The position numbers and the translations under genes were made by a program. This document shows positions 1 through 64,000 of a stretch of DNA of 64,000 nucleotides, in pieces. Source of the stretch: Candidatus Poribacteria bacterium (GTDB lineage: Bacteria; Poribacteria; WGA-4E; WGA-3G); the NCBI GenBank assembly GCA_009841255.1, contig VXMD01000067.1:1-64000 (forward strand), read 5' to 3'. Numbering within the stretch: position 1 is the first letter of the stretch; each line of letters starts with the position of its first letter. The notes below the pieces were generated by a model, which saw only the letters and a program-made list of their open reading frames with translations, was not told the DNA's origin and ran no database searches.

Positions 1-1370
1 GCAGGGTTTGAAATCGTAATCGTTGCTGTTCCGCCGGGTGCGCCACTCAGAGTCGATGGTGAAATGGAGATGGTGTTCGTCGGCGTTACTGGTGTCGTTG
101 GTGTCGTTGGTGTCGTCGGGGTTGTCCCGGACTCGACTCTATCATCTCCCGTATATTCATATAAAATCTTCGACCCATCTGCTGCGAGATTCTGACCCTC
201 AATAGCGGCAATGATCTCGTTGTCCGTCTTATTTGTCTTAAGCCACACATTAGAATCTTGATGGGCTGTCAAGTCTTGCGTTTCAGCTATATAGGGAGTT
301 GCATCTTTGGTTACCGCCGCATACAACCTTCCATTGCCCTTAAGAATCTTATAACGAATTTCATAATTTCCAGCAACATCAGCGTCGTTGGCGGCATTAC
401 GAACCCGGAAAATGCTATTGATCTGTACGACATCTTTTCCAGTCTCTTTCTGAGCATAACGAGGAAACGTGGTGCCTTCTATTACGCGGACTGTAGCAGT
501 CGCCTGCTCTGCTTCTGCCGTTACCCGAAGGGTGAAGTCGATATATGCCCGAGAGGGAGCAGCGTCCGCAGTCATCCACGGTGTGTCTGCTACAGGAGTT
601 GCATCCGTGATTCTGACCGTATACGTTCCGGGCGCGCCAGTAGTTGGAGGCGTACATATTAAAGTGACTGAGCTTGGAAGACCTTTTGGGTCACTTTCAG
701 GATCTTCGAACAAAGTCGTAATCACGTTCTGGAAACCACTCGCCTTTCGTTTGAAGGTCATCGTCGTGTCAACAACTGGTGTAACTGGATTGCCAGCATC
801 CTTACCAACCGTAATATTGATCCGCTCCTCATTGTAATGGTATCGAACATCCAAGTTTCTAAGGGTTCCTGTTCCTCTTGCCCTTACTGTACGGGTGGTA
901 TCTGTGTAAAGAGGTCTATTGTACCCATCAATTAAATTTCCAGTCCCTGAAGTACCATCCAGAAACGCATCGGCTTGTGCCACTTGAGTATAATCATTGT
1001 CATCAGTATCAGCATCAGCAGTTACTTCAGCACGGTAAAAATTTGAGAAGCCGCCTAATACTGTAGCAATGGTCCGGTAATAGCTGCCGTTAGGAGCCTG
1101 GGCGATTAAAAAGCCCGATTCATTAATTAGAGCGGGCGAATCCTCGCTAGTAATTAACTGATTCTGAGCATTCTTGATAGCCGTGGTATTTGACCGAATT
1201 CCAACTGTAAATGATATTTCAAACTCTTCGCCCACCAATTTTGTCTGAAGATCACCGGATCTTTTCTTTAACGGCAAGTGTGCTGCATCCGTAATCCCCT
1301 GCACGCCAAATGCCAGCACAAGGGCCATCAGCAATCCGAGGACGATTTTTCGCGTGGTTAATTTTTTCAT
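1..1370 (-). CDS. Secreted Ig-like repeat protein, N-terminal part (cut by window edge)
   Basis: An open frame runs on the minus strand from an ATG at 1370 to the window edge without a stop, giving 456 residues of an incomplete protein. It begins MKKLTTRKIVLGLLMALVLA, a clear Sec signal peptide (basic start, hydrophobic core, cleavage probably near the Ala-rich TDAAH). The mature part is rich in Thr, Val, Asp and Asn and reads like consecutive beta-sandwich (Ig/cadherin-like) modules. A short Thr-Pro linker made by a 9-bp tandem repeat (91-117) precedes another Ig-like start (SISPSTLSGAPGGTATI). A likely exported or surface protein; I do not recognise a specific family. The C terminus, which would show anchoring or sorting signals, is outside the window. 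A weak GAGG lies about 10 bases before the start. Confidence 0.75.
   Translation of the reverse strand, partial: MKKLTTRKIVLGLLMALVLAFGVQGITDAAHLPLKKRSGDLQTKLVGEEFEISFTVGIRSNTTAIKNAQNQLITSEDSPALINESGFLIAQAPNGSYYRTIATVLGGFSNFYRAEVTADADTDDNDYTQVAQADAFLDGTSGTGNLIDGYNRPLYTDTTRTVRARGTGTLRNLDVRYHYNEERINITVGKDAGNPVTPVVDTTMTFKRKASGFQNVITTLFEDPESDPKGLPSSVTLICTPPTTGAPGTYTVRITDATPVADTPWMTADAAPSRAYIDFTLRVTAEAEQATATVRVIEGTTFPRYAQKETGKDVVQINSIFRVRNAANDADVAGNYEIRYKILKGNGRLYAAVTKDATPYIAETQDLTAHQDSNVWLKTNKTDNEIIAAIEGQNLAADGSKILYEYTGDDRVESGTTPTTPTTPTTPVTPTNTISISPSTLSGAPGGTATITISNP
91..117. repeat. 9-bp tandem repeat encoding Thr-Thr-Pro linker
   Basis: Three tandem copies of GGTGTCGTT (last copy ends in C) lie inside the secreted protein gene. 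Read on the minus strand they encode a Thr-Thr-Pro linker between two beta-rich domains. Such repeats can change length by slippage while keeping frame. Confidence 0.8.
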
Positions 1371-1390
1371 GAAAGTATATACCTCATTTT

Positions 1391-1575
1391 CTTATGGCAA
1401 TCAGCAGTCGGAAGAATGGCTGTCAGCAGTCAGCCGTCAGTAATCAGCAAAGAGGGGTTTCGGTAACAATTCACCGCGTGCTGGCGTCTGCCAAGAATCG
1501 AAAGATTGTTACAGAACACCTCTTAACCGATAGCCGAAGACCGGTAACCGAAAACCGATAGCCAGTTGCTATTCG
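1391..1575. repeat. Low-complexity CAGTCAG / CCGATAGCC dispersed repeat
   Basis: Imperfect short units related to CAGTCAGC and then to CCGATAGCCG/CCGGTAACCG fill this stretch. Similar units occur at 11456-11490, 12255-12285, 14670-14700 and 15860-15915, always between genes. No gene is visible here. Confidence 0.6.
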
Positions 1576-1628
1576 TTTTTAGATCTCATGTTCTTTCGTA
1601 GAGAAGTTTGCCTCTTTTTGATATTCAC

Positions 1629-1942
1629 AGGACTTACGCAGGCGCAATGAATTGCGCTACTACGAGCCCGTCTACTTTTGAGAAATACACGTCTTTTGAA
1701 GGGATCTCCTGTTGGTAGTGAGGCGATTTATCGCCTATCCGTGTAGGTCCTAATATTCATTTCACGTGAGTCCGGAATCGGAGTTCCCTCCTACAAGGAG
1801 GGCATGGAAGCATGGAAGCAGGAGGGAAGGATGGGTACCCAACCTTCCATCTTGACTCCCTTCCACCCAAGAACCTTCCACCTTGACTCCCTTCCACCCT
1901 TCCGATGCTGTAAAGGAAAGAAAGGGGTTTTGCGTAAGTCCT
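1629..1942. mobile_element. MITE-like element with 12-bp terminal inverted repeats
   Basis: The 314-bp stretch is bounded by AGGACTTACGCA (1629-1640) and its exact reverse complement TGCGTAAGTCCT (1931-1942). Inside are two near-perfect palindromes with 7-bp arms (1642-1657 and 1721-1736) and a pyrimidine-rich part built from repeated CCTTCCA/CTTGACTCC units. There is no transposase gene, so if mobile it would depend on an enzyme elsewhere. A shorter relative with 11/12 matching ends is at 30200-30329. Confidence 0.55.
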
Positions 1943-2120
1943 AAATGTGTAAAAACATTGCGTTTGAACGTAAAATCTATCATAATATTACATTTTAAAC
2001 GCATTAAAACACAATTATATATTATTTAACGCTATTTATCAAATTAAAATACAAAAAATTGCGTTATTTTGCATAAAAAACGCATAAATCTCGGAAAAGC
2101 GTAAAAAAACAGCAATCAGC
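1943..2120. other. AT-rich gene-free stretch
   Basis: This stretch is very AT-rich with several repeats of the word GCGTT/AACGC next to A/T runs. No open frame with a ribosome binding site is seen. It separates the MITE-like element from the first tnpB element. Confidence 0.5.
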
Positions 2121-2163
2121 CGTAAAAAAAATAGGGGCATGTCCCAAAGGGGACTCCCCTATT
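2121..2163 (-). terminator. Rho-independent terminator downstream of the tnpB element
   Basis: Arms AATAGGGG (2130-2137) and CCCCTATT (2156-2163) enclose an inner GTCCC/GGGAC pair. On the minus strand the stem is followed by an uninterrupted run of Ts (2121-2130 on the plus strand reads as As). It would stop transcripts leaving tnpB on the minus strand. Confidence 0.7.
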
Positions 2164-2278
2164 TAAACAATATTATTTACAGGTCTTACTGACAGAGAAA
2201 GAAATTGGTGAGAACAGCGGGTGGAGAATAACACTCACGATCTCAAGGAATCAGAGGAGAATCTTGAGGAACCGAAAG

Positions 2279-2430
2279 TTGACATCCTCACTATTCTAAA
2301 GAATAGTGATTCCTTTTGTTTCTTATAGAAACATTCTCTGGGTTTAAGCCAGAGCAACAGGGACTTCTAACCGGAAGCCCAAGGGCGGTGCCATCCGGGA
2401 CAAGCCCATTGCCGCCACTACAGGGTCGCC
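2279..2430 (-). ncRNA. Predicted right end and omega (guide) RNA of tnpB element 1
   Basis: A 9-bp stem with a two-base AA loop (2289-2297/2300-2308) lies about 35 bases beyond the tnpB stop. On the minus strand it is followed by AGGATGTCAA, which matches the right-end style I recall for tnpB-only elements in cyanobacteria. In TnpB systems the omega RNA overlaps the 3' end of tnpB and runs to the right end, with the guide being the flanking DNA. On that model the guide would start at about 2278 and run to lower coordinates. The upstream boundary (2430) is a guess. Confidence 0.4.
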
Positions 2431-3585
2431 AAAGCCACCCTGATACTTTCTCAAAATGTTAATCGCACCTACGCCGTCGCGATTATACTTAAAACCACAT
2501 TTGCAGGCGTATTCACGATTATTAGGTTTCTTTCTATTGCCACAAGATGGACAGGTTTGTGAGGTGTAGGACTCATCAATCTGCACAACCTTGATACCTA
2601 ACACTTTTGATTTATAGGTAATCAAAGACGTAATCTTACCAAATGCCCATTGATGTAAACGCTGATTGGCACGATTGCCATAGTTGATATTCTCGCGTAT
2701 GCCAGTTAAATCTCCAATGACAATCGTGCCAATCCCTTTTGTGCGGCAATATTTCACAAACTTTGTAGTGTGTTTATGGAGGGCGTCTTTGATTTGGTTG
2801 TCAATCTTTGTGATGCGTTTCCACTTACGCCTTGTGAGTTTCCACCAGCGTTTGGAGTGGCGTTTACATCTACTGATAGCATGATTGAACTCAGATAGCA
2901 CCTTGTTACGCAGTCGGTACAGCGACCTGATGTACCGTCCATTGTAAATATGCGTATCAATTCCGTCATGTGTTACCATAGGGTGTATTTCGCCAATATC
3001 CACACCGACAACACCTTCGCCAGATTCAGTGTCACCCACTTCATATCTATAGGAAAAATGTAACTCCCACTGACCATAGTTGTATACCAAATCAATAGTA
3101 GCAATATGTTCCGCCTCAGACATGTTAAAGTTAGACGGCAGTTGTATGCCTAATTTATCAGTGCCAGACCCCATTGAAAGAACAAGGCGTTTACCAAATA
3201 AACTATTATCCACAAAGGCAATAGCAGACTTCAACCAACGCGTCGTCATATAGTTCTTAGGCTTATTCGGAGGTTTAGGATTCGCAACGCCACCACTCTT
3301 TTTTAACGCAGAGTAAGATTTCCACGACTTGAAATATTGCTTCCTAATCGCCTGAATACTTTGAGAATGCAACGGCTGTGACTTAGACAAATTCTTATCC
3401 ACCCAACCCTCACAATCCTTACCAAACCAGAAATTATCATGAGCATGCGGATAACCACGACGCCACTGATACATGTCCATCAAGTGCAGACACTCATTCC
3501 ATACAGAGGCTGACGCAGAATTAATCTCCGAAAAACACGCCTGTTTCTTTACCTTCAATATTTTCGTTCTGTGGAAATACGCCAT
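2344..3585 (-). CDS. tnpB: TnpB-family RNA-guided endonuclease (IS605/IS1341 type)
   Basis: This 413-residue protein has the TnpB layout: an N-terminal beta/helical part, a RuvC-like domain starting at VGVDIG (catalytic Asp about 196), a second motif IVIGDLTG (about 288-295), a four-Cys zinc ribbon (C345, C348, C361, C363) and the last motif YNRDGVGAINI (Asp about 370). TnpB proteins cut DNA next to a short motif under guidance of the omega RNA made from the element's right end. The residue at the second catalytic position reads Asp where many relatives have Glu. No tnpA is present, so the element cannot move by itself. It has its own promoter at 3630-3658. The N terminus (MAYFHRTKILKV) is slightly atypical but the length fits the family. 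Confidence 0.88.
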   Translation of the reverse strand: MAYFHRTKILKVKKQACFSEINSASASVWNECLHLMDMYQWRRGYPHAHDNFWFGKDCEGWVDKNLSKSQPLHSQSIQAIRKQYFKSWKSYSALKKSGGVANPKPPNKPKNYMTTRWLKSAIAFVDNSLFGKRLVLSMGSGTDKLGIQLPSNFNMSEAEHIATIDLVYNYGQWELHFSYRYEVGDTESGEGVVGVDIGEIHPMVTHDGIDTHIYNGRYIRSLYRLRNKVLSEFNHAISRCKRHSKRWWKLTRRKWKRITKIDNQIKDALHKHTTKFVKYCRTKGIGTIVIGDLTGIRENINYGNRANQRLHQWAFGKITSLITYKSKVLGIKVVQIDESYTSQTCPSCGNRKKPNNREYACKCGFKYNRDGVGAINILRKYQGGFGDPVVAAMGLSRMAPPLGFRLEVPVALA

Positions 3586-3629
3586 AACCTAACCCCACAC
3601 AATATCAACTACCAAACTTACATCCACTT

Positions 3630-3658
3630 AGTATAACACAAGCACACTTTTTTATCAA
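3630..3658 (-). promoter_or_regulatory. Promoter of tnpB 1
   Basis: On the minus strand TTGATA (3653-3658) and TATACT (3630-3635) are separated by 17 bases. They lie about 45-70 bases before the tnpB start. Confidence 0.7.
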
Positions 3659-3661
3659 CAG

Positions 3662-3704
3662 AAATCTGGCTGGTGTCGCATTTCACTTGACACCAGCCAG
3701 ATTT
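3662..3704. repeat. 16-bp perfect inverted repeat upstream of tnpB 1
   Basis: AAATCTGGCTGGTGTC (3662-3677) and its exact complement (3689-3704) are separated by 11 bases. The repeat abuts the -35 box of the tnpB promoter. It could be a terminator for transcripts coming from the right (short T tract on the plus side), the left end of the element, or an operator. Confidence 0.75.
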
Positions 3705-3772
3705 TCTGATATACTACCACATATCTCAACAAAAACAGACGGCGATGTATACCGGCTTAGTTGAGATACCAT

Positions 3773-3973
3773 TCAAGAGGAGTGGTTTTTCAGGATTCTA
3801 CGTTTTTCACGTTTCATAGCCTTTTCAGCGTCCTTTCGGACAAAATGGGCAGAAAGAGCATGAAAGTAAATTCGCCTATTGTATTTCGTGACTTTAATCA
3901 TCGCCTCATTCATGGAACGATACTGACGCGAAATCTTAGAAACCTCTTTGCGGATGGAACTAAAATGACTCAT
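3773..3973 (-). CDS. Small basic protein, unknown function
   Basis: A 66-residue frame starts MSHFSSIRKEVSKISRQYRS and is rich in Lys, Arg and Ser. It is supported by AAAGGAG seven bases before the ATG, a promoter at 4047-4075 and a strong stem-loop in its 5' leader. It has no signal peptide, membrane segment or motif I recognise. The first residues resemble Ycf35/DUF1257 starts (MSHFSTI) but the protein is only about half that length and the rest does not obviously agree, so I give it no name. It lies between the two tnpB elements and could be an accessory or regulatory peptide. Confidence 0.6.
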   Translation of the reverse strand: MSHFSSIRKEVSKISRQYRSMNEAMIKVTKYNRRIYFHALSAHFVRKDAEKAMKREKRRILKNHSS

Positions 3974-4007
3974 AATGATTCTCCTTTGGTGGGGGATTGA
4001 GTTATCT

Positions 4008-4035
4008 GTAGCCGATGGCCGTTACCATCGGCTAC
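4008..4035 (-). promoter_or_regulatory. 5' leader stem-loop of the 66-residue gene
   Basis: GTAGCCGATGG (4008-4018) and CCATCGGCTAC (4025-4035) form a perfect 11-bp stem with a 6-base loop. The -10 box at 4047-4052 predicts transcription starting near 4040 on the minus strand, so the mRNA would begin almost directly with this stem. It may protect the 5' end or control translation. Read on the plus strand it is followed by five Ts and could act as a terminator. Confidence 0.6.
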
Positions 4036-4046
4036 ACCTTTTTAAG

Positions 4047-4075
4047 ATTATACCACATCCCTAAGGAGAACGCAA
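4047..4075 (-). promoter_or_regulatory. Promoter of the 66-residue gene
   Basis: On the minus strand TTGCGT (4070-4075) and TATAAT (4047-4052) are 17 bases apart. Confidence 0.65.
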
Positions 4076-4144
4076 GCGGAATGACGGATGGCATGATCGC
4101 TAGCGGTGGTGGCGGTGAGGGACTCTTTCCTACTTCTTCGATCT

Positions 4145-4348
4145 TCAAGGACTTTCAGGAGAGGACGGCACGGAGGAGGCGGATGGGTTCCCTTTGCTGC
4201 CGTTTTTGGCATCATGCTTTTCCACTACCTCTTCCAAGGTTCTACCTTCTTTGATGGCTTGCCTCAACACCTCATATACTTCTGCTCTGCCTTCTGCTCT
4301 GCCTTCTGCACGCACTCTTTCTTTGAACAGTTTCGCATATCCTAACAT
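4145..4348 (-). CDS. Small protein with RAEG tandem repeats, unknown function
   Basis: The likely start is the ATG at 4348, which has GGAGG six bases before it. An upstream in-frame start at 4378 would fall against the end hairpin of tnpB element 2. The 67-residue product begins MLGYAKLFKERVRAEGRAEG, repeats the RAEG unit, continues as charged helix (AEVYEVLRQAIKEGRTLEE) and ends in a Ser/Pro-rich tail. The repeat and the AEVY motif recur in the membrane protein at 7074-7487, so the two seem to share a module. Function unknown. Confidence 0.55.
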   Translation of the reverse strand: MLGYAKLFKERVRAEGRAEGRAEVYEVLRQAIKEGRTLEEVVEKHDAKNGSKGNPSASSVPSSPESP

Positions 4349-4375
4349 GATAACCTCCACTATGTGAGATAGGGT

Positions 4376-4520
4376 CATAGTACCCCGTCCTAAAGGACGG
4401 GGCTTGTTAGAGGGTTAGCCCCAACAAGCCTGTTGTAATAACGGGTTTCTCGTTTCACAGAGGATGGCATCCCATACCTCTCCACGAAGGGCGCAGGCCG
4501 CCCTGTAAAGTATATTCAAA
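4376..4520 (-). ncRNA. Predicted right end and omega RNA of tnpB element 2
   Basis: A stem CCCCGTCCT/AGGACGGGG (4383-4391/4394-4402) with an AA loop lies just beyond the tnpB 2 stop. It has the same 9-bp stem and 2-base loop as the end of element 1. The omega RNA would overlap the tnpB 3' end and finish near 4376; the 5' boundary is a guess. Confidence 0.4.
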
Positions 4521-5626
4521 GCCGCGTTGTGGTCGCGGTCAAGTTTCAAGCCACAAGATTTACAATGGAACACACGCTCGGACAACTTCAGTTTCACAGG
4601 CGATTGCTGACAACACCCCGAACAGGTTTGACTTGTGTGGTGTGGCAGCACTTGATGGAAATGTTTACCATCGCGTTTGGCTGCCCAATGGCACCACTCA
4701 AAGAATATACCCCACGCGGCATCAGAAATAGACTTGGCGAGGTGTCGATTCTTCACCATATTGGAAGGTTTGAGTTTCTCAGCGACAACGGCATCAAAGT
4801 CTCTGTGGTGAAAAAGTTTGTAGACGGTTTTGGCGATAAAGTCAAGACGTTGGCATGCGATAATATCATGCTGTTTTGCCAACGCGTCTTTCGCCTTATA
4901 CCAGCGTTTGCTCCGATACGTCTTGCGCGACAAATCCCGCTGAAGTTTTACGAGTTTGCGTTCAGCTTGTCTATAAAAGCGGGGGTTATCTTCCGTTTCG
5001 CCATCAGAAGTCGTCAGAAAGTTGTGTGTGCCGACATCCACACCACAGGCGGATTTCGGAACACATTTCAGCGTGTCAGGCACTTCACAAACGATGAAGA
5101 CATACCACCCGCGCGCCGTCTTTTTCAGCGTGACCTCTTTCGGGTCTCCGAGGATAGGACGGTGCTGGCGGATTTTCACTTCACCCAGTTTCGGCACTTT
5201 CAACAAGTTATGCCGTTGGCACGTTTCACGAATCGGATTTTGGCGGACACGTTCACCCGTCTTAAGTGTGTGTTTCCGCAGACTCCACGACAACGAACGG
5301 ACAGAGGCTCTATAGCGCGGGTATCCCTTCTTTTGCGAACCTTCTCGACACCGACGCTGAAAATGCTCGTGTGCTGCGTTGACGCGCTTGATGGTAGATA
5401 CCTGCATATCCTGCGGATGCTCGGAATAGTGCGAGGTGGTGGACCGGAGTTTCTTCAGATGGTTGATCTGGTCATACATCGACACAGATTTGCGACCATA
5501 GTCCCACATCTGATTCCGCATCTGGAGCATGTAGTTCTGCAACTGCTTTTGGTGCTTGAATTCGGAATAAAGCCACTGCTCTTGAGGCTTCGTAGGATAG
5601 GCACGATATTTAAAGGTGCGTTTCAT
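4415..5626 (-). CDS. tnpB: TnpB-family RNA-guided endonuclease (IS605/IS1341 type)
   Basis: A complete 403-residue TnpB, not closely similar to the copy at 2344-3585. It starts MKRTFKYRAYPTKPQEQ, the usual family opening, so I prefer the ATG at 5626 over a GTG at 5644. It has RuvC motif CGVDVG (Asp about 197), AVVAEKLK with the canonical Glu (about 283), a zinc ribbon of two Cys pairs (CSGC and CKSC) and the last motif LDRDHNAALNI. All three acidic residues are present, so it may be an active guided nuclease. The gene has a consensus promoter (5729-5757) and an end hairpin just downstream. There is no adjacent tnpA. Confidence 0.9.
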   Translation of the reverse strand: MKRTFKYRAYPTKPQEQWLYSEFKHQKQLQNYMLQMRNQMWDYGRKSVSMYDQINHLKKLRSTTSHYSEHPQDMQVSTIKRVNAAHEHFQRRCREGSQKKGYPRYRASVRSLSWSLRKHTLKTGERVRQNPIRETCQRHNLLKVPKLGEVKIRQHRPILGDPKEVTLKKTARGWYVFIVCEVPDTLKCVPKSACGVDVGTHNFLTTSDGETEDNPRFYRQAERKLVKLQRDLSRKTYRSKRWYKAKDALAKQHDIIACQRLDFIAKTVYKLFHHRDFDAVVAEKLKPSNMVKNRHLAKSISDAAWGIFFEWCHWAAKRDGKHFHQVLPHHTSQTCSGCCQQSPVKLKLSERVFHCKSCGLKLDRDHNAALNILYRAACALRGEVWDAILCETRNPLLQQACWG

Positions 5627-5728
5627 TTGATTTTCGCGTCTCACGCTTTAACCGCTTTTCAAGTCGGTCGGCGAGGAGGCTACACTTGGTGTGTGTAGTT
5701 GAAAAGTCCTCGCCCACGCGATAAAAAT

Positions 5729-5757
5729 AGTATAACATTTTTGAGTTTTTTTGTCAA
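5729..5757 (-). promoter_or_regulatory. Promoter of tnpB 2
   Basis: On the minus strand TTGACA (5752-5757) and TATACT (5729-5734) are 17 bases apart, about 100 bases before the tnpB 2 start. Confidence 0.75.
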
Positions 5758-5779
5758 AAAAAAAGAGGCAGATTTTCCT

Positions 5780-5799
5780 CTCCAATCTAAAGATTGGAG
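5780..5799 (-). repeat. Third IS605-type end hairpin, without a transposase
   Basis: CTCCAATCT (5780-5788) and AGATTGGAG (5791-5799) form a 9-bp stem with an AA loop, the same design and strand as the tnpB ends at 2289-2308 and 4383-4402. No tnpB lies where one would be expected on its higher-coordinate side; a small membrane protein gene is there instead and takes its TAG stop from the loop. Confidence 0.6.
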
Positions 5800-6023
5800 T
5801 TTCCAAATCTGAAGAAATTGATGAAAAACCAACCAACTATTAGCGTCATTAAAACCGCCATTCGTGTTGAAGTGGTTTCACCCAAGTCCTTCCAAGCCCA
5901 ACCGATTAAGAATTCAGCCAAAGTATTGGTGATGATTATGGCTGAAAAAGCCCAGACAAAGACATTAAACCATTTACGCGGGATCCTTACTAAGGATACA
6001 TAGTCATTTTCATTTTCATTCAT
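5787..6023 (-). CDS. Small two-helix membrane protein, unknown
   Basis: A 78-residue frame with two hydrophobic segments (about 18-42, FNVFVWAFSAIIITNTLAEF, and 55-72, MAVLMTLIVGWFFINFF) and an acidic N terminus (MNENENDY). A consensus promoter (6064-6092) lies about 40 bases upstream, though no clear ribosome binding site is seen before the ATG. The last codons and the stop fall within an IS605-type hairpin (5780-5799), so the native C terminus may have been replaced by an insertion. No family recognised. Confidence 0.5.
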   Translation of the reverse strand: MNENENDYVSLVRIPRKWFNVFVWAFSAIIITNTLAEFLIGWAWKDLGETTSTRMAVLMTLIVGWFFINFFRFGNSNL

Positions 6024-6063
6024 AAGCGAACTGGGGTTGAGCGCCGGTGTATATTACGTGTTA

Positions 6064-6092
6064 ATTATAGCCAAAAATCGGGAGTGGGTCAA
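6064..6092 (-). promoter_or_regulatory. Promoter of the small membrane protein gene
   Basis: On the minus strand TTGACC (6087-6092) and TATAAT (6064-6069) are 17 bases apart. Confidence 0.7.
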
Positions 6093-6111
6093 GGATTATT
6101 ATTTGTAGAAG

Positions 6112-6182
6112 CATAATCGCGAGCACCGGGAAATCCGTAGAAACACCCTATTAAAAACACCCAAGCAAAACACTCGCTCCTA
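6112..6182. repeat. GCGAG...CTCGCTCCTAC dispersed repeat
   Basis: The sequence AATCGCGAGCAC, then a short insert containing AACACCCAAGCAAAACAC, then ACTCGCTCCTAC forms an imperfect inverted structure. Related copies are at 15834-15862 (short form) and 32160-32276 (long form with CCACGCAAAAACACTCGCTCCTAC). Confidence 0.65.
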
Positions 6183-6313
6183 CTGAGGAATTGCTGAGGG
6201 TAATTGTCTGAATCAGGATAACCCCCTATACCCTCTTATTGTTTCCATCGGATGCGAACTCCGTTTGCAGGATATTTACAGACGCATCCCAGAAGTCTTC
6301 GAATAAAAAGTTG
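6183..6313. other. Gene-free stretch with a CTGAATCAGGAT repeat word
   Basis: No gene seen. CTGAATCAGGAT near 6208 recurs in related form near 8325 and 14708, a dispersed intergenic word. Confidence 0.4.
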
Positions 6314-6353
6314 GATCACTTTTCTGGAGGTGCCAGGGGTGGCTCTGTGAGCA
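6314..6353 (-). pseudogene. C-terminal remnant of the AE-repeat membrane protein family
   Basis: On the minus strand this piece reads a decayed version of the tail TEPPPGPPEK found at the end of the gene at 7074-7487, with a TGA directly after GAAAAG. The rest of the gene is missing. It lies next to repeat copy A just as the intact gene lies next to copy B, so a duplicated gene-plus-leader unit appears to have lost most of its coding part. Confidence 0.55.
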
Positions 6354-6376
6354 GAGTGATAGCATTGGAATTAAAA

Positions 6377-6720
6377 GGGAAATGTCCGTTTATTAGACGA
6401 CATTACTAATGTTCCTCCATTTAAATCAAACTAAAAACATCCGTATACCGAACACTGTGGGGCAGTAGGGATTAATGCCCCTCGCACACTTCACATCGTG
6501 TGCTCCAGCTTCAAACAGCAAGAATAGATATTCAGGGATAAAATCTATTCTGAACTAACCTTAGTGTGCGTGTCTTTGAAATCGGGTCGGGTTAGGGAAC
6601 CCCGCTGCGGTCAGAAACCGTATCTACCGTTCAACTTTCAAAACACGCTTGGGAATTTGGGTTTGGATCTCTTTTATAGATTGTGCCAAACCACTTATAG
6701 AAACGTTATTAATTGTAAAC
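6377..6720 (-). repeat. Long direct repeat, copy A (structured leader)
   Basis: About 290 bases from 6377 are nearly identical to copy B (from 7585), and weaker similarity continues to 6720. Three stems are kept: 6459-6464/6476-6481, 6484-6489/6498-6503 and 6521-6529/6543-6551. Promoter-like sites at 6712-6740 and 6797-6825 would transcribe it on the minus strand. No open frame common to both copies is evident, so it is best read as an untranslated leader, a small RNA or a mobile repeat. Confidence 0.75.
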
Positions 6721-6740
6721 GAGTTACGAAAAACTGTCCA
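6712..6740 (-). promoter_or_regulatory. Promoter-like site, array member
   Basis: On the minus strand TGGACA (6735-6740) and TACAAT (6712-6717) are 17 bases apart, at the upstream end of repeat copy A. Confidence 0.5.
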
Positions 6741-6796
6741 GTCTTTTTTTGCGGTGCAGAGAATTCAGGGTTTTCTCCTACCGTAGTTCTGTAATT

Positions 6797-6825
6797 ATTA
6801 TACCATATTTGTGGTGTGGTGTCAA
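6797..6825 (-). promoter_or_regulatory. Consensus promoter, array member
   Basis: On the minus strand TTGACA (6820-6825) and TATAAT (6797-6802) are 17 bases apart. It faces repeat copy A. Confidence 0.7.
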
Positions 6826-6924
6826 ATTTTTCTTTCAAAAAAATGTGTAGCGGGTTTTTGTTGGGTTTCACTGCGCTCTACCTGGGGGAAACACCCAAGC
6901 AAAAACACCTACATTATACGGTTA

Positions 6925-6953
6925 ATTATACTGTAGGCTGTATTTTTTGTCAA
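6925..6953 (-). promoter_or_regulatory. Consensus promoter, array member
   Basis: On the minus strand TTGACA (6948-6953) and TATAAT (6925-6930) are 17 bases apart. Confidence 0.7.
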
Positions 6954-7073
6954 ATTTTTTCCAATCGGTGAGTTGTCACCCCCTTATGCCTCTAAATCTT
7001 TTCGGAATGCGCGAAAACTATTGGCTAAGGATGCATTGAGACTCAACTGCTTGAGGCGTTTGAGATCCTCTAA

Positions 7074-7487
7074 TTATTGTTTCGATCGCTTTTCTGGAGG
7101 TCCCGGGGGTGGTTCTGTGAACGGCTCGCCACGCGCTTCGGCTTGCCTTCTGCGTTGATCCCACTCTGCGATTTCCTGATATACCTCAGCTTTCGCCTCA
7201 GCTTTCGCCTTAGCTGTTACCTCAGCTGTTACCTCAGCGATAAGTTGCTTCTCTTTTTTCAGTGTGTCTCTGATACGCTGAAACATGATGTCTATTCCTT
7301 CTTCAAGAATAGTCAGCATTGTTGCGGCTGACATTATTTTTGAGATGTTCTCGGCTACGGCATAGAGGGAATTAACAAAGCCATCGCCTCTGAGCATGAA
7401 CTGATGTAGGAAGACTCCAATGAGAAGTGCCATCCCAATGATGCTGAAAGTGATCATCGCGTTCTCAGCGTTTCGAACGGTGAACAT
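7074..7487 (-). CDS. Membrane protein with AE-rich repeats, unknown function
   Basis: I choose the ATG at 7487 (137 residues) because a promoter at 7519-7547 puts transcription start near 7512, past the earlier candidate starts. The protein starts MFTVRNAENAM, has one strong membrane segment (ITFSIIGMALLIGVFLH) and a possible second hydrophobic stretch, then a charged coiled-coil-like part with the tandem units AEVT and KAEAKAEV. It ends in a Pro-rich tail (EPPPGPPEKRSKQ). A module with AEVY is shared with the small gene at 4145-4348, and a decayed tail copy is at 6314-6353. Function unknown; it looks like a lineage-specific multicopy family. Confidence 0.6.
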   Translation of the reverse strand: MFTVRNAENAMITFSIIGMALLIGVFLHQFMLRGDGFVNSLYAVAENISKIMSAATMLTILEEGIDIMFQRIRDTLKKEKQLIAEVTAEVTAKAKAEAKAEVYQEIAEWDQRRRQAEARGEPFTEPPPGPPEKRSKQ

Positions 7488-7518
7488 CGATGATCGCCTG
7501 TTTTGGTCTTCCATACAA

Positions 7519-7547
7519 AATATAGCGTGTCCCCGAAAAAAAGTCAA
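7519..7547 (-). promoter_or_regulatory. Promoter of the AE-repeat membrane protein gene
   Basis: On the minus strand TTGACT (7542-7547) and TATATT (7519-7524) are 17 bases apart, directly before the gene. Confidence 0.65.
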
Positions 7548-7584
7548 ACAAAAAAGGACAAGGGACGAGGAGGAAAACGAGAAG

Positions 7585-7956
7585 GGGAAATGTCCATTAA
7601 GTAGACGACATTACTAATGTTCCTCCATTTAAATCAAACTAAAAACATTCGTATACCAAACACTGTGGGGCAGTAGGGATTGATGCCCCTCGCACACTTC
7701 ACATCGTGCGCTTCAGCTTCAAACAGCAAGAATAGATATTCAGGGATAAAATCTATTCTGAACTAACCTTAGTGTGCGTGTCTTTGAAATCGGGTCGGGT
7801 TAGGGAACCCCGCTGCGGTCAGAAACCGCATTTACCGTTCAACTTTCAAAACACGCTTGGGAATTTGGGTTTGGGGTTCTCGCCTTACAGCGGTGTGTGT
7901 ACATTACCGTAGATTGAGCCAAACCACATATATGAACGTTGTTATTAATTGTAAAT
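7585..7956 (-). repeat. Long direct repeat, copy B (structured leader)
   Basis: Partner of copy A at 6377-6720. It lies upstream of the intact membrane protein gene. In the second stem the right arm reads GTGCGC instead of GTGTGC. On the plus strand this breaks an A-T pair, while on the minus strand it becomes a G-U pair, so the fold is kept only in minus-strand RNA. Confidence 0.75.
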
Positions 7957-8011
7957 ACGTCTTGAAAATCTTGTTGGGGCGTCTGATCGTTACGATCTAA
8001 CACATAGTTAA

Positions 8012-8040
8012 ATTGTAACCCAACTTGCGTTTTTTGTCAA
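8012..8040 (-). promoter_or_regulatory. Promoter, array member, facing repeat copy B
   Basis: On the minus strand TTGACA (8035-8040) and TACAAT (8012-8017) are 17 bases apart. Confidence 0.65.
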
Positions 8041-8140
8041 ATTTTTCTTGAAAAAATGCTTTCAGGGGCGGAGCACTCCGATTCTCGGTTTTAGCGAGGG
8101 CTCGGTCTCCGTATCTTCTATGCCCTTTTTAACACCCATA

Positions 8141-8169
8141 ATTGTAAAATAGTTACGAAAAAAAGTCAA
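8141..8169 (-). promoter_or_regulatory. Promoter-like site, array member
   Basis: On the minus strand TTGACT (8164-8169) and TACAAT (8141-8146) are 17 bases apart. Confidence 0.55.
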
Positions 8170-8191
8170 TATTATTTTTCGTATCTTCGGA

Positions 8192-8220
8192 ATTTTACCG
8201 AAATTGGGTATTTTTGTCAA
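8192..8220 (-). promoter_or_regulatory. Promoter-like site, array member
   Basis: On the minus strand TTGACA (8215-8220) and TAAAAT (8192-8197) are 17 bases apart. Confidence 0.6.
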
Positions 8221-8285
8221 GTATTTTCTTTCAACCGGATGCGAAAAACGCGTATTTCGGCACTTTTGCGGTTGAATTGATATTA

Positions 8286-8314
8286 ATTATAGTGTAACAG
8301 ATGTTTTTTGTCAA
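8286..8314 (-). promoter_or_regulatory. Consensus promoter, array member
   Basis: On the minus strand TTGACA (8309-8314) and TATAAT (8286-8291) are 17 bases apart. It is the outermost member of the array. Confidence 0.7.
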
Positions 8315-8372
8315 ATTTCTTTCTCTGAATCAGATTTACAGGATGAAAGAGGTTCGTGGGAATTCGGGAAAA

Positions 8373-8444
8373 GTTGGGTTTCGGCTTCTCAACCCAACCT
8401 ACGTTTTCTGATTCAGACGATGTTCCGGTGCGGTTGCAAACCGC
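8373..8444. repeat. Two small dispersed hairpin repeats
   Basis: GTTGGGTT...AACCCAAC and then GGTGCGGTT-GCA-AACCGCACC form two separate stem-loops, each followed by CCTAC. A related word (CTGCGGTCAGAAACCGCA) occurs in both long repeat copies. These look like short intergenic palindromic repeats. Confidence 0.55.
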
Positions 8445-8480
8445 ACCTACCCTTATAAGGCTGACAACTGGTCGTCGAAT

Positions 8481-8509
8481 TTGCGAAACCCCGGCAACTA
8501 TGCTATAAT
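8481..8509 (+). promoter_or_regulatory. Promoter of the UPF0182 gene
   Basis: TTGCGA (8481-8486) and TATAAT (8504-8509) are 17 bases apart, with an extended TGC before the -10 box. Transcription would begin about 8515, just at AGGAGG (8517-8522), leaving an extremely short leader. Confidence 0.7.
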
Positions 8510-8531
8510 GTCTCATAGGAGGCATTTCATC

Positions 8532-11456
8532 ATGACGGCAGACCTTGCCATCGCACAGTTACTTTTAAGTATACTCCTGATCGGTGTTACCTTAATATGG
8601 GGTATCTTTCGGTACCGACGGAGTGGCTACTGGCGGCGCGGTGTTCATAACAAATTGCAGGCATATCTGCTCTGGACGCTCAGCGCGTTCATCACCCTTA
8701 GTTGTTTCATACCTCTGGCGTATCTTTATACAGAACACCTCTGGTTCGAAAACGTCGGATACGCTGATGTGTTCTGGGGATTTCAGAAGGTCCGGTGGGG
8801 CGTCTTTGGCGTCTGTTTCATCATCGCCGCTGGATTTATGAACGCCAACGCCGCGATCGCGCACATATTGTGTCCGGAATCCCGCGAGTTTCGGCGGTGG
8901 ACACATACACAGACCTTCTCTTTCCATCGGATGGTCATCTGCCTCACGCTGATTGCGGCATTCCTGCTCGCAGCACCAATGCTCCTGTTGGACGATATCG
9001 TGCTTCGGTACCTGAACCAGCCCGACACACCCCTCGTCAGCGAAGAAGGGGCGGCAGCCGGATCTCTCCATTTCGGGCTGGACCGGAATTTCTATCTCTT
9101 CAGTTTCCCGCTCCACCGATGGGTGAGCCTTTGGGTAGAGATAATGCTGTGGGTAACGTGTGTTGTCGTCGGGTTGCTGTATAATTTCTATTACCGTCGA
9201 GACGCGCACACAATGGCACGCGTGAAGCGACATATCATCTTCCACGGCTCGGTGCTATGGGTGTTGCTGCTGATCGTCGGCGGCTGGCGGAGTTATGTGA
9301 ACCTCTGGGACAAGGTTTATACGCAACCCTTGACCAACGGCTTGCGGACACTCCACGGCTTGTTTTACGTCGACTTTCATCTTGCGGGTGCCACGAAACT
9401 TTATTGTGGTGTGCTGATAGGTATCGCAATCGTTATCGTGATTAACATCTTCTGGCGGAAACGGCTGTTGTGGTATGTGACCGTAGCGGTGTGGGGCTTG
9501 AGTTATGTGCTGTTGATTCACGCATATCCGTTGGGCCTCCACGTGGTCCGCATGCGTGTAGAGCCGTTTCTCAAAGAGGGACGGTACTTACAGCGGCATA
9601 TCGAAGAGACACGTCGTGCCTTTGATCTCGATGAGATTGTCAGGGTCGACCATGTTCCTGGGGTCGCGACGCTGGAAATGATCACGGAGAACGCTGAAGT
9701 CAAGAAGAATATCCAGATTTGGGATCGACGCGTGCTGTATGAGGCACTCCGTGAAACGCAGATTAAGCCGCATTACAACTTCCACCCCTATACCGATGTC
9801 GACAGATACACAGTCGATGGTGAATATCGGCAGGTTCTGATAGCCGCCCGTGAAATTGATCCCGGTGCCGAGATTACGGGGTGGGACCGCCTGAAAACGG
9901 ATCTGCGCTCCTTTACGCACGGGTATGGCGTGTGTGTCGCACCCGTGAACGAGTTCGTTGGCGAGGGTTTACCGAAACTTTGGGTCAAGGATACGCCGAT
10001 AGATAGCGAATATGAAGAACTGAAGGTAGAATACCCGCAGATTTATTATGGTGAGATGATCCGCAATTATATGATTGTGAATACCGATCGCGCTGCGAAT
10101 CGTGCTGGACGCGGTTTGGACCTCGACAGTGTTAACAGCGTTGTGGAAAGTCCAGAAATACCTGAATGGATGCGGCATACATACGCCGGGAATGGCGGCG
10201 TGCCTTTAGGCGGTTGGTTCCGCCGACTCTGTTTCGCACTCCGATTCGATTTCCTCCCAATCCTGATCTCAGAGAAGTTGACACCGGAAAGCCGAATCAT
10301 GTTCCGGCGAAGAATCGGTACCCGTCGAAACGAACGCCTCGTCAAAGACCGTGTTTCATACATAGCGCCCTTCCTGAATTACGACCCTGACCCGTATATT
10401 GTGATTCACAACAAACAGTTGTCTTGGATCATTGACTTCTATGTGACGAGTCGGTATTACCCGAACGCGCAGATGTATGTGGACGATAAGACGCAACTCA
10501 CAGACAGTGCGTTATATGAGGAACCGGATTTTGAGACGTTCAACTACATCCGGAATGCCGGTGTCGCTGTCGTCAACGCTTATACCGGCGCGGTGGATTT
10601 CTATGCCATTAAGAAAGATGAAGCCGTGATGCAAACTTACCAGAAAGCGTTTCCAAATCTCTTTAAATCGCTATCGGAGATACCGGCGGGGTTGGCAGCG
10701 CACTTGCGGTATCCGGATTACTTGACCCGGATTCAAGCGAGACTCTACGGCGATTATTATCGGCAAGCGAGCGGTTTTTATGATAATAGGAACCCGTGGT
10801 CGATACCGAAAGAGGCGTATTATTCCTCAGAGGCGGATCAAGAGATGATGCCTTACTACGCGATGCTGAAGTTGCCGGGTGAGGAGAGAACTGAGTTCGT
10901 GAATGTGATTCCATTCGCGCCGCGGGACCGGGAGAAGCAGTTGAAGGCGTGGATGGTGGCACGCTGTGATCCACCCCATTACGGTGAGCGTATCGTCTAT
11001 GTGCTACCTGAGAATGCAGGGGTCGCCGGACCGACGCAGGTCGAGGACGATATTAACAAAAAAACCGGTGATCAACAGCGCGGTTGGCAAGCCGCGAACG
11101 ATGTGATTCGGGGCAATTTGCTGATTATCCCGATTGAGGATGCCCTGTTCTATCTCGAGGCGATTTATTTGCAAGCGAAGAAGCCAGAGGGTGAAGATGG
11201 CGATAACGACAAACCGCGGCGTCCGAAGTTAGAGATGGTGGTTCTGAAGGCGGGATCGAATGAACTTGAGGCGGTGCAGGCGCAGACGTTTGATGAAGCG
11301 TTGGATATGTTGTTGCTGGGGATCCCGGCGAATGGTGAAACGCCGATGAATGGTGAGCAGCCGTCAACGTTGGCGGAGTTAGTCCAACAATATCGCGATC
11401 GAGACGCCGATAGCGACCGGCTCCTCAAGCAGATTCTCGAGAAGATCACAGAATAG
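8532..11456 (+). CDS. UPF0182 family large membrane protein
   Basis: The ATG at 8532 has AGGAGG nine bases before it and gives 974 residues, normal for the family. The first 350 residues hold about seven or eight membrane helices; the remainder is a large, probably extracytoplasmic domain. It contains the family landmarks FNYIRNAGVAVVNAYTGAV, DPDPYIVI, LSWIIDFYVTS and AHLRYPDYLTRIQA. The molecular role of UPF0182 (COG1615) is not established to my knowledge. The gene stands alone with its own promoter; the next gene is convergent. Confidence 0.88.
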   Translation: MTADLAIAQLLLSILLIGVTLIWGIFRYRRSGYWRRGVHNKLQAYLLWTLSAFITLSCFIPLAYLYTEHLWFENVGYADVFWGFQKVRWGVFGVCFIIAAGFMNANAAIAHILCPESREFRRWTHTQTFSFHRMVICLTLIAAFLLAAPMLLLDDIVLRYLNQPDTPLVSEEGAAAGSLHFGLDRNFYLFSFPLHRWVSLWVEIMLWVTCVVVGLLYNFYYRRDAHTMARVKRHIIFHGSVLWVLLLIVGGWRSYVNLWDKVYTQPLTNGLRTLHGLFYVDFHLAGATKLYCGVLIGIAIVIVINIFWRKRLLWYVTVAVWGLSYVLLIHAYPLGLHVVRMRVEPFLKEGRYLQRHIEETRRAFDLDEIVRVDHVPGVATLEMITENAEVKKNIQIWDRRVLYEALRETQIKPHYNFHPYTDVDRYTVDGEYRQVLIAAREIDPGAEITGWDRLKTDLRSFTHGYGVCVAPVNEFVGEGLPKLWVKDTPIDSEYEELKVEYPQIYYGEMIRNYMIVNTDRAANRAGRGLDLDSVNSVVESPEIPEWMRHTYAGNGGVPLGGWFRRLCFALRFDFLPILISEKLTPESRIMFRRRIGTRRNERLVKDRVSYIAPFLNYDPDPYIVIHNKQLSWIIDFYVTSRYYPNAQMYVDDKTQLTDSALYEEPDFETFNYIRNAGVAVVNAYTGAVDFYAIKKDEAVMQTYQKAFPNLFKSLSEIPAGLAAHLRYPDYLTRIQARLYGDYYRQASGFYDNRNPWSIPKEAYYSSEADQEMMPYYAMLKLPGEERTEFVNVIPFAPRDREKQLKAWMVARCDPPHYGERIVYVLPENAGVAGPTQVEDDINKKTGDQQRGWQAANDVIRGNLLIIPIEDALFYLEAIYLQAKKPEGEDGDNDKPRRPKLEMVVLKAGSNELEAVQAQTFDEALDMLLLGIPANGETPMNGEQPSTLAELVQQYRDRDADSDRLLKQILEKITE

Positions 11457-11473
11457 CGGTCAGCACTCAGCGG

Positions 11474-12214
11474 CTAATTGCTAATTGCCTCTTCACGCAG
11501 GGCATTGTAATATTTTAAGCACACCGCGAACACCGCCTCCAATTCTGCCGGAAATGGCTCCGATTTCGGACGGTAGGGTGCAAACCCCGTGCTCCGATGG
11601 ACGTTCTGATACCAATACTGTGCCCATACGCCGTCCGCAGGATTCCCACCTACCTTCCAAGACAGCATTGAACGTTCAAATTGCAACCCGAGCCGTTCAC
11701 ATAACTGCGACAAAACATTGGATGGATTTTCCAATAACAATCGCGCGTCAAGAATTGGAGGGAACTGTCCGGCAGCGCGTAGGTCATTTAAGAGATCGTA
11801 CTGTGTTTTGAGTCCAGTGTCGGCGAGGGTTGGTGTCCCAATGACTTTTGCAAGAGACGGGAGCATCTCGCGTGGGTCGCGGATGAGTAGGACATTACAG
11901 GTGTGTTGAAGAAAACCCAAGTCGATATTGATGAGGTGGTGCGCCATCTGTTTCATGAAAAGCACAGGTTTCTCACAAGGACCCAAGATCACCTGCTCAA
12001 TGACCTGCGCGCCGTCTAATGACATCGATGCCATCACCTCTGCTGTGCCGGGATGTGTACTCTTGAGAGCCTGTGCCCCGTATTTTGTGTGGAGGTAGTG
12101 TGCGTAGAGGGGTTCGTCAATTGCCTGGGTATCGCTGCGTTGCGCGAAGGCGTACATGAGTGCGGTTGAGACATTCCGCGGTCCCGACCAGAGACAGATA
12201 CGTTTTGTTTGCAC
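11474..12214 (-). CDS. Sulfotransferase-like P-loop protein
   Basis: A 246-residue protein starting MQTKRICLWSGPRNVSTALM. SGPRNVSTA is the 5'-phosphosulfate-binding loop typical of a bacterial sulfotransferase-like family, and NVLLIRDPREMLPSL resembles the 3'-phosphate loop. Such enzymes move sulfate from PAPS to an acceptor, but many members have no known substrate. I follow the GTG at 12214; the ribosome binding site is ambiguous (AAGGA two bases away, AGGAGG about 14 bases away). The gene follows the lgt-like gene on the same strand after 51 bases containing a 16-base word shared with the dprA leader. Confidence 0.75.
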   Translation of the reverse strand: MQTKRICLWSGPRNVSTALMYAFAQRSDTQAIDEPLYAHYLHTKYGAQALKSTHPGTAEVMASMSLDGAQVIEQVILGPCEKPVLFMKQMAHHLINIDLGFLQHTCNVLLIRDPREMLPSLAKVIGTPTLADTGLKTQYDLLNDLRAAGQFPPILDARLLLENPSNVLSQLCERLGLQFERSMLSWKVGGNPADGVWAQYWYQNVHRSTGFAPYRPKSEPFPAELEAVFAVCLKYYNALREEAISN

Positions 12215-12265
12215 GTTCCTTGAAGTCCCCTCCTATATATTAAGGTATATAATAGCAGTCAGTAG

Positions 12266-13105
12266 CTATCGCCGCTGGCGGCGTCTGCTACGTCTATTTT
12301 GTTGACGCGACTGCCCATCTTTGCTTTCTCCGGTTTCGCTAGCGATGTTCCTCACTTCGGCTTCCACTACGCGGGGACGAGTATGCATCCAGAGAATGAG
12401 CGCAATACCGAGAACGAACGCCGCGATACTGAGCAGTTGCGCCGCTGACATCCATCCGAGCACGCGAGGCGTGAGCCGCCAAAACTCGGCAATAAACCGC
12501 TCCACTCCCAACGCTACAAGACTCGCACCGAACAAAGCACCGGGTGTCGCCTCAAACGAACGGCGTTGGGACCAGAGCATACCGAAAAATGTGAACGACA
12601 TCAGCGTCTCGTATATAGGGGTCGGATGGACAGATACATCGGTTGGGACAGTGCCGTTCGGGAACGCCATCGCCCAGGGTAAATCCGACGGCGGTCCATA
12701 GTCGCCATCCCCCGCGAGGAGACACCCGATCCGGCCAATACCGTAGCCAAGGATGACTGTCGGACCGACGATGTCGATTGTAGGTAGGAACGGGTTTGGG
12801 GAGCGGAGGACTACGATCGTAACGGCGAGACACCCGCCGATGAAACCGCCATACCAGACTAATCCACTCGTTGAGAAGAGCTCCTGGAAAGTGATCTGCC
12901 CGTCGAGTAACGCAGAATAGATTTTCGCGCCGACAATGCCGCCGATCGCTGCAGCCATGACGATCGTCGAGGCAAGTTCTGGAACAAAACCGCGTCGCTT
13001 CAACTCGGATTGTATCACAAAAACGACTGTAATAAACGCCGTGGCTAACATCAATCCGTAAGAATGGATACCGATGGGACCGAAATCAACAATCGTTGGA
13101 TACAT
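12266..13105 (-). CDS. lgt: Prolipoprotein diacylglyceryl transferase-like membrane protein
   Basis: A 279-residue membrane protein with about seven helices. It starts MYPTIVDFGPIGIHSYGLML, like Lgt, and has GYGIGRIGCLLAGDGDYG and VHPTPIYETL. Lgt moves diacylglycerol from phosphatidylglycerol to the lipobox Cys of prolipoproteins, fitting the lipoproteins in this window (16476, 27274, 28933). The Arg-containing GRIG is kept, but the canonical GRLGNFINGE segment reads GRIGCLLAGDG, which belongs to a divergent Lgt branch; the activity is therefore inferred. The C terminus carries a strongly basic tail (SRQQNRRSRRRQRR). It follows livF by 6 bases, so it is probably cotranscribed from the livG promoter. 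Confidence 0.8.
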   Translation of the reverse strand: MYPTIVDFGPIGIHSYGLMLATAFITVVFVIQSELKRRGFVPELASTIVMAAAIGGIVGAKIYSALLDGQITFQELFSTSGLVWYGGFIGGCLAVTIVVLRSPNPFLPTIDIVGPTVILGYGIGRIGCLLAGDGDYGPPSDLPWAMAFPNGTVPTDVSVHPTPIYETLMSFTFFGMLWSQRRSFEATPGALFGASLVALGVERFIAEFWRLTPRVLGWMSAAQLLSIAAFVLGIALILWMHTRPRVVEAEVRNIASETGESKDGQSRQQNRRSRRRQRR

Positions 13106-13111
13106 TAATCT

Positions 13112-13816
13112 TTATTCCCCGAGGTAAGCCTGTCGGACGCGTTCGTCGGCTAACAGGGCGGCAGAAGTGCCTTCAATTGTAATTTCACCCGTCTCCATGA
13201 CATAGCCTCTGTGGGTCAGTTGCAGTGCGATTTGTGCGTTCTGTTCGACGAGGAGGATGGTTGTGCCGTCTGCGTTAATTTGCCGGATGATCTCGAAAAT
13301 CTGTTTGACGATAAGGGGTGCGAGGCCTAAGGAAGGTTCATCTAACAAAAGAAGCCTCGGTTTGGACATCAGGGCGCGTCCGATCGCGAGCATCTGTTGT
13401 TCGCCACCGCTGAGACTGCCGCCACGTTGTTTCTGCCGGTTCTGCAGGACTGGGAAAAACTGAAAGATTCTGTCTAAATCGTCTCTGATACCGCTTTTGT
13501 CGGTCCTTGAATAGGCCCCGAGTTCGAGGTTTTCACGGACACTCATATCCGGGAAGATGAGCCGCCCCTCTGGGACCTGTGAGATACCGAGAATGACGCG
13601 TTCTTCTGCCGATGTTGTTGTGATGTCCTTTCCATCAAAGTGTATACTGCCTTCAACGGGGGTATGTATCCCGGATGTCGTCATAAGCGTCGTCGATTTT
13701 CCGGCACCGTTAGCACCGATCAGACAGACCATCTCATCCTCGTTAACAGTGATGGAAATGCCGCGAACGGCGCGTATGTTTCCATAATAGGTATGAATGT
13801 TTCTGAGTTCAAGCAT
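13112..13816 (-). CDS. livF: Branched-chain amino acid ABC transporter ATPase LivF-like
   Basis: A 234-residue ABC ATPase with Walker A GANGAGKST, signature LSGGEQQM, Walker B LLLLDEPSLGLAP and the switch His region. Length and sequence fit LivF, the second ATPase of HAAT-type importers. It starts within the end of livG (8-base overlap), showing translational coupling. The usual permease genes livH/livM and a binding protein are not next to it. Confidence 0.88.
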   Translation of the reverse strand: MLELRNIHTYYGNIRAVRGISITVNEDEMVCLIGANGAGKSTTLMTTSGIHTPVEGSIHFDGKDITTTSAEERVILGISQVPEGRLIFPDMSVRENLELGAYSRTDKSGIRDDLDRIFQFFPVLQNRQKQRGGSLSGGEQQMLAIGRALMSKPRLLLLDEPSLGLAPLIVKQIFEIIRQINADGTTILLVEQNAQIALQLTHRGYVMETGEITIEGTSAALLADERVRQAYLGE

Positions 13817-14591
13817 CGTCAGAAGCCCCCAAATATGCCTCGATGACGCGTTCGTCGTTCTGTACGTCCGCGGGTATCCCTTCGCTGATTTTTTCGCCGT
13901 GGTCTAACACTGTGACCCAATCGGAGATTTGCATGACCAGTTTTACGTCGTGTTCGATGAGGAGAACGGTGACACCTTGTTCCCGTATGGCGTAGATAAG
14001 GTCGATAAGTTCCTGTGTCTCTTGCGGATTCATTCCAGCAGCAGGTTCGTCGAGGAGAAGAAGTCTGGGTTCGGTCGCCAAGGCTCTGGCGATTTCAACA
14101 CGTCGTTGGTCGCCGTAGGAGAGGTTCCCTGCTGTCTGATCGCTGATATCCTCTAACCCGACAAATTCGAGCATATCGCGTGCGCGTGCGGCGATCGCCT
14201 CTTCTTCTGCTTTCTGTTCACTCGTACGGAAGACTGCGCCGACAAACGTGCTGGTCGTGCGGGGATGTCTCCCGATTTTAACGTTATCCAAGACTGTGAG
14301 TTCTGCGAAAAGCCGTATGTTCTGAAACGTCCTGCCGACGCCGAGTTTTGTGACTTGGTCTGGACGAAGTCCTGTAATGGATTCCCCTAAGAAATCAACG
14401 GTGCCGAACGTCGGCTTATCCAGACCGGTAACGCAGTTGAAGAGTGTCGTTTTTCCTGCCCCGTTCGGCCCAATTAAACTGAAGATTTGTCCGGGGTGTA
14501 CCGCCATTGTCACTTCGGACAAGGCGATGACCCCACCATAATGCCGGCTGAGTCCGTTTGTTGAGAGCAGGCGTATGGGGGTATTTTCCAT
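13809..14591 (-). CDS. livG: Branched-chain amino acid ABC transporter ATPase LivG-like
   Basis: A 260-residue ABC ATPase with Walker A GPNGAGKTT, signature LSYGDQRRVEIARAL and Walker B LLLLDEPAAGMNP, plus the long LivG insert before the signature. It would drive amino acid (or urea/amide) import together with LivF. It is the first gene of the run livG-livF-lgt-sulfotransferase on the minus strand, led by a promoter at 14627-14656. Transport partners must be elsewhere, or the ATPases serve another permease. Confidence 0.88.
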   Translation of the reverse strand: MENTPIRLLSTNGLSRHYGGVIALSEVTMAVHPGQIFSLIGPNGAGKTTLFNCVTGLDKPTFGTVDFLGESITGLRPDQVTKLGVGRTFQNIRLFAELTVLDNVKIGRHPRTTSTFVGAVFRTSEQKAEEEAIAARARDMLEFVGLEDISDQTAGNLSYGDQRRVEIARALATEPRLLLLDEPAAGMNPQETQELIDLIYAIREQGVTVLLIEHDVKLVMQISDWVTVLDHGEKISEGIPADVQNDERVIEAYLGASDDA

Positions 14592-14626
14592 TTTTCGCTC
14601 CTACAGAGTTCGATTGTCTGCTTTAA

Positions 14627-14656
14627 AGTATACCGTTAATTGAGGGGAGGTGTCAA
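14627..14656 (-). promoter_or_regulatory. Promoter of the livG-livF-lgt run
   Basis: On the minus strand TTGACA (14651-14656) and TATACT (14627-14632) are 18 bases apart, about 40 bases before the livG start. Confidence 0.7.
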
Positions 14657-14798
14657 TTCATTTTTTATCTCAGTCAGCACAGCAGGTAGCGGTCGACAGG
14701 CGTCTATCCTCTGAATCAGGATTCTAAGATTTTCAGGATAAGATTGTCAGTAGTTGGGGATAATGGAAGTGTCTATCCAGAAGTAGCACAACACAGAC

Positions 14799-14828
14799 TT
14801 GACATCTGTTGGGAGACTATGCTATACT
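14799..14828 (+). promoter_or_regulatory. Promoter of dprA
   Basis: TTGACA (14799-14804) and TATACT (14823-14828) are 18 bases apart. The palindrome CCTTATATATTAAGG (14830-14844) follows directly at the expected transcription start. Confidence 0.7.
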
Positions 14829-14877
14829 TCCTTATATATTAAGGTATAAACGAAACACTCTGGGAACGTAAATAGAC

Positions 14878-15834
14878 ATGACACATTTAACAAAGAACAC
14901 TGCTCTTGAATATTGGCTGGCACTCGCTTCTGTTGAGGGGCTTGGTAGTGTTCGGATTAGACGGCTGATCGCGCGTTTCGGTAGTGCACAGGCAATTTTT
15001 GAAGCGGAACTCCCCGAAATTGCGCGACTCCCCTCCTTCAACCCGGTTCTCGCCTCTCGCATCCTCACCGTATCTGGTAACTTTCCGACTTTTCGTGAGA
15101 GACTCAGTGCCCTTGAAGAGCAAGACGTCCGAGTGATGTGCCTTGAAGATCCAGACTATCCAGCACAACTTAAAAACCTACCCGATGCCCCAGGAATCCT
15201 CTGTAGCGTCGGTACATTAACCGAGATCGGTGATCGGTGTATCTCGATTGTAGGGAGTCAGCATCCAAGTATAGAAGGGATTGAACTGACACTTTCGCTG
15301 GCAACGCAACTCGTGCTCGCCGGATTCACGGTTGTCAGCGGGTTAGCAACGGGCATTGATACATACGCACACTCCGGTGCACTCGCGGGTATGGGAAAGA
15401 CGATTGGCGTTGTCGGGACGGATCTGTCCTCTATCTATCCAGGTCGGAATAACCCACTCGCCGTGAAGATCTATGAGCATGGATGCCTGTTTTCAGAACA
15501 TCCGTTCCCGACAGCCCCGTCACCGGGCAACCTTGTGCAGAGAAATCGTATTATCAGTGGGCTTTCTGTAGCCACGATTGTGATTGAGTCGAGAAAAAAT
15601 GGGGGTGCGATGCATACAGCACGGTATGCGCAGCGTCAGGACAGGTCGGTCTTCGCATGCCGCTGGGATACAGGTCACGCGCAGCGCGAGGGACCCCAAG
15701 AGTTGATAAGGACAGGTGCGTTTCCTTTTGGATCCACTGAGGTTGACAAAGTGATTGATGTGCTAACGCATCCAGAACGTCTTGAAACGTATGCGAGCGG
15801 AGCAACGAGCGAACAGATGGGATTGTTTGAGTAA
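14878..15834 (+). CDS. dprA: DNA-processing protein DprA
   Basis: A 318-residue protein: an N-terminal helix-hairpin-helix-like part (VEGLGSVRIRRLIARFG) followed by the DprA Rossmann fold with SIVGSQHPS, SGLATGIDTYAHSGAL and LVQRNRIISGLS. DprA binds incoming single-stranded DNA and loads RecA in natural transformation; it also occurs in bacteria not known to be competent. The GSR motif reads GSQ here, and the usual C-terminal winged helix is very short or absent. It is a single gene with its own promoter; no clear ribosome binding site precedes the ATG. Confidence 0.9.
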   Translation: MTHLTKNTALEYWLALASVEGLGSVRIRRLIARFGSAQAIFEAELPEIARLPSFNPVLASRILTVSGNFPTFRERLSALEEQDVRVMCLEDPDYPAQLKNLPDAPGILCSVGTLTEIGDRCISIVGSQHPSIEGIELTLSLATQLVLAGFTVVSGLATGIDTYAHSGALAGMGKTIGVVGTDLSSIYPGRNNPLAVKIYEHGCLFSEHPFPTAPSPGNLVQRNRIISGLSVATIVIESRKNGGAMHTARYAQRQDRSVFACRWDTGHAQREGPQELIRTGAFPFGSTEVDKVIDVLTHPERLETYASGATSEQMGLFE

Positions 15835-16050
15835 GAATCGCGAGCACAGCTCGCTCCTACAGAACCATTAGCCGTCTGCTGACTGCCGATGGTTTCCAAT
15901 AGCTGACTGCCAGTAAAAAATCTTGCTTTTTTTTTCAATTTGTGATATACTATATAATGTCCTTAAACTTGATTTTGCGAGTACATGTATCAAATTTTTT
16001 CTTGACACCGTTAAAATTTATGGTAAATTTACGTTAAAATGAAGTTTTCT
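15835..16050. repeat. Intergenic repeats and AT-rich stretch before the lipoprotein gene
   Basis: It starts with AATCGCGAGCACAGCTCGCTCCTACAG split over 15837-15862, a compact copy of the GCGAG/CTCGC repeat. Then come CTGACTGCC-type units (15870-15915) and a long A/T-rich part. A weaker promoter-like pair lies at 16002-16030. No gene seen. Confidence 0.55.
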
Positions 16051-16051
16051 C

Positions 16052-16080
16052 TTGACAAAAGAGGCTAATTTTCATATAAT
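16052..16080 (+). promoter_or_regulatory. Consensus promoter upstream of the Ig-like lipoprotein
   Basis: TTGACA (16052-16057) and TATAAT (16075-16080) are 17 bases apart, a perfect match to the housekeeping sigma-70 consensus. Confidence 0.8.
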
Positions 16081-16086
16081 TTCGAG

Positions 16087-16475
16087 ACAATCCGTAATTT
16101 ACCTTTACAAAGTTTGCAATTTTTGTTAAACTTTAAGGTACTCGTTTAGATATTGACTTTCGGGCGAGGGGTGCAACAATCCAATGGTGTTTTACTCTGT
16201 TAACTGCCCTCGCAGAATTCTGTTCTCAACGTGTCGGTTTGTTCTTTACGCACTGCGGAGAGGACAACAAACGAAATAGCCTTACGTTACTTGACTTAAC
16301 GAGAATATGATCATAGGTTTCAAGGCGTTGCTGAATTGTACAAGCAGCAGCGTCATCGAAATCGACTTTCCCGAGTGCTTTTGCGAGCGTCTACGGGAAA
16401 GGACCGAAAGTTGTTAGGACACCCTATCCGAAGGGTGTATTTTGATAAACTTTACAATTTAAGGAGTTAACTCTA
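16087..16475 (+). promoter_or_regulatory. Long structured 5' leader of the lipoprotein gene
   Basis: The promoter predicts a leader of about 390 bases. It contains paired segments GGGCGAGGG/CCCTCGC (about 16164/16207), CTTTCCCG/CGGGAAAG (16366-16373/16394-16401) and ACACCCT/AGGGTGT (16419-16425/16432-16438), then AAGGAG before the ATG. The length and structure suggest control at RNA level, but I recognise no riboswitch class. Confidence 0.45.
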
Positions 16476-17126
16476 ATGATAAAATTGTTTAGAACCTTCG
16501 CTTTATTGCTGGCAGGCATGTTCGCCCTTTCGCTGATAGTCGGCTGTGGCGGTGGCGATACAGAAACTGAAGAAGCTGCACCAGCTGCCTTCGTAAGTGC
16601 CGCTCCGCCGGGCGGTGAGATTGCCGCGAATGGAAGTATTACGGTTACCTTTGACAACGCACCCGCCGATGTCACGGTAAGTGCCGGTACTGTCACAGTC
16701 GCAGGTAAAACAGCGACTATCACGGGTCCTTTCACCCCAGGTCCGCTCGCATTGACGGTCACTTGGGCTGATGGAACCCAGGCATTGAACTATACGGTCA
16801 CCGCACCTGATACCGATCCGCCTGCAGTCACGGGTGGTACCGTCAAAGACGGTGATAAGGATGTTGATCCCGAAGCCATCAACACCGCCGGATCGATTGA
16901 GATTGAGTTCAGTGAAGATGTCTCCGGTAACGTCGCGCTGCAGACCGAAGGCGGCGATGATGTCGGTTGGCTCGGCAAAGTCGAAGGCAACAAAGCGACG
17001 CTCGAAATCGTCAAAGGCAAAGAGATTGGCAACGAGACGACCTATGTTATCGCGGGTAAAGTCTCAGACGCCGCTGGCAACTCTACTGATGTCAGTGTAA
17101 CCTTTGTAACCAAGGGTAAAGAGTAA
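16476..17126 (+). CDS. Ig-like lipoprotein, unknown function
   Basis: A 216-residue protein beginning MIKLFRTFALLLAGMFALSL with lipobox LIVGC, so it is a lipoprotein exported by Sec and modified by Lgt. The acidic linker TETEEAAPAA is followed by two beta-rich Ig-like modules: about 40-105, then 115-216 with the Big_5-like phrase INTAGSIEIEFSEDV and the end VSDAAGNSTDVSVTFV. It is probably a surface or periplasmic adhesion or assembly module. AAGGAG lies nine bases before the ATG, a strong promoter with a long leader precedes it and a terminator follows, so it is a single transcription unit. Confidence 0.8.
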   Translation: MIKLFRTFALLLAGMFALSLIVGCGGGDTETEEAAPAAFVSAAPPGGEIAANGSITVTFDNAPADVTVSAGTVTVAGKTATITGPFTPGPLALTVTWADGTQALNYTVTAPDTDPPAVTGGTVKDGDKDVDPEAINTAGSIEIEFSEDVSGNVALQTEGGDDVGWLGKVEGNKATLEIVKGKEIGNETTYVIAGKVSDAAGNSTDVSVTFVTKGKE

Positions 17127-17149
17127 ATTTGAGGCTATTTCAACAAAGA

Positions 17150-17181
17150 GGGTGGCGTATTTTTAATACGTTGCCCTTTTT
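17150..17181 (+). terminator. Terminator of the lipoprotein gene
   Basis: A 12-bp stem (17150-17161/17165-17176, with three G-T pairs) and a 3-base loop is followed by five Ts. Confidence 0.8.
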
Positions 17182-17230
17182 CGCGTTTTAACCGCGTGTC
17201 CATGCTAAAATTGATAACCAAAATTTTTTC

Positions 17231-17260
17231 TTTACACAATTTTGGGAATAATGCTATAAT
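17231..17260 (+). promoter_or_regulatory. Promoter of the ECF sigma operon
   Basis: TTTACA (17231-17236) and TATAAT (17255-17260) are 18 bases apart with an extended TGC. A leader of about 170 bases follows, with stem AGACT/AGTCT around TTGCTTCGCAGTGAG and outer GTAGC/GCTAC. The 15-base word TGCTTCGCAGTGAGA (17292-17306) recurs at 32129-32143. Confidence 0.65.
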
Positions 17261-17439
17261 AACCCAAGTGGCTATCTTTGTAGCATAGACTTGCTTCGCA
17301 GTGAGAGTCTGTGCATAAGGGGCGCAACCTAACAGGATACGCTACGAAACCCATAACTGCTAACCATTTTTTTTGAACGGTTTTCAAAAAGGCGTTGTCT
17401 AACCCATTAATCCGTTAGAAACCTGAAGGAGAAAGTTCG

Positions 17440-18024
17440 GTGGAAAGAACTGAAGCCTTGCTCATTGCCGATCTTTGTGAAGGCGACGAGACAGCATTGG
17501 CACCATTGGTGGAAAAATATAAGCGGATGGTATACCGTCTCGCGATGCAGATCACCAAGAACCACGCCGATGCTGACGATGTCATGCAAGAAACCTTTAT
17601 TAAGGTGTACCGCTCGATCCGGACGTTTCGGAAGGATGCGGCTTTTGAGACGTGGCTCTACCGAATAGCGGTCAATGAAGCACTGAACTTTGTCAAACGT
17701 AGAGAGCGTCAGCAAGCGTCTACACTTGAGACGGTATCGGAGGCAGAGTATGAGGCGACCTTGCGATATCGTGCCCAGATCACCAATGATCCACATGCGC
17801 ATGCTGAAAAAGCTGAACTGCGGCACCATGTCACGGAAGCAGTTAATAGCCTCTCGCTGAAACATCGGACAGTTGTTATTCTTCATGAATTTGAAGGTTT
17901 AACGCACGCGGAGATTGCTTCAATCCTGAATTGCTCCGAAGGCACAGTCCGCTCTCGCTTGCACTATGCGCGCAAAAAACTCCGAACTTTGCTTAAACCG
18001 TACGTAGATGCGAGTAACGTTTAG
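17440..18024 (+). CDS. ECF-family RNA polymerase sigma factor
   Basis: A 194-residue sigma factor starting at GTG 17440 with GAAGGAG eight bases before it. Region 2 is about residues 25-90 (MVYRLAMQITKNHADADDVM, then FIKVYRSIRTFR) and region 4 about 135-185 (LSLKHRTVVILHEFEGL, TVRSRLHYARKKLR). It is RpoE-like and would redirect RNA polymerase to envelope-related promoters. The next gene encodes its likely zinc-type anti-sigma factor 90 bases downstream, and the large TPR gene follows, so an envelope stress role is likely. It starts from a housekeeping promoter rather than an obvious autoregulated one. Confidence 0.9.
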   Translation: MERTEALLIADLCEGDETALAPLVEKYKRMVYRLAMQITKNHADADDVMQETFIKVYRSIRTFRKDAAFETWLYRIAVNEALNFVKRRERQQASTLETVSEAEYEATLRYRAQITNDPHAHAEKAELRHHVTEAVNSLSLKHRTVVILHEFEGLTHAEIASILNCSEGTVRSRLHYARKKLRTLLKPYVDASNV

Positions 18025-18114
18025 GTTTCGATTGAAAGGAATATTTCGGTTACCGAAATTAGTTGAGTTTCATGGGCTTATAGACGTCTGGAACACACTC
18101 TCGAGGAGAATATC

Positions 18115-19128
18115 ATGGGATCGAAGTGTGAAAAAATAGAACGCCTTTTATCTGACTATATGGATGGGACGCTTTCCGAACGGCAGCAGAGCGTAGTCGC
18201 ATTGCATCTCCGCTCCTGCAGATCGTGCAAACGAGAAGTCGTAGACCTGAAGAAAACGAACCACCTCCTCGAAAACTTTTACGTTGAACCGGAGGCATCC
18301 GATGCCTATTACGCCGGGTTCACGACGCGGCTCCAACACCGTATTGAACAGAGTGCACCGACTGCCCTCCACCAACGGCTCTTGGCAGTTGCTACGCGTC
18401 TCGGATGGCACTTACTTACCCAGTTCCATCGACGTATCGACCATTCCCGTTTGGGCGGGTTTCTCTCCATAAGACAACACGCTTTTCCGTATTATATTTT
18501 CGGACTAACGCTGACGATGTTAGTTGTTGCACCGCTCCTGCTCAACCAAGTTGCGCCACAAGAGGAGGGTAACCATGTACTCGGACGCCTCTATGCAGCG
18601 GCAAAAATTCGGTTCTTCTCTGCCGATTCACCCATCTCGGTCCAACCCACCGCGGCACTTGCCATCAAACAGGATCAGGCGGGTGCTCAACCTATCGATC
18701 TTCGTCGATCGGTAGAGGCTGGGTTACCCAGCCCGTACAAGCGTACGACAGACCTCCCTGTTATCGATTCAGGATCTGATGTCTGGCTATTCACTGATGA
18801 GCCGATGACGGAGGGATATATCTTTACCGCACTTCAAGAGAATGATTCTGATACAGTCCCGAGTGTCGCGTTAGACATCGACTCGGAATTGCTCGCTTAT
18901 GCCGAACTTCCGGCACATGGGGCGTTCTGGGCACGCCTTACGGGTCGTGATGTATTAACCGAAAGCAGGTACGCACTCCTCTTATTGCAGGGGATGGATG
19001 CCGGACAGCATGCACTCCAACAGTATGAACGGAAGTGGAGCGGATTTAAAGGCTTTTCACAGAAATTGTTGGATGTACCGTTGGAAATATTGTCTATTCC
19101 AGAAGTCTACGATTCCAGGGAGTTGTAG
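18115..19128 (+). CDS. Anti-sigma factor with zinc-finger N terminus
   Basis: The 337-residue product begins MGSKCEKIERLLSDYMDGTL and contains ALHLRSCRSCKREV, the His-x3-Cys-x2-Cys arrangement of zf-HC2/ZAS anti-sigma domains. One membrane helix (YYIFGLTLTMLVVAPLLL, about 122-140) separates the cytoplasmic sigma-binding part from a periplasmic domain of about 190 residues of unknown fold. It should hold the adjacent ECF sigma factor at the membrane until a signal arrives. GAGGAGAATATC precedes the ATG. Confidence 0.85.
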   Translation: MGSKCEKIERLLSDYMDGTLSERQQSVVALHLRSCRSCKREVVDLKKTNHLLENFYVEPEASDAYYAGFTTRLQHRIEQSAPTALHQRLLAVATRLGWHLLTQFHRRIDHSRLGGFLSIRQHAFPYYIFGLTLTMLVVAPLLLNQVAPQEEGNHVLGRLYAAAKIRFFSADSPISVQPTAALAIKQDQAGAQPIDLRRSVEAGLPSPYKRTTDLPVIDSGSDVWLFTDEPMTEGYIFTALQENDSDTVPSVALDIDSELLAYAELPAHGAFWARLTGRDVLTESRYALLLLQGMDAGQHALQQYERKWSGFKGFSQKLLDVPLEILSIPEVYDSREL

Positions 19129-19257
19129 ACAGGCGTTATTATAGTTTAGTAAAATCAATAATTATTAAAGATCTTATCGAAAAGTGTTTGAAGTTAACTT
19201 AAGCATTTAATCTCGTGGACGCGTTTGCAGCGGGCACGATGTAACAAGGAGAATACA

Positions 19258-22200
19258 ATGAACCCAAGGATTTTGGGCATTATTGGTGGTCTCGCCTTAA
19301 TAGTTGCGCTCCTTTCACCTTTTATGATGGGTAGCTCCAAAAAGGTGGAGCAACTCTTCCAATCCGCTGAAGATCTGTATGGACAGGCGGATTATGAGGG
19401 TGCTATTGGAAAGTATACTGAGGCACTTGAAGAATCAACAAAGCGTGGTGTGAAAACGGAAGTTATTGACAAGGATTTCGCAACCCTCGCCAATTATAAG
19501 ATCGCAGTTAGCTACTCACGCCTCGCTGAACAGTCTGGCGATGTGAATCACTATGACACTGCGATTGAGTACATTGAAAAGGTTGCTCCGACAGCAACTA
19601 TTCCGAAACACCAAGAGGGATTAACCTACCTCTGGGGACACATCCTTTATCGGACGGAGCAGTTTGAATTGGCGGAGCCGAAGTTCACGCAGCTCATTGA
19701 GAACTTCCCGAACAGCCTTTTCGTTGAAAACGCTTGGTATGCTATCGGGCAGCTGAACTACAAACTGCAGAACTACGAGGACTCCCGACAGGCATTCAAA
19801 GCGGTCCTTGACGGTTTCCCAAATTCCGATTTTAAAGATGACGCACAGCACCTGATCGCGCAGTCGTTCCTCAATGAATCCAACTACGAGCAGGCGTATC
19901 AGGAATTCGATAAAATCGCTACAGAGGAGTTCAAGAACTACCCGGATTTGCAAGCCGAAGCGATGTATAAAGCCGCTTATAGCTTGAACCAACTCGGTAG
20001 AGATGACGAGTCGATTGGTCGGTATACCAACTTCATCACGCAGTTTCCGGAAAGCCAATACGTCACGGCGGCATACTTCGATCAGGGCGCGATTTACGCC
20101 CGACAGAAGGACTATGACAATGCCCGCGTCAACTACGAGTTGGCACTCCAAAATACTGCAGACCGCACACTCCAATCAGAAATTCAGTCTGCTATCGGAC
20201 GTACCTACTTCGATCAAGCGGACTATGAAAACGCCATTGTTTCCTATAACACCCTCCTTGAAGAATACCCAGAGAGCGACTTCATCGCCGAAGCGAAACT
20301 CGGTATCGCCGATAGTCATTTCCGCTTACAGAATTGGAGTGAGGCAACCTTAGCGTATCAACGTGTTATCAACGAACACGAAGAAGCCACCGATTTCATC
20401 CCCTACTGCTCCTACCAGATTGGCGAAGCCTACTACAAGCTCGGCAGCAATCAGGTAAAGGCTGGAGACTCAGAAACTGGAATGGCAACGCTTGAACTCG
20501 CACTGCAATGGTATCAGAAAACGGTCGATGACTATCCACAGGATCCGGTTGCTCCACACGCGCTCTACGGCGCAATTTGGGCACTCAACGATCTCGGACG
20601 CAAAGACGAGTTGGAAACAATCGCACGCGAGTTTATTGAGAAAAATAAAAACGATAACGAGTTCGACATCCTCGCCGCTGAGGTGCAACTCCGTTTCGCT
20701 GACATCAAGCGGACTGAATTCAAACAGTACGTTGAAGCCGCTGAAGAATATGCGAAATTGTGGGATTATCGTCCATTACCGAAGTTCCATCTCGTCAAGT
20801 TGATGGGTAAATTCTTTGAAGGGCGTTCCTACTACGAAGCCGCCAAACCGGAAGGCTATCAGGAAGGCGAGGCAGGCGCCAACTTCAATGCGGAACACCT
20901 TGGGAAGTCCGTCTCAGCGTATCAGGAAGCGATTGGCATGTTTAATGACGATGCATTCCTGCCAGGTGTCGCCGAGGAACGTTACGATGACTTCAGCGAG
21001 CGTGTTGCTCAGGTGGAAGCGTGTATCATGAACGAAGCACTTTCTCACGAAATGCTCGGTGACTGGACGCAAGCACGCGACCGCTACGCTTCTATTCCTG
21101 ACACAAGTGAATACTACGAACGCGCGCTCCTTCTCGTTGCCAACAGTCACGTCAAGGAAGGCGATAAAGAGGGTGCGATTGACTACTACAATAGTATTTT
21201 AGATAAGCTTGCCGATGCTGATAACCGTTCGTTGGCAGAGATTAAACTCGCTGACCTGCTCCGTGCAGAGGAACGGTTTGAAGAAGCTGCCGTCCAGTAT
21301 CAAGCGGTGGTTGATGGGAATCCGACGGGTGAATACGCAGACGATGCGCTCTACCTTGTCGGGCTTTGCTATTACCAAGCGGCTTCTGAAAATCCGGCAT
21401 TCTTGGAATCCTCCGAAACGGCGTTCAAACGCGTGATTTCCGACTATGCCGATAGTCCCAATGCCGTTGAAGCATATTACGGCTTGGCACTTGCCTATCG
21501 CGATGCGGCACAAAAGCAGAGTGATACGGAAAAATGGCCGCTCATCCTGCAACTCGCCGACGAAGCAAGCGATAAATACGCATCCAGTGACAATGAGCTC
21601 GTTCTCAAGACCCTCGGACATATCGACTTGATTAAAGCCACTGCCATTGAAAACAGTGGTGAAGAGGTCGATATCGATGCGCTCGTAGCTTCGCTGAAGC
21701 GCATTGTCGATAACACAGGCGCGCCGGAAGAGGCACGCAGTCGTTCGCAACTGAAGATCGGGCATACTTATTATAGCGCGAAACGCTATGATGAAGCACT
21801 GGCGGAGTATCTCCTTTTCGTGCAGACTTTCCCGAAAAGCGAACTCGCACCGAACGCGCAGTATCAAGCAGCAGTCTGTCATTATCAGATCGCGCAAGCC
21901 GCGACGGATGCAGGTAGCAAACAATTGAGCCTGCAGAACGCTGTAAGTGCCGCGGAAAAAGTGCGGACTCTGACCGAGGATGCGAATAACCTCATCAGTG
22001 CTAACTACACTGCGGGTTTGGCGTTGCTCGGATTAGATGACAATAAAGGGGCTGCGGACGCATTCAAAGCGGTTACAGCATTAGAAGGACAGACCGAAGA
22101 CGAGGCGCGCAAGTCGCTGATCTTCCAAGCACACTCCCGTCTTGCTGAACTCAACGGAACTCTCGGTGACCATGCCGCAGCGGTGCAAGAGTATCAATAC

Positions 22201-23964
22201 ATTATTGAGAACACCGATGAGGCGGACATGAAGGGACGTTCCTACTTCGCAATGGCATTTGCTCAAGAGGAGCAACTGAAAACTTATCAGGACGCACTGA
22301 TGAGTTACCAGAACGCCATTGAGTTAGTAGAAGACACACTCGTCAAAGCGCAATCCTACTATCGAATGGGCTTGATTTATCAAGACCAGCTGAAACAACC
22401 GTCTAAGGCGTTGGAAACCTTCCAAACCCTTATCGGAGAATATAGCGGTTCGGACAACGCGAACGTCGCCTCAATGGTGGCAGATGCTGGTATCCGTCGC
22501 TCGACCCTCTACGTTGAATTGGGACGTTTGGATGAAGCGATCGCCGAAGCGGTCGAAGCACTTGACCGGACGAAAGGAAATCCGAATGCGACTGTGGCAG
22601 AGAAAGCCGCTGCGCAATACAACCTCGGCTTCCTCTATTCCGACAAAGCGCGTTCCCTCTTCTCCACAGAGGCAGGCACAGATCTGAAGCCCTACATTGA
22701 TGCGAGTCGTAACGCCGCGGGCACCTTCTTTGAAGTCACTTCGATCGCAGCTCCGGTTGAACAGGCGGACAAACAGACGGTCATCCCGTATGTGCAGAAT
22801 TCGTTGTTCCAATCCGGCCAGATTTACTATTCTGTCGGTATCGGCGTGAAACTTCAGGAGGACCTCCTCAGTGCGCTGAGCCCGCTTATGACGTTCGTCA
22901 GTTACGTCGATAAGGGACTTTTCCCGAAATCGGACGGGCTCCGTAAGAACACGGAAACCGCACTGAATTACACAGCCGCTGCGAACTTTGAGCTTGGGCG
23001 GATGCAAGTGGGTCTTGACGGTGAGATGTCTGAAAAAGCGGTAAGTTATTTCGTTGCCGCTGGCGATGTCTTCCGTGATATGGTACGCCGTTATCCGAGT
23101 GCCAACGATGCTGCTTACTGGCAGTATCATGTCGGCGAATCTCACTACGCCGCGCAACAGTTCGAGAAGGCGATTGAAGAATACGAGAAGGTTCGCACTG
23201 TGAACAAAACCCACAAGAGTGCTGCTGAATCGTTGTATGCTATCTCGACCTGCGCGCAACTCCTGAGTGAAGCCGCCGAAAAGTCTGGCGATGCGGAGGC
23301 GAAACAGCACTGGTATGATCGGCTCTTTGAGGCGAACGAAGTCCTCGCTGCTGAGTATCCGAACAGTCAGTACACCGCCGATGCGCTTATTAACATCGGT
23401 AACAAGTACTACAACGCAGGCTCCGAGCAAGCACTGGAGCAAGCGGAACGGATCCGTCTCTATCAGATGGCGATAGAGAACTATCAGAACGCGATTAATA
23501 CGCCCGGTATTGGTGGGGAGTCGAAATCGACAGCGCAAGGCTATCTCAACGACACTGCGAATGCTCTTGCTTTCTATGAGTATGAGGTCGCAACGGATAT
23601 GTTGAATGAATCGAAACTCGCGAGAGGTGACGAACAGAAACCCGCTGTTGAAGCCGCTATCGCTGAGTACCAGAAGATCATTGAAGCGTATCCGGGGACC
23701 AAGTATGCTGATCTCGGTCTTGTGCAGATTGGTGAGGCATACATGGTGTTAGCCGATAGCGACGATGCCTATTTCAACGATGCGTTGGATTACTTCAACC
23801 GTTTGTGGGCAAAATATGAGACGACACCGCCCGTAGACACGAAGGTCAACCAGGCACTCACCTATGCAATCAGCCAGGTCCAGACGATTATCAGCTATAT
23901 GCAGGCGAATAATCTGGAGATTCGTGGTGGTGCTGTCGGTGGAGGCGGCGGTGGTGGTGAGTAA
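19258..23964 (+). CDS. Giant TPR-repeat membrane-anchored protein
   Basis: The ATG at 19258 has AAGGAG six bases before it and yields 1568 residues. An N-terminal membrane anchor (ILGIIGGLALIVALLSPF) is followed by a continuous array of TPR-like helices, with units such as LYGQADYEGAIGKYTEAL, and a Gly-only tail (GGGGGGGE). The repeats resemble those of YbgF/BamD-type and similar periplasmic scaffold proteins. It is likely a periplasmic scaffold for a large complex. It lies downstream of the ECF sigma/anti-sigma pair on the same strand and ends in a strong terminator, so it may belong to the same regulon. No enzyme domain is seen. Confidence 0.85.
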   Translation: MNPRILGIIGGLALIVALLSPFMMGSSKKVEQLFQSAEDLYGQADYEGAIGKYTEALEESTKRGVKTEVIDKDFATLANYKIAVSYSRLAEQSGDVNHYDTAIEYIEKVAPTATIPKHQEGLTYLWGHILYRTEQFELAEPKFTQLIENFPNSLFVENAWYAIGQLNYKLQNYEDSRQAFKAVLDGFPNSDFKDDAQHLIAQSFLNESNYEQAYQEFDKIATEEFKNYPDLQAEAMYKAAYSLNQLGRDDESIGRYTNFITQFPESQYVTAAYFDQGAIYARQKDYDNARVNYELALQNTADRTLQSEIQSAIGRTYFDQADYENAIVSYNTLLEEYPESDFIAEAKLGIADSHFRLQNWSEATLAYQRVINEHEEATDFIPYCSYQIGEAYYKLGSNQVKAGDSETGMATLELALQWYQKTVDDYPQDPVAPHALYGAIWALNDLGRKDELETIAREFIEKNKNDNEFDILAAEVQLRFADIKRTEFKQYVEAAEEYAKLWDYRPLPKFHLVKLMGKFFEGRSYYEAAKPEGYQEGEAGANFNAEHLGKSVSAYQEAIGMFNDDAFLPGVAEERYDDFSERVAQVEACIMNEALSHEMLGDWTQARDRYASIPDTSEYYERALLLVANSHVKEGDKEGAIDYYNSILDKLADADNRSLAEIKLADLLRAEERFEEAAVQYQAVVDGNPTGEYADDALYLVGLCYYQAASENPAFLESSETAFKRVISDYADSPNAVEAYYGLALAYRDAAQKQSDTEKWPLILQLADEASDKYASSDNELVLKTLGHIDLIKATAIENSGEEVDIDALVASLKRIVDNTGAPEEARSRSQLKIGHTYYSAKRYDEALAEYLLFVQTFPKSELAPNAQYQAAVCHYQIAQAATDAGSKQLSLQNAVSAAEKVRTLTEDANNLISANYTAGLALLGLDDNKGAADAFKAVTALEGQTEDEARKSLIFQAHSRLAELNGTLGDHAAAVQEYQYIIENTDEADMKGRSYFAMAFAQEEQLKTYQDALMSYQNAIELVEDTLVKAQSYYRMGLIYQDQLKQPSKALETFQTLIGEYSGSDNANVASMVADAGIRRSTLYVELGRLDEAIAEAVEALDRTKGNPNATVAEKAAAQYNLGFLYSDKARSLFSTEAGTDLKPYIDASRNAAGTFFEVTSIAAPVEQADKQTVIPYVQNSLFQSGQIYYSVGIGVKLQEDLLSALSPLMTFVSYVDKGLFPKSDGLRKNTETALNYTAAANFELGRMQVGLDGEMSEKAVSYFVAAGDVFRDMVRRYPSANDAAYWQYHVGESHYAAQQFEKAIEEYEKVRTVNKTHKSAAESLYAISTCAQLLSEAAEKSGDAEAKQHWYDRLFEANEVLAAEYPNSQYTADALINIGNKYYNAGSEQALEQAERIRLYQMAIENYQNAINTPGIGGESKSTAQGYLNDTANALAFYEYEVATDMLNESKLARGDEQKPAVEAAIAEYQKIIEAYPGTKYADLGLVQIGEAYMVLADSDDAYFNDALDYFNRLWAKYETTPPVDTKVNQALTYAISQVQTIISYMQANNLEIRGGAVGGGGGGGE

Positions 23965-24017
23965 TTGCCACATCCTGTTTCCGTAGCGTCGTTCCCCTGA
24001 ACGGGGTTTCCCTGAAA

Positions 24018-24047
24018 GGAGGGTGCTATCTGGCACCCTCCCTTTTT
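24018..24047 (+). terminator. Terminator of the TPR gene
   Basis: GGAGGGTGC (24018-24026) and GCACCCTCC (24033-24041) form a perfect 9-bp stem followed by CTTTTT. Confidence 0.85.
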
Positions 24048-24105
24048 ATGACATACCCCGCTCACGCTAAGGAAAAATTAAAAAACCGCAAGGAAAATTA
24101 AAAAA

Positions 24106-25287
24106 GTGTATGACGAATTAATAGTGCCACCGCGCGTGCTACTCGGTCCCGGACCGAGTGAAGCCAACGCGCGGGTTCTTAAAGCAATGACGACCCCGAT
24201 GTTGGGGTACTTAGATACTGAATTTGTCCAAGTGATGGACGACACGGTCGGACTGCTCCGCCGGGTCTTTGGAACCGAAAATAGATTGACACTTCCGGTC
24301 TCTGGTACAGGGACCGCAGGAATGGAAGCTGCGCTTGCCAACGTTATTGAACCCGGTGATGGCGTCGTCATAGGTGTCAAAGGGTATTTCGGTGAGCGGA
24401 TCGCCGATATCGCTACCCGGTGCGGTGGCGTTGTAACAAAAGTAGAAGCGGAATGGGGCACACACATCTCTGCGGAGAAAATCGCTGAAGCTGTCGCGAA
24501 AGTGTCTACCCCAAAACTGGTTGCCTTGGTACACGGGGAAACCTCTACAGGGGTTCTGCAACCGCTGAAAGATGCCGTTGAGATTGCCCATCAAAAGGGG
24601 GCTCTCTTTTTGGCAGACTGTGTGACCACCCTTGGAGGCCAACCTGTAGATATGGATGCCCTCGGCATTGACATTGCCTATAGTTGTACCCAAAAATGTC
24701 TCGCCGGTCCACCCGGCCTCTCACCTATCAGCTTCAGTGACCGTGCGGTTGGGGTGATCCGACACCGAAAAATGCCTATTCAGAGTTTCTATCTTGATAT
24801 GACGCTCCTGGAAAACTATTGGCACGGTGAGAAGGAAAAGCGGCGTTATCATCACACTGTTTCAATATCCCTTATCTATGCATTGCGGGAAGCATTGCGC
24901 GTTGTTTTGGAAGAGGGGTTGGAGGTCCGTTATAAACGGCATGCGCACAATGCCCATGCTCTCTTGGCGGGAGCAAAAGCGATCGGTCTGCAACCCGCAG
25001 CCGAAGAGGGTTACCGTGCCCCGATGCTGACTACACTACGTATCCCTGAAGGCATTGACGATGCGACGATTCGGAAACGTCTCATTACGGATTACGGTAT
25101 AGAAATCGGTGCGGGTTTGGGTATTTTTGCGGAAAAGGCGTGGCGCATTGGACTGATGGGTGAATCCTCAAACGAACGGAATGTTATGCTCGTCCTGAGT
25201 GCTTTAGAGAAACTTCTCATTGAGTCGGGACATAGCGTGGCGCGTGGTGCGGCTGTTCACGCTGCATCGCAGGTTTACTCAGCGTAG
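24106..25287 (+). CDS. Class V aminotransferase (serine/alanine-glyoxylate type)
   Basis: A 393-residue PLP enzyme with the fold-type I order: LLGPGPSEANARVL at the start, the cofactor loop SGTGTAGMEAALAN, the Asp motif LADCVTTLGG and the PLP Lys in SCTQKCLAGPPGL. This pattern fits alanine-glyoxylate/serine-pyruvate aminotransferases, which handle glyoxylate in photorespiration-like and serine pathways. The frame is closed by a stop at 24079, so the start must be the GTG at 24106 or a rarer codon. The start region consists of the dispersed word CCGCAAGGAAAATTAAAA, which supplies AAGGA as ribosome binding site. Confidence 0.88.
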   Translation: MYDELIVPPRVLLGPGPSEANARVLKAMTTPMLGYLDTEFVQVMDDTVGLLRRVFGTENRLTLPVSGTGTAGMEAALANVIEPGDGVVIGVKGYFGERIADIATRCGGVVTKVEAEWGTHISAEKIAEAVAKVSTPKLVALVHGETSTGVLQPLKDAVEIAHQKGALFLADCVTTLGGQPVDMDALGIDIAYSCTQKCLAGPPGLSPISFSDRAVGVIRHRKMPIQSFYLDMTLLENYWHGEKEKRRYHHTVSISLIYALREALRVVLEEGLEVRYKRHAHNAHALLAGAKAIGLQPAAEEGYRAPMLTTLRIPEGIDDATIRKRLITDYGIEIGAGLGIFAEKAWRIGLMGESSNERNVMLVLSALEKLLIESGHSVARGAAVHAASQVYSA

Positions 25288-25314
25288 TGGCAATTAGCTC
25301 AAGGGTCAAATGAT

Positions 25315-25341
25315 GGGCAATAAATTGCCCTATTACGAACT
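25315..25341. repeat. Palindrome plus TATTACGAA dispersed repeat
   Basis: GGGCAAT-AA-ATTGCCC (25315-25330) is followed by TATTACGAAC. The same design (7-bp arms, 2-base loop, then TACTACGAG) occurs at 1642-1666. Confidence 0.6.
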
Positions 25342-25362
25342 AAATCGCTCATCAGCGGGCAG

Positions 25363-26940
25363 TTATTCCCATTCAATCGTGCTGGGCGGTTTTGAACTAA
25401 TATCGTAGACGACCCGGTTGATGCCCTGTACTTCATTGATGATACGGTTGGAGATTCTGGCGAGGACGTCGGTCGGTATGCGCGCCCAATCCGCTGTCAT
25501 CGCATCACTACTCGTAACAGCGCGGAGCGCGACGGCGTTTTCATACGTTCGCGCGTCACCCATCACGCCAACGCTTTTGATGGGTAGAAGCACAACTAAA
25601 GCCTGCCAAATTTCATCGTATAATCCTGCCGCTTTGATTTCAGAGATAAAGATAGCATCAGCTGAACGGAGTACCTCTAAACGTTCATGTGTAACCTCAC
25701 CCAAAACGCGGACGGCGAGTCCCGGTCCGGGAAATGGGTGTCGCCGAAGGACGTGCACCGGCACTTTCAGTTCTGCACCAACGGCTCGCACCTCGTCCTT
25801 GAAAAGCTCACGAAAGGGTTCGAGCAGTTCAAACGGCATGTCAGGTGGGAGCCCCCCGACATTATGGTGCGTTTTAATCGTAGCCGAGGGTCCTTTCACA
25901 GAGACACTCTCTATAACATCGGGATAGAGAGTGCCTTGCGCGAGGAATCGAAAGTTGTGCCCCATTTCCTTCACCGTTGTCTTGAAGGTTTCGATGAACT
26001 GTGCCCCAATTACCTTTCGTTTCCTTTCTGGATCAGTCACGCCTACTAATGCGTTGAGAAACGGTTCCACTGCGTCAACAGCGACGAGAGAGATCCCGAG
26101 TTGCTCACAAGTCTTGATCACTTCAGGGGTTTCGTTCTTTCGGAGGAGACCGTTGTCAACAAAAACCGGGACAAGTGCATCTCCAATCGCCTGATGTAAG
26201 AGCATTGCCAACACCATCGAATCAATCCCCCCACTTACAGCACAGAGAACGCGTTCGTTTCCGACCTGTTCCTGTATTTGGGCTGTGGAGCGGGCGATAA
26301 AGGCACGCATTGTCCAAGCGTTACGGCATCCACAAATGCTACGGGTGAAGTTCGCCAAAATCCGATCGGCATCCTCGGTATGTTCGACCTCAGGATGGAA
26401 TTGTAACCCGTAAAACGCGCGTGTAGGATCCACCATAGCGGCGATGGGGGCGTTCTGTGTTTGCGCGATCGTTTGGAATCCAACGGGTGGTGTCTCAATA
26501 CGATCCCCGTGGCTCATCCAAGCAGAAAATCGTGAGGAAAGTCCTGCGAAAAGTGGGTCAGCTGTCTCAAGTACTTGGAGGGGGGCGTGCCCATATTCTC
26601 GCTGCGTCGCTGGATGAACCTTTCCACCCGCTAACAGAGCCGCCATGAGTTGCATACCGTAACAAATGCCTAATACCGGTGTCTCCAACTCGAAAAGTTT
26701 CGGATCAATTGTTGGAGCATCAGTTTCGTAGACGCTTGCGGGTCCACCGCTGAGAATAATCCCTTTTGGTGCAATGGCTTTTATCTGCGAAAGGGATAGC
26801 GTGTGGGGATAAATTTCGCAGTAAACATTTTGCTCACGAATGCGTCGAGCAATAAGCTGCGTGTATTGTGAACCGAAATCCAAAATGAGGATAGTCTCTT
26901 GCTGTGCAGATGCTGTGTTTGAGTTGTTGGTGTTCGTCAT
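25363..26940 (-). CDS. guaA: GMP synthase (glutamine-hydrolysing)
   Basis: A 525-residue protein of normal length. The N-terminal class I glutamine amidotransferase has [10 protein letters not shown]-like [10 protein letters not shown], nucleophile Cys in [13 protein letters not shown] and the His/Glu pair in [10 protein letters not shown]. The ATP-pyrophosphatase domain has the P-loop VSGGIDSMV, and the C-terminal GMPS domain ends KPPSTIEWE. It converts XMP to GMP in the cytoplasm. All key residues are seen. It stands alone between a convergent aminotransferase and an unrelated run of minus-strand genes. Confidence 0.96.
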
Positions 26941-26979
26941 AGGCTTGCAGTTTTGTGTGTTCGTATGGCTACCATTTTT

Positions 26980-27267
26980 CTAACCGTAAGGTACTGTTTC
27001 GCAATCGATAATGTCACCCGTTAGCGGTTCGAAAATCGCGCCGTACGCGCCAGGAGGTGCAAAATCGACATCGGTTGACATAGCCAAACCGGTGTTCGCG
27101 TCCTCTAAATAGTAGCACCCACGGTGCGGATGCCCCGGCGTATTGATCGACCGCAGATGATAACAGTGGTTATGAAACTGAATCGTATTCCCGTAAATGA
27201 TGATATACCTATCTCCAAATAGGCTCATTGCGATCTGATTGACGAGATACGGGTCTTTGTGTTGCAC
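26980..27267 (-). CDS. Hypothetical 95-residue protein
   Basis: A GTG at 27267 lies seven bases after the stop of the OmpA-family gene, suggesting cotranscription. The product (MQHKDPYLVNQIAMSLFGD) is rich in Tyr, His and Gly, with IIIYGNTIQFHNHCYHLRSI and a repeated acidic Gly-Pro-rich second half. It has no signal peptide or membrane segment. I recognise no family. Its length and codon pattern look like a real gene, but the start is uncertain (an internal ATG at MSLFGD is possible). Confidence 0.55.
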   Translation of the reverse strand: MQHKDPYLVNQIAMSLFGDRYIIIYGNTIQFHNHCYHLRSINTPGHPHRGCYYLEDANTGLAMSTDVDFAPPGAYGAIFEPLTGDIIDCETVPYG

Positions 27268-27273
27268 GCGTTT

Positions 27274-28917
27274 TCAGTTAGTCTTGATAATTATATCAAT
27301 CCTGCGGTTCTGTACCTCTTTATTGGGGCCATCTTCGACGATAGGCTGGGTCTCTCCCAAACCTACCGCAGTGAGGCGTTCCGGATTGACACGTTCCTCA
27401 ACGAGGAACCTCTTGATTGTGTCGGCGCGTCCGATACTTACATTTCGATTGACGTTTGCATTTCCCAAGGCACTTGTGTGTACCTCAATTCGGACGGCGT
27501 AACTACTGAAATTATCCCTACGTAAGACTCTTGCGAGCTGCTCAAAGGTCGCGAAAAATTCCTTTTGAAGTTGTGTACTGCCGTGGGCAAACGCGTTACC
27601 CCTGATACGGATGAGGACGCTATCCGTCTGCTCTATAACAATAGCTTTAGGGATTTGCCTTGCTGCCTTCAGTAAATCTGACTTCGCCGACGTTATCCGT
27701 TGCGTGTTTGCAATGGCGCGTTCGAGATAATCGTCGCCCTCCGCGGCAGTCTTGACAGCCCCCTCATATTCCTTGTTGGCTAATGCGGTTTTTGCCTTTA
27801 TGTGCGCCGTATTGGCGAGTTCATAGAGTCGCGCCTCGAACTGCGGGACCTGCGTCGTTGCTTGCGCTGTGAGTTTTCTTTTTAGCGCATCAACGGCTTG
27901 CTGTGCTTCTGCTGCACGTCGGTCTAACTCCCTCTGCGCGCGTTGTCTAAATTCCGCCGCCTCTGCGATTATGATTGTCTCGTCGGCGGTTTGTTGCGCC
28001 TGTTGTGCAAATTGTTGCGCTTGCTGGTAGCTATTGGTGGCCAATTCCTGTTTTGCGCGTTTCAATTGCTCAGTCGCCTCTTGGAACTGCTGAGGTGCGT
28101 GTTGGTTGGCATTGAGGTATTGTGCACGCTGGATGATGACTTCTGCCTTCGCTATCGCGACCTGCGCGCTCGTCTGTGCCGCTGCCTCTACCTTCTGGTT
28201 TCCCTGTGCCGATTGGTAAAGACTTTCGACGAGTATCTGTGCATCCGAGATAGCATTCTCTGCTTCGGCGAACGCTTCTTGCTCAATGAGATTGGCTATT
28301 GAAGTGATTGACGCTTGGGCGCGCTCGTAGTTAGCAGTTGTTTCGATGGCTGGATAGGTATATTTTGAAATATTAACGAGGGATTCTATGGCTGTAAGGG
28401 ACAGATGGAGTTCCGTTTGACGCAGCGATGTTTTTAACTGCGCGATTTCCGTTGAAAGTTGTTCTGCTTGCTGTTGTTCTTTGTCGCGAGAACTCAGCGT
28501 ACGGGCGAGTCGCTCCTCAAGGATCGCCTCACGGATGCGCGCGATTTCCAGTTCGTGCTCGTGTGCTTTTATAATTTGCTGATATATCTGTTCTCGGAGG
28601 GTCACAACACTTTGCCGAGCATGGTGCTGCCGAGCTTTTGCACCGGCGATCTGTGCGACTAATTCTGCCTGATACGCAAATTCAGCACTTTGGGGGATGT
28701 CCCCCTTTTCTTGTGAATTCCGAGCGAAACTTAGAAGTTTCACTGCACGCCCGTATTCCTCGGGTACCAAAGGTTCGGCATCCAATGCAGCCGCATCATT
28801 GATCGCCTGCTGCGCGTCTTGGAGTTGTGTCGCGAGCATGACTTCATCGATCTCTGGCGCAGGGCACCCGGATGCGATAAGGCATGTAACTAAAAGTAGC
28901 AGTCCGTAATATTTCAT
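27274..28917 (-). CDS. OmpA-family lipoprotein with DUF4398-like and coiled-coil parts
   Basis: A 547-residue lipoprotein: signal peptide MKYYGLLLLVTCLIASGC with lipobox ASGC, a DUF4398-like helical part (about 25-100), a long Ala/Gln-rich coiled coil (about 100-420) and a C-terminal OmpA/MotB peptidoglycan-binding domain (about 430-547; YAVRIEVHTSALGNANVN, SIGRADTIKRFLVE, GLGETQPIVEDG, NRRIDIII). It should link the outer membrane to peptidoglycan. In the standard OmpA motif the last segment reads NRRIDI, as expected for binding diaminopimelate. It is downstream of a second DUF4398 lipoprotein (15-base gap), so the two probably form an operon and a complex. Confidence 0.88.
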   Translation of the reverse strand: MKYYGLLLLVTCLIASGCPAPEIDEVMLATQLQDAQQAINDAAALDAEPLVPEEYGRAVKLLSFARNSQEKGDIPQSAEFAYQAELVAQIAGAKARQHHARQSVVTLREQIYQQIIKAHEHELEIARIREAILEERLARTLSSRDKEQQQAEQLSTEIAQLKTSLRQTELHLSLTAIESLVNISKYTYPAIETTANYERAQASITSIANLIEQEAFAEAENAISDAQILVESLYQSAQGNQKVEAAAQTSAQVAIAKAEVIIQRAQYLNANQHAPQQFQEATEQLKRAKQELATNSYQQAQQFAQQAQQTADETIIIAEAAEFRQRAQRELDRRAAEAQQAVDALKRKLTAQATTQVPQFEARLYELANTAHIKAKTALANKEYEGAVKTAAEGDDYLERAIANTQRITSAKSDLLKAARQIPKAIVIEQTDSVLIRIRGNAFAHGSTQLQKEFFATFEQLARVLRRDNFSSYAVRIEVHTSALGNANVNRNVSIGRADTIKRFLVEERVNPERLTAVGLGETQPIVEDGPNKEVQNRRIDIIIKTN

Positions 28918-28932
28918 GTTTATAGTGGTCAG

Positions 28933-29382
28933 TTATCGGTTCTGTAACGCCTGAAGTTCAACTTTCATAGCCTCAAGCCTCTGGAGCACTTCGTCAACAT
29001 TTTGCTCAGCGAGCGTAAGTTGTGCTTGGACCTCTTGCGCATTTGCTTCCTCGCGAATCGCGATAGCGATCTCGGTTGCGATTCGCGCGTGAAGATATGC
29101 GCGGAGTGCGAGTCGATACGCCTGCTCCACATCTCCTGCATTCATTGCATTTTCAGCCGTGACAAGCATTTCTTGAGCGGTGCGTAATGGGGTGTCGGCA
29201 GTCTCCTGCGCCCCCATCGCGTTGGCGGAGGAGAGTGCTACCTGGGCGTTCTCCATCGTTTCCACAGCGAGTTGCTGTAACTGTCCGCCACACCCGAGTA
29301 CAACTGTTAGTACTATGAACCAAATCGTTTTTTTAATTTTACCTTGCGGAGAAAGGGCGTGGACTAGAACCATCGGATGCAT
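28933..29382 (-). CDS. Small DUF4398-like lipoprotein
   Basis: About 146-149 residues. A short hydrophobic leader ends in lipobox VVLGC, then a helical domain (about 45-149) rich in Ala, Glu and Gln with phrases such as TAQEMLVTAENAMNAGDVEQ that resemble the N-terminal half of the next gene. Start choice is hard: ATGs at 29382 and 29373 give an odd N terminus (HALSPQGKIKKT) made by the dispersed repeat CCGCAAGGTAAAATTAAAA. An ATT after that AAGG would give a normal signal peptide. Likely an outer membrane partner of the OmpA-family protein. Confidence 0.75.
   Translation of the reverse strand: MHPMVLVHALSPQGKIKKTIWFIVLTVVLGCGGQLQQLAVETMENAQVALSSANAMGAQETADTPLRTAQEMLVTAENAMNAGDVEQAYRLALRAYLHARIATEIAIAIREEANAQEVQAQLTLAEQNVDEVLQRLEAMKVELQALQNR
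29330..29349 (-). repeat. CCGCAAGGTAAAATTAAA dispersed repeat inside the lipoprotein start
   Basis: Read on the minus strand the word CCGCAAGGTAAAATTAAAA lies at the beginning of the DUF4398 lipoprotein gene. Copies are at 24087-24104 (start of the aminotransferase), 47447-47464 and 50519-50536 (both at stop codons). Confidence 0.6.
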
Positions 29383-29454
29383 CCCTTAAATCCGCCCTCC
29401 ACTACGTTACGGGCTATGGGTTTTGTTTTATAGTAGATCAGGAAAGTTTTGGAG

Positions 29455-29506
29455 TAAAAAAGCCTCGCTTGGGGTGGTGCGCGCTGCAACACCCTAAGGC
29501 GAGGCT
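29455..29506 (-). terminator. Terminator of rplU-rpmA
   Basis: AGCCTCGC (29461-29468) pairs with GCGAGGCT (29499-29506), with an inner GGGTG/CACCC pair. On the minus strand the stem is followed by six Ts. Confidence 0.8.
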
Positions 29507-29539
29507 TCTGGTCGTTGATTCCTGAGGCGGGTAACTCCG

Positions 29540-29806
29540 CTAAAACTCAGGACGCTCTGTATAGACACTCACCTTCCGGCGATATTTGTCTTTTCGCTCA
29601 AACCACACATATCCATCAATTTTCGAGAAGAGCGTATAGTCCTTTCCGACCCCAACGTTGTTCCCGGGGTGGATGTGTGTTCCACGCTGTCGGGTGAGAA
29701 TACTCCCTGCGGTGACATAATTTCCGGAAAATCTTTTGACGCCGAGTCGTTTTCCGATACTGTCGCGTCCGTTCCGGGTGCTTCCGCCGCCTTTCTTATG
29801 AGCCAT
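29540..29806 (-). CDS. rpmA: 50S ribosomal protein L27
   Basis: Starts [20 protein letters not shown], the L27 signature, and has 88 residues. I place the start at ATG 29806, with GGAGG about nine bases before it, rather than at an upstream in-frame site at 29830. L27 reaches the peptidyl transferase centre of the large subunit. The start overlaps the end of rplU by 11 bases, indicating translational coupling in the usual L21-L27 operon. There is no N-terminal extension of the Firmicutes type that requires cleavage. Confidence 0.96.
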
Positions 29807-30134
29807 CAGATTGTTCCTCCACTGCGCCAATTGCGGTAATTTTCACGCGTGTAAATGATTGACGGTGCCCTAACTTGCGTTTGTAACCTTTACGGCGTTT
29901 CGATTTGAACACAACCATCTTTTTTCCGCGTGCCTGTTGAACCACTTCGGCTGTAACTGAAGTATTTTCAAGATAGGGCGAGCCGGCTTGTAACTGACCA
30001 TCATCATCAGCGACAGCCAGAACGGATGAGAATGTGACGCTGTCACCGACCTCTGCATCAAGTTTTTCAAGATCAATCAGGGTTCCGACTTCCACCCGAT
30101 GCTGTTTCCCTCCGCTCGCAAAGACTGCATACAT
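29796..30134 (-). CDS. rplU: 50S ribosomal protein L21
   Basis: A 112-residue protein beginning [17 protein letters not shown] with the L21 motifs [18 protein letters not shown] and FTRVKITAI. It binds 23S rRNA in the large subunit. It is the first gene of the rplU-rpmA operon, with a perfect consensus promoter (30162-30190), an AAGGAG-like site 12 bases before the ATG and a terminator after rpmA. Confidence 0.96.
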
Positions 30135-30161
30135 TTTTATATATCACTCCTTTCTAATTAA

Positions 30162-30190
30162 ATTATACCCTAAAAACGCGTCTATGTCAA
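30162..30190 (-). promoter_or_regulatory. Promoter of rplU-rpmA
   Basis: On the minus strand TTGACA (30185-30190) and TATAAT (30162-30167) are 17 bases apart, a perfect consensus. Confidence 0.85.
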
Positions 30191-30199
30191 TTAATCAAT

Positions 30200-30329
30200 A
30201 GAATTTACGCAAAATCCCTTCCTATCCTATCAGAATCGGCAGATCGGAAGACCTCTATCCTTCCTCTTCCTTCCCACCTCCCGTGCCTTTCAACCTTTCC
30301 TCCGAAGATTCGCTTTCTGCGTAAGTTCT
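30200..30329. mobile_element. Short MITE-like element, relative of 1629-1942
   Basis: AGAATTTACGCA (30200-30211) and TGCGTAAGTTCT (30318-30329) are inverted with one mismatch. The inside is pyrimidine-rich (CCTTCCT, CCTTCCC units), like the larger element. It fills the space between rplU and the end of the RNase G gene. Confidence 0.5.
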
Positions 30330-30330
30330 G

Positions 30331-31914
30331 TTAATCGAGAAACAATTCTTCGCCTTTTCCGACAAAGATTCGGTAATCTTCAAGGTGCAAGTCAGCATCA
30401 GGTTCGAGAATGAGATCCAATTTTAATGACTTTTTGAGTTCCCGCAATTTATTCGACATCTGTGACTTTATATGCGAAACAACATAGTCATTAGCAATAA
30501 CACGTAATTGGGATTGACGCGTTTGTTTATGCGCCATCTTTATTGCCCGTAGTAGCTGAATAACGACGGTTTCGACGGATAGAACCGTGCCATGTCCGCC
30601 GCAGTAGGGACACTCCTCCATCAGCAGGGTAGAGAGGCTGGGTCGGGTGCGTTGCCGTGTCATCTCAACGAGCCCTAAATCTGAAAAATGCAGGATATTT
30701 GTGCGGGCCCGGTCCTTCCGGAGCGCTTCCTGTAGCATTTTAAAGACCCGTTTCCGGTGTGCGGCCTCTTCCATATCAATAAAATCAACGACGATAATCC
30801 CTCCCAAATCTCGCAATTGAATTTGGCGGACGACCTCCTCAACAGCCTCCAGGTTAGCACTGAGAATCGTGTTATCAGGGTCAGATTTTCCAACGAATCG
30901 ACCGGTGTTGACATCAATGGAGACCATGGCTTCAGTTTGTTGGATAATAATATGTCCTCCACATTTGAGCCAAATTTTCTCACTAAGCGCCTCCTTGAGT
31001 GCGCGTTCCACACCGTAAGCGTCAAAGAGCGTTGGATCTTCCCGATACAGCGAAACCCGGGCTTTCAGATCGGGCATGACGGAGGAAACGTATTCCATTG
31101 TTTCCTTGTATCCGGTATCTGAATCGATAAGCAGGTGCTTTACCTCCTTAGTAAGCATATCCCGGACGATCCTGTTGGTAAAACTAAGATCTTTACTGAC
31201 GAGATTGGGTGCGGATTTTCTGTCTGCGCGCGCGCAGATCTGTTTCCATTGATCGATAAGGTATCGGATTTCGGCTGCGAACTCGGTTTCGTTTAATCCT
31301 TCAGCGGCAGTGCGGATGATAAATCCGCCTTCAACATCGGCTTTCACTGCCTTTGCCATATTTCGGAGTCTGTCCCTTTCAGTAGCAGACTCAATGCGTC
31401 GCGATACACCGATATTCGAAGAATTAGGCATGTAGACGACGTAACGTCCGGGGAGTGTGATGTTGCTGGTAACCCGCGCCCCCTTTGTTCCAATAGGTTC
31501 CTTGCCGACTTGAACGAGGAGTTCCTGTTTCTTTGAAATGAGATCACTTATGAGAAATGGGAACCCGCGTCCACCGCGTGTTTGCTTGGATTGCTTTCCC
31601 TTCAGATCCAATACTGCGGTGTTTCTGTTGGATTTTCGGTCTCCATTTTGCTTCTCATTTTCGTTCTCATCTTCGTCAACATGCTCATATTTGAGATCGG
31701 AAATATGTAGGAAGGCGTGCCGTTCCAATCCGATGTCAACGAATGCTACCTGCATTCCGGGTAGTACATTCTCAACGCGTCCTTTGTAGAGATTCCCCAA
31801 TGTCTGCGTTGCTGCTTTCCGTTCAATGTAAATTTCATTTAGCACCCCCTCCTCAAGTACCGCACAGCGTGTTTCATACTCATCATCAGAAATAAGTATC
31901 TCCTTTTCCATCAT
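30331..31914 (-). CDS. rng: Ribonuclease E/G family endoribonuclease
   Basis: A 527-residue RNase G-type enzyme: N-terminal S1 domain (about 38-130, NLYKGRVENVLPGMQVAFVD and FLHISDL) with a polar insert (ENENEKQNGDRKSN) inside it, then the RNase H-like catalytic part with SIDVNTGRFVGKSD and GGIIVVDFIDM (metal-binding Asp residues), and the zinc link CPYCGGHG. It cuts single-stranded A/U-rich RNA in rRNA maturation and mRNA decay. It lacks the long C-terminal degradosome scaffold of RNase E. It lies near rplU-rpmA, a pairing seen in other bacteria. Confidence 0.93.
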   Translation of the reverse strand: MMEKEILISDDEYETRCAVLEEGVLNEIYIERKAATQTLGNLYKGRVENVLPGMQVAFVDIGLERHAFLHISDLKYEHVDEDENENEKQNGDRKSNRNTAVLDLKGKQSKQTRGGRGFPFLISDLISKKQELLVQVGKEPIGTKGARVTSNITLPGRYVVYMPNSSNIGVSRRIESATERDRLRNMAKAVKADVEGGFIIRTAAEGLNETEFAAEIRYLIDQWKQICARADRKSAPNLVSKDLSFTNRIVRDMLTKEVKHLLIDSDTGYKETMEYVSSVMPDLKARVSLYREDPTLFDAYGVERALKEALSEKIWLKCGGHIIIQQTEAMVSIDVNTGRFVGKSDPDNTILSANLEAVEEVVRQIQLRDLGGIIVVDFIDMEEAAHRKRVFKMLQEALRKDRARTNILHFSDLGLVEMTRQRTRPSLSTLLMEECPYCGGHGTVLSVETVVIQLLRAIKMAHKQTRQSQLRVIANDYVVSHIKSQMSNKLRELKKSLKLDLILEPDADLHLEDYRIFVGKGEELFLD

Positions 31915-32371
31915 TACCTCCTATCGTACCTTTTTTTAAAAGGCACCTCGGTTAATCGTCGTGTCAAAAATCGGCAGCATTGCAAAAAGCAGTGAGGGCT
32001 TTATAGAAGTGTGTCCTACGTTTCGTTGACGCGATGCCAAGCGGATATATTTCCGAGTAGGACGCTTCAGCCAAATCAGTGAGTGTGCGGTTACCCTCAG
32101 TGGGAGTGGTACCAAGTCACAGTAAGCCTGCTTCGCAGTGAGAACAATCAGTCGTTGTTAAGAATCGCGAGTATGGGGAAATCCAGAGAAATATCGGATT
32201 TCGTCCGGGAATAGACTCAATCCATTCCTTGTAGGACATCGCCAAAACCCCACGCAAAAACACTCGCTCCTACAGAAGAACCGAATGGTTCTGGAAACTG
32301 ATGCAGTCAACTTGATATAAATCACAATGTGTGGTGTACTATCTATTTCATCTGGGCTTGCAAGCTGCGTC
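31915..32371. other. Intergenic stretch with dispersed repeats upstream of RNase G
   Basis: No gene is seen. It contains GTCCTACG...CGAGTAGGAC as a long-range pair, the word TGCTTCGCAGTGAGA (32129-32143) and a long-form GCGAG...CTCGCTCCTAC repeat (32160-32276) with the inner CCACGCAAAAACAC word. Part may be the RNase G leader. Confidence 0.5.
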
Positions 32372-33940
32372 TTACAGCCGCGGTGTTAATGTCACGACAG
32401 GCGTTATCAGTTCGCCCATCGAGATACCGCCGTGCTGGAACCCTCCTTGAAACTGCCGTTTATACTTATAAAAATCGTTCGGATAGACGAAATAATAATC
32501 GTCTTTTGCGAGAATGTAGTCCTTGCTGGCGTTTTCCGCTGGTAGTCGATATTCCTTTGGATTTCGGAGATATACCGCTTCGCCTTCTTCGCATCCTAAG
32601 TTAGCGCCGATTTTAAACCGGAGGCTGGTGGTCGTCTCACGATTACCGTAAGCGCGGGTTGCTCGGTTACAGAAGACAGAGCCATGATCACTGGTGAGAA
32701 CTACAGTTGCGTTTTGTGCTGCAATAATGCGTAAAATATCGAAAAGTACCGAATGCGAGAACCATGAACGTGCCAGCGCCCGAAAAGCAGATTCATCAGG
32801 AGCGAGCTGTTGTAGGACCTCGGATTGTGAACGCTGATGGGTCAAGATGTCAATGAAATTGATAACCAGTGCTGAGAGACTTACGCGCGTGTTCGCGGCG
32901 ACCCGTTTTTTGTAGGTGTTGCCACCTCGGGTGTCAAAAATCTTGAAGTACTGGAGTCCGGGTTTCAGTTTGACCCCTCTGCACTTCAAATGTGCTTCGA
33001 GGAGTTGGCGTTCGTATCGATTTGTACTTGTGTCCCCATCAGATTCCTCCTGCCAGTACTGTGGATAGCGTTCGGCAATCTCTATTGGGAACAAACCGCT
33101 GAAAAGGGCATTTCGTGCGTACATTGTTGCACTCGGTAGGATCGAAAAACTATATTGACGTTCGATAGAGAAATACGGGTATAAAAGTGATTCCACTGCC
33201 AACCAATGGTCCAATCGGAAGCAGTCCACCACAATAAAATAAACAGATTTTCCAGCTTGAAGTTGAGGGATAACATGCTGGTCGAGAACGTTGACCGATA
33301 AGGGGGGTGCGTCTGAGCCACCGGTGACCCAATCCGGATAATGCGTTGCGACAAAATCAGAGAATTCAGTATTGCACTCTTTCTTCTGTGCGAGATGTGT
33401 TTCCTCTAACCCACCCTCGGCTAACTTTTCAGAGACCATATCCCATTGCAAGAGTTTCACATAGATATTAACCCAGTCTTGCCAACTCGGTGATGCGTCC
33501 TTCATGACGCGAATTGCGTTAAAATCAGCCGTGTATCGACTCGGGATCTGATCCACGACGATCTGCGGCTGATCGAGGACGCGCTTTAGCGTTGAAACGA
33601 TCTGGGACACACCGATCGGTTTCACCAAAAAATCGGTTACCTGTTTGCCGAGAGCGACCTCAACAAATTGTTCATCGCTGGATTGGGTGACAAGGATAAC
33701 TGGGATTTGGGCGTTGATGGTACGGATTGCATCGAGCGTTGCCATTCCATCTTTACCGGGCATCACCTGGTCAAGTAGGACAGCACTATACTGCGTATCC
33801 CCGCGCGTTAAAAGCGCGATGCCGTCTTCGCCATTTGTCACGGGTGTGACCTCGTAACCTCGATCGCGCAGTACAAGAATATGCGGTTGCAACGCTTCTA
33901 TTTCATCATCAATCCATAAGATTTGGTGTGTTTGTGACAT
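32372..33940 (-). CDS. porX: PorX-like response regulator with PglZ domain
   Basis: A 522-residue protein starting MSQTHQILWIDDEIEALQPH. Receiver domain about 1-125: acidic pair Asp11-Asp12, phospho-acceptor Asp57 (AVLLDQVMPG), Thr and Lys in PVILVTQSS and DFLVKPIG. A helical linker is followed by a PglZ/alkaline-phosphatase-fold domain (about 215-510) with VVDCFRLDHW, SATMYARNALFSGLFP and VVLTSDHGSVF, the expected metal ligands and nucleophile region. This is the PorX design, which in Porphyromonas controls the type IX secretion system and hydrolyses oligonucleotides. It follows a histidine kinase gene on the same strand (127-base gap). Whether type IX secretion exists in this organism cannot be seen here. 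Confidence 0.85.
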   Translation of the reverse strand: MSQTHQILWIDDEIEALQPHILVLRDRGYEVTPVTNGEDGIALLTRGDTQYSAVLLDQVMPGKDGMATLDAIRTINAQIPVILVTQSSDEQFVEVALGKQVTDFLVKPIGVSQIVSTLKRVLDQPQIVVDQIPSRYTADFNAIRVMKDASPSWQDWVNIYVKLLQWDMVSEKLAEGGLEETHLAQKKECNTEFSDFVATHYPDWVTGGSDAPPLSVNVLDQHVIPQLQAGKSVYFIVVDCFRLDHWLAVESLLYPYFSIERQYSFSILPSATMYARNALFSGLFPIEIAERYPQYWQEESDGDTSTNRYERQLLEAHLKCRGVKLKPGLQYFKIFDTRGGNTYKKRVAANTRVSLSALVINFIDILTHQRSQSEVLQQLAPDESAFRALARSWFSHSVLFDILRIIAAQNATVVLTSDHGSVFCNRATRAYGNRETTTSLRFKIGANLGCEEGEAVYLRNPKEYRLPAENASKDYILAKDDYYFVYPNDFYKYKRQFQGGFQHGGISMGELITPVVTLTPRL

Positions 33941-34067
33941 ACGTAAGTTTTCAAGATCTACTCAGGTGCAGTAGCGTGCCCAATTAACGCGAGTGAAAGT
34001 TTTCTCGCCAGCGGAAGCAGGAAAATGCGCCGGTAATTATTTTACCTACAACGGCTGTTAATGTGGA

Positions 34068-35576
34068 CTACGCGACTGGCAGTCGAATTTCAAAAGTTGT
34101 TCCGTTAGGACTCGTTTTAATCATGCGGATACTTCCATGATGGTACTCACGGATAATCCGTTGTACAACTGTCAATCCGAGTCCCCATCCGTGTGCCTTG
34201 GTAGACATCCCCGGTTCAAAGATCTTTCGCTGGTTTTCGCGGGTAATCCCGCTTCCATTGTCGGCATACTGGACGACAACATCGCCGTGTCGTTTGTCAT
34301 GCGTCGGTTCAATCTGGATCCATCCATCCGCCTTGTCCATCGCATCCAACGAATTACGAATTAAGTTTTCAAACACCCAGTGCAGTAATTGAGCGTTTGC
34401 GAGTATAGGCGGTGTTTCCTGTAGTCTCAATCGGATCTCAACGCGTCGAGAAATATGTGGCAACCGTTTTTCAAAATATGCTCGGACTTCTTCAAAAACC
34501 TCATCCATATTCACTTGGGTAAGGGGCGGCTGCGTGCCAATCATACCGAAGCGCGCCGTTGTTTTCTGCAAACGCTCGAGATCGTTTCTCATACTTTCGG
34601 AGAGTTCAGCGAGTGCTGCATCATTTTTCTCTTTACCGCGTTCATGCAACAGTTCCGTCCATGCCAACAGCGACGAAATAGGTGTTCCGAGTTGATGCGC
34701 CGTCTCTTTGGCTAAGCCTCCCCAGATTGCCGAGTGTTCGTAAGACTTTATCCGTTGATAGACGAGGAAACAGACAGTTCCAAATGCGAATAGGACCACC
34801 GGTGCTATGAGAGGTACGACCAATCCATAGTATGGCTTACTTTCATAATAGAAGTAGCCCTTGTACCATTCGGGTGTTGTTTCAATCGCGGAGGATGCTG
34901 GTGCATTCTGAATGAAAATTTTCGCTCGTTCCCGTTCCTCCACAGTTGCCTGATCCGCAGTAATAACATCGCCCCATATCTGCCATTTCTGAGGTGTCCC
35001 CGTAATATCGGTTATCACAAGAGGCAGATCTGCCATTTCACTGGGTGCGGCATCCCCATAGTAAACATACCCCTTTAACTGCCTGTCTTCAAGGAGTATG
35101 TGTATTTCACGAGGTAGATGTTTTTTCTTCATGCGCGCTAACGTTGACGCTAACACAGCGCGCTCATTTTGTGTTAACGAGATATCTTCATTTAGGTTGA
35201 CTTTGATATCCAAATTGTCAATTTTCGCGTCTAATTGTTGGTCAATCCCTCGCGTAATTAAGACGTTTCCCTGTGCATCTGTGATGATAAACGAGAATGT
35301 GCGCGATCTGTCTTCAGCGAATGACTTTTTGACGATCGTAATTAACTTCTGTTGTAACCCTCGGTTTTCCACGCCGGGGATTTCCGCTGCCAGATCGGCG
35401 AAAAGGTCTATCTGGGCTTCTATGTCGGCGTTCAGTTGAGAAATCTGTTGGGTATAATGGAAGAACCCAAAGATCAGTGTGCCCAATCCGACGATGAAGT
35501 AAACGAGTATCAAACGGGTGGTCGTATACCCAGGGATAATTCGACGATTCAACCGCAACTTCGTATTCCTCCGCAC
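34068..35576 (-). CDS. Membrane sensor histidine kinase, PorY-like
   Basis: About 502 residues. Membrane helices are at about 20-42 (LILVYFIVGLGTLIFGF) and 255-280 (LVVPLIAPVVLFAFGTVCFL), with a periplasmic sensor part between them. The kinase part has the H box KETAHQLGTPISSLLAW, N box NLIRNSLDAM, G1 YADNGSGI and G2 GWGLGLTVVQRII. It should phosphorylate the PorX-like protein encoded just downstream. The HQLGTP form of the H box is the one found in PorY-type kinases as I recall. The start at GTG 35576 is uncertain. Confidence 0.85.
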   Translation of the reverse strand: MRRNTKLRLNRRIIPGYTTTRLILVYFIVGLGTLIFGFFHYTQQISQLNADIEAQIDLFADLAAEIPGVENRGLQQKLITIVKKSFAEDRSRTFSFIITDAQGNVLITRGIDQQLDAKIDNLDIKVNLNEDISLTQNERAVLASTLARMKKKHLPREIHILLEDRQLKGYVYYGDAAPSEMADLPLVITDITGTPQKWQIWGDVITADQATVEERERAKIFIQNAPASSAIETTPEWYKGYFYYESKPYYGLVVPLIAPVVLFAFGTVCFLVYQRIKSYEHSAIWGGLAKETAHQLGTPISSLLAWTELLHERGKEKNDAALAELSESMRNDLERLQKTTARFGMIGTQPPLTQVNMDEVFEEVRAYFEKRLPHISRRVEIRLRLQETPPILANAQLLHWVFENLIRNSLDAMDKADGWIQIEPTHDKRHGDVVVQYADNGSGITRENQRKIFEPGMSTKAHGWGLGLTVVQRIIREYHHGSIRMIKTSPNGTTFEIRLPVA

Positions 35577-35691
35577 ACATCGGACGCAATATGCTTGCCT
35601 ATTGATTGTCTATATGTTAATTAATGGTATCACTTTAAAAAGGAAATTGCAAGTCTATTTTAATTCCTGCACCCCGAAAACCGCATATCGC

Positions 35692-35720
35692 TTGATTTTT
35701 TCGGACAAATCGGGTAAAAT
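35692..35720 (+). promoter_or_regulatory. Promoter of the HAD/epimerase operon
   Basis: TTGATT (35692-35697) and TAAAAT (35715-35720) are 17 bases apart. Confidence 0.55.
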
Positions 35721-35778
35721 GGAATTGTGTTCTGTAATATAAGCCGCCTTTACCGTGAGATGGAAACGTAAATTAGAA

Positions 35779-36528
35779 ATGGAAACACTGATGCTTAAAG
35801 CGATTACATTTGATTTTTGGCAAACCCTTTATGCAGATTCTGATAGTAACTGGCGAAAGCGTCAGGCGATACGTGTTGATCACTGTTGGACGTACCTTGA
35901 CAGTCGCGGCTATACCTGCACATTGAATGACGTGGAATTTGGACTTGAGGAGGCATACGATTTAGTGGCATCTCTATGGCATGAACATAAAGGAATCTCC
36001 GTGAAGCGGTGCATGCATCGGTTCGCTGAGGTGCTTCATCTCCAACTTGAGGCGGAAGACTTTGATCAGTTAATTGCGTGCCTTGGTGCGGCTTTCTTGG
36101 AAGCACCACCGATCATGATGCCACATGTCAAACCGGTTATTTCTCGGTTGAGTGAAAGTTATCCACTTGGAATTATCTCAGATTCGGCACTAACGCCCGG
36201 TAGTTTTGCTCGAAAACTGATGGTGCGCGACGGTATTTTACAATACTTTACAGCTTTCACATTCTCCGACGAAACGGATTATACAAAACCTCAAGTGGTA
36301 CAATTCCATTCAACTTTAGCACAACTGAACGCCGAACCCGCTGAAGCGGTGCACGTCGGTGATATTTTCCGGACGGATATTGTCGGTGCGAAAAATGCGG
36401 GGATGAAAGCGATCCGTTTCGCAGGCTTTAATAAAGGAGAAGGAGACGACACACTGAGTGATGCCGTTGTTGACGACTATCGAAAATTAGAAACTGTCAT
36501 CACTGAATTGTCAAAACACGGAATGTAA
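35779..36528 (+). CDS. HAD-family hydrolase
   Basis: About 249 residues from ATG 35779; ATGs at 35755 and 35791 are also possible and none has a strong ribosome binding site. Motif I is ITFDFWQTLYAD, the branch in which the second Asp is replaced by Trp, motif II is GIISDSA, motif III Lys in TKPQVVQFHS and motif IV HVGDIFRTDIVGAKNAG. It probably removes phosphate from a small metabolite; the missing second Asp suggests a changed phosphatase or a dehalogenase-like role. It is followed after 10 bases by the epimerase gene. Confidence 0.8.
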   Translation: METLMLKAITFDFWQTLYADSDSNWRKRQAIRVDHCWTYLDSRGYTCTLNDVEFGLEEAYDLVASLWHEHKGISVKRCMHRFAEVLHLQLEAEDFDQLIACLGAAFLEAPPIMMPHVKPVISRLSESYPLGIISDSALTPGSFARKLMVRDGILQYFTAFTFSDETDYTKPQVVQFHSTLAQLNAEPAEAVHVGDIFRTDIVGAKNAGMKAIRFAGFNKGEGDDTLSDAVVDDYRKLETVITELSKHGM

Positions 36529-36538
36529 GGGAGAAAAA

Positions 36539-37447
36539 ATGGCAAATGTATTGGTCTCCGGTGGTACCGGGTTCATCGGTAGCCGAGTCTGCACAGCCCT
36601 CCACGTACAGGGTGATACGGTGCATGTCTTATCTCGCAATCCGACACGCGCAGAAGCGAAATTGAAATCCGCGAGAGCGGTCTACGGTTGGAACCCTGAA
36701 ACCGAAAAACTTCCTTCAGCAGCCACATCAGATGTGAAAGCGGTGGTTCATCTGGCGGGTGAAACTATCGCAGGTAGATGGAATACCGAGAAAAAACGAC
36801 GAATACGGGAGAGTCGCGTTCTCTCTACGAGAAACCTCGTGGAATCGTTTACTGGAGTGCCAACCAAACCGGATGTGCTTGTCTGTGCCTCCGCAATCGG
36901 ATACTATGGCGATAGTGGTGATGAGTACTTTACGGAAGGGTCGCCTGCTGGGACTGACTTCCTCGCCAAAGTCTGCCAAGAATGGGAAACAGAAGCACAG
37001 AAAGCGGATGATCTTGGAATTCGGGTCGTCATGGTCCGCATTGGGCTTGTGCTTGGGTCAGGCGGTGGACTGTTAACACAGGTCCTTCCACCCTTTAAAA
37101 TGGGAGTCGGTGGCATACTTGGTAGCGGTCGACAGTGGATGTCTTGGATTCATGTCGATGATGTGGTCGGTATCGTGATACATGCTTTAGAGAATGAAGA
37201 GATTCGGGGTCCTCTGAACGCGACGGCACCTGTCCCTGTCAGAAACGCAGAGTTTACGAAAACGCTCGGCACCGTGCTACGGCGACCGACGCTGTTTCCT
37301 GTCCCAACGTTCGGCTTGAGGTTAATGATGGGTGAATTTGCAGACTTCGTTGTGCTGAGTCAGAATGTCCTTCCAGAGAAAACGGAGGTAAGCGGCTACG
37401 AATTTCGCCATCGGACGCTTGAATCCGCCTTGAGAGATCTGCTATAG
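36539..37447 (+). CDS. TIGR01777-type NAD-dependent epimerase (YfcH-like)
   Basis: A 302-residue extended SDR with the NAD loop VSGGTGFIGSRV, AGETIAGRWNTEKKR, CASAIGYYGDSGDE with the YG pair, RIGLVLGSGGGLL and the C-terminal DUF1731-like segment NVLPEKTEVSGYEFRH. Family function is unclear; members are related to nucleoside-sugar epimerases and the cell division inhibitor SulA-like annotation. AAGGGAG lies five to six bases before the ATG, and it is cotranscribed with the HAD gene. Confidence 0.9.
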   Translation: MANVLVSGGTGFIGSRVCTALHVQGDTVHVLSRNPTRAEAKLKSARAVYGWNPETEKLPSAATSDVKAVVHLAGETIAGRWNTEKKRRIRESRVLSTRNLVESFTGVPTKPDVLVCASAIGYYGDSGDEYFTEGSPAGTDFLAKVCQEWETEAQKADDLGIRVVMVRIGLVLGSGGGLLTQVLPPFKMGVGGILGSGRQWMSWIHVDDVVGIVIHALENEEIRGPLNATAPVPVRNAEFTKTLGTVLRRPTLFPVPTFGLRLMMGEFADFVVLSQNVLPEKTEVSGYEFRHRTLESALRDLL

Positions 37448-37494
37448 ACGCGTAGATATCGAAATTCGTCCGACATGCAGCATTTCAACGAAAC

Positions 37495-38850
37495 ATGAAG
37501 ATTCAAGATGTTCTGCTTTCCGATTATGGAAAAGCTTCGAGTATAGCCTCCCCGGTTAACCAGCTGATGACCGATTTTGCTGTCGATTTTCGAGACGGAT
37601 GCGACATCAATCTCGGTGTCGGATATGTCAATGAACGGACAATTCCACATCAGCAGATTCAACATGCCTGTGAAAACGTTCTCGCTCACCCGAAAAAATA
37701 CCGCGCTTCTCTAAATTACGGTGGAGCACAAGGTTCGCCAAACTTGATTGAATCACTCAGGCGGTTTTATATTGAAAATCGGATTGGTGGAATCACTGAA
37801 CAGATTTTAAACAACCGGGATATTATCATTGGGGCGAACGGGGCGACGAGTTTGTTAGAGAGTATTACCCATCTACTTCCCGCTGGTATCGTGCTGACTG
37901 CGGATCCGATGTATTATATCTACTGCAACGATTTGGGAAGGAAAGGTTTTCGTGTTACAGCGATACCTGAGGATGAGGAAGGCCTTGATGCCGAACGTTT
38001 GAGGGCGAAACTAAAGATGCTTGGCGATGAAAAAGCGGCTATCCGCTTTTTCTATGTTGTAACGGTTAACAATCCGACCTGCACAATCCTATCCAACACC
38101 CGTAAGAGAGAACTCGTTGATATTGTTACCCGACTTTCATACGAAGTCGGACGAAAAATCCCCATTTTTTTCGACAACGCCTATAGCGATCTCGTGCATG
38201 ACAGTGCCGTTGAACCGTTGGCGTCTGCGCTCTGCTACGACCCGCTCGGCATTGTCTATGAGATTGGCACGTTGTCAAAGATCCTTGCGCCAGGGTTACG
38301 TATCGGTTACCTTATCGGTTCCAAAGGACCGTTTCTCAATGGTATCATTCAGCGCACCAGCGACATTGGCTTCAGTGCCCCGTTAATCAACCAAGAAATC
38401 GCAAGCTACTTGCTCGACCACGGTATTGAAGCACAAATCCAAAAGGTCAACACCGGGTATTACCAGAAGGCGAAACAGGTTAAAGCTTGGATGACAGAAT
38501 TACTGGGTGATAACGTTCAGGAGTGCCGAGGCGGGAGTGCTGGATTCTACTATTACTTGACGCTGGTGAATGTCGCGACAGATACGACCTCTGATTTTTT
38601 TAAGTTTTTGACGCGAACAACTCGACAAGAAGCGGTCGATGGACCGCCGGGTTCCCAACATCCAAAAGTAATTTACATTCCGGGTGAACACTGTGTCCAT
38701 TCAGATGGCGAAATGGTCGAGGTCGGGAAACGACAATTCCGTATATCCTACGGCTTTGAGGAGCTCCCTCAGATTCACACGGCGTTGAAACTTATGAGGT
38801 CTGCGATAGCCTATAGTCATGAAAATTCGTTGGGTTACCACTGTACTTGA
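37495..38850 (+). CDS. Class I/II aminotransferase-like PLP enzyme
   Basis: A 451-residue fold-type I PLP protein: GANGATSLLESITHLLPAG cofactor loop, VVTVNNPTCTILSN, IFFDNAYSDL Asp and the Lys in EIGTLSKILAPGLRIGYL. This resembles aminotransferases of the MocR/2-aminoadipate branch without the DNA-binding part. The substrate is unknown. It starts 47 bases after the epimerase gene and its 3' end overlaps the convergent ThiF/MoeB gene by 16 bases. Confidence 0.85.
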   Translation: MKIQDVLLSDYGKASSIASPVNQLMTDFAVDFRDGCDINLGVGYVNERTIPHQQIQHACENVLAHPKKYRASLNYGGAQGSPNLIESLRRFYIENRIGGITEQILNNRDIIIGANGATSLLESITHLLPAGIVLTADPMYYIYCNDLGRKGFRVTAIPEDEEGLDAERLRAKLKMLGDEKAAIRFFYVVTVNNPTCTILSNTRKRELVDIVTRLSYEVGRKIPIFFDNAYSDLVHDSAVEPLASALCYDPLGIVYEIGTLSKILAPGLRIGYLIGSKGPFLNGIIQRTSDIGFSAPLINQEIASYLLDHGIEAQIQKVNTGYYQKAKQVKAWMTELLGDNVQECRGGSAGFYYYLTLVNVATDTTSDFFKFLTRTTRQEAVDGPPGSQHPKVIYIPGEHCVHSDGEMVEVGKRQFRISYGFEELPQIHTALKLMRSAIAYSHENSLGYHCT

Positions 38851-39641
38851 CAGAATTCCTCATAATCAATGAGTTCATGGATAGTCGGATTTTCACCACA
38901 CATCGGGCAATTGCTATTTTGGCGGAGTTTTAGTTTGTTGAAATCCATCGATAACGCGTCAAAAAGCAGAAGACTCCCGATTAAGGGGTCACCAATGTCC
39001 AGCAGAACTTTAAGGGCTTCAACGGCTTGAATTGTGCCGATAATGCCGGGTAACACACCAAAGACACCGGCTTCTTGGCAACTCGGCGCCATTCCAGGGG
39101 GTGGTGGTTCGGAAAAGATACATCGATAACACGGTCCTTTGCCCGGGTACAGGACGGTGACCTGTCCTTCAAATTGGGAAATGCTGCCGTGCACAATCGG
39201 TTTCCCAAGCATAACGGATGCGTCGTTGAGGAGATAACGGGTCGGGAAGTTGTCACACCCGTCTACAATCAAATCATACTGTTCCAGAATCTGAAAGACG
39301 TTTTCCGAAGTGATGCGCTCGTTGTAGGGAATCACCTTGACATCTGGGTTCATCTCTGCAATAGTGGCTTCTGCGGACTTTGTCTTCAGAACGCCGATGT
39401 CGCTGACACCGTGCAATATTTGACGCTGTAAATTACTGAGATCGACGGCATCGTCATCAATGATGCCGAGCGTGCCGACCCCTGCCGCTGCAAGGTACAT
39501 TCCAATAGGGGAGCCAAGTCCGCCTGCACCGATGAGTAGCACTTTCGATTCAAGCAACCGCGTCTGCCCCATCCCGCCGACCTCTTTGAGAATAATATGT
39601 CGACTGTAGCGTTCAATCTGTTCGTTGCTGAAGTTAAACAT
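38835..39641 (-). CDS. moeB: ThiF/MoeB-family adenylyltransferase
   Basis: A 268-residue E1-like enzyme: FNFSNEQIERYSRHIILKEV, ATP loop GAGGLGSPIGMYLAAAGVG, DLSNLQRQILH with the Arg finger, DGCDNFPTRYLLND, and two CxxC zinc pairs (CYRC, CPMC). It adenylates the C-terminal Gly-Gly of a ubiquitin-like sulfur carrier (ThiS/MoaD type) for thiamin, molybdopterin or cysteine synthesis. It lies one base after an unknown gene and near a sulfite reductase-TusA fusion, suggesting sulfur transfer. No carrier protein gene is visible in the window. thiF is an equally fair symbol. Confidence 0.9.
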   Translation of the reverse strand: MFNFSNEQIERYSRHIILKEVGGMGQTRLLESKVLLIGAGGLGSPIGMYLAAAGVGTLGIIDDDAVDLSNLQRQILHGVSDIGVLKTKSAEATIAEMNPDVKVIPYNERITSENVFQILEQYDLIVDGCDNFPTRYLLNDASVMLGKPIVHGSISQFEGQVTVLYPGKGPCYRCIFSEPPPPGMAPSCQEAGVFGVLPGIIGTIQAVEALKVLLDIGDPLIGSLLLFDALSMDFNKLKLRQNSNCPMCGENPTIHELIDYEEFCQVQW

Positions 39642-39642
39642 C

Positions 39643-40221
39643 TTAGACTCCGAGGTTAGCGAGGAGTTCTGAAATCGGTTTATCCGAGTTCGCTGCGATT
39701 CGCAAAGCGAACCGTTCGCGTACGTCTTCGGAGGTGCGTTCTACCGTGAAATCGTCACTCCCATACATCTGTTGTAGGACAGGTGTGAGTGCCGCTTGAA
39801 CGGATTCCGCGGTTTCCGATGTATTCGGTGCGATATGCCGATTGTTTATCATAAACAGGAGAGCTGCGCCGTTGAAATGCACTGCGTTTTCTAACTCTGC
39901 GGCTGCTTCGAGTTGTTCGCACTTGGAGAGTACTTCTGTGAGTGCCTGGCGAATCTTGTCAGTATTGCCGCCTTCGACTGCATGCTTCCGATTGTAGAGG
40001 AACCCGTCCTCATGGTAAGCATTGTCAATACTGTAGTTCGCTTGCTTCAAAATCAACAGTACACCCGGTCCTGCATCGACGTGCGAGTAGTCGGCGTAGT
40101 TCAAGTAATCTTCTGAGTCAGCCTCCTCCATCCAACGGTTGAAGACCTTGATGAAGTTGGTATAGTTGACTTTGCTTTCTTCGGTTGTAAAAACCTTGAT
40201 GTTAATCTGTTGTAGATCCAT
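39643..40221 (-). CDS. Hypothetical protein of a sulfur-transfer operon
   Basis: 192 residues starting MDLQQINIKVFTTEESKVNY, a soluble alpha/beta-looking protein with no signal peptide and no Cys. The phrase FNRWMEEADSEDYLNYADYSHV is distinctive. I do not know its function, but I recall a similar protein beside sulfite reductase and ThiF/MoeB genes in other genomes. It has a consensus promoter (40348-40376) and is followed after one base by the ThiF/MoeB gene, so the two form an operon and may act together. Confidence 0.75.
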   Translation of the reverse strand: MDLQQINIKVFTTEESKVNYTNFIKVFNRWMEEADSEDYLNYADYSHVDAGPGVLLILKQANYSIDNAYHEDGFLYNRKHAVEGGNTDKIRQALTEVLSKCEQLEAAAELENAVHFNGAALLFMINNRHIAPNTSETAESVQAALTPVLQQMYGSDDFTVERTSEDVRERFALRIAANSDKPISELLANLGV

Positions 40222-40347
40222 TCTGCTAAAAAGTTTCCTATAAACATAACGCCCAGATGGGCTTTTCTTGTGAGAGCAGGCTTCACCCGCGATATTTCGA
40301 TTACCAGCACACTACTCCTGCTGGATTCATTACAATTTGCTGCCTTT

Positions 40348-40376
40348 ATTATACCGCAATTTGGTGGGAAAGTCAA
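40348..40376 (-). promoter_or_regulatory. Promoter of the unknown-ThiF operon
   Basis: On the minus strand TTGACT (40371-40376) and TATAAT (40348-40353) are 17 bases apart. Confidence 0.75.
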
Positions 40377-40437
40377 TTTCTATTTTTCCCAACTGCGTGG
40401 CCCCATATACAATCTGAAAGTCAGTTTCGATGCATGT

Positions 40438-40695
40438 TTAATAGACGTTCCTACGATGTCCAACACGGTGAACAATGATTTCCCGAGTACGCCTATCAAA
40501 AGTATAGAGGATTCGATAATGCTGGGCGACTGTTAAACTGAATTTATCTCTATGTTTACCCTTTAATCTCTTGTGTGGCTGGCTGTCGCATGTCTCGCGT
40601 AACCGCTCCAGTTTGGTACGAACTCGGGCGCGGATCGCCGCATCTAAACGCCGCAAATCCGTCCTGGCACTTGCGCCTATTTCCAATGTATACAC
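40438..40695 (-). CDS. RelE/ParE-family toxin
   Basis: An 85-residue basic protein starting at GTG 40695: MYTLEIGASARTDLRRLDA, KLERLRETCDSQPHKRLKG, DKFSLTVAQHYRILYTFD and a C-terminal REIIVHRVGHRRNVY. This is the RelE fold, with the conserved Arg in YRILY and HRVGHR end. RelE toxins cut mRNA on the ribosome. It begins two bases after the stop of the putative antitoxin, the usual antitoxin-first order. Confidence 0.85.
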   Translation of the reverse strand: MYTLEIGASARTDLRRLDAAIRARVRTKLERLRETCDSQPHKRLKGKHRDKFSLTVAQHYRILYTFDRRTREIIVHRVGHRRNVY

Positions 40696-40697
40696 GA

Positions 40698-41402
40698 CTA
40701 CCCTTCTTTTTCAAATTCCGCAAAAACTTCTTCGAGGGAATAGGTCTCACCGCCGGCTTTCACGTCAGCAATACTTCGCTCCAGCTCTTCGGCAACCTCC
40801 GGATGTATTTCGAGCCCTTCATCCGGGTCGTATTCATAGGCTTCCAGGAACTGCTCCAATTCCAGATGACAGACAAAAAATTCATAAAACGCAGATTGTA
40901 ACTGCAAATGGTTTGCTACCGATGTGGGTTCCTTCATTAACTTAACCACCCGTTCCCGGTCGGCAAACAGTTCCGAATTCACGAGTGTCTCGGCGAACGT
41001 GCGGAATTCATCATCTGACAGTGCCGTCACCCTTATCGTCGGCATTGGCATATCCGGGATTCCTCCCAACCGCCGTGCTATACGCCCTGTAGCTGAGGTT
41101 TTCCGTTCACTTTGGACTGCTACCACGCGCTGTTTCAGATGTCCAAACTCTTCGTGTGCTTCCAAAGCTGTAAGCACGCAAGCCTCGTGGACATCCAAGT
41201 CAAACGCCAGGTCATAGGAATAGGCCTCAAAAACTGCTCGGAATCCCTCTGTCAGTGTTTCCCGGTCAACATTTTGTGCAAGCAGCGTGAGGAGTTCATC
41301 GCGATCAGCAAATAGTGCCTCATTCACAATCGGACGTAACCACTCTCGGAACTGCACAGGTGTCATATCTGTGAGGGATAATTTCGTTTTGTTTAAGGGC
41401 AT
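40698..41402 (-). CDS. Large antitoxin-like protein with an internal duplication
   Basis: 234 residues, about three times the usual antitoxin length. Two similar units can be aligned: about 10-75 (MTPVQFREWLRPIVNEALFADRD... in part) and about 125-190 (LSDDEFRTFAETLVNSELFA). A C-terminal antitoxin-like tail follows (EELERSIADVKAGGETYSLE, then EVFAEFEKEG), as in short RelB-like partners of RelE toxins. It lies directly upstream of the RelE gene and downstream of the sulfite reductase terminator. The duplicated units may bind DNA, a second partner or stabilise the complex; no known DNA-binding motif is seen. Confidence 0.65.
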   Translation of the reverse strand: MPLNKTKLSLTDMTPVQFREWLRPIVNEALFADRDELLTLLAQNVDRETLTEGFRAVFEAYSYDLAFDLDVHEACVLTALEAHEEFGHLKQRVVAVQSERKTSATGRIARRLGGIPDMPMPTIRVTALSDDEFRTFAETLVNSELFADRERVVKLMKEPTSVANHLQLQSAFYEFFVCHLELEQFLEAYEYDPDEGLEIHPEVAEELERSIADVKAGGETYSLEEVFAEFEKEG

Positions 41403-41463
41403 TTTAGCGCAAACTCCTATGGTCAGTTAGACAATGTGAGTCTCCCATAACCATCCGATAGAT

Positions 41464-41512
41464 AAAAAAGCGATTGCCCGCCCCGCTTGTTTCGGGCGCA
41501 GGTGGCAATCGC
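41464..41512 (-). terminator. Terminator of the sulfite reductase gene
   Basis: GCGATTGCC (41470-41478) and GGCAATCGC (41504-41512) form a 9-bp stem, with a second GCCC/GGGC stem inside. On the minus strand six Ts follow. Confidence 0.8.
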
Positions 41513-41552
41513 CTGTGTGAAATTCGGTTCTGAGGAACCACAATCTTGAACT

Positions 41553-43997
41553 TTACTCACCCTTCCGAACGGTAAGGCGATAGTGCTGTCCGACCTTCTT
41601 AGTATCAACGATCTCATGCCCATCGTTGGTGAGGCTCTTCGGTACGTTCTCGATCGGTTCGCCATCGTCAATGGTGACTTCGAGAAGCTGACCGAGGTTC
41701 ATCGTTTCCAACCGGATCTTTGCTTGGACATAGTTGAATGGGCAGGCGACGCCTTTGAGATCAAGGCTATCCACGATTTCTTCAACGGGTTTCGTCTCCT
41801 TGACGACCCTGGGTTTCCGTGTCCGTCGTGAGCGACGCGCTTTACGACGGCTCTCTTCCTCTTCCTCCTGCTTGATGCGCATACGATTATACACATTATG
41901 CGATTCTTCGACGAAGAGTGTGGCTTCTTCAACCCGACGGTGCGCCAATTCGTGATCGAACGTAGAGGCATCCTCTTCCGTTGCCTTGAAGATGTGTGCA
42001 CCGTAACCGGGGAAGAAGTTACCGGGTTCAAAGAAGTGGGGGCGAAATTCGCTGACGGTGGTCGCGTCGTCAATATATTGCAAACCGACCGTTGTCAGAA
42101 GTCCATCTGCGGCTCTAATCATCGCATTAAAAGCCAACTCCGCGGAATCCTGATATTCACCCTTCTCCAAGTTCAAGCCAGATTCATAGATAAGCCGATC
42201 TGCTTCTTCTAACTTCATGGAGACAAGTGCTACGACCTCTCCTGCACATTCACCGACACCTGTCTTGAGTTGGTAATCCTTCGTATCGCCGGTGTCCACA
42301 TAGAACTCTGGTGCCTCTTCATAAGACGGGATCTTATCGTACTTGGACAAGATCTGCTTGATCTCCGCCTTACCGAGCCGTGCGACGTAATCAGTGAAGG
42401 ACTCTTCCTCATCTCGTTCCGTCGTGTACTTACCGGTCAATTCCTCAATGAACGCCGGGATATATTTGCCGTGGATTTTTCCAGTGGCAAGTCCATAAGA
42501 ACTAGCGTTTTCGGTCATGTGTCCACCGAGCAGTACCTGATAGTAAGGCGCAATATGCTCACCCATCCGGCGTGAGGAGCCGAAGAATCCAATATTCGCG
42601 ATGTGATGCTGTCCGCAGGAATTGGGGCAACCGCTAATCTTAATCCGAAAGTCCTTGATTTCACTCTGCACACCGGCTTCAATGAAATGGTTTCGCAAGT
42701 GCGCTGCCAGACCGCGCGAAGAAGAGACCCCGAGTTTGCAAGAGTCAGTACCGGGACACGCGGTAATATCCACCATGGATTCTGCGCCCGGGTCGCCGAG
42801 ACCGATCACCTTCAGTTCGCGATAGAGGGCAGGTAGATCTGTCATCGTTACCCAACGGAGAACGATGTTCTGCTCGACTGTGGCACGGATGGTATCTTTG
42901 ACGTATTTCCGTGAAATGTCTGCCAAAGCACGCGTCTGATCCGCGGTAATATCACCGAGCGGCAACGTAATCGTCACGAAAGCGTAGCCGGGTTGACTCT
43001 GTAACCGCACATTGGATTGATACCATTCCTCAAACCCGTCAGGTTTTGAAGTACCATTGAGCTGCGTCGGTGCCTTGAGCGGACTTTCGTCGTAAGCGTC
43101 GAGATTGTCCAGATACGCTGTCCATGCCGGATCGTGACGTAACGTCTCCCGATCTTCAAGCACTTGTCTACGGAATTCCTCAATACCGTATTTGGCGATG
43201 ACGAATTTTAAACGTGCCTTATTCCGGTTTCTGCGTTCCCCTAAACGGGTGAACACTCTGCAAATTGATTGTGAAATCGGCAGGAGTTCCTCGGCGGGAA
43301 CGAAGTCATCAAAAACCTTCGCCTGATGCGGTACTGCGCCAAGTCCACCACCAACATAGAGTTTAAAGCCGCGTTTGACTTCACCGTCGACCTCTTTAAC
43401 AGCGGCGACTGCGCCGATGTCGTGCATATTTGCTAAGCCGCAAGCGTGCTCTTCACATCCAGAAAACGCTATTTTGAACTTACGACCAAAATCTTGGGCA
43501 TCCGGGTGCCCCAAAAGGAATGCAGACAACGCCTTAGAATAGGGTGTTATATCAAAAGTCTCATCCTGGCACACACCGCTGAGCGGACATGCTGTGACGT
43601 TTCGCACAACGTTACCGCACGCTTCTTTTGTAGTGATGTCAACACTAGCGAGACGGCGCATCAGTTCCGGCGTGTTGTTAATGTCCACATAGTGGTATTG
43701 GACATCCTGGCGTGTCGTGATGTGGATGATGTTGTCGGAGAACTCTTCGGCGACATCTGCTAACATTTCAAGTTGTACTGCTGTGAGTCCACCGAAAGGA
43801 ATTTTGACACGAATCATCTGCGATCGGTCATCGCGTTGTCCGTAAACCCCGTGCCGAAGCCTAAATTCGGTAAAGAGGGTCTCTTCTACTTGGCCGGCTT
43901 GTACCCGACCGAGTTGAATTTCATAAATTTCAATTTCGCGGGCGACGTCAGATGGAATTGTCGATACGTCGTAAGCACCCGCGTATTCAGTAGCCAT
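41553..43997 (-). CDS. Nitrite/sulfite reductase fused to a C-terminal TusA domain
   Basis: An 814-residue fusion. The N-terminal half holds two ferredoxin-like half domains and siroheme domains; the 4Fe-4S/siroheme ligands are in TACPGTDSCKLG (C-x5-C) and SGCPNSCGQHHIA (C-x3-C). A helical segment of about 110 residues (from ECAGEVVALVSMKLEEADRL) follows, then a basic linker (RRKARRSRRTRKPR) and a TusA-like domain (last 75 residues) with the sulfur-relay Cys in GVACPFNYVQ. It should reduce sulfite to sulfide (or nitrite to ammonia) using ferredoxin, and the TusA part could pass sulfur on. The C-x5-C spacing fits ferredoxin-dependent sulfite reductases. It has its own promoter and terminator. 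Confidence 0.9.
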   Translation of the reverse strand: MATEYAGAYDVSTIPSDVAREIEIYEIQLGRVQAGQVEETLFTEFRLRHGVYGQRDDRSQMIRVKIPFGGLTAVQLEMLADVAEEFSDNIIHITTRQDVQYHYVDINNTPELMRRLASVDITTKEACGNVVRNVTACPLSGVCQDETFDITPYSKALSAFLLGHPDAQDFGRKFKIAFSGCEEHACGLANMHDIGAVAAVKEVDGEVKRGFKLYVGGGLGAVPHQAKVFDDFVPAEELLPISQSICRVFTRLGERRNRNKARLKFVIAKYGIEEFRRQVLEDRETLRHDPAWTAYLDNLDAYDESPLKAPTQLNGTSKPDGFEEWYQSNVRLQSQPGYAFVTITLPLGDITADQTRALADISRKYVKDTIRATVEQNIVLRWVTMTDLPALYRELKVIGLGDPGAESMVDITACPGTDSCKLGVSSSRGLAAHLRNHFIEAGVQSEIKDFRIKISGCPNSCGQHHIANIGFFGSSRRMGEHIAPYYQVLLGGHMTENASSYGLATGKIHGKYIPAFIEELTGKYTTERDEEESFTDYVARLGKAEIKQILSKYDKIPSYEEAPEFYVDTGDTKDYQLKTGVGECAGEVVALVSMKLEEADRLIYESGLNLEKGEYQDSAELAFNAMIRAADGLLTTVGLQYIDDATTVSEFRPHFFEPGNFFPGYGAHIFKATEEDASTFDHELAHRRVEEATLFVEESHNVYNRMRIKQEEEEESRRKARRSRRTRKPRVVKETKPVEEIVDSLDLKGVACPFNYVQAKIRLETMNLGQLLEVTIDDGEPIENVPKSLTNDGHEIVDTKKVGQHYRLTVRKGE

Positions 43998-44123
43998 TTT
44001 AAACTCCTTCTTAACCTCAGATTCGTAATGCGCGTTGATTAATGTCCTATTGCTTTCTATTTAGCCGAAGTCTGCGTGCCGACTTGCATGGTATCCAGCC
44101 GTTAGAAGCCCTTTAAATAGTAT

Positions 44124-44152
44124 AGTATACCCTAAAATGGAATAAAAATCAA
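44124..44152 (-). promoter_or_regulatory. Promoter of the sulfite reductase gene
   Basis: On the minus strand TTGATT (44147-44152) and TATACT (44124-44129) are 17 bases apart, about 125 bases before the start. Confidence 0.6.
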
Positions 44153-44166
44153 GTCAAATTCCTGTT

Positions 44167-45261
44167 TTAAGTGCCTGGTGCTTCTCCCCAATCTGGAATC
44201 GGGAGCAATTCCCCGTCTCGTAGCGCGGATTCGTGTGCGACAAAGCCGGGGGCACAGTACCGAACGGCTTCCCAAACGTTGACACGCGGCAAGCGTTGGC
44301 GATTAACAGAATCCACGAATTCGTGTACGAGATAGGCGTGTGAGCCGCCATGTCCGCCGAGATCCGCTGCGAGTGCCTCCGGCAGATCTTCGCGCGTTTG
44401 CGAAGGCTGGACGATCTCTCTTTCGCGTTTACCTGTCCAAACACACCCTGCAAGACTTTGCTCGTAACTCCCTTCTGTCCCGTAGATGCCGCTGACGCGT
44501 TCAGATCCGGGATGCCCAATCCGTCGGAACTCACAGATTTGCATTGTTGCACCGTTGCTCATTGTAAAAAGTCCGACTTCGTTGGAAAACGGATTTTTGT
44601 GAATCGTGTCCGTCCGAAACCAATCGTCATTTGGATAGATGTACCCTTGGGCGGAGACCGATGTTGCGTGTGCCTTCATCACAGAGATAGGAAAACAGGT
44701 TGAATGCGTGGGATAGTACATCGGAATATTACCACTTTTGTCGCGTCCCCATTGTGCCCCCCATCGATTCCTGGCGACATCATAGAGTCCGTGGTCCATA
44801 TCATGGAAATACTCGGCACGGCAATGAACAAACTCCCCGAACGCGCCCTCCGCTGCCTTCTGACGACAGAAGGCGGTTTCCGGACGGAAATAACTCGTTT
44901 CACCGTTCATGTAAATCATTCCGGTTCGCTCAACGGTTCTAATGAGCTGTTCGCATTCATCCAACGATGCAGCAGCAGGAACAGCGGTATAGACGTGCTT
45001 TCCGGCTTCCATCGCTTGAATCGCCTGCGGTGCGTGCATCCAGTGCTGTGTGATGATCACAAGCGCATCTAAATCCGATTTGCAGATATCCTCAAGGCTT
45101 GTGTAGGTCTCGGAAATCCCGAATTGCTTTGCCCATTTTGTGAGTCGATCTTCACGCAAATCACAGAGCGCGAGACGATGCACATCTGGGTGTGACTTAT
45201 ACGATTGGATAAACGAGGGTCCGAACATTCCTAAGCCTACCATTCCGACGCTGATACTCAT
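44167..45261 (-). CDS. Gfo/Idh/MocA-family oxidoreductase
   Basis: A 364-residue protein with the N-terminal NAD(P) Rossmann fold (VGMVGLGMFGPSFIQSY), the AGKHVYTAVPAAASLDEC equivalent of the EKP motif (Glu-Lys-Pro is replaced by Ala-Val-Pro), and a C-terminal alpha/beta sheet domain with HSTCFPI. Such enzymes oxidise or epimerise sugars and inositols. The EKP Lys normally helps catalysis, so its loss is notable. AAGGAG precedes the ATG. It is divergent from a second family member at 45517; the pair is typical of sugar catabolism loci. Confidence 0.85.
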   Translation of the reverse strand: MSISVGMVGLGMFGPSFIQSYKSHPDVHRLALCDLREDRLTKWAKQFGISETYTSLEDICKSDLDALVIITQHWMHAPQAIQAMEAGKHVYTAVPAAASLDECEQLIRTVERTGMIYMNGETSYFRPETAFCRQKAAEGAFGEFVHCRAEYFHDMDHGLYDVARNRWGAQWGRDKSGNIPMYYPTHSTCFPISVMKAHATSVSAQGYIYPNDDWFRTDTIHKNPFSNEVGLFTMSNGATMQICEFRRIGHPGSERVSGIYGTEGSYEQSLAGCVWTGKREREIVQPSQTREDLPEALAADLGGHGGSHAYLVHEFVDSVNRQRLPRVNVWEAVRYCAPGFVAHESALRDGELLPIPDWGEAPGT

Positions 45262-45378
45262 CTGTTATTTTCTCCTTCATACTTACAAGGCGCGCCTGCG
45301 AGATTGAGATGCATAAATTCTATTATGAGAAGATAGCACGTATCAGAATTGCCGTCAAGTGTATTTTGAAGATATTTA

Positions 45379-45406
45379 TTGACAAAACCGTGAATGTCCT
45401 TATAAT
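45379..45406 (+). promoter_or_regulatory. Promoter of the second Gfo/Idh/MocA gene
   Basis: TTGACA (45379-45384) and TATAAT (45401-45406) are 16 bases apart, followed by a leader of about 100 bases. Confidence 0.7.
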
Positions 45407-45516
45407 AAAATTAAAATGCAAAGTCGCTGCGGGGTGTTACGCGTAAGCGGAAATTTAAATTGCGAGTCTCCCTACAGGCGAAATCAAACTTCATTTTTGG
45501 AAGGAATTAAGGATAA

Positions 45517-46596
45517 ATGGCATTAAAAGTTGGCGTTGTCGGCATGAGTGGGATTGGCAATAATCATGCGAATTGTCACGCGAATGACGACTTAGCGGAA
45601 CTGGTTGCGGTGTGCGATATCGTAAAAGAACGTGCGGACAGCGCAGCGGAACGTCTCGGTGTAAAGGCATACTACAGCTTGGCCGATATGATTGATGGCG
45701 AACCCGACTTGGATATCGTCGATGTCGGCACTGGTGGGAATGAGAACGGTAGTTGGCACTACGAACCAACAATGGAGGCTCTTGATAATGGAAAGCACGT
45801 GCTTGTCGAGAAACCGATCTCTAACGATATTGGACAGGCACGAGAAATGGTTGCAAAAGCCACGGAAGAGGACCTCTATCTCGGCTGTAATCTGAATCAC
45901 TATTTTACGCCCCCTGCAGAACAAGCGAAGAAATATATCGACGATGGGCACATCGGGGAGCAGGTTTATTGTCTGCATAAAATGGGATTTCCTGGCGGTG
46001 AGTTTGGCTATAGTTACTCGAAAGCCCCGCGTTCAGATGGATTTCCGTATTTTCACGTGAAAGCCTTCCTGGCGCACCCCTTCAGTGTGATGCGCCATTT
46101 CTGTGGTGATGTAACACACGTCCAAGCCTTCATGAATCGCCCGCATTTTAGACGCGGCGCGGGAGATGTGATGGTCTCCATTAACAGCATTCACCTCCGT
46201 TTTGAGAATGGGTGTATCGGCTACCTATTGAGCCAACGGGGTGATGCGACCTTCGGTCTCGGCGGTTGGTGGAGTGTTGAACTCGCAGGTACACGTGGTA
46301 CCTTCTGCATTGAGAACTGTATTGAGAAAGTGACCTATTGGCCCTCCCCGGGTGCCCCCGATTTCTCTGGCGAACCGATTGTCACAGAGTCGGGCATCAG
46401 CGACTTCGGTCAGACGTTCCCTCTAAGGATTCACGCCTTTTTAGAGGACGTCACGAACGGTGTACCGAAAGAACAGTTACGCGCCTCTGGCAGAGACGCG
46501 CTCGCGACACTTGAGTATACTTGGGCAGCGATGGAGTCTTATGAAGAAGGCGGTATTGTGGTACGTCCACATCCGCTTCCGCCTTTGAAAGGATAA
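45517..46596 (+). CDS. Gfo/Idh/MocA-family oxidoreductase
   Basis: 359 residues: NAD-binding VGVVGMSGIGNNHANCH, GKHVLVEKPISND with a complete EKP motif, and the C-terminal domain with HPFSVMRHFCGDV. It is an NAD(P)-dependent sugar or inositol dehydrogenase of unknown substrate. GGAAGGAATTAAGG precedes the ATG. It is followed after about 50 bases by a sugar isomerase-like gene, so both probably act in one pathway. Confidence 0.88.
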   Translation: MALKVGVVGMSGIGNNHANCHANDDLAELVAVCDIVKERADSAAERLGVKAYYSLADMIDGEPDLDIVDVGTGGNENGSWHYEPTMEALDNGKHVLVEKPISNDIGQAREMVAKATEEDLYLGCNLNHYFTPPAEQAKKYIDDGHIGEQVYCLHKMGFPGGEFGYSYSKAPRSDGFPYFHVKAFLAHPFSVMRHFCGDVTHVQAFMNRPHFRRGAGDVMVSINSIHLRFENGCIGYLLSQRGDATFGLGGWWSVELAGTRGTFCIENCIEKVTYWPSPGAPDFSGEPIVTESGISDFGQTFPLRIHAFLEDVTNGVPKEQLRASGRDALATLEYTWAAMESYEEGGIVVRPHPLPPLKG

Positions 46597-46649
46597 TTGT
46601 TGTAGCGCAGATGGTGCAATATCCATCGCTACGGAAGGAGAAATTACAT

Positions 46650-47450
46650 TTGAAATTAGGAGCAAATTCGGTACTGTTCGGCGGTTACGATATGGAGACC
46701 GCCTTTAAACACATCGCGATGGCTGGCTATGATGGTATTGAACTTTCAGCAATCGACGGGATGAGTCAGCATCTCGTGCTCGCGAACTGGCAGGAACTTG
46801 CTGATGACATTAAACGCTTCGCGAAAGAATATGAACTCGACCTCTTGGCGATGGAACAACCCTCACGCGATCCAGAACGAATGGAGCAGGCATTCCAAGC
46901 AGCAGCGGAGATAGGCGTTCCCATTATTAACTGCGGTCCCGGTGGAGCATCCGACGATGAATCCGCATGGCCCGAGGTTGTGGATTCATTGGGCAGCCTC
47001 TCAGAACGCGCGGAACATTATGGTGTGACACTCTGTGTCAAAGCGCATGTCGGTGCAAGCATTTATAACACACCAACGACACTCCGTATCATGGAAGAGA
47101 TTTCATCGCCGGCGTTTGGAATTGATATGGATCCCTCTCACATTCATCGCGCAGATGAGAATCCTGTCGAGGCGATCGCCGCGGTGATCTCGCGCGTCAA
47201 GCACGTGCATATTCGGGATTGTAAGGGGACACAACGCGGTCCTGGTGATCCTGAGTTGCAGGCGAACGGACGCGGTGACATCGACCTCGTCGGCTATATC
47301 CGGGTCTTACATGAGAATGGCTACACGGGTCCGTTGAACCTTGAAGTCATCGGTGCGAAAGAGTACAGTTTAGCGCAGTGCTGCACGATTGCCGCAGAAT
47401 CGCGCGGACACATGCAGGCGTGCTTACAAGCATGTGGTGCCCGTCTTTAA
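46650..47450 (+). CDS. Sugar phosphate isomerase/epimerase (TIM barrel)
   Basis: The best start is TTG 46650, with AAGGAG nine bases upstream; it gives 266 residues beginning KLGANSVLFGGYDMETAF. AP-endonuclease-2/xylose-isomerase-like TIM barrel with metal-ligand segments YDGIELSAIDG, PIINCGPGG, FGIDMDPSHIHRA, VKHVHIRDCKG and GPLNLEVIG. It would isomerise or epimerise a keto sugar or inositol derivative. It lies in an operon with the preceding Gfo/Idh/MocA enzyme. The stop overlaps the dispersed TTTAATTTTACCTTGCGG repeat. Confidence 0.85.
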   Translation: MKLGANSVLFGGYDMETAFKHIAMAGYDGIELSAIDGMSQHLVLANWQELADDIKRFAKEYELDLLAMEQPSRDPERMEQAFQAAAEIGVPIINCGPGGASDDESAWPEVVDSLGSLSERAEHYGVTLCVKAHVGASIYNTPTTLRIMEEISSPAFGIDMDPSHIHRADENPVEAIAAVISRVKHVHIRDCKGTQRGPGDPELQANGRGDIDLVGYIRVLHENGYTGPLNLEVIGAKEYSLAQCCTIAAESRGHMQACLQACGARL

Positions 47451-47550
47451 TTTTACCTTGCGGATAAGTAGCGTGAGTTAAAATTTTGACGCTCTCCGTG
47501 TTCGAGTTGAAAAAACACCCAAGCAAAAACCCCGCGCCGTTGTTGCGGGC
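47446..47550. repeat. CCTTGCGG...CAAGCAAAAACCCC dispersed repeat
   Basis: TTTAATTTTACCTTGCGG starts at the stop codon of the upstream gene. About 50 bases later AAACACCCAAGCAAAAACCCC follows (split 47511-47531). The same two words with similar spacing occur at 50517-50760, and the second word alone at 6145 and 6890. Confidence 0.65.
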
Positions 47551-47649
47551 TTGGTGCTTGGTGCGATGCTGTACATGCCTTATTTCAGCCGGGATCTCAC
47601 CAGAAACTCGCTCGTAACATAGTGGAGAACGGAGCAGAGAACCCATCAA

Positions 47650-48447
47650 TTAAAAATGAAATTGGATCTCTGATAAGGGAATTCCGCTGTCAAACATCTG
47701 TACTGGCGGAATTTCCTCCTCCACTTCCGCCAATCCGCATAGCCAGTTCCACGTCAATTCACCTCTGCGTCGGTCGCGATAGGATTCTATCTCCGTTACA
47801 TATGGGTGCCTTCCTTGGTGTTGGTAAGGTGGGATCTCATCGGAATTACACGCCCAATCCCGCTTGGGCATTGCCATTCGGAAATAGGAGAATTTAATCA
47901 TTCCGCGTCTATCGGCATTAAGTTTTGGACCTGCCTTATGCCAGATACCGTAGCGTGTCATAGCGACAGTGCCTGCTGGAACGGTGAGGGAGAGTTGTCC
48001 GAGGATATCACCGTAATGTGCGATCGCTTCCCGATCCACAAGCCGATGGTGCGAACCGGGCAATATCATCGTCGGTCCATCTTCAATTTCCACCGCTTTT
48101 GGGTAATAGTAGCACTGGAGATGCGTGATACCGTATCCGTATTCTGTGATTCCATCGGAGTGCCACGTCTGACCGAGATGCGGGGCTTCAAAGAGATGAT
48201 GGTGAGCACTTGTCGGCACGAGGAAATTCGCGCCTAACAGTGAACGGACGACACCCGCGACTTCCGGGTGCAATAGGACGTTCCGCCGAAATTCGTCTGT
48301 CAGAACGAAATCGCTGAGGTGTCCGCCCTCCACCGCGTCACATTTCCGGTTAAAGTCGGCATCGACGATGCTCTCTAATGTGATATAACCGTTGTGGATA
48401 AACTGCATGACCTGATGGTCGTTTAGCGTTGGTTCAACGTTAATCAT
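47650..48447 (-). CDS. Phytanoyl-CoA dioxygenase (PhyH) family protein
   Basis: 265 residues: MINVEPTLNDHQVMQFIHNG start typical of PhyH, iron ligands His and Asp in TWHSDGIT, the distal His in RYGIWHKAG and the 2-oxoglutarate Arg in RRGMIKFSYF. It is an Fe(II)/2-oxoglutarate-dependent hydroxylase; bacterial members act on many small molecules and the substrate here is unknown. It follows a small unknown gene on the same strand after 12 bases. Confidence 0.88.
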   Translation of the reverse strand: MINVEPTLNDHQVMQFIHNGYITLESIVDADFNRKCDAVEGGHLSDFVLTDEFRRNVLLHPEVAGVVRSLLGANFLVPTSAHHHLFEAPHLGQTWHSDGITEYGYGITHLQCYYYPKAVEIEDGPTMILPGSHHRLVDREAIAHYGDILGQLSLTVPAGTVAMTRYGIWHKAGPKLNADRRGMIKFSYFRMAMPKRDWACNSDEIPPYQHQGRHPYVTEIESYRDRRRGELTWNWLCGLAEVEEEIPPVQMFDSGIPLSEIQFHF

Positions 48448-48459
48448 TGCGCTCTTCCT

Positions 48460-48837
48460 TTATACAAGTTTTTCTAAAATAAACTCATAAGTAAGATAGG
48501 CATTATCAACATCCGTGAAGTTATAAAGTTCAGGACGTGGAAATTGGACGATCCGCCATCCATCGCGAACGGCGTCCAGTACTGATGTATAAGGGGCATC
48601 CTGCGACGGAAGGATCGGTTCCTCGGGCGCGGTTGGGTCGTAGAGTGCCCACCCTCCCAGCGGCGAGCGTAAGTTCGTCGATTTAGAATAGAGATACAGG
48701 ATGCGTTGTTTCTCAGAATTCAAGACGGCGTCCACACTGTGAAGGTCCGTCTCGGTCAACTCGCCTGTCTTCAGTTTTTCGATACAATTGTCGAGCCATT
48801 CTTTTATCGCTGATTTCACATGAATTTCTCCCTTCAT
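48460..48837 (-). CDS. Hypothetical 125-residue protein
   Basis: Starts MKGEIHVKSAIKEWLDNCIE. A helical N-terminal half is followed by a compact part with SPLGGWALYDPT and DGWRIVQFPRPELYNFTD. No signal peptide, no known motif. It is the first gene before the PhyH gene on the minus strand (12-base gap), so a joint role is likely. AGGGAG lies near the ATG. Confidence 0.7.
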   Translation of the reverse strand: MKGEIHVKSAIKEWLDNCIEKLKTGELTETDLHSVDAVLNSEKQRILYLYSKSTNLRSPLGGWALYDPTAPEEPILPSQDAPYTSVLDAVRDGWRIVQFPRPELYNFTDVDNAYLTYEFILEKLV

Positions 48838-48877
48838 TACGGTTATTATGATTGTAGCATAAAAGTGAAAAATATGT

Positions 48878-48883
48878 TATAAT
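48878..48883 (+). promoter_or_regulatory. -10 region of the SDR gene
   Basis: TATAAT (48878-48883) with an extended TGT upstream; the -35 region is weak. Confidence 0.4.
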
Positions 48884-48923
48884 AGTTGGGAAGTTGTAAA
48901 ATCATACCGAAAGGATTTATCGT

Positions 48924-49763
48924 ATGAGACTGGAAGGAAAAGTTGCGATTGTCGCGGGTGCCGCCTGGGGTGGTATTGGGGCGGCGACTGCTTATAGGTT
49001 TGCTTGCGAAGGTGCGAAAGTGGTTGTCAACACGCGTCGCCGCAAGGAAAAACTCGATGAAACCGTCCATCGTATTCAAGATGCCGGTGGACAAGCAGTC
49101 TCCGTCATGGGCGACGTCGCCGATGAAACGACGTGGCAGACACTCGTTGAAACCGCCTTGTCAAACTATGGAAAAATAACAACCCTCGTCCATAACGCCG
49201 CACATTCTTACACCAAAAAAGCGATTGAATTCACCACCGAAGAATGGAATGAAAGTCTTGGCGTGACGCTCGGTGGACCGTGGCTCGGTGCGAAGTATTG
49301 CATCCCTGAAATGATCCGTAATGGCGGGGGTGCCTTGGTTTTCATCTCTACGGTTAACGCCACCATTACAAATCCAGGGTTTGGGCTTTATGGTGCTGGA
49401 AAGGGGGGTTTGAACGCTCTCACGCGAAGTATCGCGCTTGATTACGGCAGGGAAGGTATCCGTGCGAACGCCATCGCCCCCGGACAGATTGTCGGTGAAA
49501 GGGGTGAAGCCTCTCTCGCTGAGGATACACTCGAGGAACAAGCCTCTCGTGATTGTTATCCGATTGGTCGCTACGGGAAACCCGAAGATATTGCCAATGC
49601 GGCACTTTTTTTGGCATCTGATGAGGCGGATTTCGTTACCGGAATTGTCTTGACTGCCGATGGTGGCTTGACGCTTCAGTCTCCAGAGGCACTTGTGCGT
49701 CCATCCTTCCGTCTTCGCTGGAGAGATGATGTTCTCGTCCCACAATCCAAAAAGGATATGTAG
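48924..49763 (+). CDS. SDR-family oxidoreductase
   Basis: 279 residues. Classical short-chain dehydrogenase: cofactor loop VAGAAWGGIGAATAYRF, NTRRRKEK suggests NADP preference, LVHNAA, catalytic Ser in FISTVNA, YGAGKGG with Tyr and Lys, and IRANAIAPGQI. A C-terminal extension of about 30 residues (from GGLTLQSPEA) is unusual. The substrate is unknown. GAAAGGAT lies about seven bases before the ATG. Confidence 0.9.
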   Translation: MRLEGKVAIVAGAAWGGIGAATAYRFACEGAKVVVNTRRRKEKLDETVHRIQDAGGQAVSVMGDVADETTWQTLVETALSNYGKITTLVHNAAHSYTKKAIEFTTEEWNESLGVTLGGPWLGAKYCIPEMIRNGGGALVFISTVNATITNPGFGLYGAGKGGLNALTRSIALDYGREGIRANAIAPGQIVGERGEASLAEDTLEEQASRDCYPIGRYGKPEDIANAALFLASDEADFVTGIVLTADGGLTLQSPEALVRPSFRLRWRDDVLVPQSKKDM

Positions 49764-49825
49764 GGGCAAATCCTCATTTTGTAGGAACAGACATCTGTGT
49801 CTGTTCTATTTTAGGAGATAAAAAA

Positions 49826-50521
49826 ATGTGTGGACGATTTACCCTCGCAAGCGATGCTGAAGCGTTAAATCAAACGTTCTTCGACTTCGCAATACCAATG
49901 GACTTGTCCCCGCGCTATAATATCTCACCGACACAAGATGTGGCTGTTATTGCCAACACGTCGACTGATACAGAGGAACGTTCAGAAATTGGACGGATAG
50001 AATTCTTTCATTGGGGACTTATTCCGTCTTGGGCAAAAGACCCGAAGATCGGAAATCGGATGATTAATGCCCGATCGGAGACGCTATCGGAAAAACCCTC
50101 CTTCCGGAATGCCTACAAACGCAGACGATGTCTCATCTTGGCGGATGGCTACTATGAATGGAAACAGATCCCTGGTGAGAGAAGTAAACAACCGGTCTAC
50201 ATCCATTTTAAATCGCAAGAACCGTTCGCGCTAGCGGGATTATGGGAGGTATGGCGGCCGGACGGGATGGATGAACCGCTTCGCTCTTGCACTATCATTA
50301 CATGTCCGCCTAACACTTTGCTAGAGAAAATCCATCACAGAATGCCTGTAATTCTGCCGCAAGACACCTATGCGGAGTGGCTTGCGCCGAACCAACAATC
50401 GACAGACACGCTTCAACCGCTTCTCGTTCCATATCCTGATGCAGAGATGGAGGCGTATCCGGTGTCAAGGTTCGTCAATCGCCCTACGAACGATTCGCCG
50501 GAATGTATCGCGCCTTTTTAA
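49826..50521 (+). CDS. SRAP-family (YedK/HMCES) abasic-site shield protein
   Basis: 231 residues starting MCGRFTLASDAEAL; Cys2 becomes the N-terminal nucleophile after Met removal. Other family residues: SPRYNISPTQ-like LSPRYNISPTQ, MINARSET, ILADGYYEW and IHHRMPVIL. SRAP proteins form a thiazolidine link with abasic sites in single-stranded DNA and protect them. AGGAG precedes the ATG. The stop codon overlaps the dispersed TTTTAATTTTACCTTGCGG word. Confidence 0.95.
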   Translation: MCGRFTLASDAEALNQTFFDFAIPMDLSPRYNISPTQDVAVIANTSTDTEERSEIGRIEFFHWGLIPSWAKDPKIGNRMINARSETLSEKPSFRNAYKRRRCLILADGYYEWKQIPGERSKQPVYIHFKSQEPFALAGLWEVWRPDGMDEPLRSCTIITCPPNTLLEKIHHRMPVILPQDTYAEWLAPNQQSTDTLQPLLVPYPDAEMEAYPVSRFVNRPTNDSPECIAPF

Positions 50522-50760
50522 TTTTACCTTGCGGTTCGATGAGGTGCGTTTAGACTTTTACTTACCTCTCCGTAGACCCGCCTGCGCCGATGTTGCAGGC
50601 TACCGGCTTGGTATAACGAAGACCTTTTAACCGACTACTAATTGCTATTCTTCCTTGCGGTTCGATTAGGTGCGTTTAGGACAGGCAGGGCATTTCCGTA
50701 CATCTATGGGGAAACACTCAAGCAAAAACCCCTCCATTTCATTACGGACTATAGATATTC
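50517..50760. repeat. Tandem copies of the CCTTGCGGTTCGATKAGG repeat
   Basis: CCTTGCGGTTCGATGAGGTG (50528-50547) and CCTTGCGGTTCGATTAGGTG (near 50653) are direct repeats, each followed by GCGTTTAG. GAAACACTCAAGCAAAAACC (near 50711) follows. The stretch between the SRAP and E1-alpha genes is made almost entirely of this repeat family. Confidence 0.65.
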
Positions 50761-50781
50761 TAAAAATGAAGGAAAGAAATT

Positions 50782-51768
50782 ATGTCAAAACCGAGTAAAG
50801 ATCAGATGTTGTATATGTATCGTAAGATGTTAGAGATCCGTCAATTTGAAGAAGCCGCTGGCACGCTTTATCAGAGTGGTCAACTGCCGGGTTTCTTGCA
50901 TCTTTATATTGGCGAAGAAGCCACAGCGGTAGGAGTCTGTGCTCACTTGCAAGACGATGATTACATCACGAGTACACACCGCGGGCACGGTCATCTTATT
51001 GCGAAGGGTGGCAAACGCGACCGGATGATGGCGGAGTTGTTCGCACGCACGACGGGTTATTGTAAAGGCAAAGGTGGCTCGATGCATATCGCCGATAAAG
51101 AGACGGGTATTCTGGGTGCCAACGGTGTTGTCGGGGCAGGCATTCCGCTCGCCGCGGGTGCTGGACTCTCCGCTAAACTCCGTGGGACACAGCAGGTCGC
51201 AGTGTCCTTCTTTGGTGATGGCGCGACGAACCAAGGCGTGTTCCATGAGACGCTCAACCTTGCTGCCGTATGGGAATTACCTGTCATCTTTGTGTGCGAA
51301 AACAACCGATTCGGCATGGGAACACCGCAACGCGAGCATCAGCGGGTAGAGGATATTGCCGCTGTCCGTGCCCCTGCCTACGATATGCCGGGTATCACCG
51401 TTGATGGGAACGATGTCCTCAAGGTTTACGCTGCAGCGGATGAAGCCGTCACACGCGCACGCGAAGGCGGTGGACCGACGCTCCTCAACTGCGATACTTA
51501 TAGATTCCGCGGACATCACATCGGCGATCCGGGGACCTCCTATCGCGACCGTGAAGAAGTTCAAGAACAGGAACGGCAACGCGATCCGATTCGGAGACTC
51601 GCCGAGGTCCTCATCGAAGACGAGGGTATGAGCCAAGAAGAACTCTCGGCACTTGAGGCGGAACTCGCAACCGAACTTGAGGCAGCACTTGAGTTCGCCA
51701 AGAGTAGCCCGGAGCCACTTCCAGAAGACGCTTTAAACGATCTTTATGCCGGTTCTATTCAACCGTGA
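50782..51768 (+). CDS. pdhA: Thiamine-diphosphate dehydrogenase E1 alpha subunit
   Basis: 328 residues: MSKPSKDQMLYMYRKMLEIR start, FLHLYIGEEATAVG, STHRGHGHLIAKGG and the thiamine diphosphate motif GDGATNQGVFHE...CENN. This is the alpha chain of a pyruvate, acetoin or branched 2-oxoacid dehydrogenase E1. It needs a beta chain and E2/E3, none of which is next to it. The gene seems to end at the following NTase-HEPN gene without a terminator. GAAGGAAAG precedes the ATG. Confidence 0.9.
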   Translation: MSKPSKDQMLYMYRKMLEIRQFEEAAGTLYQSGQLPGFLHLYIGEEATAVGVCAHLQDDDYITSTHRGHGHLIAKGGKRDRMMAELFARTTGYCKGKGGSMHIADKETGILGANGVVGAGIPLAAGAGLSAKLRGTQQVAVSFFGDGATNQGVFHETLNLAAVWELPVIFVCENNRFGMGTPQREHQRVEDIAAVRAPAYDMPGITVDGNDVLKVYAAADEAVTRAREGGGPTLLNCDTYRFRGHHIGDPGTSYRDREEVQEQERQRDPIRRLAEVLIEDEGMSQEELSALEAELATELEAALEFAKSSPEPLPEDALNDLYAGSIQP

Positions 51769-51851
51769 TTGTAATTGGGTTCACATCTGATAGCGGGCGA
51801 GGTTCCACCTTGCCCGGTCCCAAACGAACAGATGTTATGGAGGTTTTAAAT

Positions 51852-52796
51852 ATGCATAGCACAATTCCGACAAGAGAAATATCTCCATCAGAACTCGCGG
51901 AATGCAGAGAAAACCTCAAACGGCAGTGGGAAAACCGTCGGATTGACAAAGAACTGCTTCAACGGGCGTGGGAGGCTGCCCATAGCGTCGCCACCGTCCT
52001 CTATCAAGACTTTGGGGCAACGAAGGTTGCTATTTTTGGTTCTCTCGCTGAATACGGATGGTTCAGAAAAGAATCAGATATTGATATCGCGGTCTGGGGA
52101 CTCACAGATGCCCAGTGTCGAGATGCCCGATGCGGAATTGCGGACTCATGCCCTGAGTTCAAGATTGACCTGATTAATTTTGAGGAATCCACAGGACTTT
52201 TCCGAGAACGGGTGCAAAGTCAGGCGATCGTCCTTAAAAAGGGTGCCAAAGGAATTGATAGTCAGCTTTCGCATGAATATCTTCATACACCAACTATGCC
52301 TGCCCGAAATGGATCAATTTATGAAATGAATCGTAGTAAACTCATTCAACACATCGCCGATGAACGCGTGAAAATAGAACGAGTGATTGGAAGCATTACA
52401 GAACTATTGGAAGAGATTGAAGTGGCTGTTCCTCGCCACAGAAAATTCTTTGAAGAGTTAACAGCTAAAAAACTCGTTGAAGTTTATAATGGCATTGAAC
52501 GAATTTTCGGGCGGATTGCCCGCGAAGTAGATATGCACATACCGAGCGGGAGTCGGTGGCATAACGATCTACTTGAACAAATGGCTGAACTTCGCCCAGA
52601 ACGCCCTCCCGTGATTTCGCAGCAGACTTTACTGAAACTAAAGGATCTCTTAGACTTTCGACACAAAATTAATAACATTTATAGCGACGAATTGATTTAT
52701 AAAAAAGCCGAGGAACATGCAAATCCGATTTCGGAACTTTTTGCAACCGTTTCTAAAGAATTAGATACATTCGCCGCTTTTTTGTCCGAAATCTAA
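51852..52796 (+). CDS. Nucleotidyltransferase-HEPN (HepT-like) fusion protein, intact copy
   Basis: ATG 51852 has GGAGG eight bases before it and gives 314 residues. N-terminal part (about 45-135) is a minimal nucleotidyltransferase: VAIFGSLAEYGWFRKESDID has the GS and DxD metal-binding residues. C-terminal part (about 165-314) is a helical HepT-like domain (IERVIGSITELLEEIE, YNGIERIFGRIAREVDMHI, LLDFRHKINNIY). Separate MntA/HepT proteins form a toxin-antitoxin pair in which MntA AMPylates the HepT RNase; here both are in one chain. In the RX4-6H site the His position appears to be Asn (RHKINN). A close relative is at 57727. It lies between the E1-alpha gene and a transporter. Confidence 0.75.
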   Translation: MHSTIPTREISPSELAECRENLKRQWENRRIDKELLQRAWEAAHSVATVLYQDFGATKVAIFGSLAEYGWFRKESDIDIAVWGLTDAQCRDARCGIADSCPEFKIDLINFEESTGLFRERVQSQAIVLKKGAKGIDSQLSHEYLHTPTMPARNGSIYEMNRSKLIQHIADERVKIERVIGSITELLEEIEVAVPRHRKFFEELTAKKLVEVYNGIERIFGRIAREVDMHIPSGSRWHNDLLEQMAELRPERPPVISQQTLLKLKDLLDFRHKINNIYSDELIYKKAEEHANPISELFATVSKELDTFAAFLSEI

Positions 52797-52803
52797 GGCA
52801 CTC

Positions 52804-54735
52804 ATGAAAGAAGATGAACGCCCGAAATCGCACGGTGTTACATGGAAGTCTATTGCCATTACGCTTGTGCTGATTCCGTTTAATTTCTATTGGATCATTG
52901 CGGGTGAAGTCGGGCTTGTCGGTTATGCGCTGAATACGTATGCCGTGCCGTTTTACAACGTTGTTTTCGTGGTGTTCGCTTTCACGCTTCTCAATCTCTC
53001 GGTTCGTCGCCGCTTATTCACCGATGCGGAACTCCTCACGATATATATCCTGCTTAGCACGGCGTGCGCTTTCCCCTCTATCACGCTGATGACGATCCTC
53101 GTCACAACAGTTGGACACGCCTTCTATTTCGCAACCCCCGAAAATGAATGGAAACAACTCTTCTATGACTACCTTCCGAGATGGCTTCTTGTCGATAATC
53201 CCAAAGCACTGGTGGGGTATTATACAGGAGAATCAAGTCTCTCTATCGTAGACATAATTGGTATATGGATGGTGCCAACCCTATCTTGGGCAGCGTTCAT
53301 GACAGTCTTGGTGCTTGTGATGTTGTGTATTAACGTCATCTTGCGGAAGCAGTGGGTGGAACGCGAACGGCTCGCCTATCCGATCACGCAGATTGCGTTT
53401 CATGTTACCCACAACACGAAATCGCTGTTCTCGCACCGCATCACATGGCTTGGATTCGGAATTGCGGCGTCTATCGCGATCCTCAACGGCTTGAGTTTCC
53501 TGTATCCGACGCTGCCTACCTTACCGATTAAACGGATCGGTGGCTGGCGCGGGTTTGGACACCTGTTCACAGAAAAGCCGTGGAACGCTATCGGTGGTAT
53601 CAGTATGTCCTATTATCCCTTCGTCATCGGACTTGGGTTGTTGATGCCGCTCGATCTATCCTTCTCCAGTTGGTTCTTCTTTATTTTTTACAAGGCACAG
53701 TTAGTCTTAGCAAGTGCCGTTGGCGTGTCCAGTCTACCGGGGTTTCCCTATATTGATAGGCAATGCTTCGGTGCTGCGATCGGGATTTTCATTTCTGTCG
53801 TAGTGCTGAACCTACGCCATCTTCGGGGTGTGCTTCGCATCGCACGTCACCGCACAGGTGAAGATGCTGACGAACCAATTTCCTATAGGTTAGCACTCTG
53901 GGGTATCGTTGTTGGACTCGTAATACTCTTTATTTTTTCTAAGCGAATTGGTATGTCGCTCTGGCTAATTCCGCTGTTTTTTGCTATCTATTTTATCATC
54001 GTCTTAGTACTCACGCGGATGCGGGCAGAGCAGGGGTTTCCTGTGCATGCGATGGAGAATATGCCGAACCATCATATCCTCGTTGACGGGTTCGGCACAC
54101 GGATACTCGGCACAAATAACCTCGTCGCGCTGACGCTCTACCGTTGGTTCAATCGGAGTTACACGAGCCATCCTATGCCGCACCAGTTAGAAGGTTTCAA
54201 ACTCTCGGAACGTTCCGGAATTGCACCGAGGCGGTTGTTCTTGGCACTGTTAGGGGTTTCAGGGTTCGCTGCCGTGATGGTGTTCGGCGTTATTCTCTAT
54301 ATTTTTTATACCTATGGTGCTTTGAATATGGGTGGCGGCAGCGGTTGGGCAACGGGTTTCGGCGGACGCGTCTTCAACGGACTCCAGCGGTGGATCTATT
54401 ACCCCACCGAACCGAATCTCTATGCGACTGGCGGTATCGCGTTTGGTTTACTCTTTTCGACGCTCTTGATGTTCATGCGGGCGCGTTTCTTCTGGTGGCC
54501 CTTCCATCCGATCGGATTCGTTGTCTCCAGCGATTGGGGTATGCGGTATTTGTGGAGTTGTATGCTGGTGAGCTCACTTATCAAGTGGAGCGTCTTGAAG
54601 ATTGGCGGACCACGGGCATCACAGCAGTTAGTGATGTTTGCGATTGGGTTGATGTTAGGTGATTTCACTGTCGGTGGTATCTGGAGTCTTGTGAGCGTTG
54701 TGACGCAGCAACCGATGTATAATTTCTGGCCCTAA
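52804..54735 (+). CDS. DUF6785-type polytopic membrane protein (possible transporter)
   Basis: 643 residues with about 14-16 membrane helices over the whole length. Begins MKEDERPKSHGVTWKSIAIT; resembles the OPT-like DUF6785/DUF6784 proteins I recall from Poribacteria and planctomycetes, and a conserved piece is QGFPVHAMENMPNHHILVDG. Substrate unknown. It starts 7 bases after the NTase-HEPN gene, so it is probably cotranscribed. No ATPase or binding-protein gene is nearby. Confidence 0.75.
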   Translation: MKEDERPKSHGVTWKSIAITLVLIPFNFYWIIAGEVGLVGYALNTYAVPFYNVVFVVFAFTLLNLSVRRRLFTDAELLTIYILLSTACAFPSITLMTILVTTVGHAFYFATPENEWKQLFYDYLPRWLLVDNPKALVGYYTGESSLSIVDIIGIWMVPTLSWAAFMTVLVLVMLCINVILRKQWVERERLAYPITQIAFHVTHNTKSLFSHRITWLGFGIAASIAILNGLSFLYPTLPTLPIKRIGGWRGFGHLFTEKPWNAIGGISMSYYPFVIGLGLLMPLDLSFSSWFFFIFYKAQLVLASAVGVSSLPGFPYIDRQCFGAAIGIFISVVVLNLRHLRGVLRIARHRTGEDADEPISYRLALWGIVVGLVILFIFSKRIGMSLWLIPLFFAIYFIIVLVLTRMRAEQGFPVHAMENMPNHHILVDGFGTRILGTNNLVALTLYRWFNRSYTSHPMPHQLEGFKLSERSGIAPRRLFLALLGVSGFAAVMVFGVILYIFYTYGALNMGGGSGWATGFGGRVFNGLQRWIYYPTEPNLYATGGIAFGLLFSTLLMFMRARFFWWPFHPIGFVVSSDWGMRYLWSCMLVSSLIKWSVLKIGGPRASQQLVMFAIGLMLGDFTVGGIWSLVSVVTQQPMYNFWP

Positions 54736-54782
54736 GGCAAAACACAATCTTCGCGTACTCGTCTAATTTCAGGTGCTTTAAT

Positions 54783-54811
54783 TTGAGAAATCGTTAGAGG
54801 TATGCTACAAT
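54783..54811 (+). promoter_or_regulatory. Promoter of the small gene pair
   Basis: TTGAGA (54783-54788) and TACAAT (54806-54811) are 17 bases apart with an extended TGC. Confidence 0.6.
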
Positions 54812-54839
54812 TTAATATCGATTGGGAAGATACGCTGAA

Positions 54840-55076
54840 ATGGATTTTGAAATTGTTGGGGAAATCACGCAAATTGAAACAATTAGTCGCGGCAGTGGTA
54901 TCCGAAACCATGCGCGGTTAGAACGTCAGTATGGTCGAGGTAGATGGCGTAAGCTAAAGGGAGTAGCATACGTCCAGTTAGTTGACGGTTCAGTCCGTCT
55001 CGCTGAAGTTCATTGGTATCAAGCTGACAACATCGGCAAGAAAGAATTTAAGATTAAACTCCCATTTCTTGATTAA
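54840..55076 (+). CDS. Small conserved protein of a two-gene unit, unknown function
   Basis: 78 residues from ATG 54840 (MDFEIVGEITQIETISRGSG). An upstream TTG at 54822 is too close to the predicted transcription start. The protein is beta-rich and basic, with IRNHARLERQYGRGRWRKLK and VHWYQADNIGKKEFKIK. I recall similar proteins in cyanobacteria and other bacteria, without a function. A second small gene follows after 2 bases, so the two are a unit; a toxin-antitoxin-like or regulatory role is possible but not shown. Confidence 0.7.
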   Translation: MDFEIVGEITQIETISRGSGIRNHARLERQYGRGRWRKLKGVAYVQLVDGSVRLAEVHWYQADNIGKKEFKIKLPFLD

Positions 55077-55078
55077 AG

Positions 55079-55321
55079 ATGAACAAAAAAGAGAATCAAC
55101 TTCCGCAATTTGGTCTGTGCCTTAATAACGAAGGATATGCCGCTTCTCTTGAAGTAGGGAAAGTGTATCGCGTCATCCGTGATGATGAAGCAGCGGTTCA
55201 CGGCTATATCCGCGTTATAGATGAAAGTGGTGAAGATTACGCCTATACAACCGACCGTTTTCACTTAATTCAACTGCCTATTGCTGTTGAAAAGGCATTG
55301 TTATCTGCCTCACGAGCATAG
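55079..55321 (+). CDS. Small conserved protein, partner of the preceding gene
   Basis: 80 residues starting MNKKENQLPQFGLCLNNEGY and including ASLEVGKVYRVIRDDEAAVHG and ESGEDYAYTTDRFHLIQLP. It looks like a short beta-barrel (SH3-like) fold; similar proteins are widespread and often encoded next to small unknown genes. It starts 2 bases after the previous stop, so translation is likely coupled. Function unknown. Confidence 0.7.
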   Translation: MNKKENQLPQFGLCLNNEGYAASLEVGKVYRVIRDDEAAVHGYIRVIDESGEDYAYTTDRFHLIQLPIAVEKALLSASRA

Positions 55322-55342
55322 AATCCCAAAAAACTCTAATAA

Positions 55343-55789
55343 CTAAAAGGGGAATACGATCAAGCAACTTCTATTATCGAATCAATTTCCCAAAAAAGGC
55401 TGGAGTATGTTGATTACTATATACTTCATACATGGTCACTAGCCTTGTTAAAGTCTAACCGAATCCCGGAAACCCAGGCAATCCTAGATATTACGAAAAA
55501 ATCCCGACAAAATAAGGAGCCTTGGTTAACGCATTTTTTGAAAGGTTGTGCTTATCTTGAGGCAGATGAGATCGAACTCGCCCAAGGACAGTTTAAACTT
55601 TCGCATCAAGCAGCAAAACAAGTTGGGAGAAAAACTGTTGATTCTCTTCTTATAGCAAAGGCATTCGTGGAATATAAATCCAACAATGTACAAGAAGCAC
55701 TGCAACTCTTGGAAGAAGCACGAAAACTTAATCCAAAAAGAGTTTCAATAAGTGAACGCATTCGGAAGTGGCAGCAAAGCGAGGTATAA
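55343..55789 (+). pseudogene. TPR-like fragment, probably truncated at the 5' end
   Basis: The frame is open from 55343 after a stop at 55340-55342 and has no ATG before the middle. It encodes TPR-type helices (LKGEYDQATSIIESISQKR, then HTWSLALLKSNR, AYLEADEIELAQGQF, ALQLLEEARKLNP). A TTG at 55445 could start a 114-residue product but would cut a repeat. I read it as the C-terminal part of a lost longer gene, though a short real gene remains possible. Confidence 0.5.
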
Positions 55790-55931
55790 ATCCACTTGGG
55801 AATCCCTTTCTGTGGGAAAAAGAAATAATAATGTTATAGTGAATTTTACAGAAGAACCGAAAACAGATCAGACATAAAGTTTCCCTAAATCAACTTTCAA
55901 TTTCACCTAAACAAGCATAAGGGAAAAAATA

Positions 55932-56552
55932 ATGATTAATCGACTATTCCCAGAAAATCCAAACGAAGTAGAAGAAATTCCGATCCAAGATGGAAAACTA
56001 TGTCTTTACCCTCATCTTTTCCCTCCAGAAGAGAGTGAGAGGTTCCTTACTCAACTAAAAGATAATGTCAATTGGCAGCAGGAGGAAATTAAATTATATG
56101 GCAGAACAATCCCTTTACCTCGCTTAACTGCGTGGTTTGGTGATGAAGGAAAAACTTATATGTATTCAGGCATAACTGTTGAACCTGAATCGTGGACACC
56201 AACCTTATTAAAAATCAAAAGCAGAATCGAGGAGGTTTCAGATGCCAGATTCAACAGCGTTTTACTCAACTATTACCGAAACGAACGCGATAGTGTCTCT
56301 TGGCACAGCGATGACGAACCGGAGTTGGGCAAAGATCCTATTATCGGTTCAGTTAGTTTCGGCGCAGCCAGGACATTTCAACTAAAACACAAAACAAATA
56401 AATCCCTAACATTCAGCAGAGATTTACCAGATGGTAGTTACCTCGAAATGGCTGGAAGTACCCAGCACTATTGGTTACACCAGATACCAAAACGGACTCG
56501 GAAAATAGGTCCGAGAATAAATTTAACTTTTAGAGTCATCCAAAGGACGTGA
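55932..56552 (+). CDS. alkB: AlkB-like 2-oxoglutarate/Fe(II) DNA/RNA dealkylase
   Basis: 206 residues. MINRLFPENPNEVEEIPIQD start, PRLTAWFGDEGKTYMYSG, substrate loop LLNYYRNERDSVSWHSDDE with HxD ligands, the distal His in WLHQIPK and 2-oxoglutarate Arg in RINLTFR. This matches ALKBH2/3-like bacterial AlkB proteins that remove methyl groups from damaged bases by oxidation. AT-rich codon use compared with metabolic genes suggests transfer. A methyltransferase-like gene follows within 2 bases; it could make or answer methyl marks. Confidence 0.9.
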   Translation: MINRLFPENPNEVEEIPIQDGKLCLYPHLFPPEESERFLTQLKDNVNWQQEEIKLYGRTIPLPRLTAWFGDEGKTYMYSGITVEPESWTPTLLKIKSRIEEVSDARFNSVLLNYYRNERDSVSWHSDDEPELGKDPIIGSVSFGAARTFQLKHKTNKSLTFSRDLPDGSYLEMAGSTQHYWLHQIPKRTRKIGPRINLTFRVIQRT

Positions 56553-56554
56553 CA

Positions 56555-57547
56555 ATGTCTCAAAATGATTCTCTTCGTGCCGAAGTCTTTCCTGTAATCT
56601 ATTCAGGATATCCTACGCTTCTTAATGCCATCTATTCAGCAAATAATGTACGAACTAGTGAGCAAGAACGCGACTTCCTTAAAGGGCTACAAGAACCTGC
56701 CGCAAAATTGTTAGGTGCATATCAAGAACAGGACCTTTCCGTAGACTACTTAAGAACTGATTATCAAAGTATTTACCTACTACGTTATTTTTTTCAAAAT
56801 TCGCTGATTATTCCTTCTATCCTCTATTATCATCTTAAGGATTGGTGCTACTTTGAAGATGAATTACTAACTGCCTCTTTTTTTGGTTGCGGTCCGGGAT
56901 CAGAAATCTATGGGCTCATGCACTATTTAAATAAAACCTATCCTAATATCGTTAGGATTTCAGCAGCTATGTTGGACAGAACCTCTACGGCTTGGCAACA
57001 GTATCTGTGTTCTTATCCAAGTGTTGCATTCACTGGTTGGAGGTATAGTAGACAGATTGTCTTTAATCACTTCCTAAACACAGGACAGAATCCTAATTTG
57101 TATGCGATTGCTGATTTTAAGTCGAATTTTGATGAAGATATTAGAGATCTTTTGTGTCCTGCCTCGAGCACATGGGTGACAAAGTCAGATTTAATATGCT
57201 TTCAATTTTGCTTAAATGAAGTGCCTGAATCAAGGTATCAACAGCTTATCACTAATCTGAAATACATAGTTAACATTATGAAGCATGGAGCATTAATGCT
57301 AATTGTCGAACCTCCATATAAACGAGTTAAGAAACTACTTGAAAATCTCCAATATGAGCTAGGTAAAGAATTCAACAATAATATAGAAATTCGGCAGAAA
57401 CCCGATAACGATAGTTCATATGTTGAAATGGATCTAAACCTCAGTTATGTTCCTCCAGAGCTGCAGGCTCATTTATTTTTAAAAGAGCGTAAAGCCTTAC
57501 TTGCAACAAGTATAAAATATCGCTGGCTAGCTGTATCTAAAGGATAG
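56555..57547 (+). CDS. Putative SAM-dependent methyltransferase, unknown target
   Basis: About 330 residues. ATG 56555 has AAAGGA seven bases before it; a GTG at 56549 overlapping the alkB stop is the alternative. SAM-binding-like loop FFGCGPGSEIYGLMHYL, Asp/acidic region AMLDRTSTAW, then LICFQFCLNEVP and MLIVEPPYKRVKKLL, in the order of class I methyltransferases. No target-recognition domain is evident. It is directly after alkB in one operon and ends in a terminator. Confidence 0.65.
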   Translation: MSQNDSLRAEVFPVIYSGYPTLLNAIYSANNVRTSEQERDFLKGLQEPAAKLLGAYQEQDLSVDYLRTDYQSIYLLRYFFQNSLIIPSILYYHLKDWCYFEDELLTASFFGCGPGSEIYGLMHYLNKTYPNIVRISAAMLDRTSTAWQQYLCSYPSVAFTGWRYSRQIVFNHFLNTGQNPNLYAIADFKSNFDEDIRDLLCPASSTWVTKSDLICFQFCLNEVPESRYQQLITNLKYIVNIMKHGALMLIVEPPYKRVKKLLENLQYELGKEFNNNIEIRQKPDNDSSYVEMDLNLSYVPPELQAHLFLKERKALLATSIKYRWLAVSKG

Positions 57548-57637
57548 TCGATCTTTACGCTAGTATTGCATCAAGATTGAATTTTAGAGTAGGTTCGTAG
57601 AGATAAGCAACCAATCAGGGCGAACTGCTAGACAATT

Positions 57638-57675
57638 GAGACGGGAAATCGAAAAGATTATTCCGTCTCTTTTTT
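57638..57675 (+). terminator. Terminator after the methyltransferase-like gene
   Basis: GAGACGG (57638-57644) and CCGTCTC (57663-57669) form a stem followed by six Ts. Confidence 0.7.
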
Positions 57676-57676
57676 G

Positions 57677-57705
57677 TTGCACGCCAAACCGTTTCGTGCT
57701 ATCCT
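57677..57705 (+). promoter_or_regulatory. Promoter of the second NTase-HEPN gene
   Basis: TTGCAC (57677-57682) and TATCCT (57700-57705) are 17 bases apart with an extended TGC. AAGGAG (57713-57718) follows. Confidence 0.6.
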
Positions 57706-57726
57706 ATTCTCTAAGGAGATAGTGGT

Positions 57727-58610
57727 ATGCATCAACCGACAGCCCCCATCGCACAGCAAAAGATTTATCGCCTGAGGAGTTAGCAGAACACCGCCAACGG
57801 CTCGATCAGCACCTCCAAAACAGAAAGGTGGATGAAGCTCTACTGCAGCGCGCGTGGCAGACCGCGCATCGGGTAGCAGCCATGCTCTATAAAGACTTCG
57901 GTGCAACACAAGTCGCCGTATTCGGTTCACTTACTAAACGGGAGTCTTTCTCAAAATGGTCAGATATTGATATTGCGGTTTGGGGCATTCCCTCTAATAA
58001 GTACTTCCGTGCAGTATGGGAAGCTGAGGATATCAGTCGATTGTTCAAGTTGGATATGGTTGATTTTGGAAGGTGTAAAAGGTTGTTTCAAGAGAGAATT
58101 GAGAGTCAGTCTGTTAGAATTGGAAAAGGCGAAACCTATCCTGTGGATCGGAGCCAACTGATACAAGACATCTCCGATGAATGCGCGAAAATAGAAAGAT
58201 CTATTAGCGGAATCAAGAAGGCATTACAACGAATCGAAACCGCCCCGGTGGAATACAGGATAACTATAGAAGTTACAATTGCCAAACATGTCTCCGATTG
58301 CTATATGGGCGTGGAGAACATTTTTAGACAAATTGCCCTTGCAGTTGACCTATGTCTGCCCGATGGCAGTAGAGCGCATAAGGAATTACTGGCACAAATG
58401 GCAGAATCGCACGCTAAACGGTCACCCGTGATTTCTAAAACAACTTTGGGGCACCTTCAGGAGTTTTTGGAGTTTCGATACCTTTTCATTCGTTTCGATA
58501 CGGATGAGTTGGATTATAGAAAAACAGAACGAAAGGCAAAGCAGGTTAGCACAGTATTTGATAGCATCTTCAAAGAACTTGATGCCTTCATAACTTACTT
58601 AGAAAAATAG
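57727..58610 (+). pseudogene. Nucleotidyltransferase-HEPN fusion, second copy with N-terminal frameshift
   Basis: ATG 57727 with AAGGAG eight bases before it begins MHQPTAPIAQQ, matching the intact copy's MHSTIPTREIS region, but that frame stops near 57781. One base off, the frame continues as DLSPEELAEHRQRLDQHLQN and then the body to 58610. The shift lies near the AAAA run at 57758-57761. A GTG at 57828 could still give 260 residues (MDEALLQRAW) with the whole nucleotidyltransferase (VAVFGSLTKRESFSKWSDID) and HepT-like parts (FLEFRYLFIRFDTDEL). The RX4-6H His is absent here too (Arg in its place). Programmed frameshifting or a recent mutation are both possible. Confidence 0.7.
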
Positions 58611-58667
58611 GAAAATGACTGAACAGATCCAAGAAAAAAATAAACCTAAAATTCCGGGAGAATCAAT

Positions 58668-59219
58668 ATGCCATATTCGGATTATACCCCTGAAACCATC
58701 GTTGCCCGCGGAGATGCCATATATCAGCAACGGAAGAGTGAAGTTGAGCCGCAGCATAACGGAAAATTTTGGGTGGTTGATATTGACACGGGTGACTATG
58801 AAATCGATGATAAGGATTTTGTTGCCGCATCGCGGCTGCGTGTGAAGCACCCCAATCCCGTGATTTACTGCACGCGAATCGGGTGTCGCACCTCGAATCC
58901 ACTTGGTTTTAGGCTTTCGGTCCTCACAGACTATCCCTCCGGAAGCGTTACGGAGCGCGGCGAGGCAGTATACCAAAAACTCCAGAGCAAAGTTGAGCCG
59001 GACCACAACGGAAAATTCTTAGCGATTGACATCCAGACAGAGGACTATGAAATTGATACTCAGGGGACGGTGGCTATTAACCGCCTTTTCTCAAAACATC
59101 CTGATGCTGTGATTTATTTGGTACGGATCGGGCACCGGGCCGCGTATCGAATGGGTTTTAGGGATACGTATAGTGCTCAGGTAAACAAAGTTAAAGCAAA
59201 GGCTAAACCACTACGATGA
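58668..59219 (+). CDS. Protein with two tandem copies of a small domain; partner of an aspartic protease
   Basis: 183 residues with GGGAG before the ATG. Two units of about 75 residues repeat: about 10-75 (VEPQHNGKFWVVDIDTGDYE, HPNPVIYCTRIG) and about 93-165 (VEPDHNGKFLAIDIQTEDYE, HPDAVIYLVRIG). Single-copy relatives of about 80 residues, which I recall from cyanobacteria, are often encoded with clan AA aspartic proteases, as here: the stop overlaps the protease start (ATGA). It looks like the antitoxin-like or substrate part of a two-gene module. The basic tail KAKAKPLR is unusual. Confidence 0.7.
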   Translation: MPYSDYTPETIVARGDAIYQQRKSEVEPQHNGKFWVVDIDTGDYEIDDKDFVAASRLRVKHPNPVIYCTRIGCRTSNPLGFRLSVLTDYPSGSVTERGEAVYQKLQSKVEPDHNGKFLAIDIQTEDYEIDTQGTVAINRLFSKHPDAVIYLVRIGHRAAYRMGFRDTYSAQVNKVKAKAKPLR

Positions 59220-59587
59220 TAATAGGGAAAATTATCAACGACCAAGAAGCCGCCATTGAACTAGAGGTTGTTAGCAGGGATCAGTTGGAAAAATTTGAAA
59301 TAATTATTGATACAGGCTTCAGCGGAGAACTGACGCTACCTGGGAGTTTAATCGATCGTCTGAGACTTCCAAGGGTTGGTGATCTCCCGATAATTCTTGG
59401 TGATGGATATGAGGTAAGCGTAGAAATGTATCTTGCAGTAGTGTTATGGCACGGTGAAAAACGCATCGTGCAAGTGCTACGTACAGATGATGGCAAACCG
59501 TTAATCGGTATGTCCCTTCTCCATGGAAATCGTTTGATATTAGATGTCATAACCGATGGCGAGGTAACAATTGAGCCTTTGTCGTAG
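59216..59587 (+). CDS. Clan AA (retropepsin-like) aspartic protease
   Basis: 123 residues, starting MIIGKIINDQEAAIELEVVS. The single catalytic triad is DTGFSGELTLP, followed by a flap region (GDGYEVSVEMY) and the C-terminal signature GKPLIGMSLLHGNRL with ILG-like Gly. One Asp per chain means it works as a dimer, like retropepsin. It overlaps the preceding gene by four bases, so both are translated together. The target is unknown. Confidence 0.8.
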   Translation: MIIGKIINDQEAAIELEVVSRDQLEKFEIIIDTGFSGELTLPGSLIDRLRLPRVGDLPIILGDGYEVSVEMYLAVVLWHGEKRIVQVLRTDDGKPLIGMSLLHGNRLILDVITDGEVTIEPLS

Positions 59588-59649
59588 GAAAATTACGGTA
59601 CCCTATAGGCTCGGAGATACCTATTGACTTGATTTTCTTGTTTAGAAAA

Positions 59650-60810
59650 ATGAATGAACAGACCCTACTCCAACAAATCACAGATTTCTGTCGCTTGCTC
59701 CGACAGATGGGCATCAATGTGACGACGACCAACCAGTTGAGTTGGTGCGAGAGCGTTCAACTGATCGACATCGGCGAGCGGGAGGCGTTTTACCATACGG
59801 CGCGCACGAACCTTATCGCTGGAGAAGCCGACCGGGAAATGTTTGACACCGCTTTTGATCTGTTTTGGCGATACCCGCGCCCAGAATTCCAAGCCGTGGA
59901 TATGGAGGCGGAGACGCCTGAACCGACCAGTCTCCAAGATCTTTCCGATGTAGATGATGAGCAGGAGATCGTGGAGCAGTGGTTGGATACCGAGGAAACT
60001 GAGGAAAGTGAGGAAGGGCAGGAGGACGATTCAACCGCTTATAGTGCTGAGGACCTCCTGAGTCGGAAGGATTTTAGTGAGTTTACGACGGAGGATATGG
60101 AGAGGGCCCGGGAGATCGTCGCGAAACTGGCGGCGGTGTTGGCGACGAAACTCAGCCGTCGAAAGGTTGTCGGCAAGAAGGGGAAAACGATTGATTTCCG
60201 ACGGAGTTGGCGGCAAAGTCTCGTACATGGCGGTGAACCGCTTGAATTAATTCGGAAACAGCAGAAAATTAAGAAAACGAAGATTCTGCTTCTCTGCGAT
60301 GTAAGCGGCTCGATGGATTGTTATGCCAAGTTTCTCATCCAATTTATCTACGGCATGCAGCAGGAACTGAGAGAAGTCGAGGTCGCAGTTTTTAGTACAC
60401 ACTTGACAAATATCACAGGACTCCTCCGGCGGAAAGGGTTAGCGGAAGGTTTGAATGAGGTCGCGAATGTCGTGCCGGACTGGTCGGGCGGAACGAAGAT
60501 TGGTGAAAGTCTGCTGGAGTTCTATCGGCAGTTCGCGCCGTCTTTTTCGGCATACCGTTCCGTCGTTATTCTTATTAGCGATGGCTGGGATCGGGGAGAT
60601 GTAGATGTATTGCGACGTTCTATGGAGATGATCCATCGGCATGCCTACCGACTCATCTGGCTCAATCCGTTGCTCGGTAGCGACGGTTATCAACCGATCT
60701 GTCGAGGTATCCGCACAGCGTTGCCTTATGTAGACTATTTCCTGCCGGCGCACAATTTGGAGAGTTTGGCACAGTTAACAAGGGTATTGATTCCGCTCTG
60801 GGCACGATGA
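59650..60810 (+). CDS. VWA-domain protein, CoxE-like
   Basis: About 386 residues from ATG 59650 (MNEQTLLQQITDFCRLLRQM); 59629 is an alternative. An acidic linker (TEETEESEEGQEDD) separates an N-terminal helical part from a C-terminal VWA domain with the MIDAS DVSGSMD, Thr in DWSGGTKIGESLLEF and Asp in LISDGWDRGD. CoxE-like proteins normally work with a MoxR AAA ATPase to insert metal cofactors or assemble enzymes; no such gene is adjacent. No strong ribosome binding site is seen. Confidence 0.85.
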   Translation: MNEQTLLQQITDFCRLLRQMGINVTTTNQLSWCESVQLIDIGEREAFYHTARTNLIAGEADREMFDTAFDLFWRYPRPEFQAVDMEAETPEPTSLQDLSDVDDEQEIVEQWLDTEETEESEEGQEDDSTAYSAEDLLSRKDFSEFTTEDMERAREIVAKLAAVLATKLSRRKVVGKKGKTIDFRRSWRQSLVHGGEPLELIRKQQKIKKTKILLLCDVSGSMDCYAKFLIQFIYGMQQELREVEVAVFSTHLTNITGLLRRKGLAEGLNEVANVVPDWSGGTKIGESLLEFYRQFAPSFSAYRSVVILISDGWDRGDVDVLRRSMEMIHRHAYRLIWLNPLLGSDGYQPICRGIRTALPYVDYFLPAHNLESLAQLTRVLIPLWAR

Positions 60811-60853
60811 AGGGTGTCTATAATTTTAAAAAATAAGATAAGGAATTTTAACT

Positions 60854-61978
60854 ATGCAAGTTCAGGCGGCGGTAATGCTCCAACCGGGGCAGATAGAGAT
60901 CCGCGAATTTGAGAAACCGTCACCCGCAGATGACGCGCTTCTCTTACAGGTAGACAGAGTCGGCATTTGTGGAAGTGATAAACACATGTATCTCGGGCAT
61001 ACCGCCCTAAAATTTCCGGTTATCCCCGGGCATGAAGTCGTTGGGACGGTTGCTGAGATCGGTAAAAATGCGAATCAGGTTATGAATGTGATGGGGGGTC
61101 CGATCAAAGCCGGTGATCGTGTGACTGTGGTGCCGGGTTCAAAGAACTGTGGTAGATGTTATTACTGTTTGCACGTGCCGGGACGTCCAACGCTCTGTAC
61201 TGGACGGACCATCTATGGATTTAGCAATAGCGAAACACCGCCGTACCTGAATGGCGAATTCGCTGAGTATACCTATATTCACGGCAATTCTTGGGTCTAT
61301 AAGATGCCGGAAAGCGTCCCTGAAGAGATTCGCGTGCTGACAGAGCCGGTAGCGGTTGCGACGCGTGCCGTTGAACGGGCGTGTGCCCCCGGTTTACCTC
61401 AAGTCGGAGATGGATACAGCATCGGGAATCGGGTTGCGGTCCTCGGATGCGGACCGATAGGTCTGCTTGTCGTCGCCGTGTTACGCGATAGCGGTGCCGG
61501 TACTATTATCGCCACTGACCTGGTTGACAGCCGGTTAGAAATGGCGAAGCAGATGGGAGCTGACGTGGTCATCAATGTGGGAGATACAACGCCTGAAGAA
61601 CGGGTGGAGCAGATTCAGGACCTCACAAACGGGGTCGGTGCGGACATTGCGATTGAGTGTGCAGGGATCCCGGCTGTTTTCTCCGAAGCGTTGGACGTCG
61701 TGAGACGGGGTGGAAAGGTCATTGAAGTCGGACATTACACCGATTCTGGAGATATCCGGGTCCGACCCCACCAGATTTGCAATAAAGACTTAGATGTTTG
61801 CGGTGTATGGGCATATCCGCAGATTCAGTTTCAAACGGCGTTGGATTTCCTCCAGATAACGCGCGCTCCGCTGCATGAATTGATAACGCATCATCTACCG
61901 TTGCACCAATTGGAAAAAGGCATTGATATGCTTGGACAAGAAGGGGTTTACAAGGTTGTGATTGAACCGCAATTGTAA
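60854..61978 (+). CDS. Zinc-dependent alcohol dehydrogenase family protein
   Basis: 374 residues: catalytic zinc Cys and His in VGICGSDKHMYLGH and IPGHEVVG, structural zinc Cys set in NCGRCYYCLHVPGRPTLC, and NAD loop AVLGCGPIGLLVVAVLRDSG with the Asp in ATDLVDSRLE indicating NAD preference. Medium-chain dehydrogenase of the sorbitol/threonine dehydrogenase type; the substrate is probably a polyol or sugar derivative. AAGGAATTTTAACT lies before the ATG. It starts 43 bases after the CoxE-like gene. Confidence 0.9.
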   Translation: MQVQAAVMLQPGQIEIREFEKPSPADDALLLQVDRVGICGSDKHMYLGHTALKFPVIPGHEVVGTVAEIGKNANQVMNVMGGPIKAGDRVTVVPGSKNCGRCYYCLHVPGRPTLCTGRTIYGFSNSETPPYLNGEFAEYTYIHGNSWVYKMPESVPEEIRVLTEPVAVATRAVERACAPGLPQVGDGYSIGNRVAVLGCGPIGLLVVAVLRDSGAGTIIATDLVDSRLEMAKQMGADVVINVGDTTPEERVEQIQDLTNGVGADIAIECAGIPAVFSEALDVVRRGGKVIEVGHYTDSGDIRVRPHQICNKDLDVCGVWAYPQIQFQTALDFLQITRAPLHELITHHLPLHQLEKGIDMLGQEGVYKVVIEPQL

Positions 61979-61996
61979 TAGCGAAACAGTGAAAAA

Positions 61997-62995
61997 ATGA
62001 AAAACTACAGAAACCTACTCATCTTGATATGTTGTCTGTCGTTGTTGAACTTCTCAATGGGCATTAAAGATGGATCCGCTGCGGATAGCGAAAGTCCTCT
62101 TCCTGAAGAATTGCCGGTAGAGGGACCGCCTCTCTTCAAAACCATAGAGGGTGCGAAAACCTACATCGTACAGCACCAGAACGAAGATGGCGGCTGGCCC
62201 CTAATTCCTGGTGGAGATAGCAATGTGGAGAACACTGCGTTCGCGGTTTGGGCATTGATCGATGCAGGATGGGGCACGGGATCACAGGTTGTTCGAATGG
62301 GGGTTCAGTACCTCAGAAATACGCAGTGGGATAATGGGAGTTGGAACAACAACACCGCGCATACCACCTTTGCGCTTGTTGCCTTAGCAGCGGCAGAGAC
62401 CGATCCCGAAGTCCGTTTTAATGGGCTGCGCTGGTTAAAGAAAGCGCAGAATCGTAGCGGTGCGTGGGGAAAAAAAGAACGGAACCCTGACAACGTTCTT
62501 TACACTGCCGCTGTATTAGCTGGTCTCAGGAAACTCGGCTTCAAACAAAACTTTGAACCGATCTCTAAAGGGGCAGATTGGCTGGCTGAAGGTATCAATT
62601 TTGATGGGGGCTGGGCGTTAGAACGTGGGGGTAAGTCTGACGTTTTCATAACGTCTTGGGTGGTCCAAGCCTTGGAAACCGTTTACGATATTGATGTCCA
62701 AATTGCCTGGCTAAAACAGTTCCAGAATGATGATGGTGGATTCGGGCGGTATAAGGGCAGTCGAAGCGATCCAGAAATCACGGCGATTGCAATTATGGCA
62801 CTCGCCGCTGGGAATGATCCGCTCAACACCCGTCGGATTGCTATCAACTATTTAACAGATGTGCGACAGGAAGATGGCAGCTTCGTCAGCAACACACCGA
62901 TTGAACTGTCGGAACCGACTGCCAATTTACAGTCAACCTGTTTCGTTCTTATCGCTATCCATGCCAAGACGGCAGATGAACTCAATTTACAATGA
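61997..62995 (+). CDS. Exported squalene-cyclase-fold protein (QW-like repeats)
   Basis: 332 residues. N-terminal signal peptide (NLLILICCLSLLNFSMGI), then alpha-alpha barrel repeats with QW-like motifs: QNEDGGWPLI, QWDNGSWNN, QNRSGAWGKK, NFDGGWALE, QNDDGGFGRY and RQEDGSFVSN. This is the prenyltransferase/squalene oxidase repeat family. The DXDD acid motif of hopene cyclases is not visible, so it is probably a binding or unknown-activity member. It follows the dehydrogenase gene after 18 bases. Its stop is close to the convergent VWA gene. Confidence 0.8.
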   Translation: MKNYRNLLILICCLSLLNFSMGIKDGSAADSESPLPEELPVEGPPLFKTIEGAKTYIVQHQNEDGGWPLIPGGDSNVENTAFAVWALIDAGWGTGSQVVRMGVQYLRNTQWDNGSWNNNTAHTTFALVALAAAETDPEVRFNGLRWLKKAQNRSGAWGKKERNPDNVLYTAAVLAGLRKLGFKQNFEPISKGADWLAEGINFDGGWALERGGKSDVFITSWVVQALETVYDIDVQIAWLKQFQNDDGGFGRYKGSRSDPEITAIAIMALAAGNDPLNTRRIAINYLTDVRQEDGSFVSNTPIELSEPTANLQSTCFVLIAIHAKTADELNLQ

Positions 62996-63029
62996 CAGAT
63001 AAATTACTAACGATGGAGAAACGGCGCAT

Positions 63030-64000
63030 CTATCTCCGCTCGTCGGCGATGGTAGACCCGGGCATGATGTAATGTTCGCCTTTGGTTGACTGAGCGACTT
63101 GACGTTGGAAGTTGTCGCCGATAGAACTACTTCGCATAGAGGTAACCCCACCGATGACGTAAACCTGCGCAAGCGCACCGCGACACACTGAAATCGCTCT
63201 GCCGGCGGTATACCCTTTTTCCGATCGTTTGCTCGTTGATTCATCTGTGACGATGATGAGGACGAGATTGCGCCCCTCTTCGGTCCGGAGTTTTGGTACG
63301 CCTTCAATGACGGCATCCAATAGGTGCTCATCACCGATTTTTGGGAGGCGAAATAGCGATTTCACCTGCTCTGGTTCCAATGGGGGTTTGGTTACAACAA
63401 TAGTACTTTCGCCGCCACCGACTGCCGCCCAAAACCGGATAATTCCAAATCGATAGTCCAGTCCCGTCGCCTTGAACACGGAGACCATGAGATCCAAACC
63501 ATCGCACGCGGCATCTGTTTTGGGTTCCATACTCAGACTGTAATCAAAGACGAACACAATATCTACTTTGCCAGGGTGACTCTGAACTAAGTTTTCCGCA
63601 ATACGCTTAAATATTCCGTCCACCCGGAGCAGTGCCTTATCGGCAATTGTCGCACCGCTCCGAATGCGCTGTCCATCCATCTTTCGCTGGTTCGAATCAA
63701 TTGGGTACCACATACCATTCGTTTCATCCGTAAGTTCCGCCTGAACCTTTTCGCTAATACCGATAAAGTTGAGTTGTACGTCGTTTTTTCGACAAAGGTC
63801 AATAATCTGTTCGCTAATTTTATTTTTCGCCTTTGTCTCTTTCCATGCAGTACGCATCCGCGAGTTGGTTACGACGACGAACTGCGTTATAATCCCTTCT
63901 CGGAATTCCAACTCATTCAAGCCTTTTACGATAGCGTCGAGTCCATATCCAGATTCAATGTTGTTTCCGGATTCGACGCGCATAGCTCGGAAAGCATTTT
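63030..64000 (-). CDS. VWA-domain protein, N terminus beyond the window
   Basis: The frame stays open to the right edge (upstream of Met 63983 it reads NAFRAM), so the gene's 5' end lies outside. At least 322 residues are visible: the last part of a first VWA-like unit (EGIITQFVVVTNSRMRT) and a second VWA domain with the MIDAS VFVFDYSLSMEPKTD (Asp-x-Ser-x-Ser), DEHLLDAVIEGV and IIVTDESTS. It may be a metal-dependent adhesion or complex-forming protein. It is convergent with the squalene-cyclase-fold gene. Confidence 0.8.
   Translation of the reverse strand, partial: NAFRAMRVESGNNIESGYGLDAIVKGLNELEFREGIITQFVVVTNSRMRTAWKETKAKNKISEQIIDLCRKNDVQLNFIGISEKVQAELTDETNGMWYPIDSNQRKMDGQRIRSGATIADKALLRVDGIFKRIAENLVQSHPGKVDIVFVFDYSLSMEPKTDAACDGLDLMVSVFKATGLDYRFGIIRFWAAVGGGESTIVVTKPPLEPEQVKSLFRLPKIGDEHLLDAVIEGVPKLRTEEGRNLVLIIVTDESTSKRSEKGYTAGRAISVCRGALAQVYVIGGVTSMRSSSIGDNFQRQVAQSTKGEHYIMPGSTIADERR

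Follow-up and report, generated by a model that had tools for sequence, protein, structure and literature searches.

Only a few individual genes (icaR, hbs and possibly RNAIII) are known in bacteria whose mRNA pairs end to end with functional effect. In the icaR mRNA of Staphylococcus aureus, the 5' and 3' untranslated regions (UTRs) pair through the short motif UCCCCUG (PMC3868564), and the 3' UTR motif of icaR is not conserved even in S. epidermidis (PMC7821165). An interaction of this type is characterized by RNase III cleavage of the duplex and a block on translation. Pairing over 14 nt between the 5' and 3' UTRs of the Bacillus subtilis hbs mRNA protects the transcript from RNase Y (Braun et al. 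2017, reviewed in PMC7821165), and 5'-3' UTR pairing has also been probed in RNAIII (reviewed in PMC7821165). Furthermore, bacterial 3' UTRs are targeted by sRNAs, as in the RsaI-icaR and Spot 42-hilD pairs (PMC7821165).

Here we analyze a 64,000-nt stretch of a Candidatus Poribacteria genome (GCA_009841255.1, contig VXMD01000067.1, positions 1 to 64,000; hereafter the window), which harbors two copies of a structured segment. We assign a probability of slightly under 60% to the reading that these copies are orphan minus-strand leaders of exported lamin-tail protein genes, a family whose mRNAs would pair between 5' and 3' UTR, and that the orphans may act in trans. A close parallel is icaR: family members in related genomes carry complementary 5' and 3' UTR motifs in one mRNA, with UCCCUGA in the 5' leader and UCAGGGA in the 3' UTR (compare UCCCCUG in icaR; PMC3868564). 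The icaR 3' UTR covers the Shine-Dalgarno sequence, whereas the partner in Poribacteria is the core of a hairpin termed P3 below, made up of the loop of that hairpin together with an unpaired stretch some 50-190 nt before the start codon, and the Shine-Dalgarno sequence is not covered. In addition, icaR is one gene, whereas the Poribacteria pair is kept across a multicopy family and several genera. The likeness to hbs lies in a short conserved complementarity between UTRs and a plausible stabilizing role; as far as the review's account of hbs extends, that system is a single gene, with neither orphan leaders nor a P3-type hairpin architecture described. The proposed trans action of the orphan leaders would resemble that of RsaI and Spot 42, except that these sRNAs did not originate as the leader of a target-family gene that has since been lost. 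A family-wide complementary pair with leaders outliving their genes is not described in PMC3868564 or PMC7821165, and a search for literature on Poribacteria UTRs found none.

A duplicated segment with conserved minus-strand stems

The segment is present on the minus strand as copy A (6374..6720), which spans from a -10 box through a remnant start codon, and as its repeat, copy B (7582..7955). Positions 6374-6666 and 7582-7874 form a direct repeat of 293 nt with 96% identity (11 differences), and the full segments are 88% identical with one large indel, so the duplication reported in a preliminary description of this DNA is real. A search of the whole 5.7 Mb genome revealed no full copy besides these two. 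Dispersed repeats of the MITE/REP type, which would be expected in many dispersed full-length copies with terminal inverted repeats, were rejected as an explanation, as genomes mostly hold one or two full copies; most copies occupy a fixed position ahead of the start of a protein-coding cargo gene or of its remnant. No Rfam family (release 15) exceeded its gathering threshold in the window, a further family search gave only plus-strand noise with an E value of 2.6, the tRNA/tmRNA search returned none, and an exact search of a genome-contig collection with the leader core yielded no match. An unrecognized housekeeping RNA (6S, tmRNA or RNase P) was also dropped as a candidate, given that the segment ends in a ribosome-binding site, an ATG and a signal peptide.

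In copy A, hairpin P1 (GGTTTGG...CCAAACC) occupies 6660..6692 of the minus strand; its counterpart in copy B, at 7868-7925, has a longer loop. The three stems previously noted as common to both copies were located on the minus strand as P3 (6521-6551 in copy A, 7729-7759 in copy B), P4 (6484..6503, GCACAC:GUGUGC; 7692..7711, GCGCAC:GUGUGC) and P5 (6459..6481, GGGGCA:UGCCCC in copy A; 7667-7689 in copy B). The change from an A-U to a G-U pair on the minus strand, from which the functional strand had originally been deduced, was likewise confirmed as T6501/C7709, inside P4. Minus-strand folding of this stem yields -8.8 kcal/mol for copy A and -8.4 kcal/mol for copy B, compared to only -4.4 kcal/mol for copy B on the plus strand. 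Taken alone, this single change is nonetheless weak evidence for the strand, because another difference between the copies (6621/7829), in a small variable hairpin farther upstream in the RNA, points the other way, giving A.C on the minus strand (copy A) and G.U on the plus strand. When the whole segment is folded, copy B is more stable as minus-strand than as plus-strand RNA (z -3.5 vs -1.2), and copy A about equally stable as either (z -2.1 minus vs -1.9 plus).

At the level of sequence comparison, the structure is settled by compensatory changes in relatives, which affect all three stems. The P3 arms of approximately 50 leaders, representing 13 distinct sets, are paired in 96% of cells with three two-sided pair changes, and the eight distinct arm sets of P4/P5 are 99% paired with two-sided changes in six pairs, percentages that are biased toward structure by the excision of the arms as fixed-length pieces. 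The two-sided changes themselves (GCACAC:GUGUGC to GCGCGU:ACGCGC to GUGCGU:ACGCAC) are independent of this excision. Both for P3 and for P4/P5, the covariation score was reached by none of 500 shuffles, and slid versions scored far lower. In the further copies, stem-breaking changes on the minus strand are absent from the three stems, isolated single mismatches aside.

All eight promoter-like sites detected in 6200-8480 lie on the minus strand (4.1 ± 2.3 in shuffles), and three of them match the consensus at 12 of 12 positions (TTGACA-17-TATAAT). The proximal site of copy A (TGGACA-17-TACAAT) is found at 6712..6740, with further 12/12 sites at 6825-6797 and 6953-6925, and copy B is preceded by TTGACA-17-TACAAT at 8012..8040 and by other sites at 8169-8141, 8220-8192 and 8314-8286. 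Each leader copy is hence headed by an array of three to four near-consensus promoters of the sigma-70 type, and similar upstream sequence is present in relatives. In those relatives, the segment is located directly upstream of genes with matching reading direction. The choice of the minus strand as the functional one is therefore upheld, on the combined grounds of promoter-like sites, gene direction in relatives and stem conservation.

Exported-protein genes behind the leader in related genomes

We searched 60 related genomes for the segment and identified homologues in 30 of the 36 genomes of the same genus. In G010, G018, G001, G009, G021, G028, G022, G020 and others, the homologous leader runs through a ribosome-binding site directly into the ATG of a cargo gene, encoding a protein of 936-1095 aa with a signal peptide (e.g. 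MLSNKWTFSLTSLVVILVLALVAPSAMA) and the Pfam lamin-tail domain (LTD). The cargo protein had no match in NCBIfam or the PDB, and the search for its function yielded the LTD domain only. We assign the cargo to a multicopy exported-protein family of one family-level Poribacteria lineage and, by homology, each window copy corresponds to a minus-strand 5' leader, predicted to form an RNA of ~330-360 nt, that belonged to a gene encoding an exported protein of ~1000 residues with a lamin-tail domain. The mRNAs of S-layer and other abundant surface proteins carry long structured leaders, which this segment resembles in its strong promoters, its long folded 5' UTR and its exported-protein cargo; to our knowledge, neither a complementary 3' UTR motif nor orphan leaders accompany leaders of that type.

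In the window, the ribosome-binding site and ATG are found at 6395..6419 in copy A (TGGAGGAacattagtaATG) and at 7603-7627 in copy B, both on the minus strand and alike in relatives, and no intact coding sequence follows either leader. The remnant reading frame comprises only 10 codons behind leader A (MSSNKRTFPF*, 6371..6403) and four behind leader B (MSST*, 7597..7611). A leader peptide was considered and rejected, as the short remnant frames are not conserved between orphans.

The preliminary description had proposed a structured leader or small RNA regulating an AE-repeat membrane protein gene. Its structural half stands, in that homology and stems support a structured leader on the minus strand, which may have become an independent RNA after gene loss. 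The connection to the AE-repeat gene fares differently. The AE-repeat ORF (7074..7547, minus strand; 157 aa, no Pfam hit) does follow leader B on the same strand, but it has a promoter-like site of its own (7547-7519), and the gene that comes after the leader in relatives is the one for the exported protein. G010 (OX639992.1, deposited as uncultured Poribacteria) has two successive units, each consisting of a leader and an exported protein (1052 aa in the first unit), with the AE-type ORF situated between them. Regulation of the AE-repeat gene by the segment is thus highly improbable, and the gene order of G010 indicates that the AE-repeat ORF is a neighbor left behind after deletion of the true cargo.

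The window presents leader B, no protein, the AE-repeat ORF, leader A, again no protein, and what is left of another AE-type ORF (6296..6350, minus strand; C-terminal ...TEPPLAPPEK*), a stretch 78% identical to 7066-7120. This second remnant implies that a unit of leader, cargo and AE ORF was once duplicated. As reconstructed from this arrangement, the window leaders once headed two tandem cargo genes and were orphaned when these were deleted. Two TnpB/IS605 OrfB genes, unlike in sequence, lie on the minus strand at 4415-5644 and 2344-3585, separating the orphan leaders from the next conserved neighbor gene, which suggests insertions at the locus. On the other side, a gene for a UPF0182 family membrane protein (8481-11456, plus strand) is divergent from the leader locus. 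The window also contains two 28-nt direct repeats at 1841-1899, 96% identical and 31 nt apart (AACCTTCCA.CTTGACTCCCTTCCACCC).

Complementarity between the leader core and the 3' UTR

The leader core comprises AAGGUUAGUU and hairpin P3 with its loop AUCCCUGA, and is identical in copy A (6521..6562, minus strand) and copy B (7729..7770, minus strand). This first hairpin core, GGUUAGUU...AUCCCUGA, matches in antisense a motif that the family carries in its 3' UTRs, UCAGGGAU...AACUAACC, which in cargo genes is located shortly past the stop codon and ahead of a terminator-like hairpin. More fully, reverse complementing the leader core GGUUA(N)GUU...AUCCCUGA gives the 3' motif (U/C)UCAGGGAU...AACUAACC, so that the partner region in the leader consists of P3 and the unpaired GGUUAGUU before it, in antiparallel order to the 3' motif.

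The two motifs co-occur across the family. Among 68 genes with both ends readable, 40 contain both, 21 neither, seven (some of them with unreadable starts) the 3' motif only, and none the leader core only (Fisher 6e-12, not corrected for relatedness); the 3' motif is hence present in 40 of the 40 testable genes with a leader core. Of the eight genes in which the leader core is clearly absent, three (L042, L126 and L138) have a lesioned 3' motif, as does none of the 40 that have the core, a contrast with a p value of 0.003 before any correction for relatedness. An intact 3' motif persists in five clearly leaderless genes (L043, L130, L150, L156 and L173). L173 (G019:C132) represents a natural mutant, having lost the GGUUA/P3 core from its leader with the 3' motif intact.

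Pattern searches detect the 3' motif or the leader core one to eight times in most genomes of the genus, and a reversed control pattern gave no matches in nearly all of them. The pair is also present in other genera of the same family; in orders and families outside it, the searches produced stray matches only and no genuine cargo/motif pairs. In one of these other genera, an apparent multi-gene (polycistronic) unit of exported proteins spanning ~9.4 kb (L208, G070:C176:6500-16900) has the leader core and the 3' UTR motif at its opposite ends.

On the preferred reading, the leader of an intact gene would fold into P1, P3, P4 and P5 and end in the ribosome-binding site, and the mRNA ends would pair, GGUUAGUU with AACUAACC and the loop AUCCCUGA with UCAGGGAU. 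This end-to-end pairing would control mRNA stability or translation. The predicted energy of the leader core with its own 3' UTR motif ranges from -17 to -27 kcal/mol. The complementary blocks hardly vary, so that compensatory changes linking one end to the other are nearly absent, and because they are nearly invariant, cognate leader/3' UTR pairs do not score significantly better than permuted ones (p 0.88), nor does a type-level double-centered test reach significance (p 0.15). In L143, L153 and L154, the leader loop reads AUCUCUG rather than AUCCCUG and the 3' UTR still reads CAGGGAU; there, the match would hold only between RNA strands, by way of a G-U pair.

The same motifs could instead act as DNA, as inverted repeats bounding a gene cassette that moves or recombines, with RNA complementarity as a by-product. 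They are indeed inverted copies over up to ~55 nt that flank a multicopy gene family, and loss of the intervening gene is common. A DNA-level role is nonetheless less likely, because the spacing between the two complementary blocks varies independently at the two ends and differs between genes (~5-14 nt vs 13-100 nt), and because the leader end has a covarying hairpin with no counterpart at the 3' end. Furthermore, conservation extends outward through the promoter and leader, the deletions spare the leader, ribosome-binding site and start codon and do not end at the repeat, and no target-site duplication was seen by eye. We consider a cassette of this kind quite improbable.

Conservation and predicted pairing of orphan leaders

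Leaders without an intact cargo gene behind them occur in 17 of the 30 same-genus genomes. In nine aligned orphans, identity reaches 0.93-0.98 in the promoter, 0.99 in the P3 core and 0.93-0.96 in the ribosome-binding site, compared to 0.46-0.58 where the start codon and signal peptide lie. Outside the leader, identity is at most 0.47 ahead of the promoter, at most 0.45 in the stretch leading to the next gene, and under 0.5 in the remaining flanks. Selection acting on the leader itself would be expected to produce such a pattern. One locus (L051/L027, G005:C1:4660207-4660695) presents an orphan leader and a 3' UTR motif only ~430 nt apart, an internal deletion having taken most of the exported-protein gene and kept both complementary ends.

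The window copies might also be dead relics of a deleted gene, conserved by chance and for lack of time to decay. Both reading frames are cut, no 3' motif is present in cis, and copies A and B stem from a recent tandem duplication, as such relics would have it. Their core, however, is free of any change between A and B, with three of the 11 differences falling in the short coding remnant, and in the nine orphan relatives the leader is far better conserved than its flanks. Dead relics are accordingly distinctly unlikely.

Alternatively, the leader could be kept as promoter and 5' UTR of whichever gene is now downstream, the 3' UTR complementarity being irrelevant in orphans. Promoter and ribosome-binding site are conserved in orphans, a redoxin/copper-oxygenase gene follows many orphan leaders (the redoxin gene ~300-1000 nt downstream in many loci) as the AE-repeat ORF does in the window, and some orphan genomes have no 3' UTR partner. 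Against this, the region from leader to next gene is unconserved (≤0.45), in the window the redoxin gene lies elsewhere than next to the leader and the AE-repeat ORF is served by a separate promoter-like site, and a promoter role leaves the 99% identity of the P3 core unexplained. We therefore regard upkeep for a downstream gene as rather unlikely.

Under the preferred reading of orphan leaders still under selection, these would pair with the 3' UTRs of two intact relatives, possibly in trans. The window itself has no 3' motif in cis, and the strong complementarity is to the mRNAs of L118 and L119, two intact members of the family that this genome carries on other contigs (C27 and C18). The window leader is predicted to pair with their 3' UTRs at -50.5 and -49.7 kcal/mol, through a nearly continuous complement of ~45-55 nt, compared to -17 to -18 ± 3-4 kcal/mol for shuffled UTRs and self-folds of only -11 and -12 kcal/mol. 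The own leaders of L118 and L119 are predicted to pair with these UTRs at -35 to -39 kcal/mol, more weakly than the window orphans. A partner 3' motif was detected in most orphan genomes. In G011, and apparently also in G016, G032 and G013 (genomes 89-94% complete), an orphan leader is present and no intact 3' UTR partner was found; because such partnerless leaders persist, trans pairing with the 3' motif cannot alone explain their conservation.

On this reading, the leaders would be transcribed, pair in the cell and exert a regulatory effect, and may act in trans. The near-perfect antisense match between hairpin and mRNA tail suggests a previously unseen, family-wide system of head-to-tail RNA pairing. 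Its extension to an RNA network, in which family mRNAs would pair end to end and geneless leaders would bind the 3' UTRs of surviving members and coordinate or silence these, is a tentative and somewhat doubtful proposal.

One complementary pair thus recurs in dozens of exported-protein genes in several genera of Poribacteria. The natural mutants, in which either the leader is lost and the 3' motif decays or the gene is lost and the leader is kept, would make the purpose of 5'-3' UTR pairing directly testable, and the orphan leaders may offer a concrete evolutionary route from mRNA leader to free-standing regulatory RNA.
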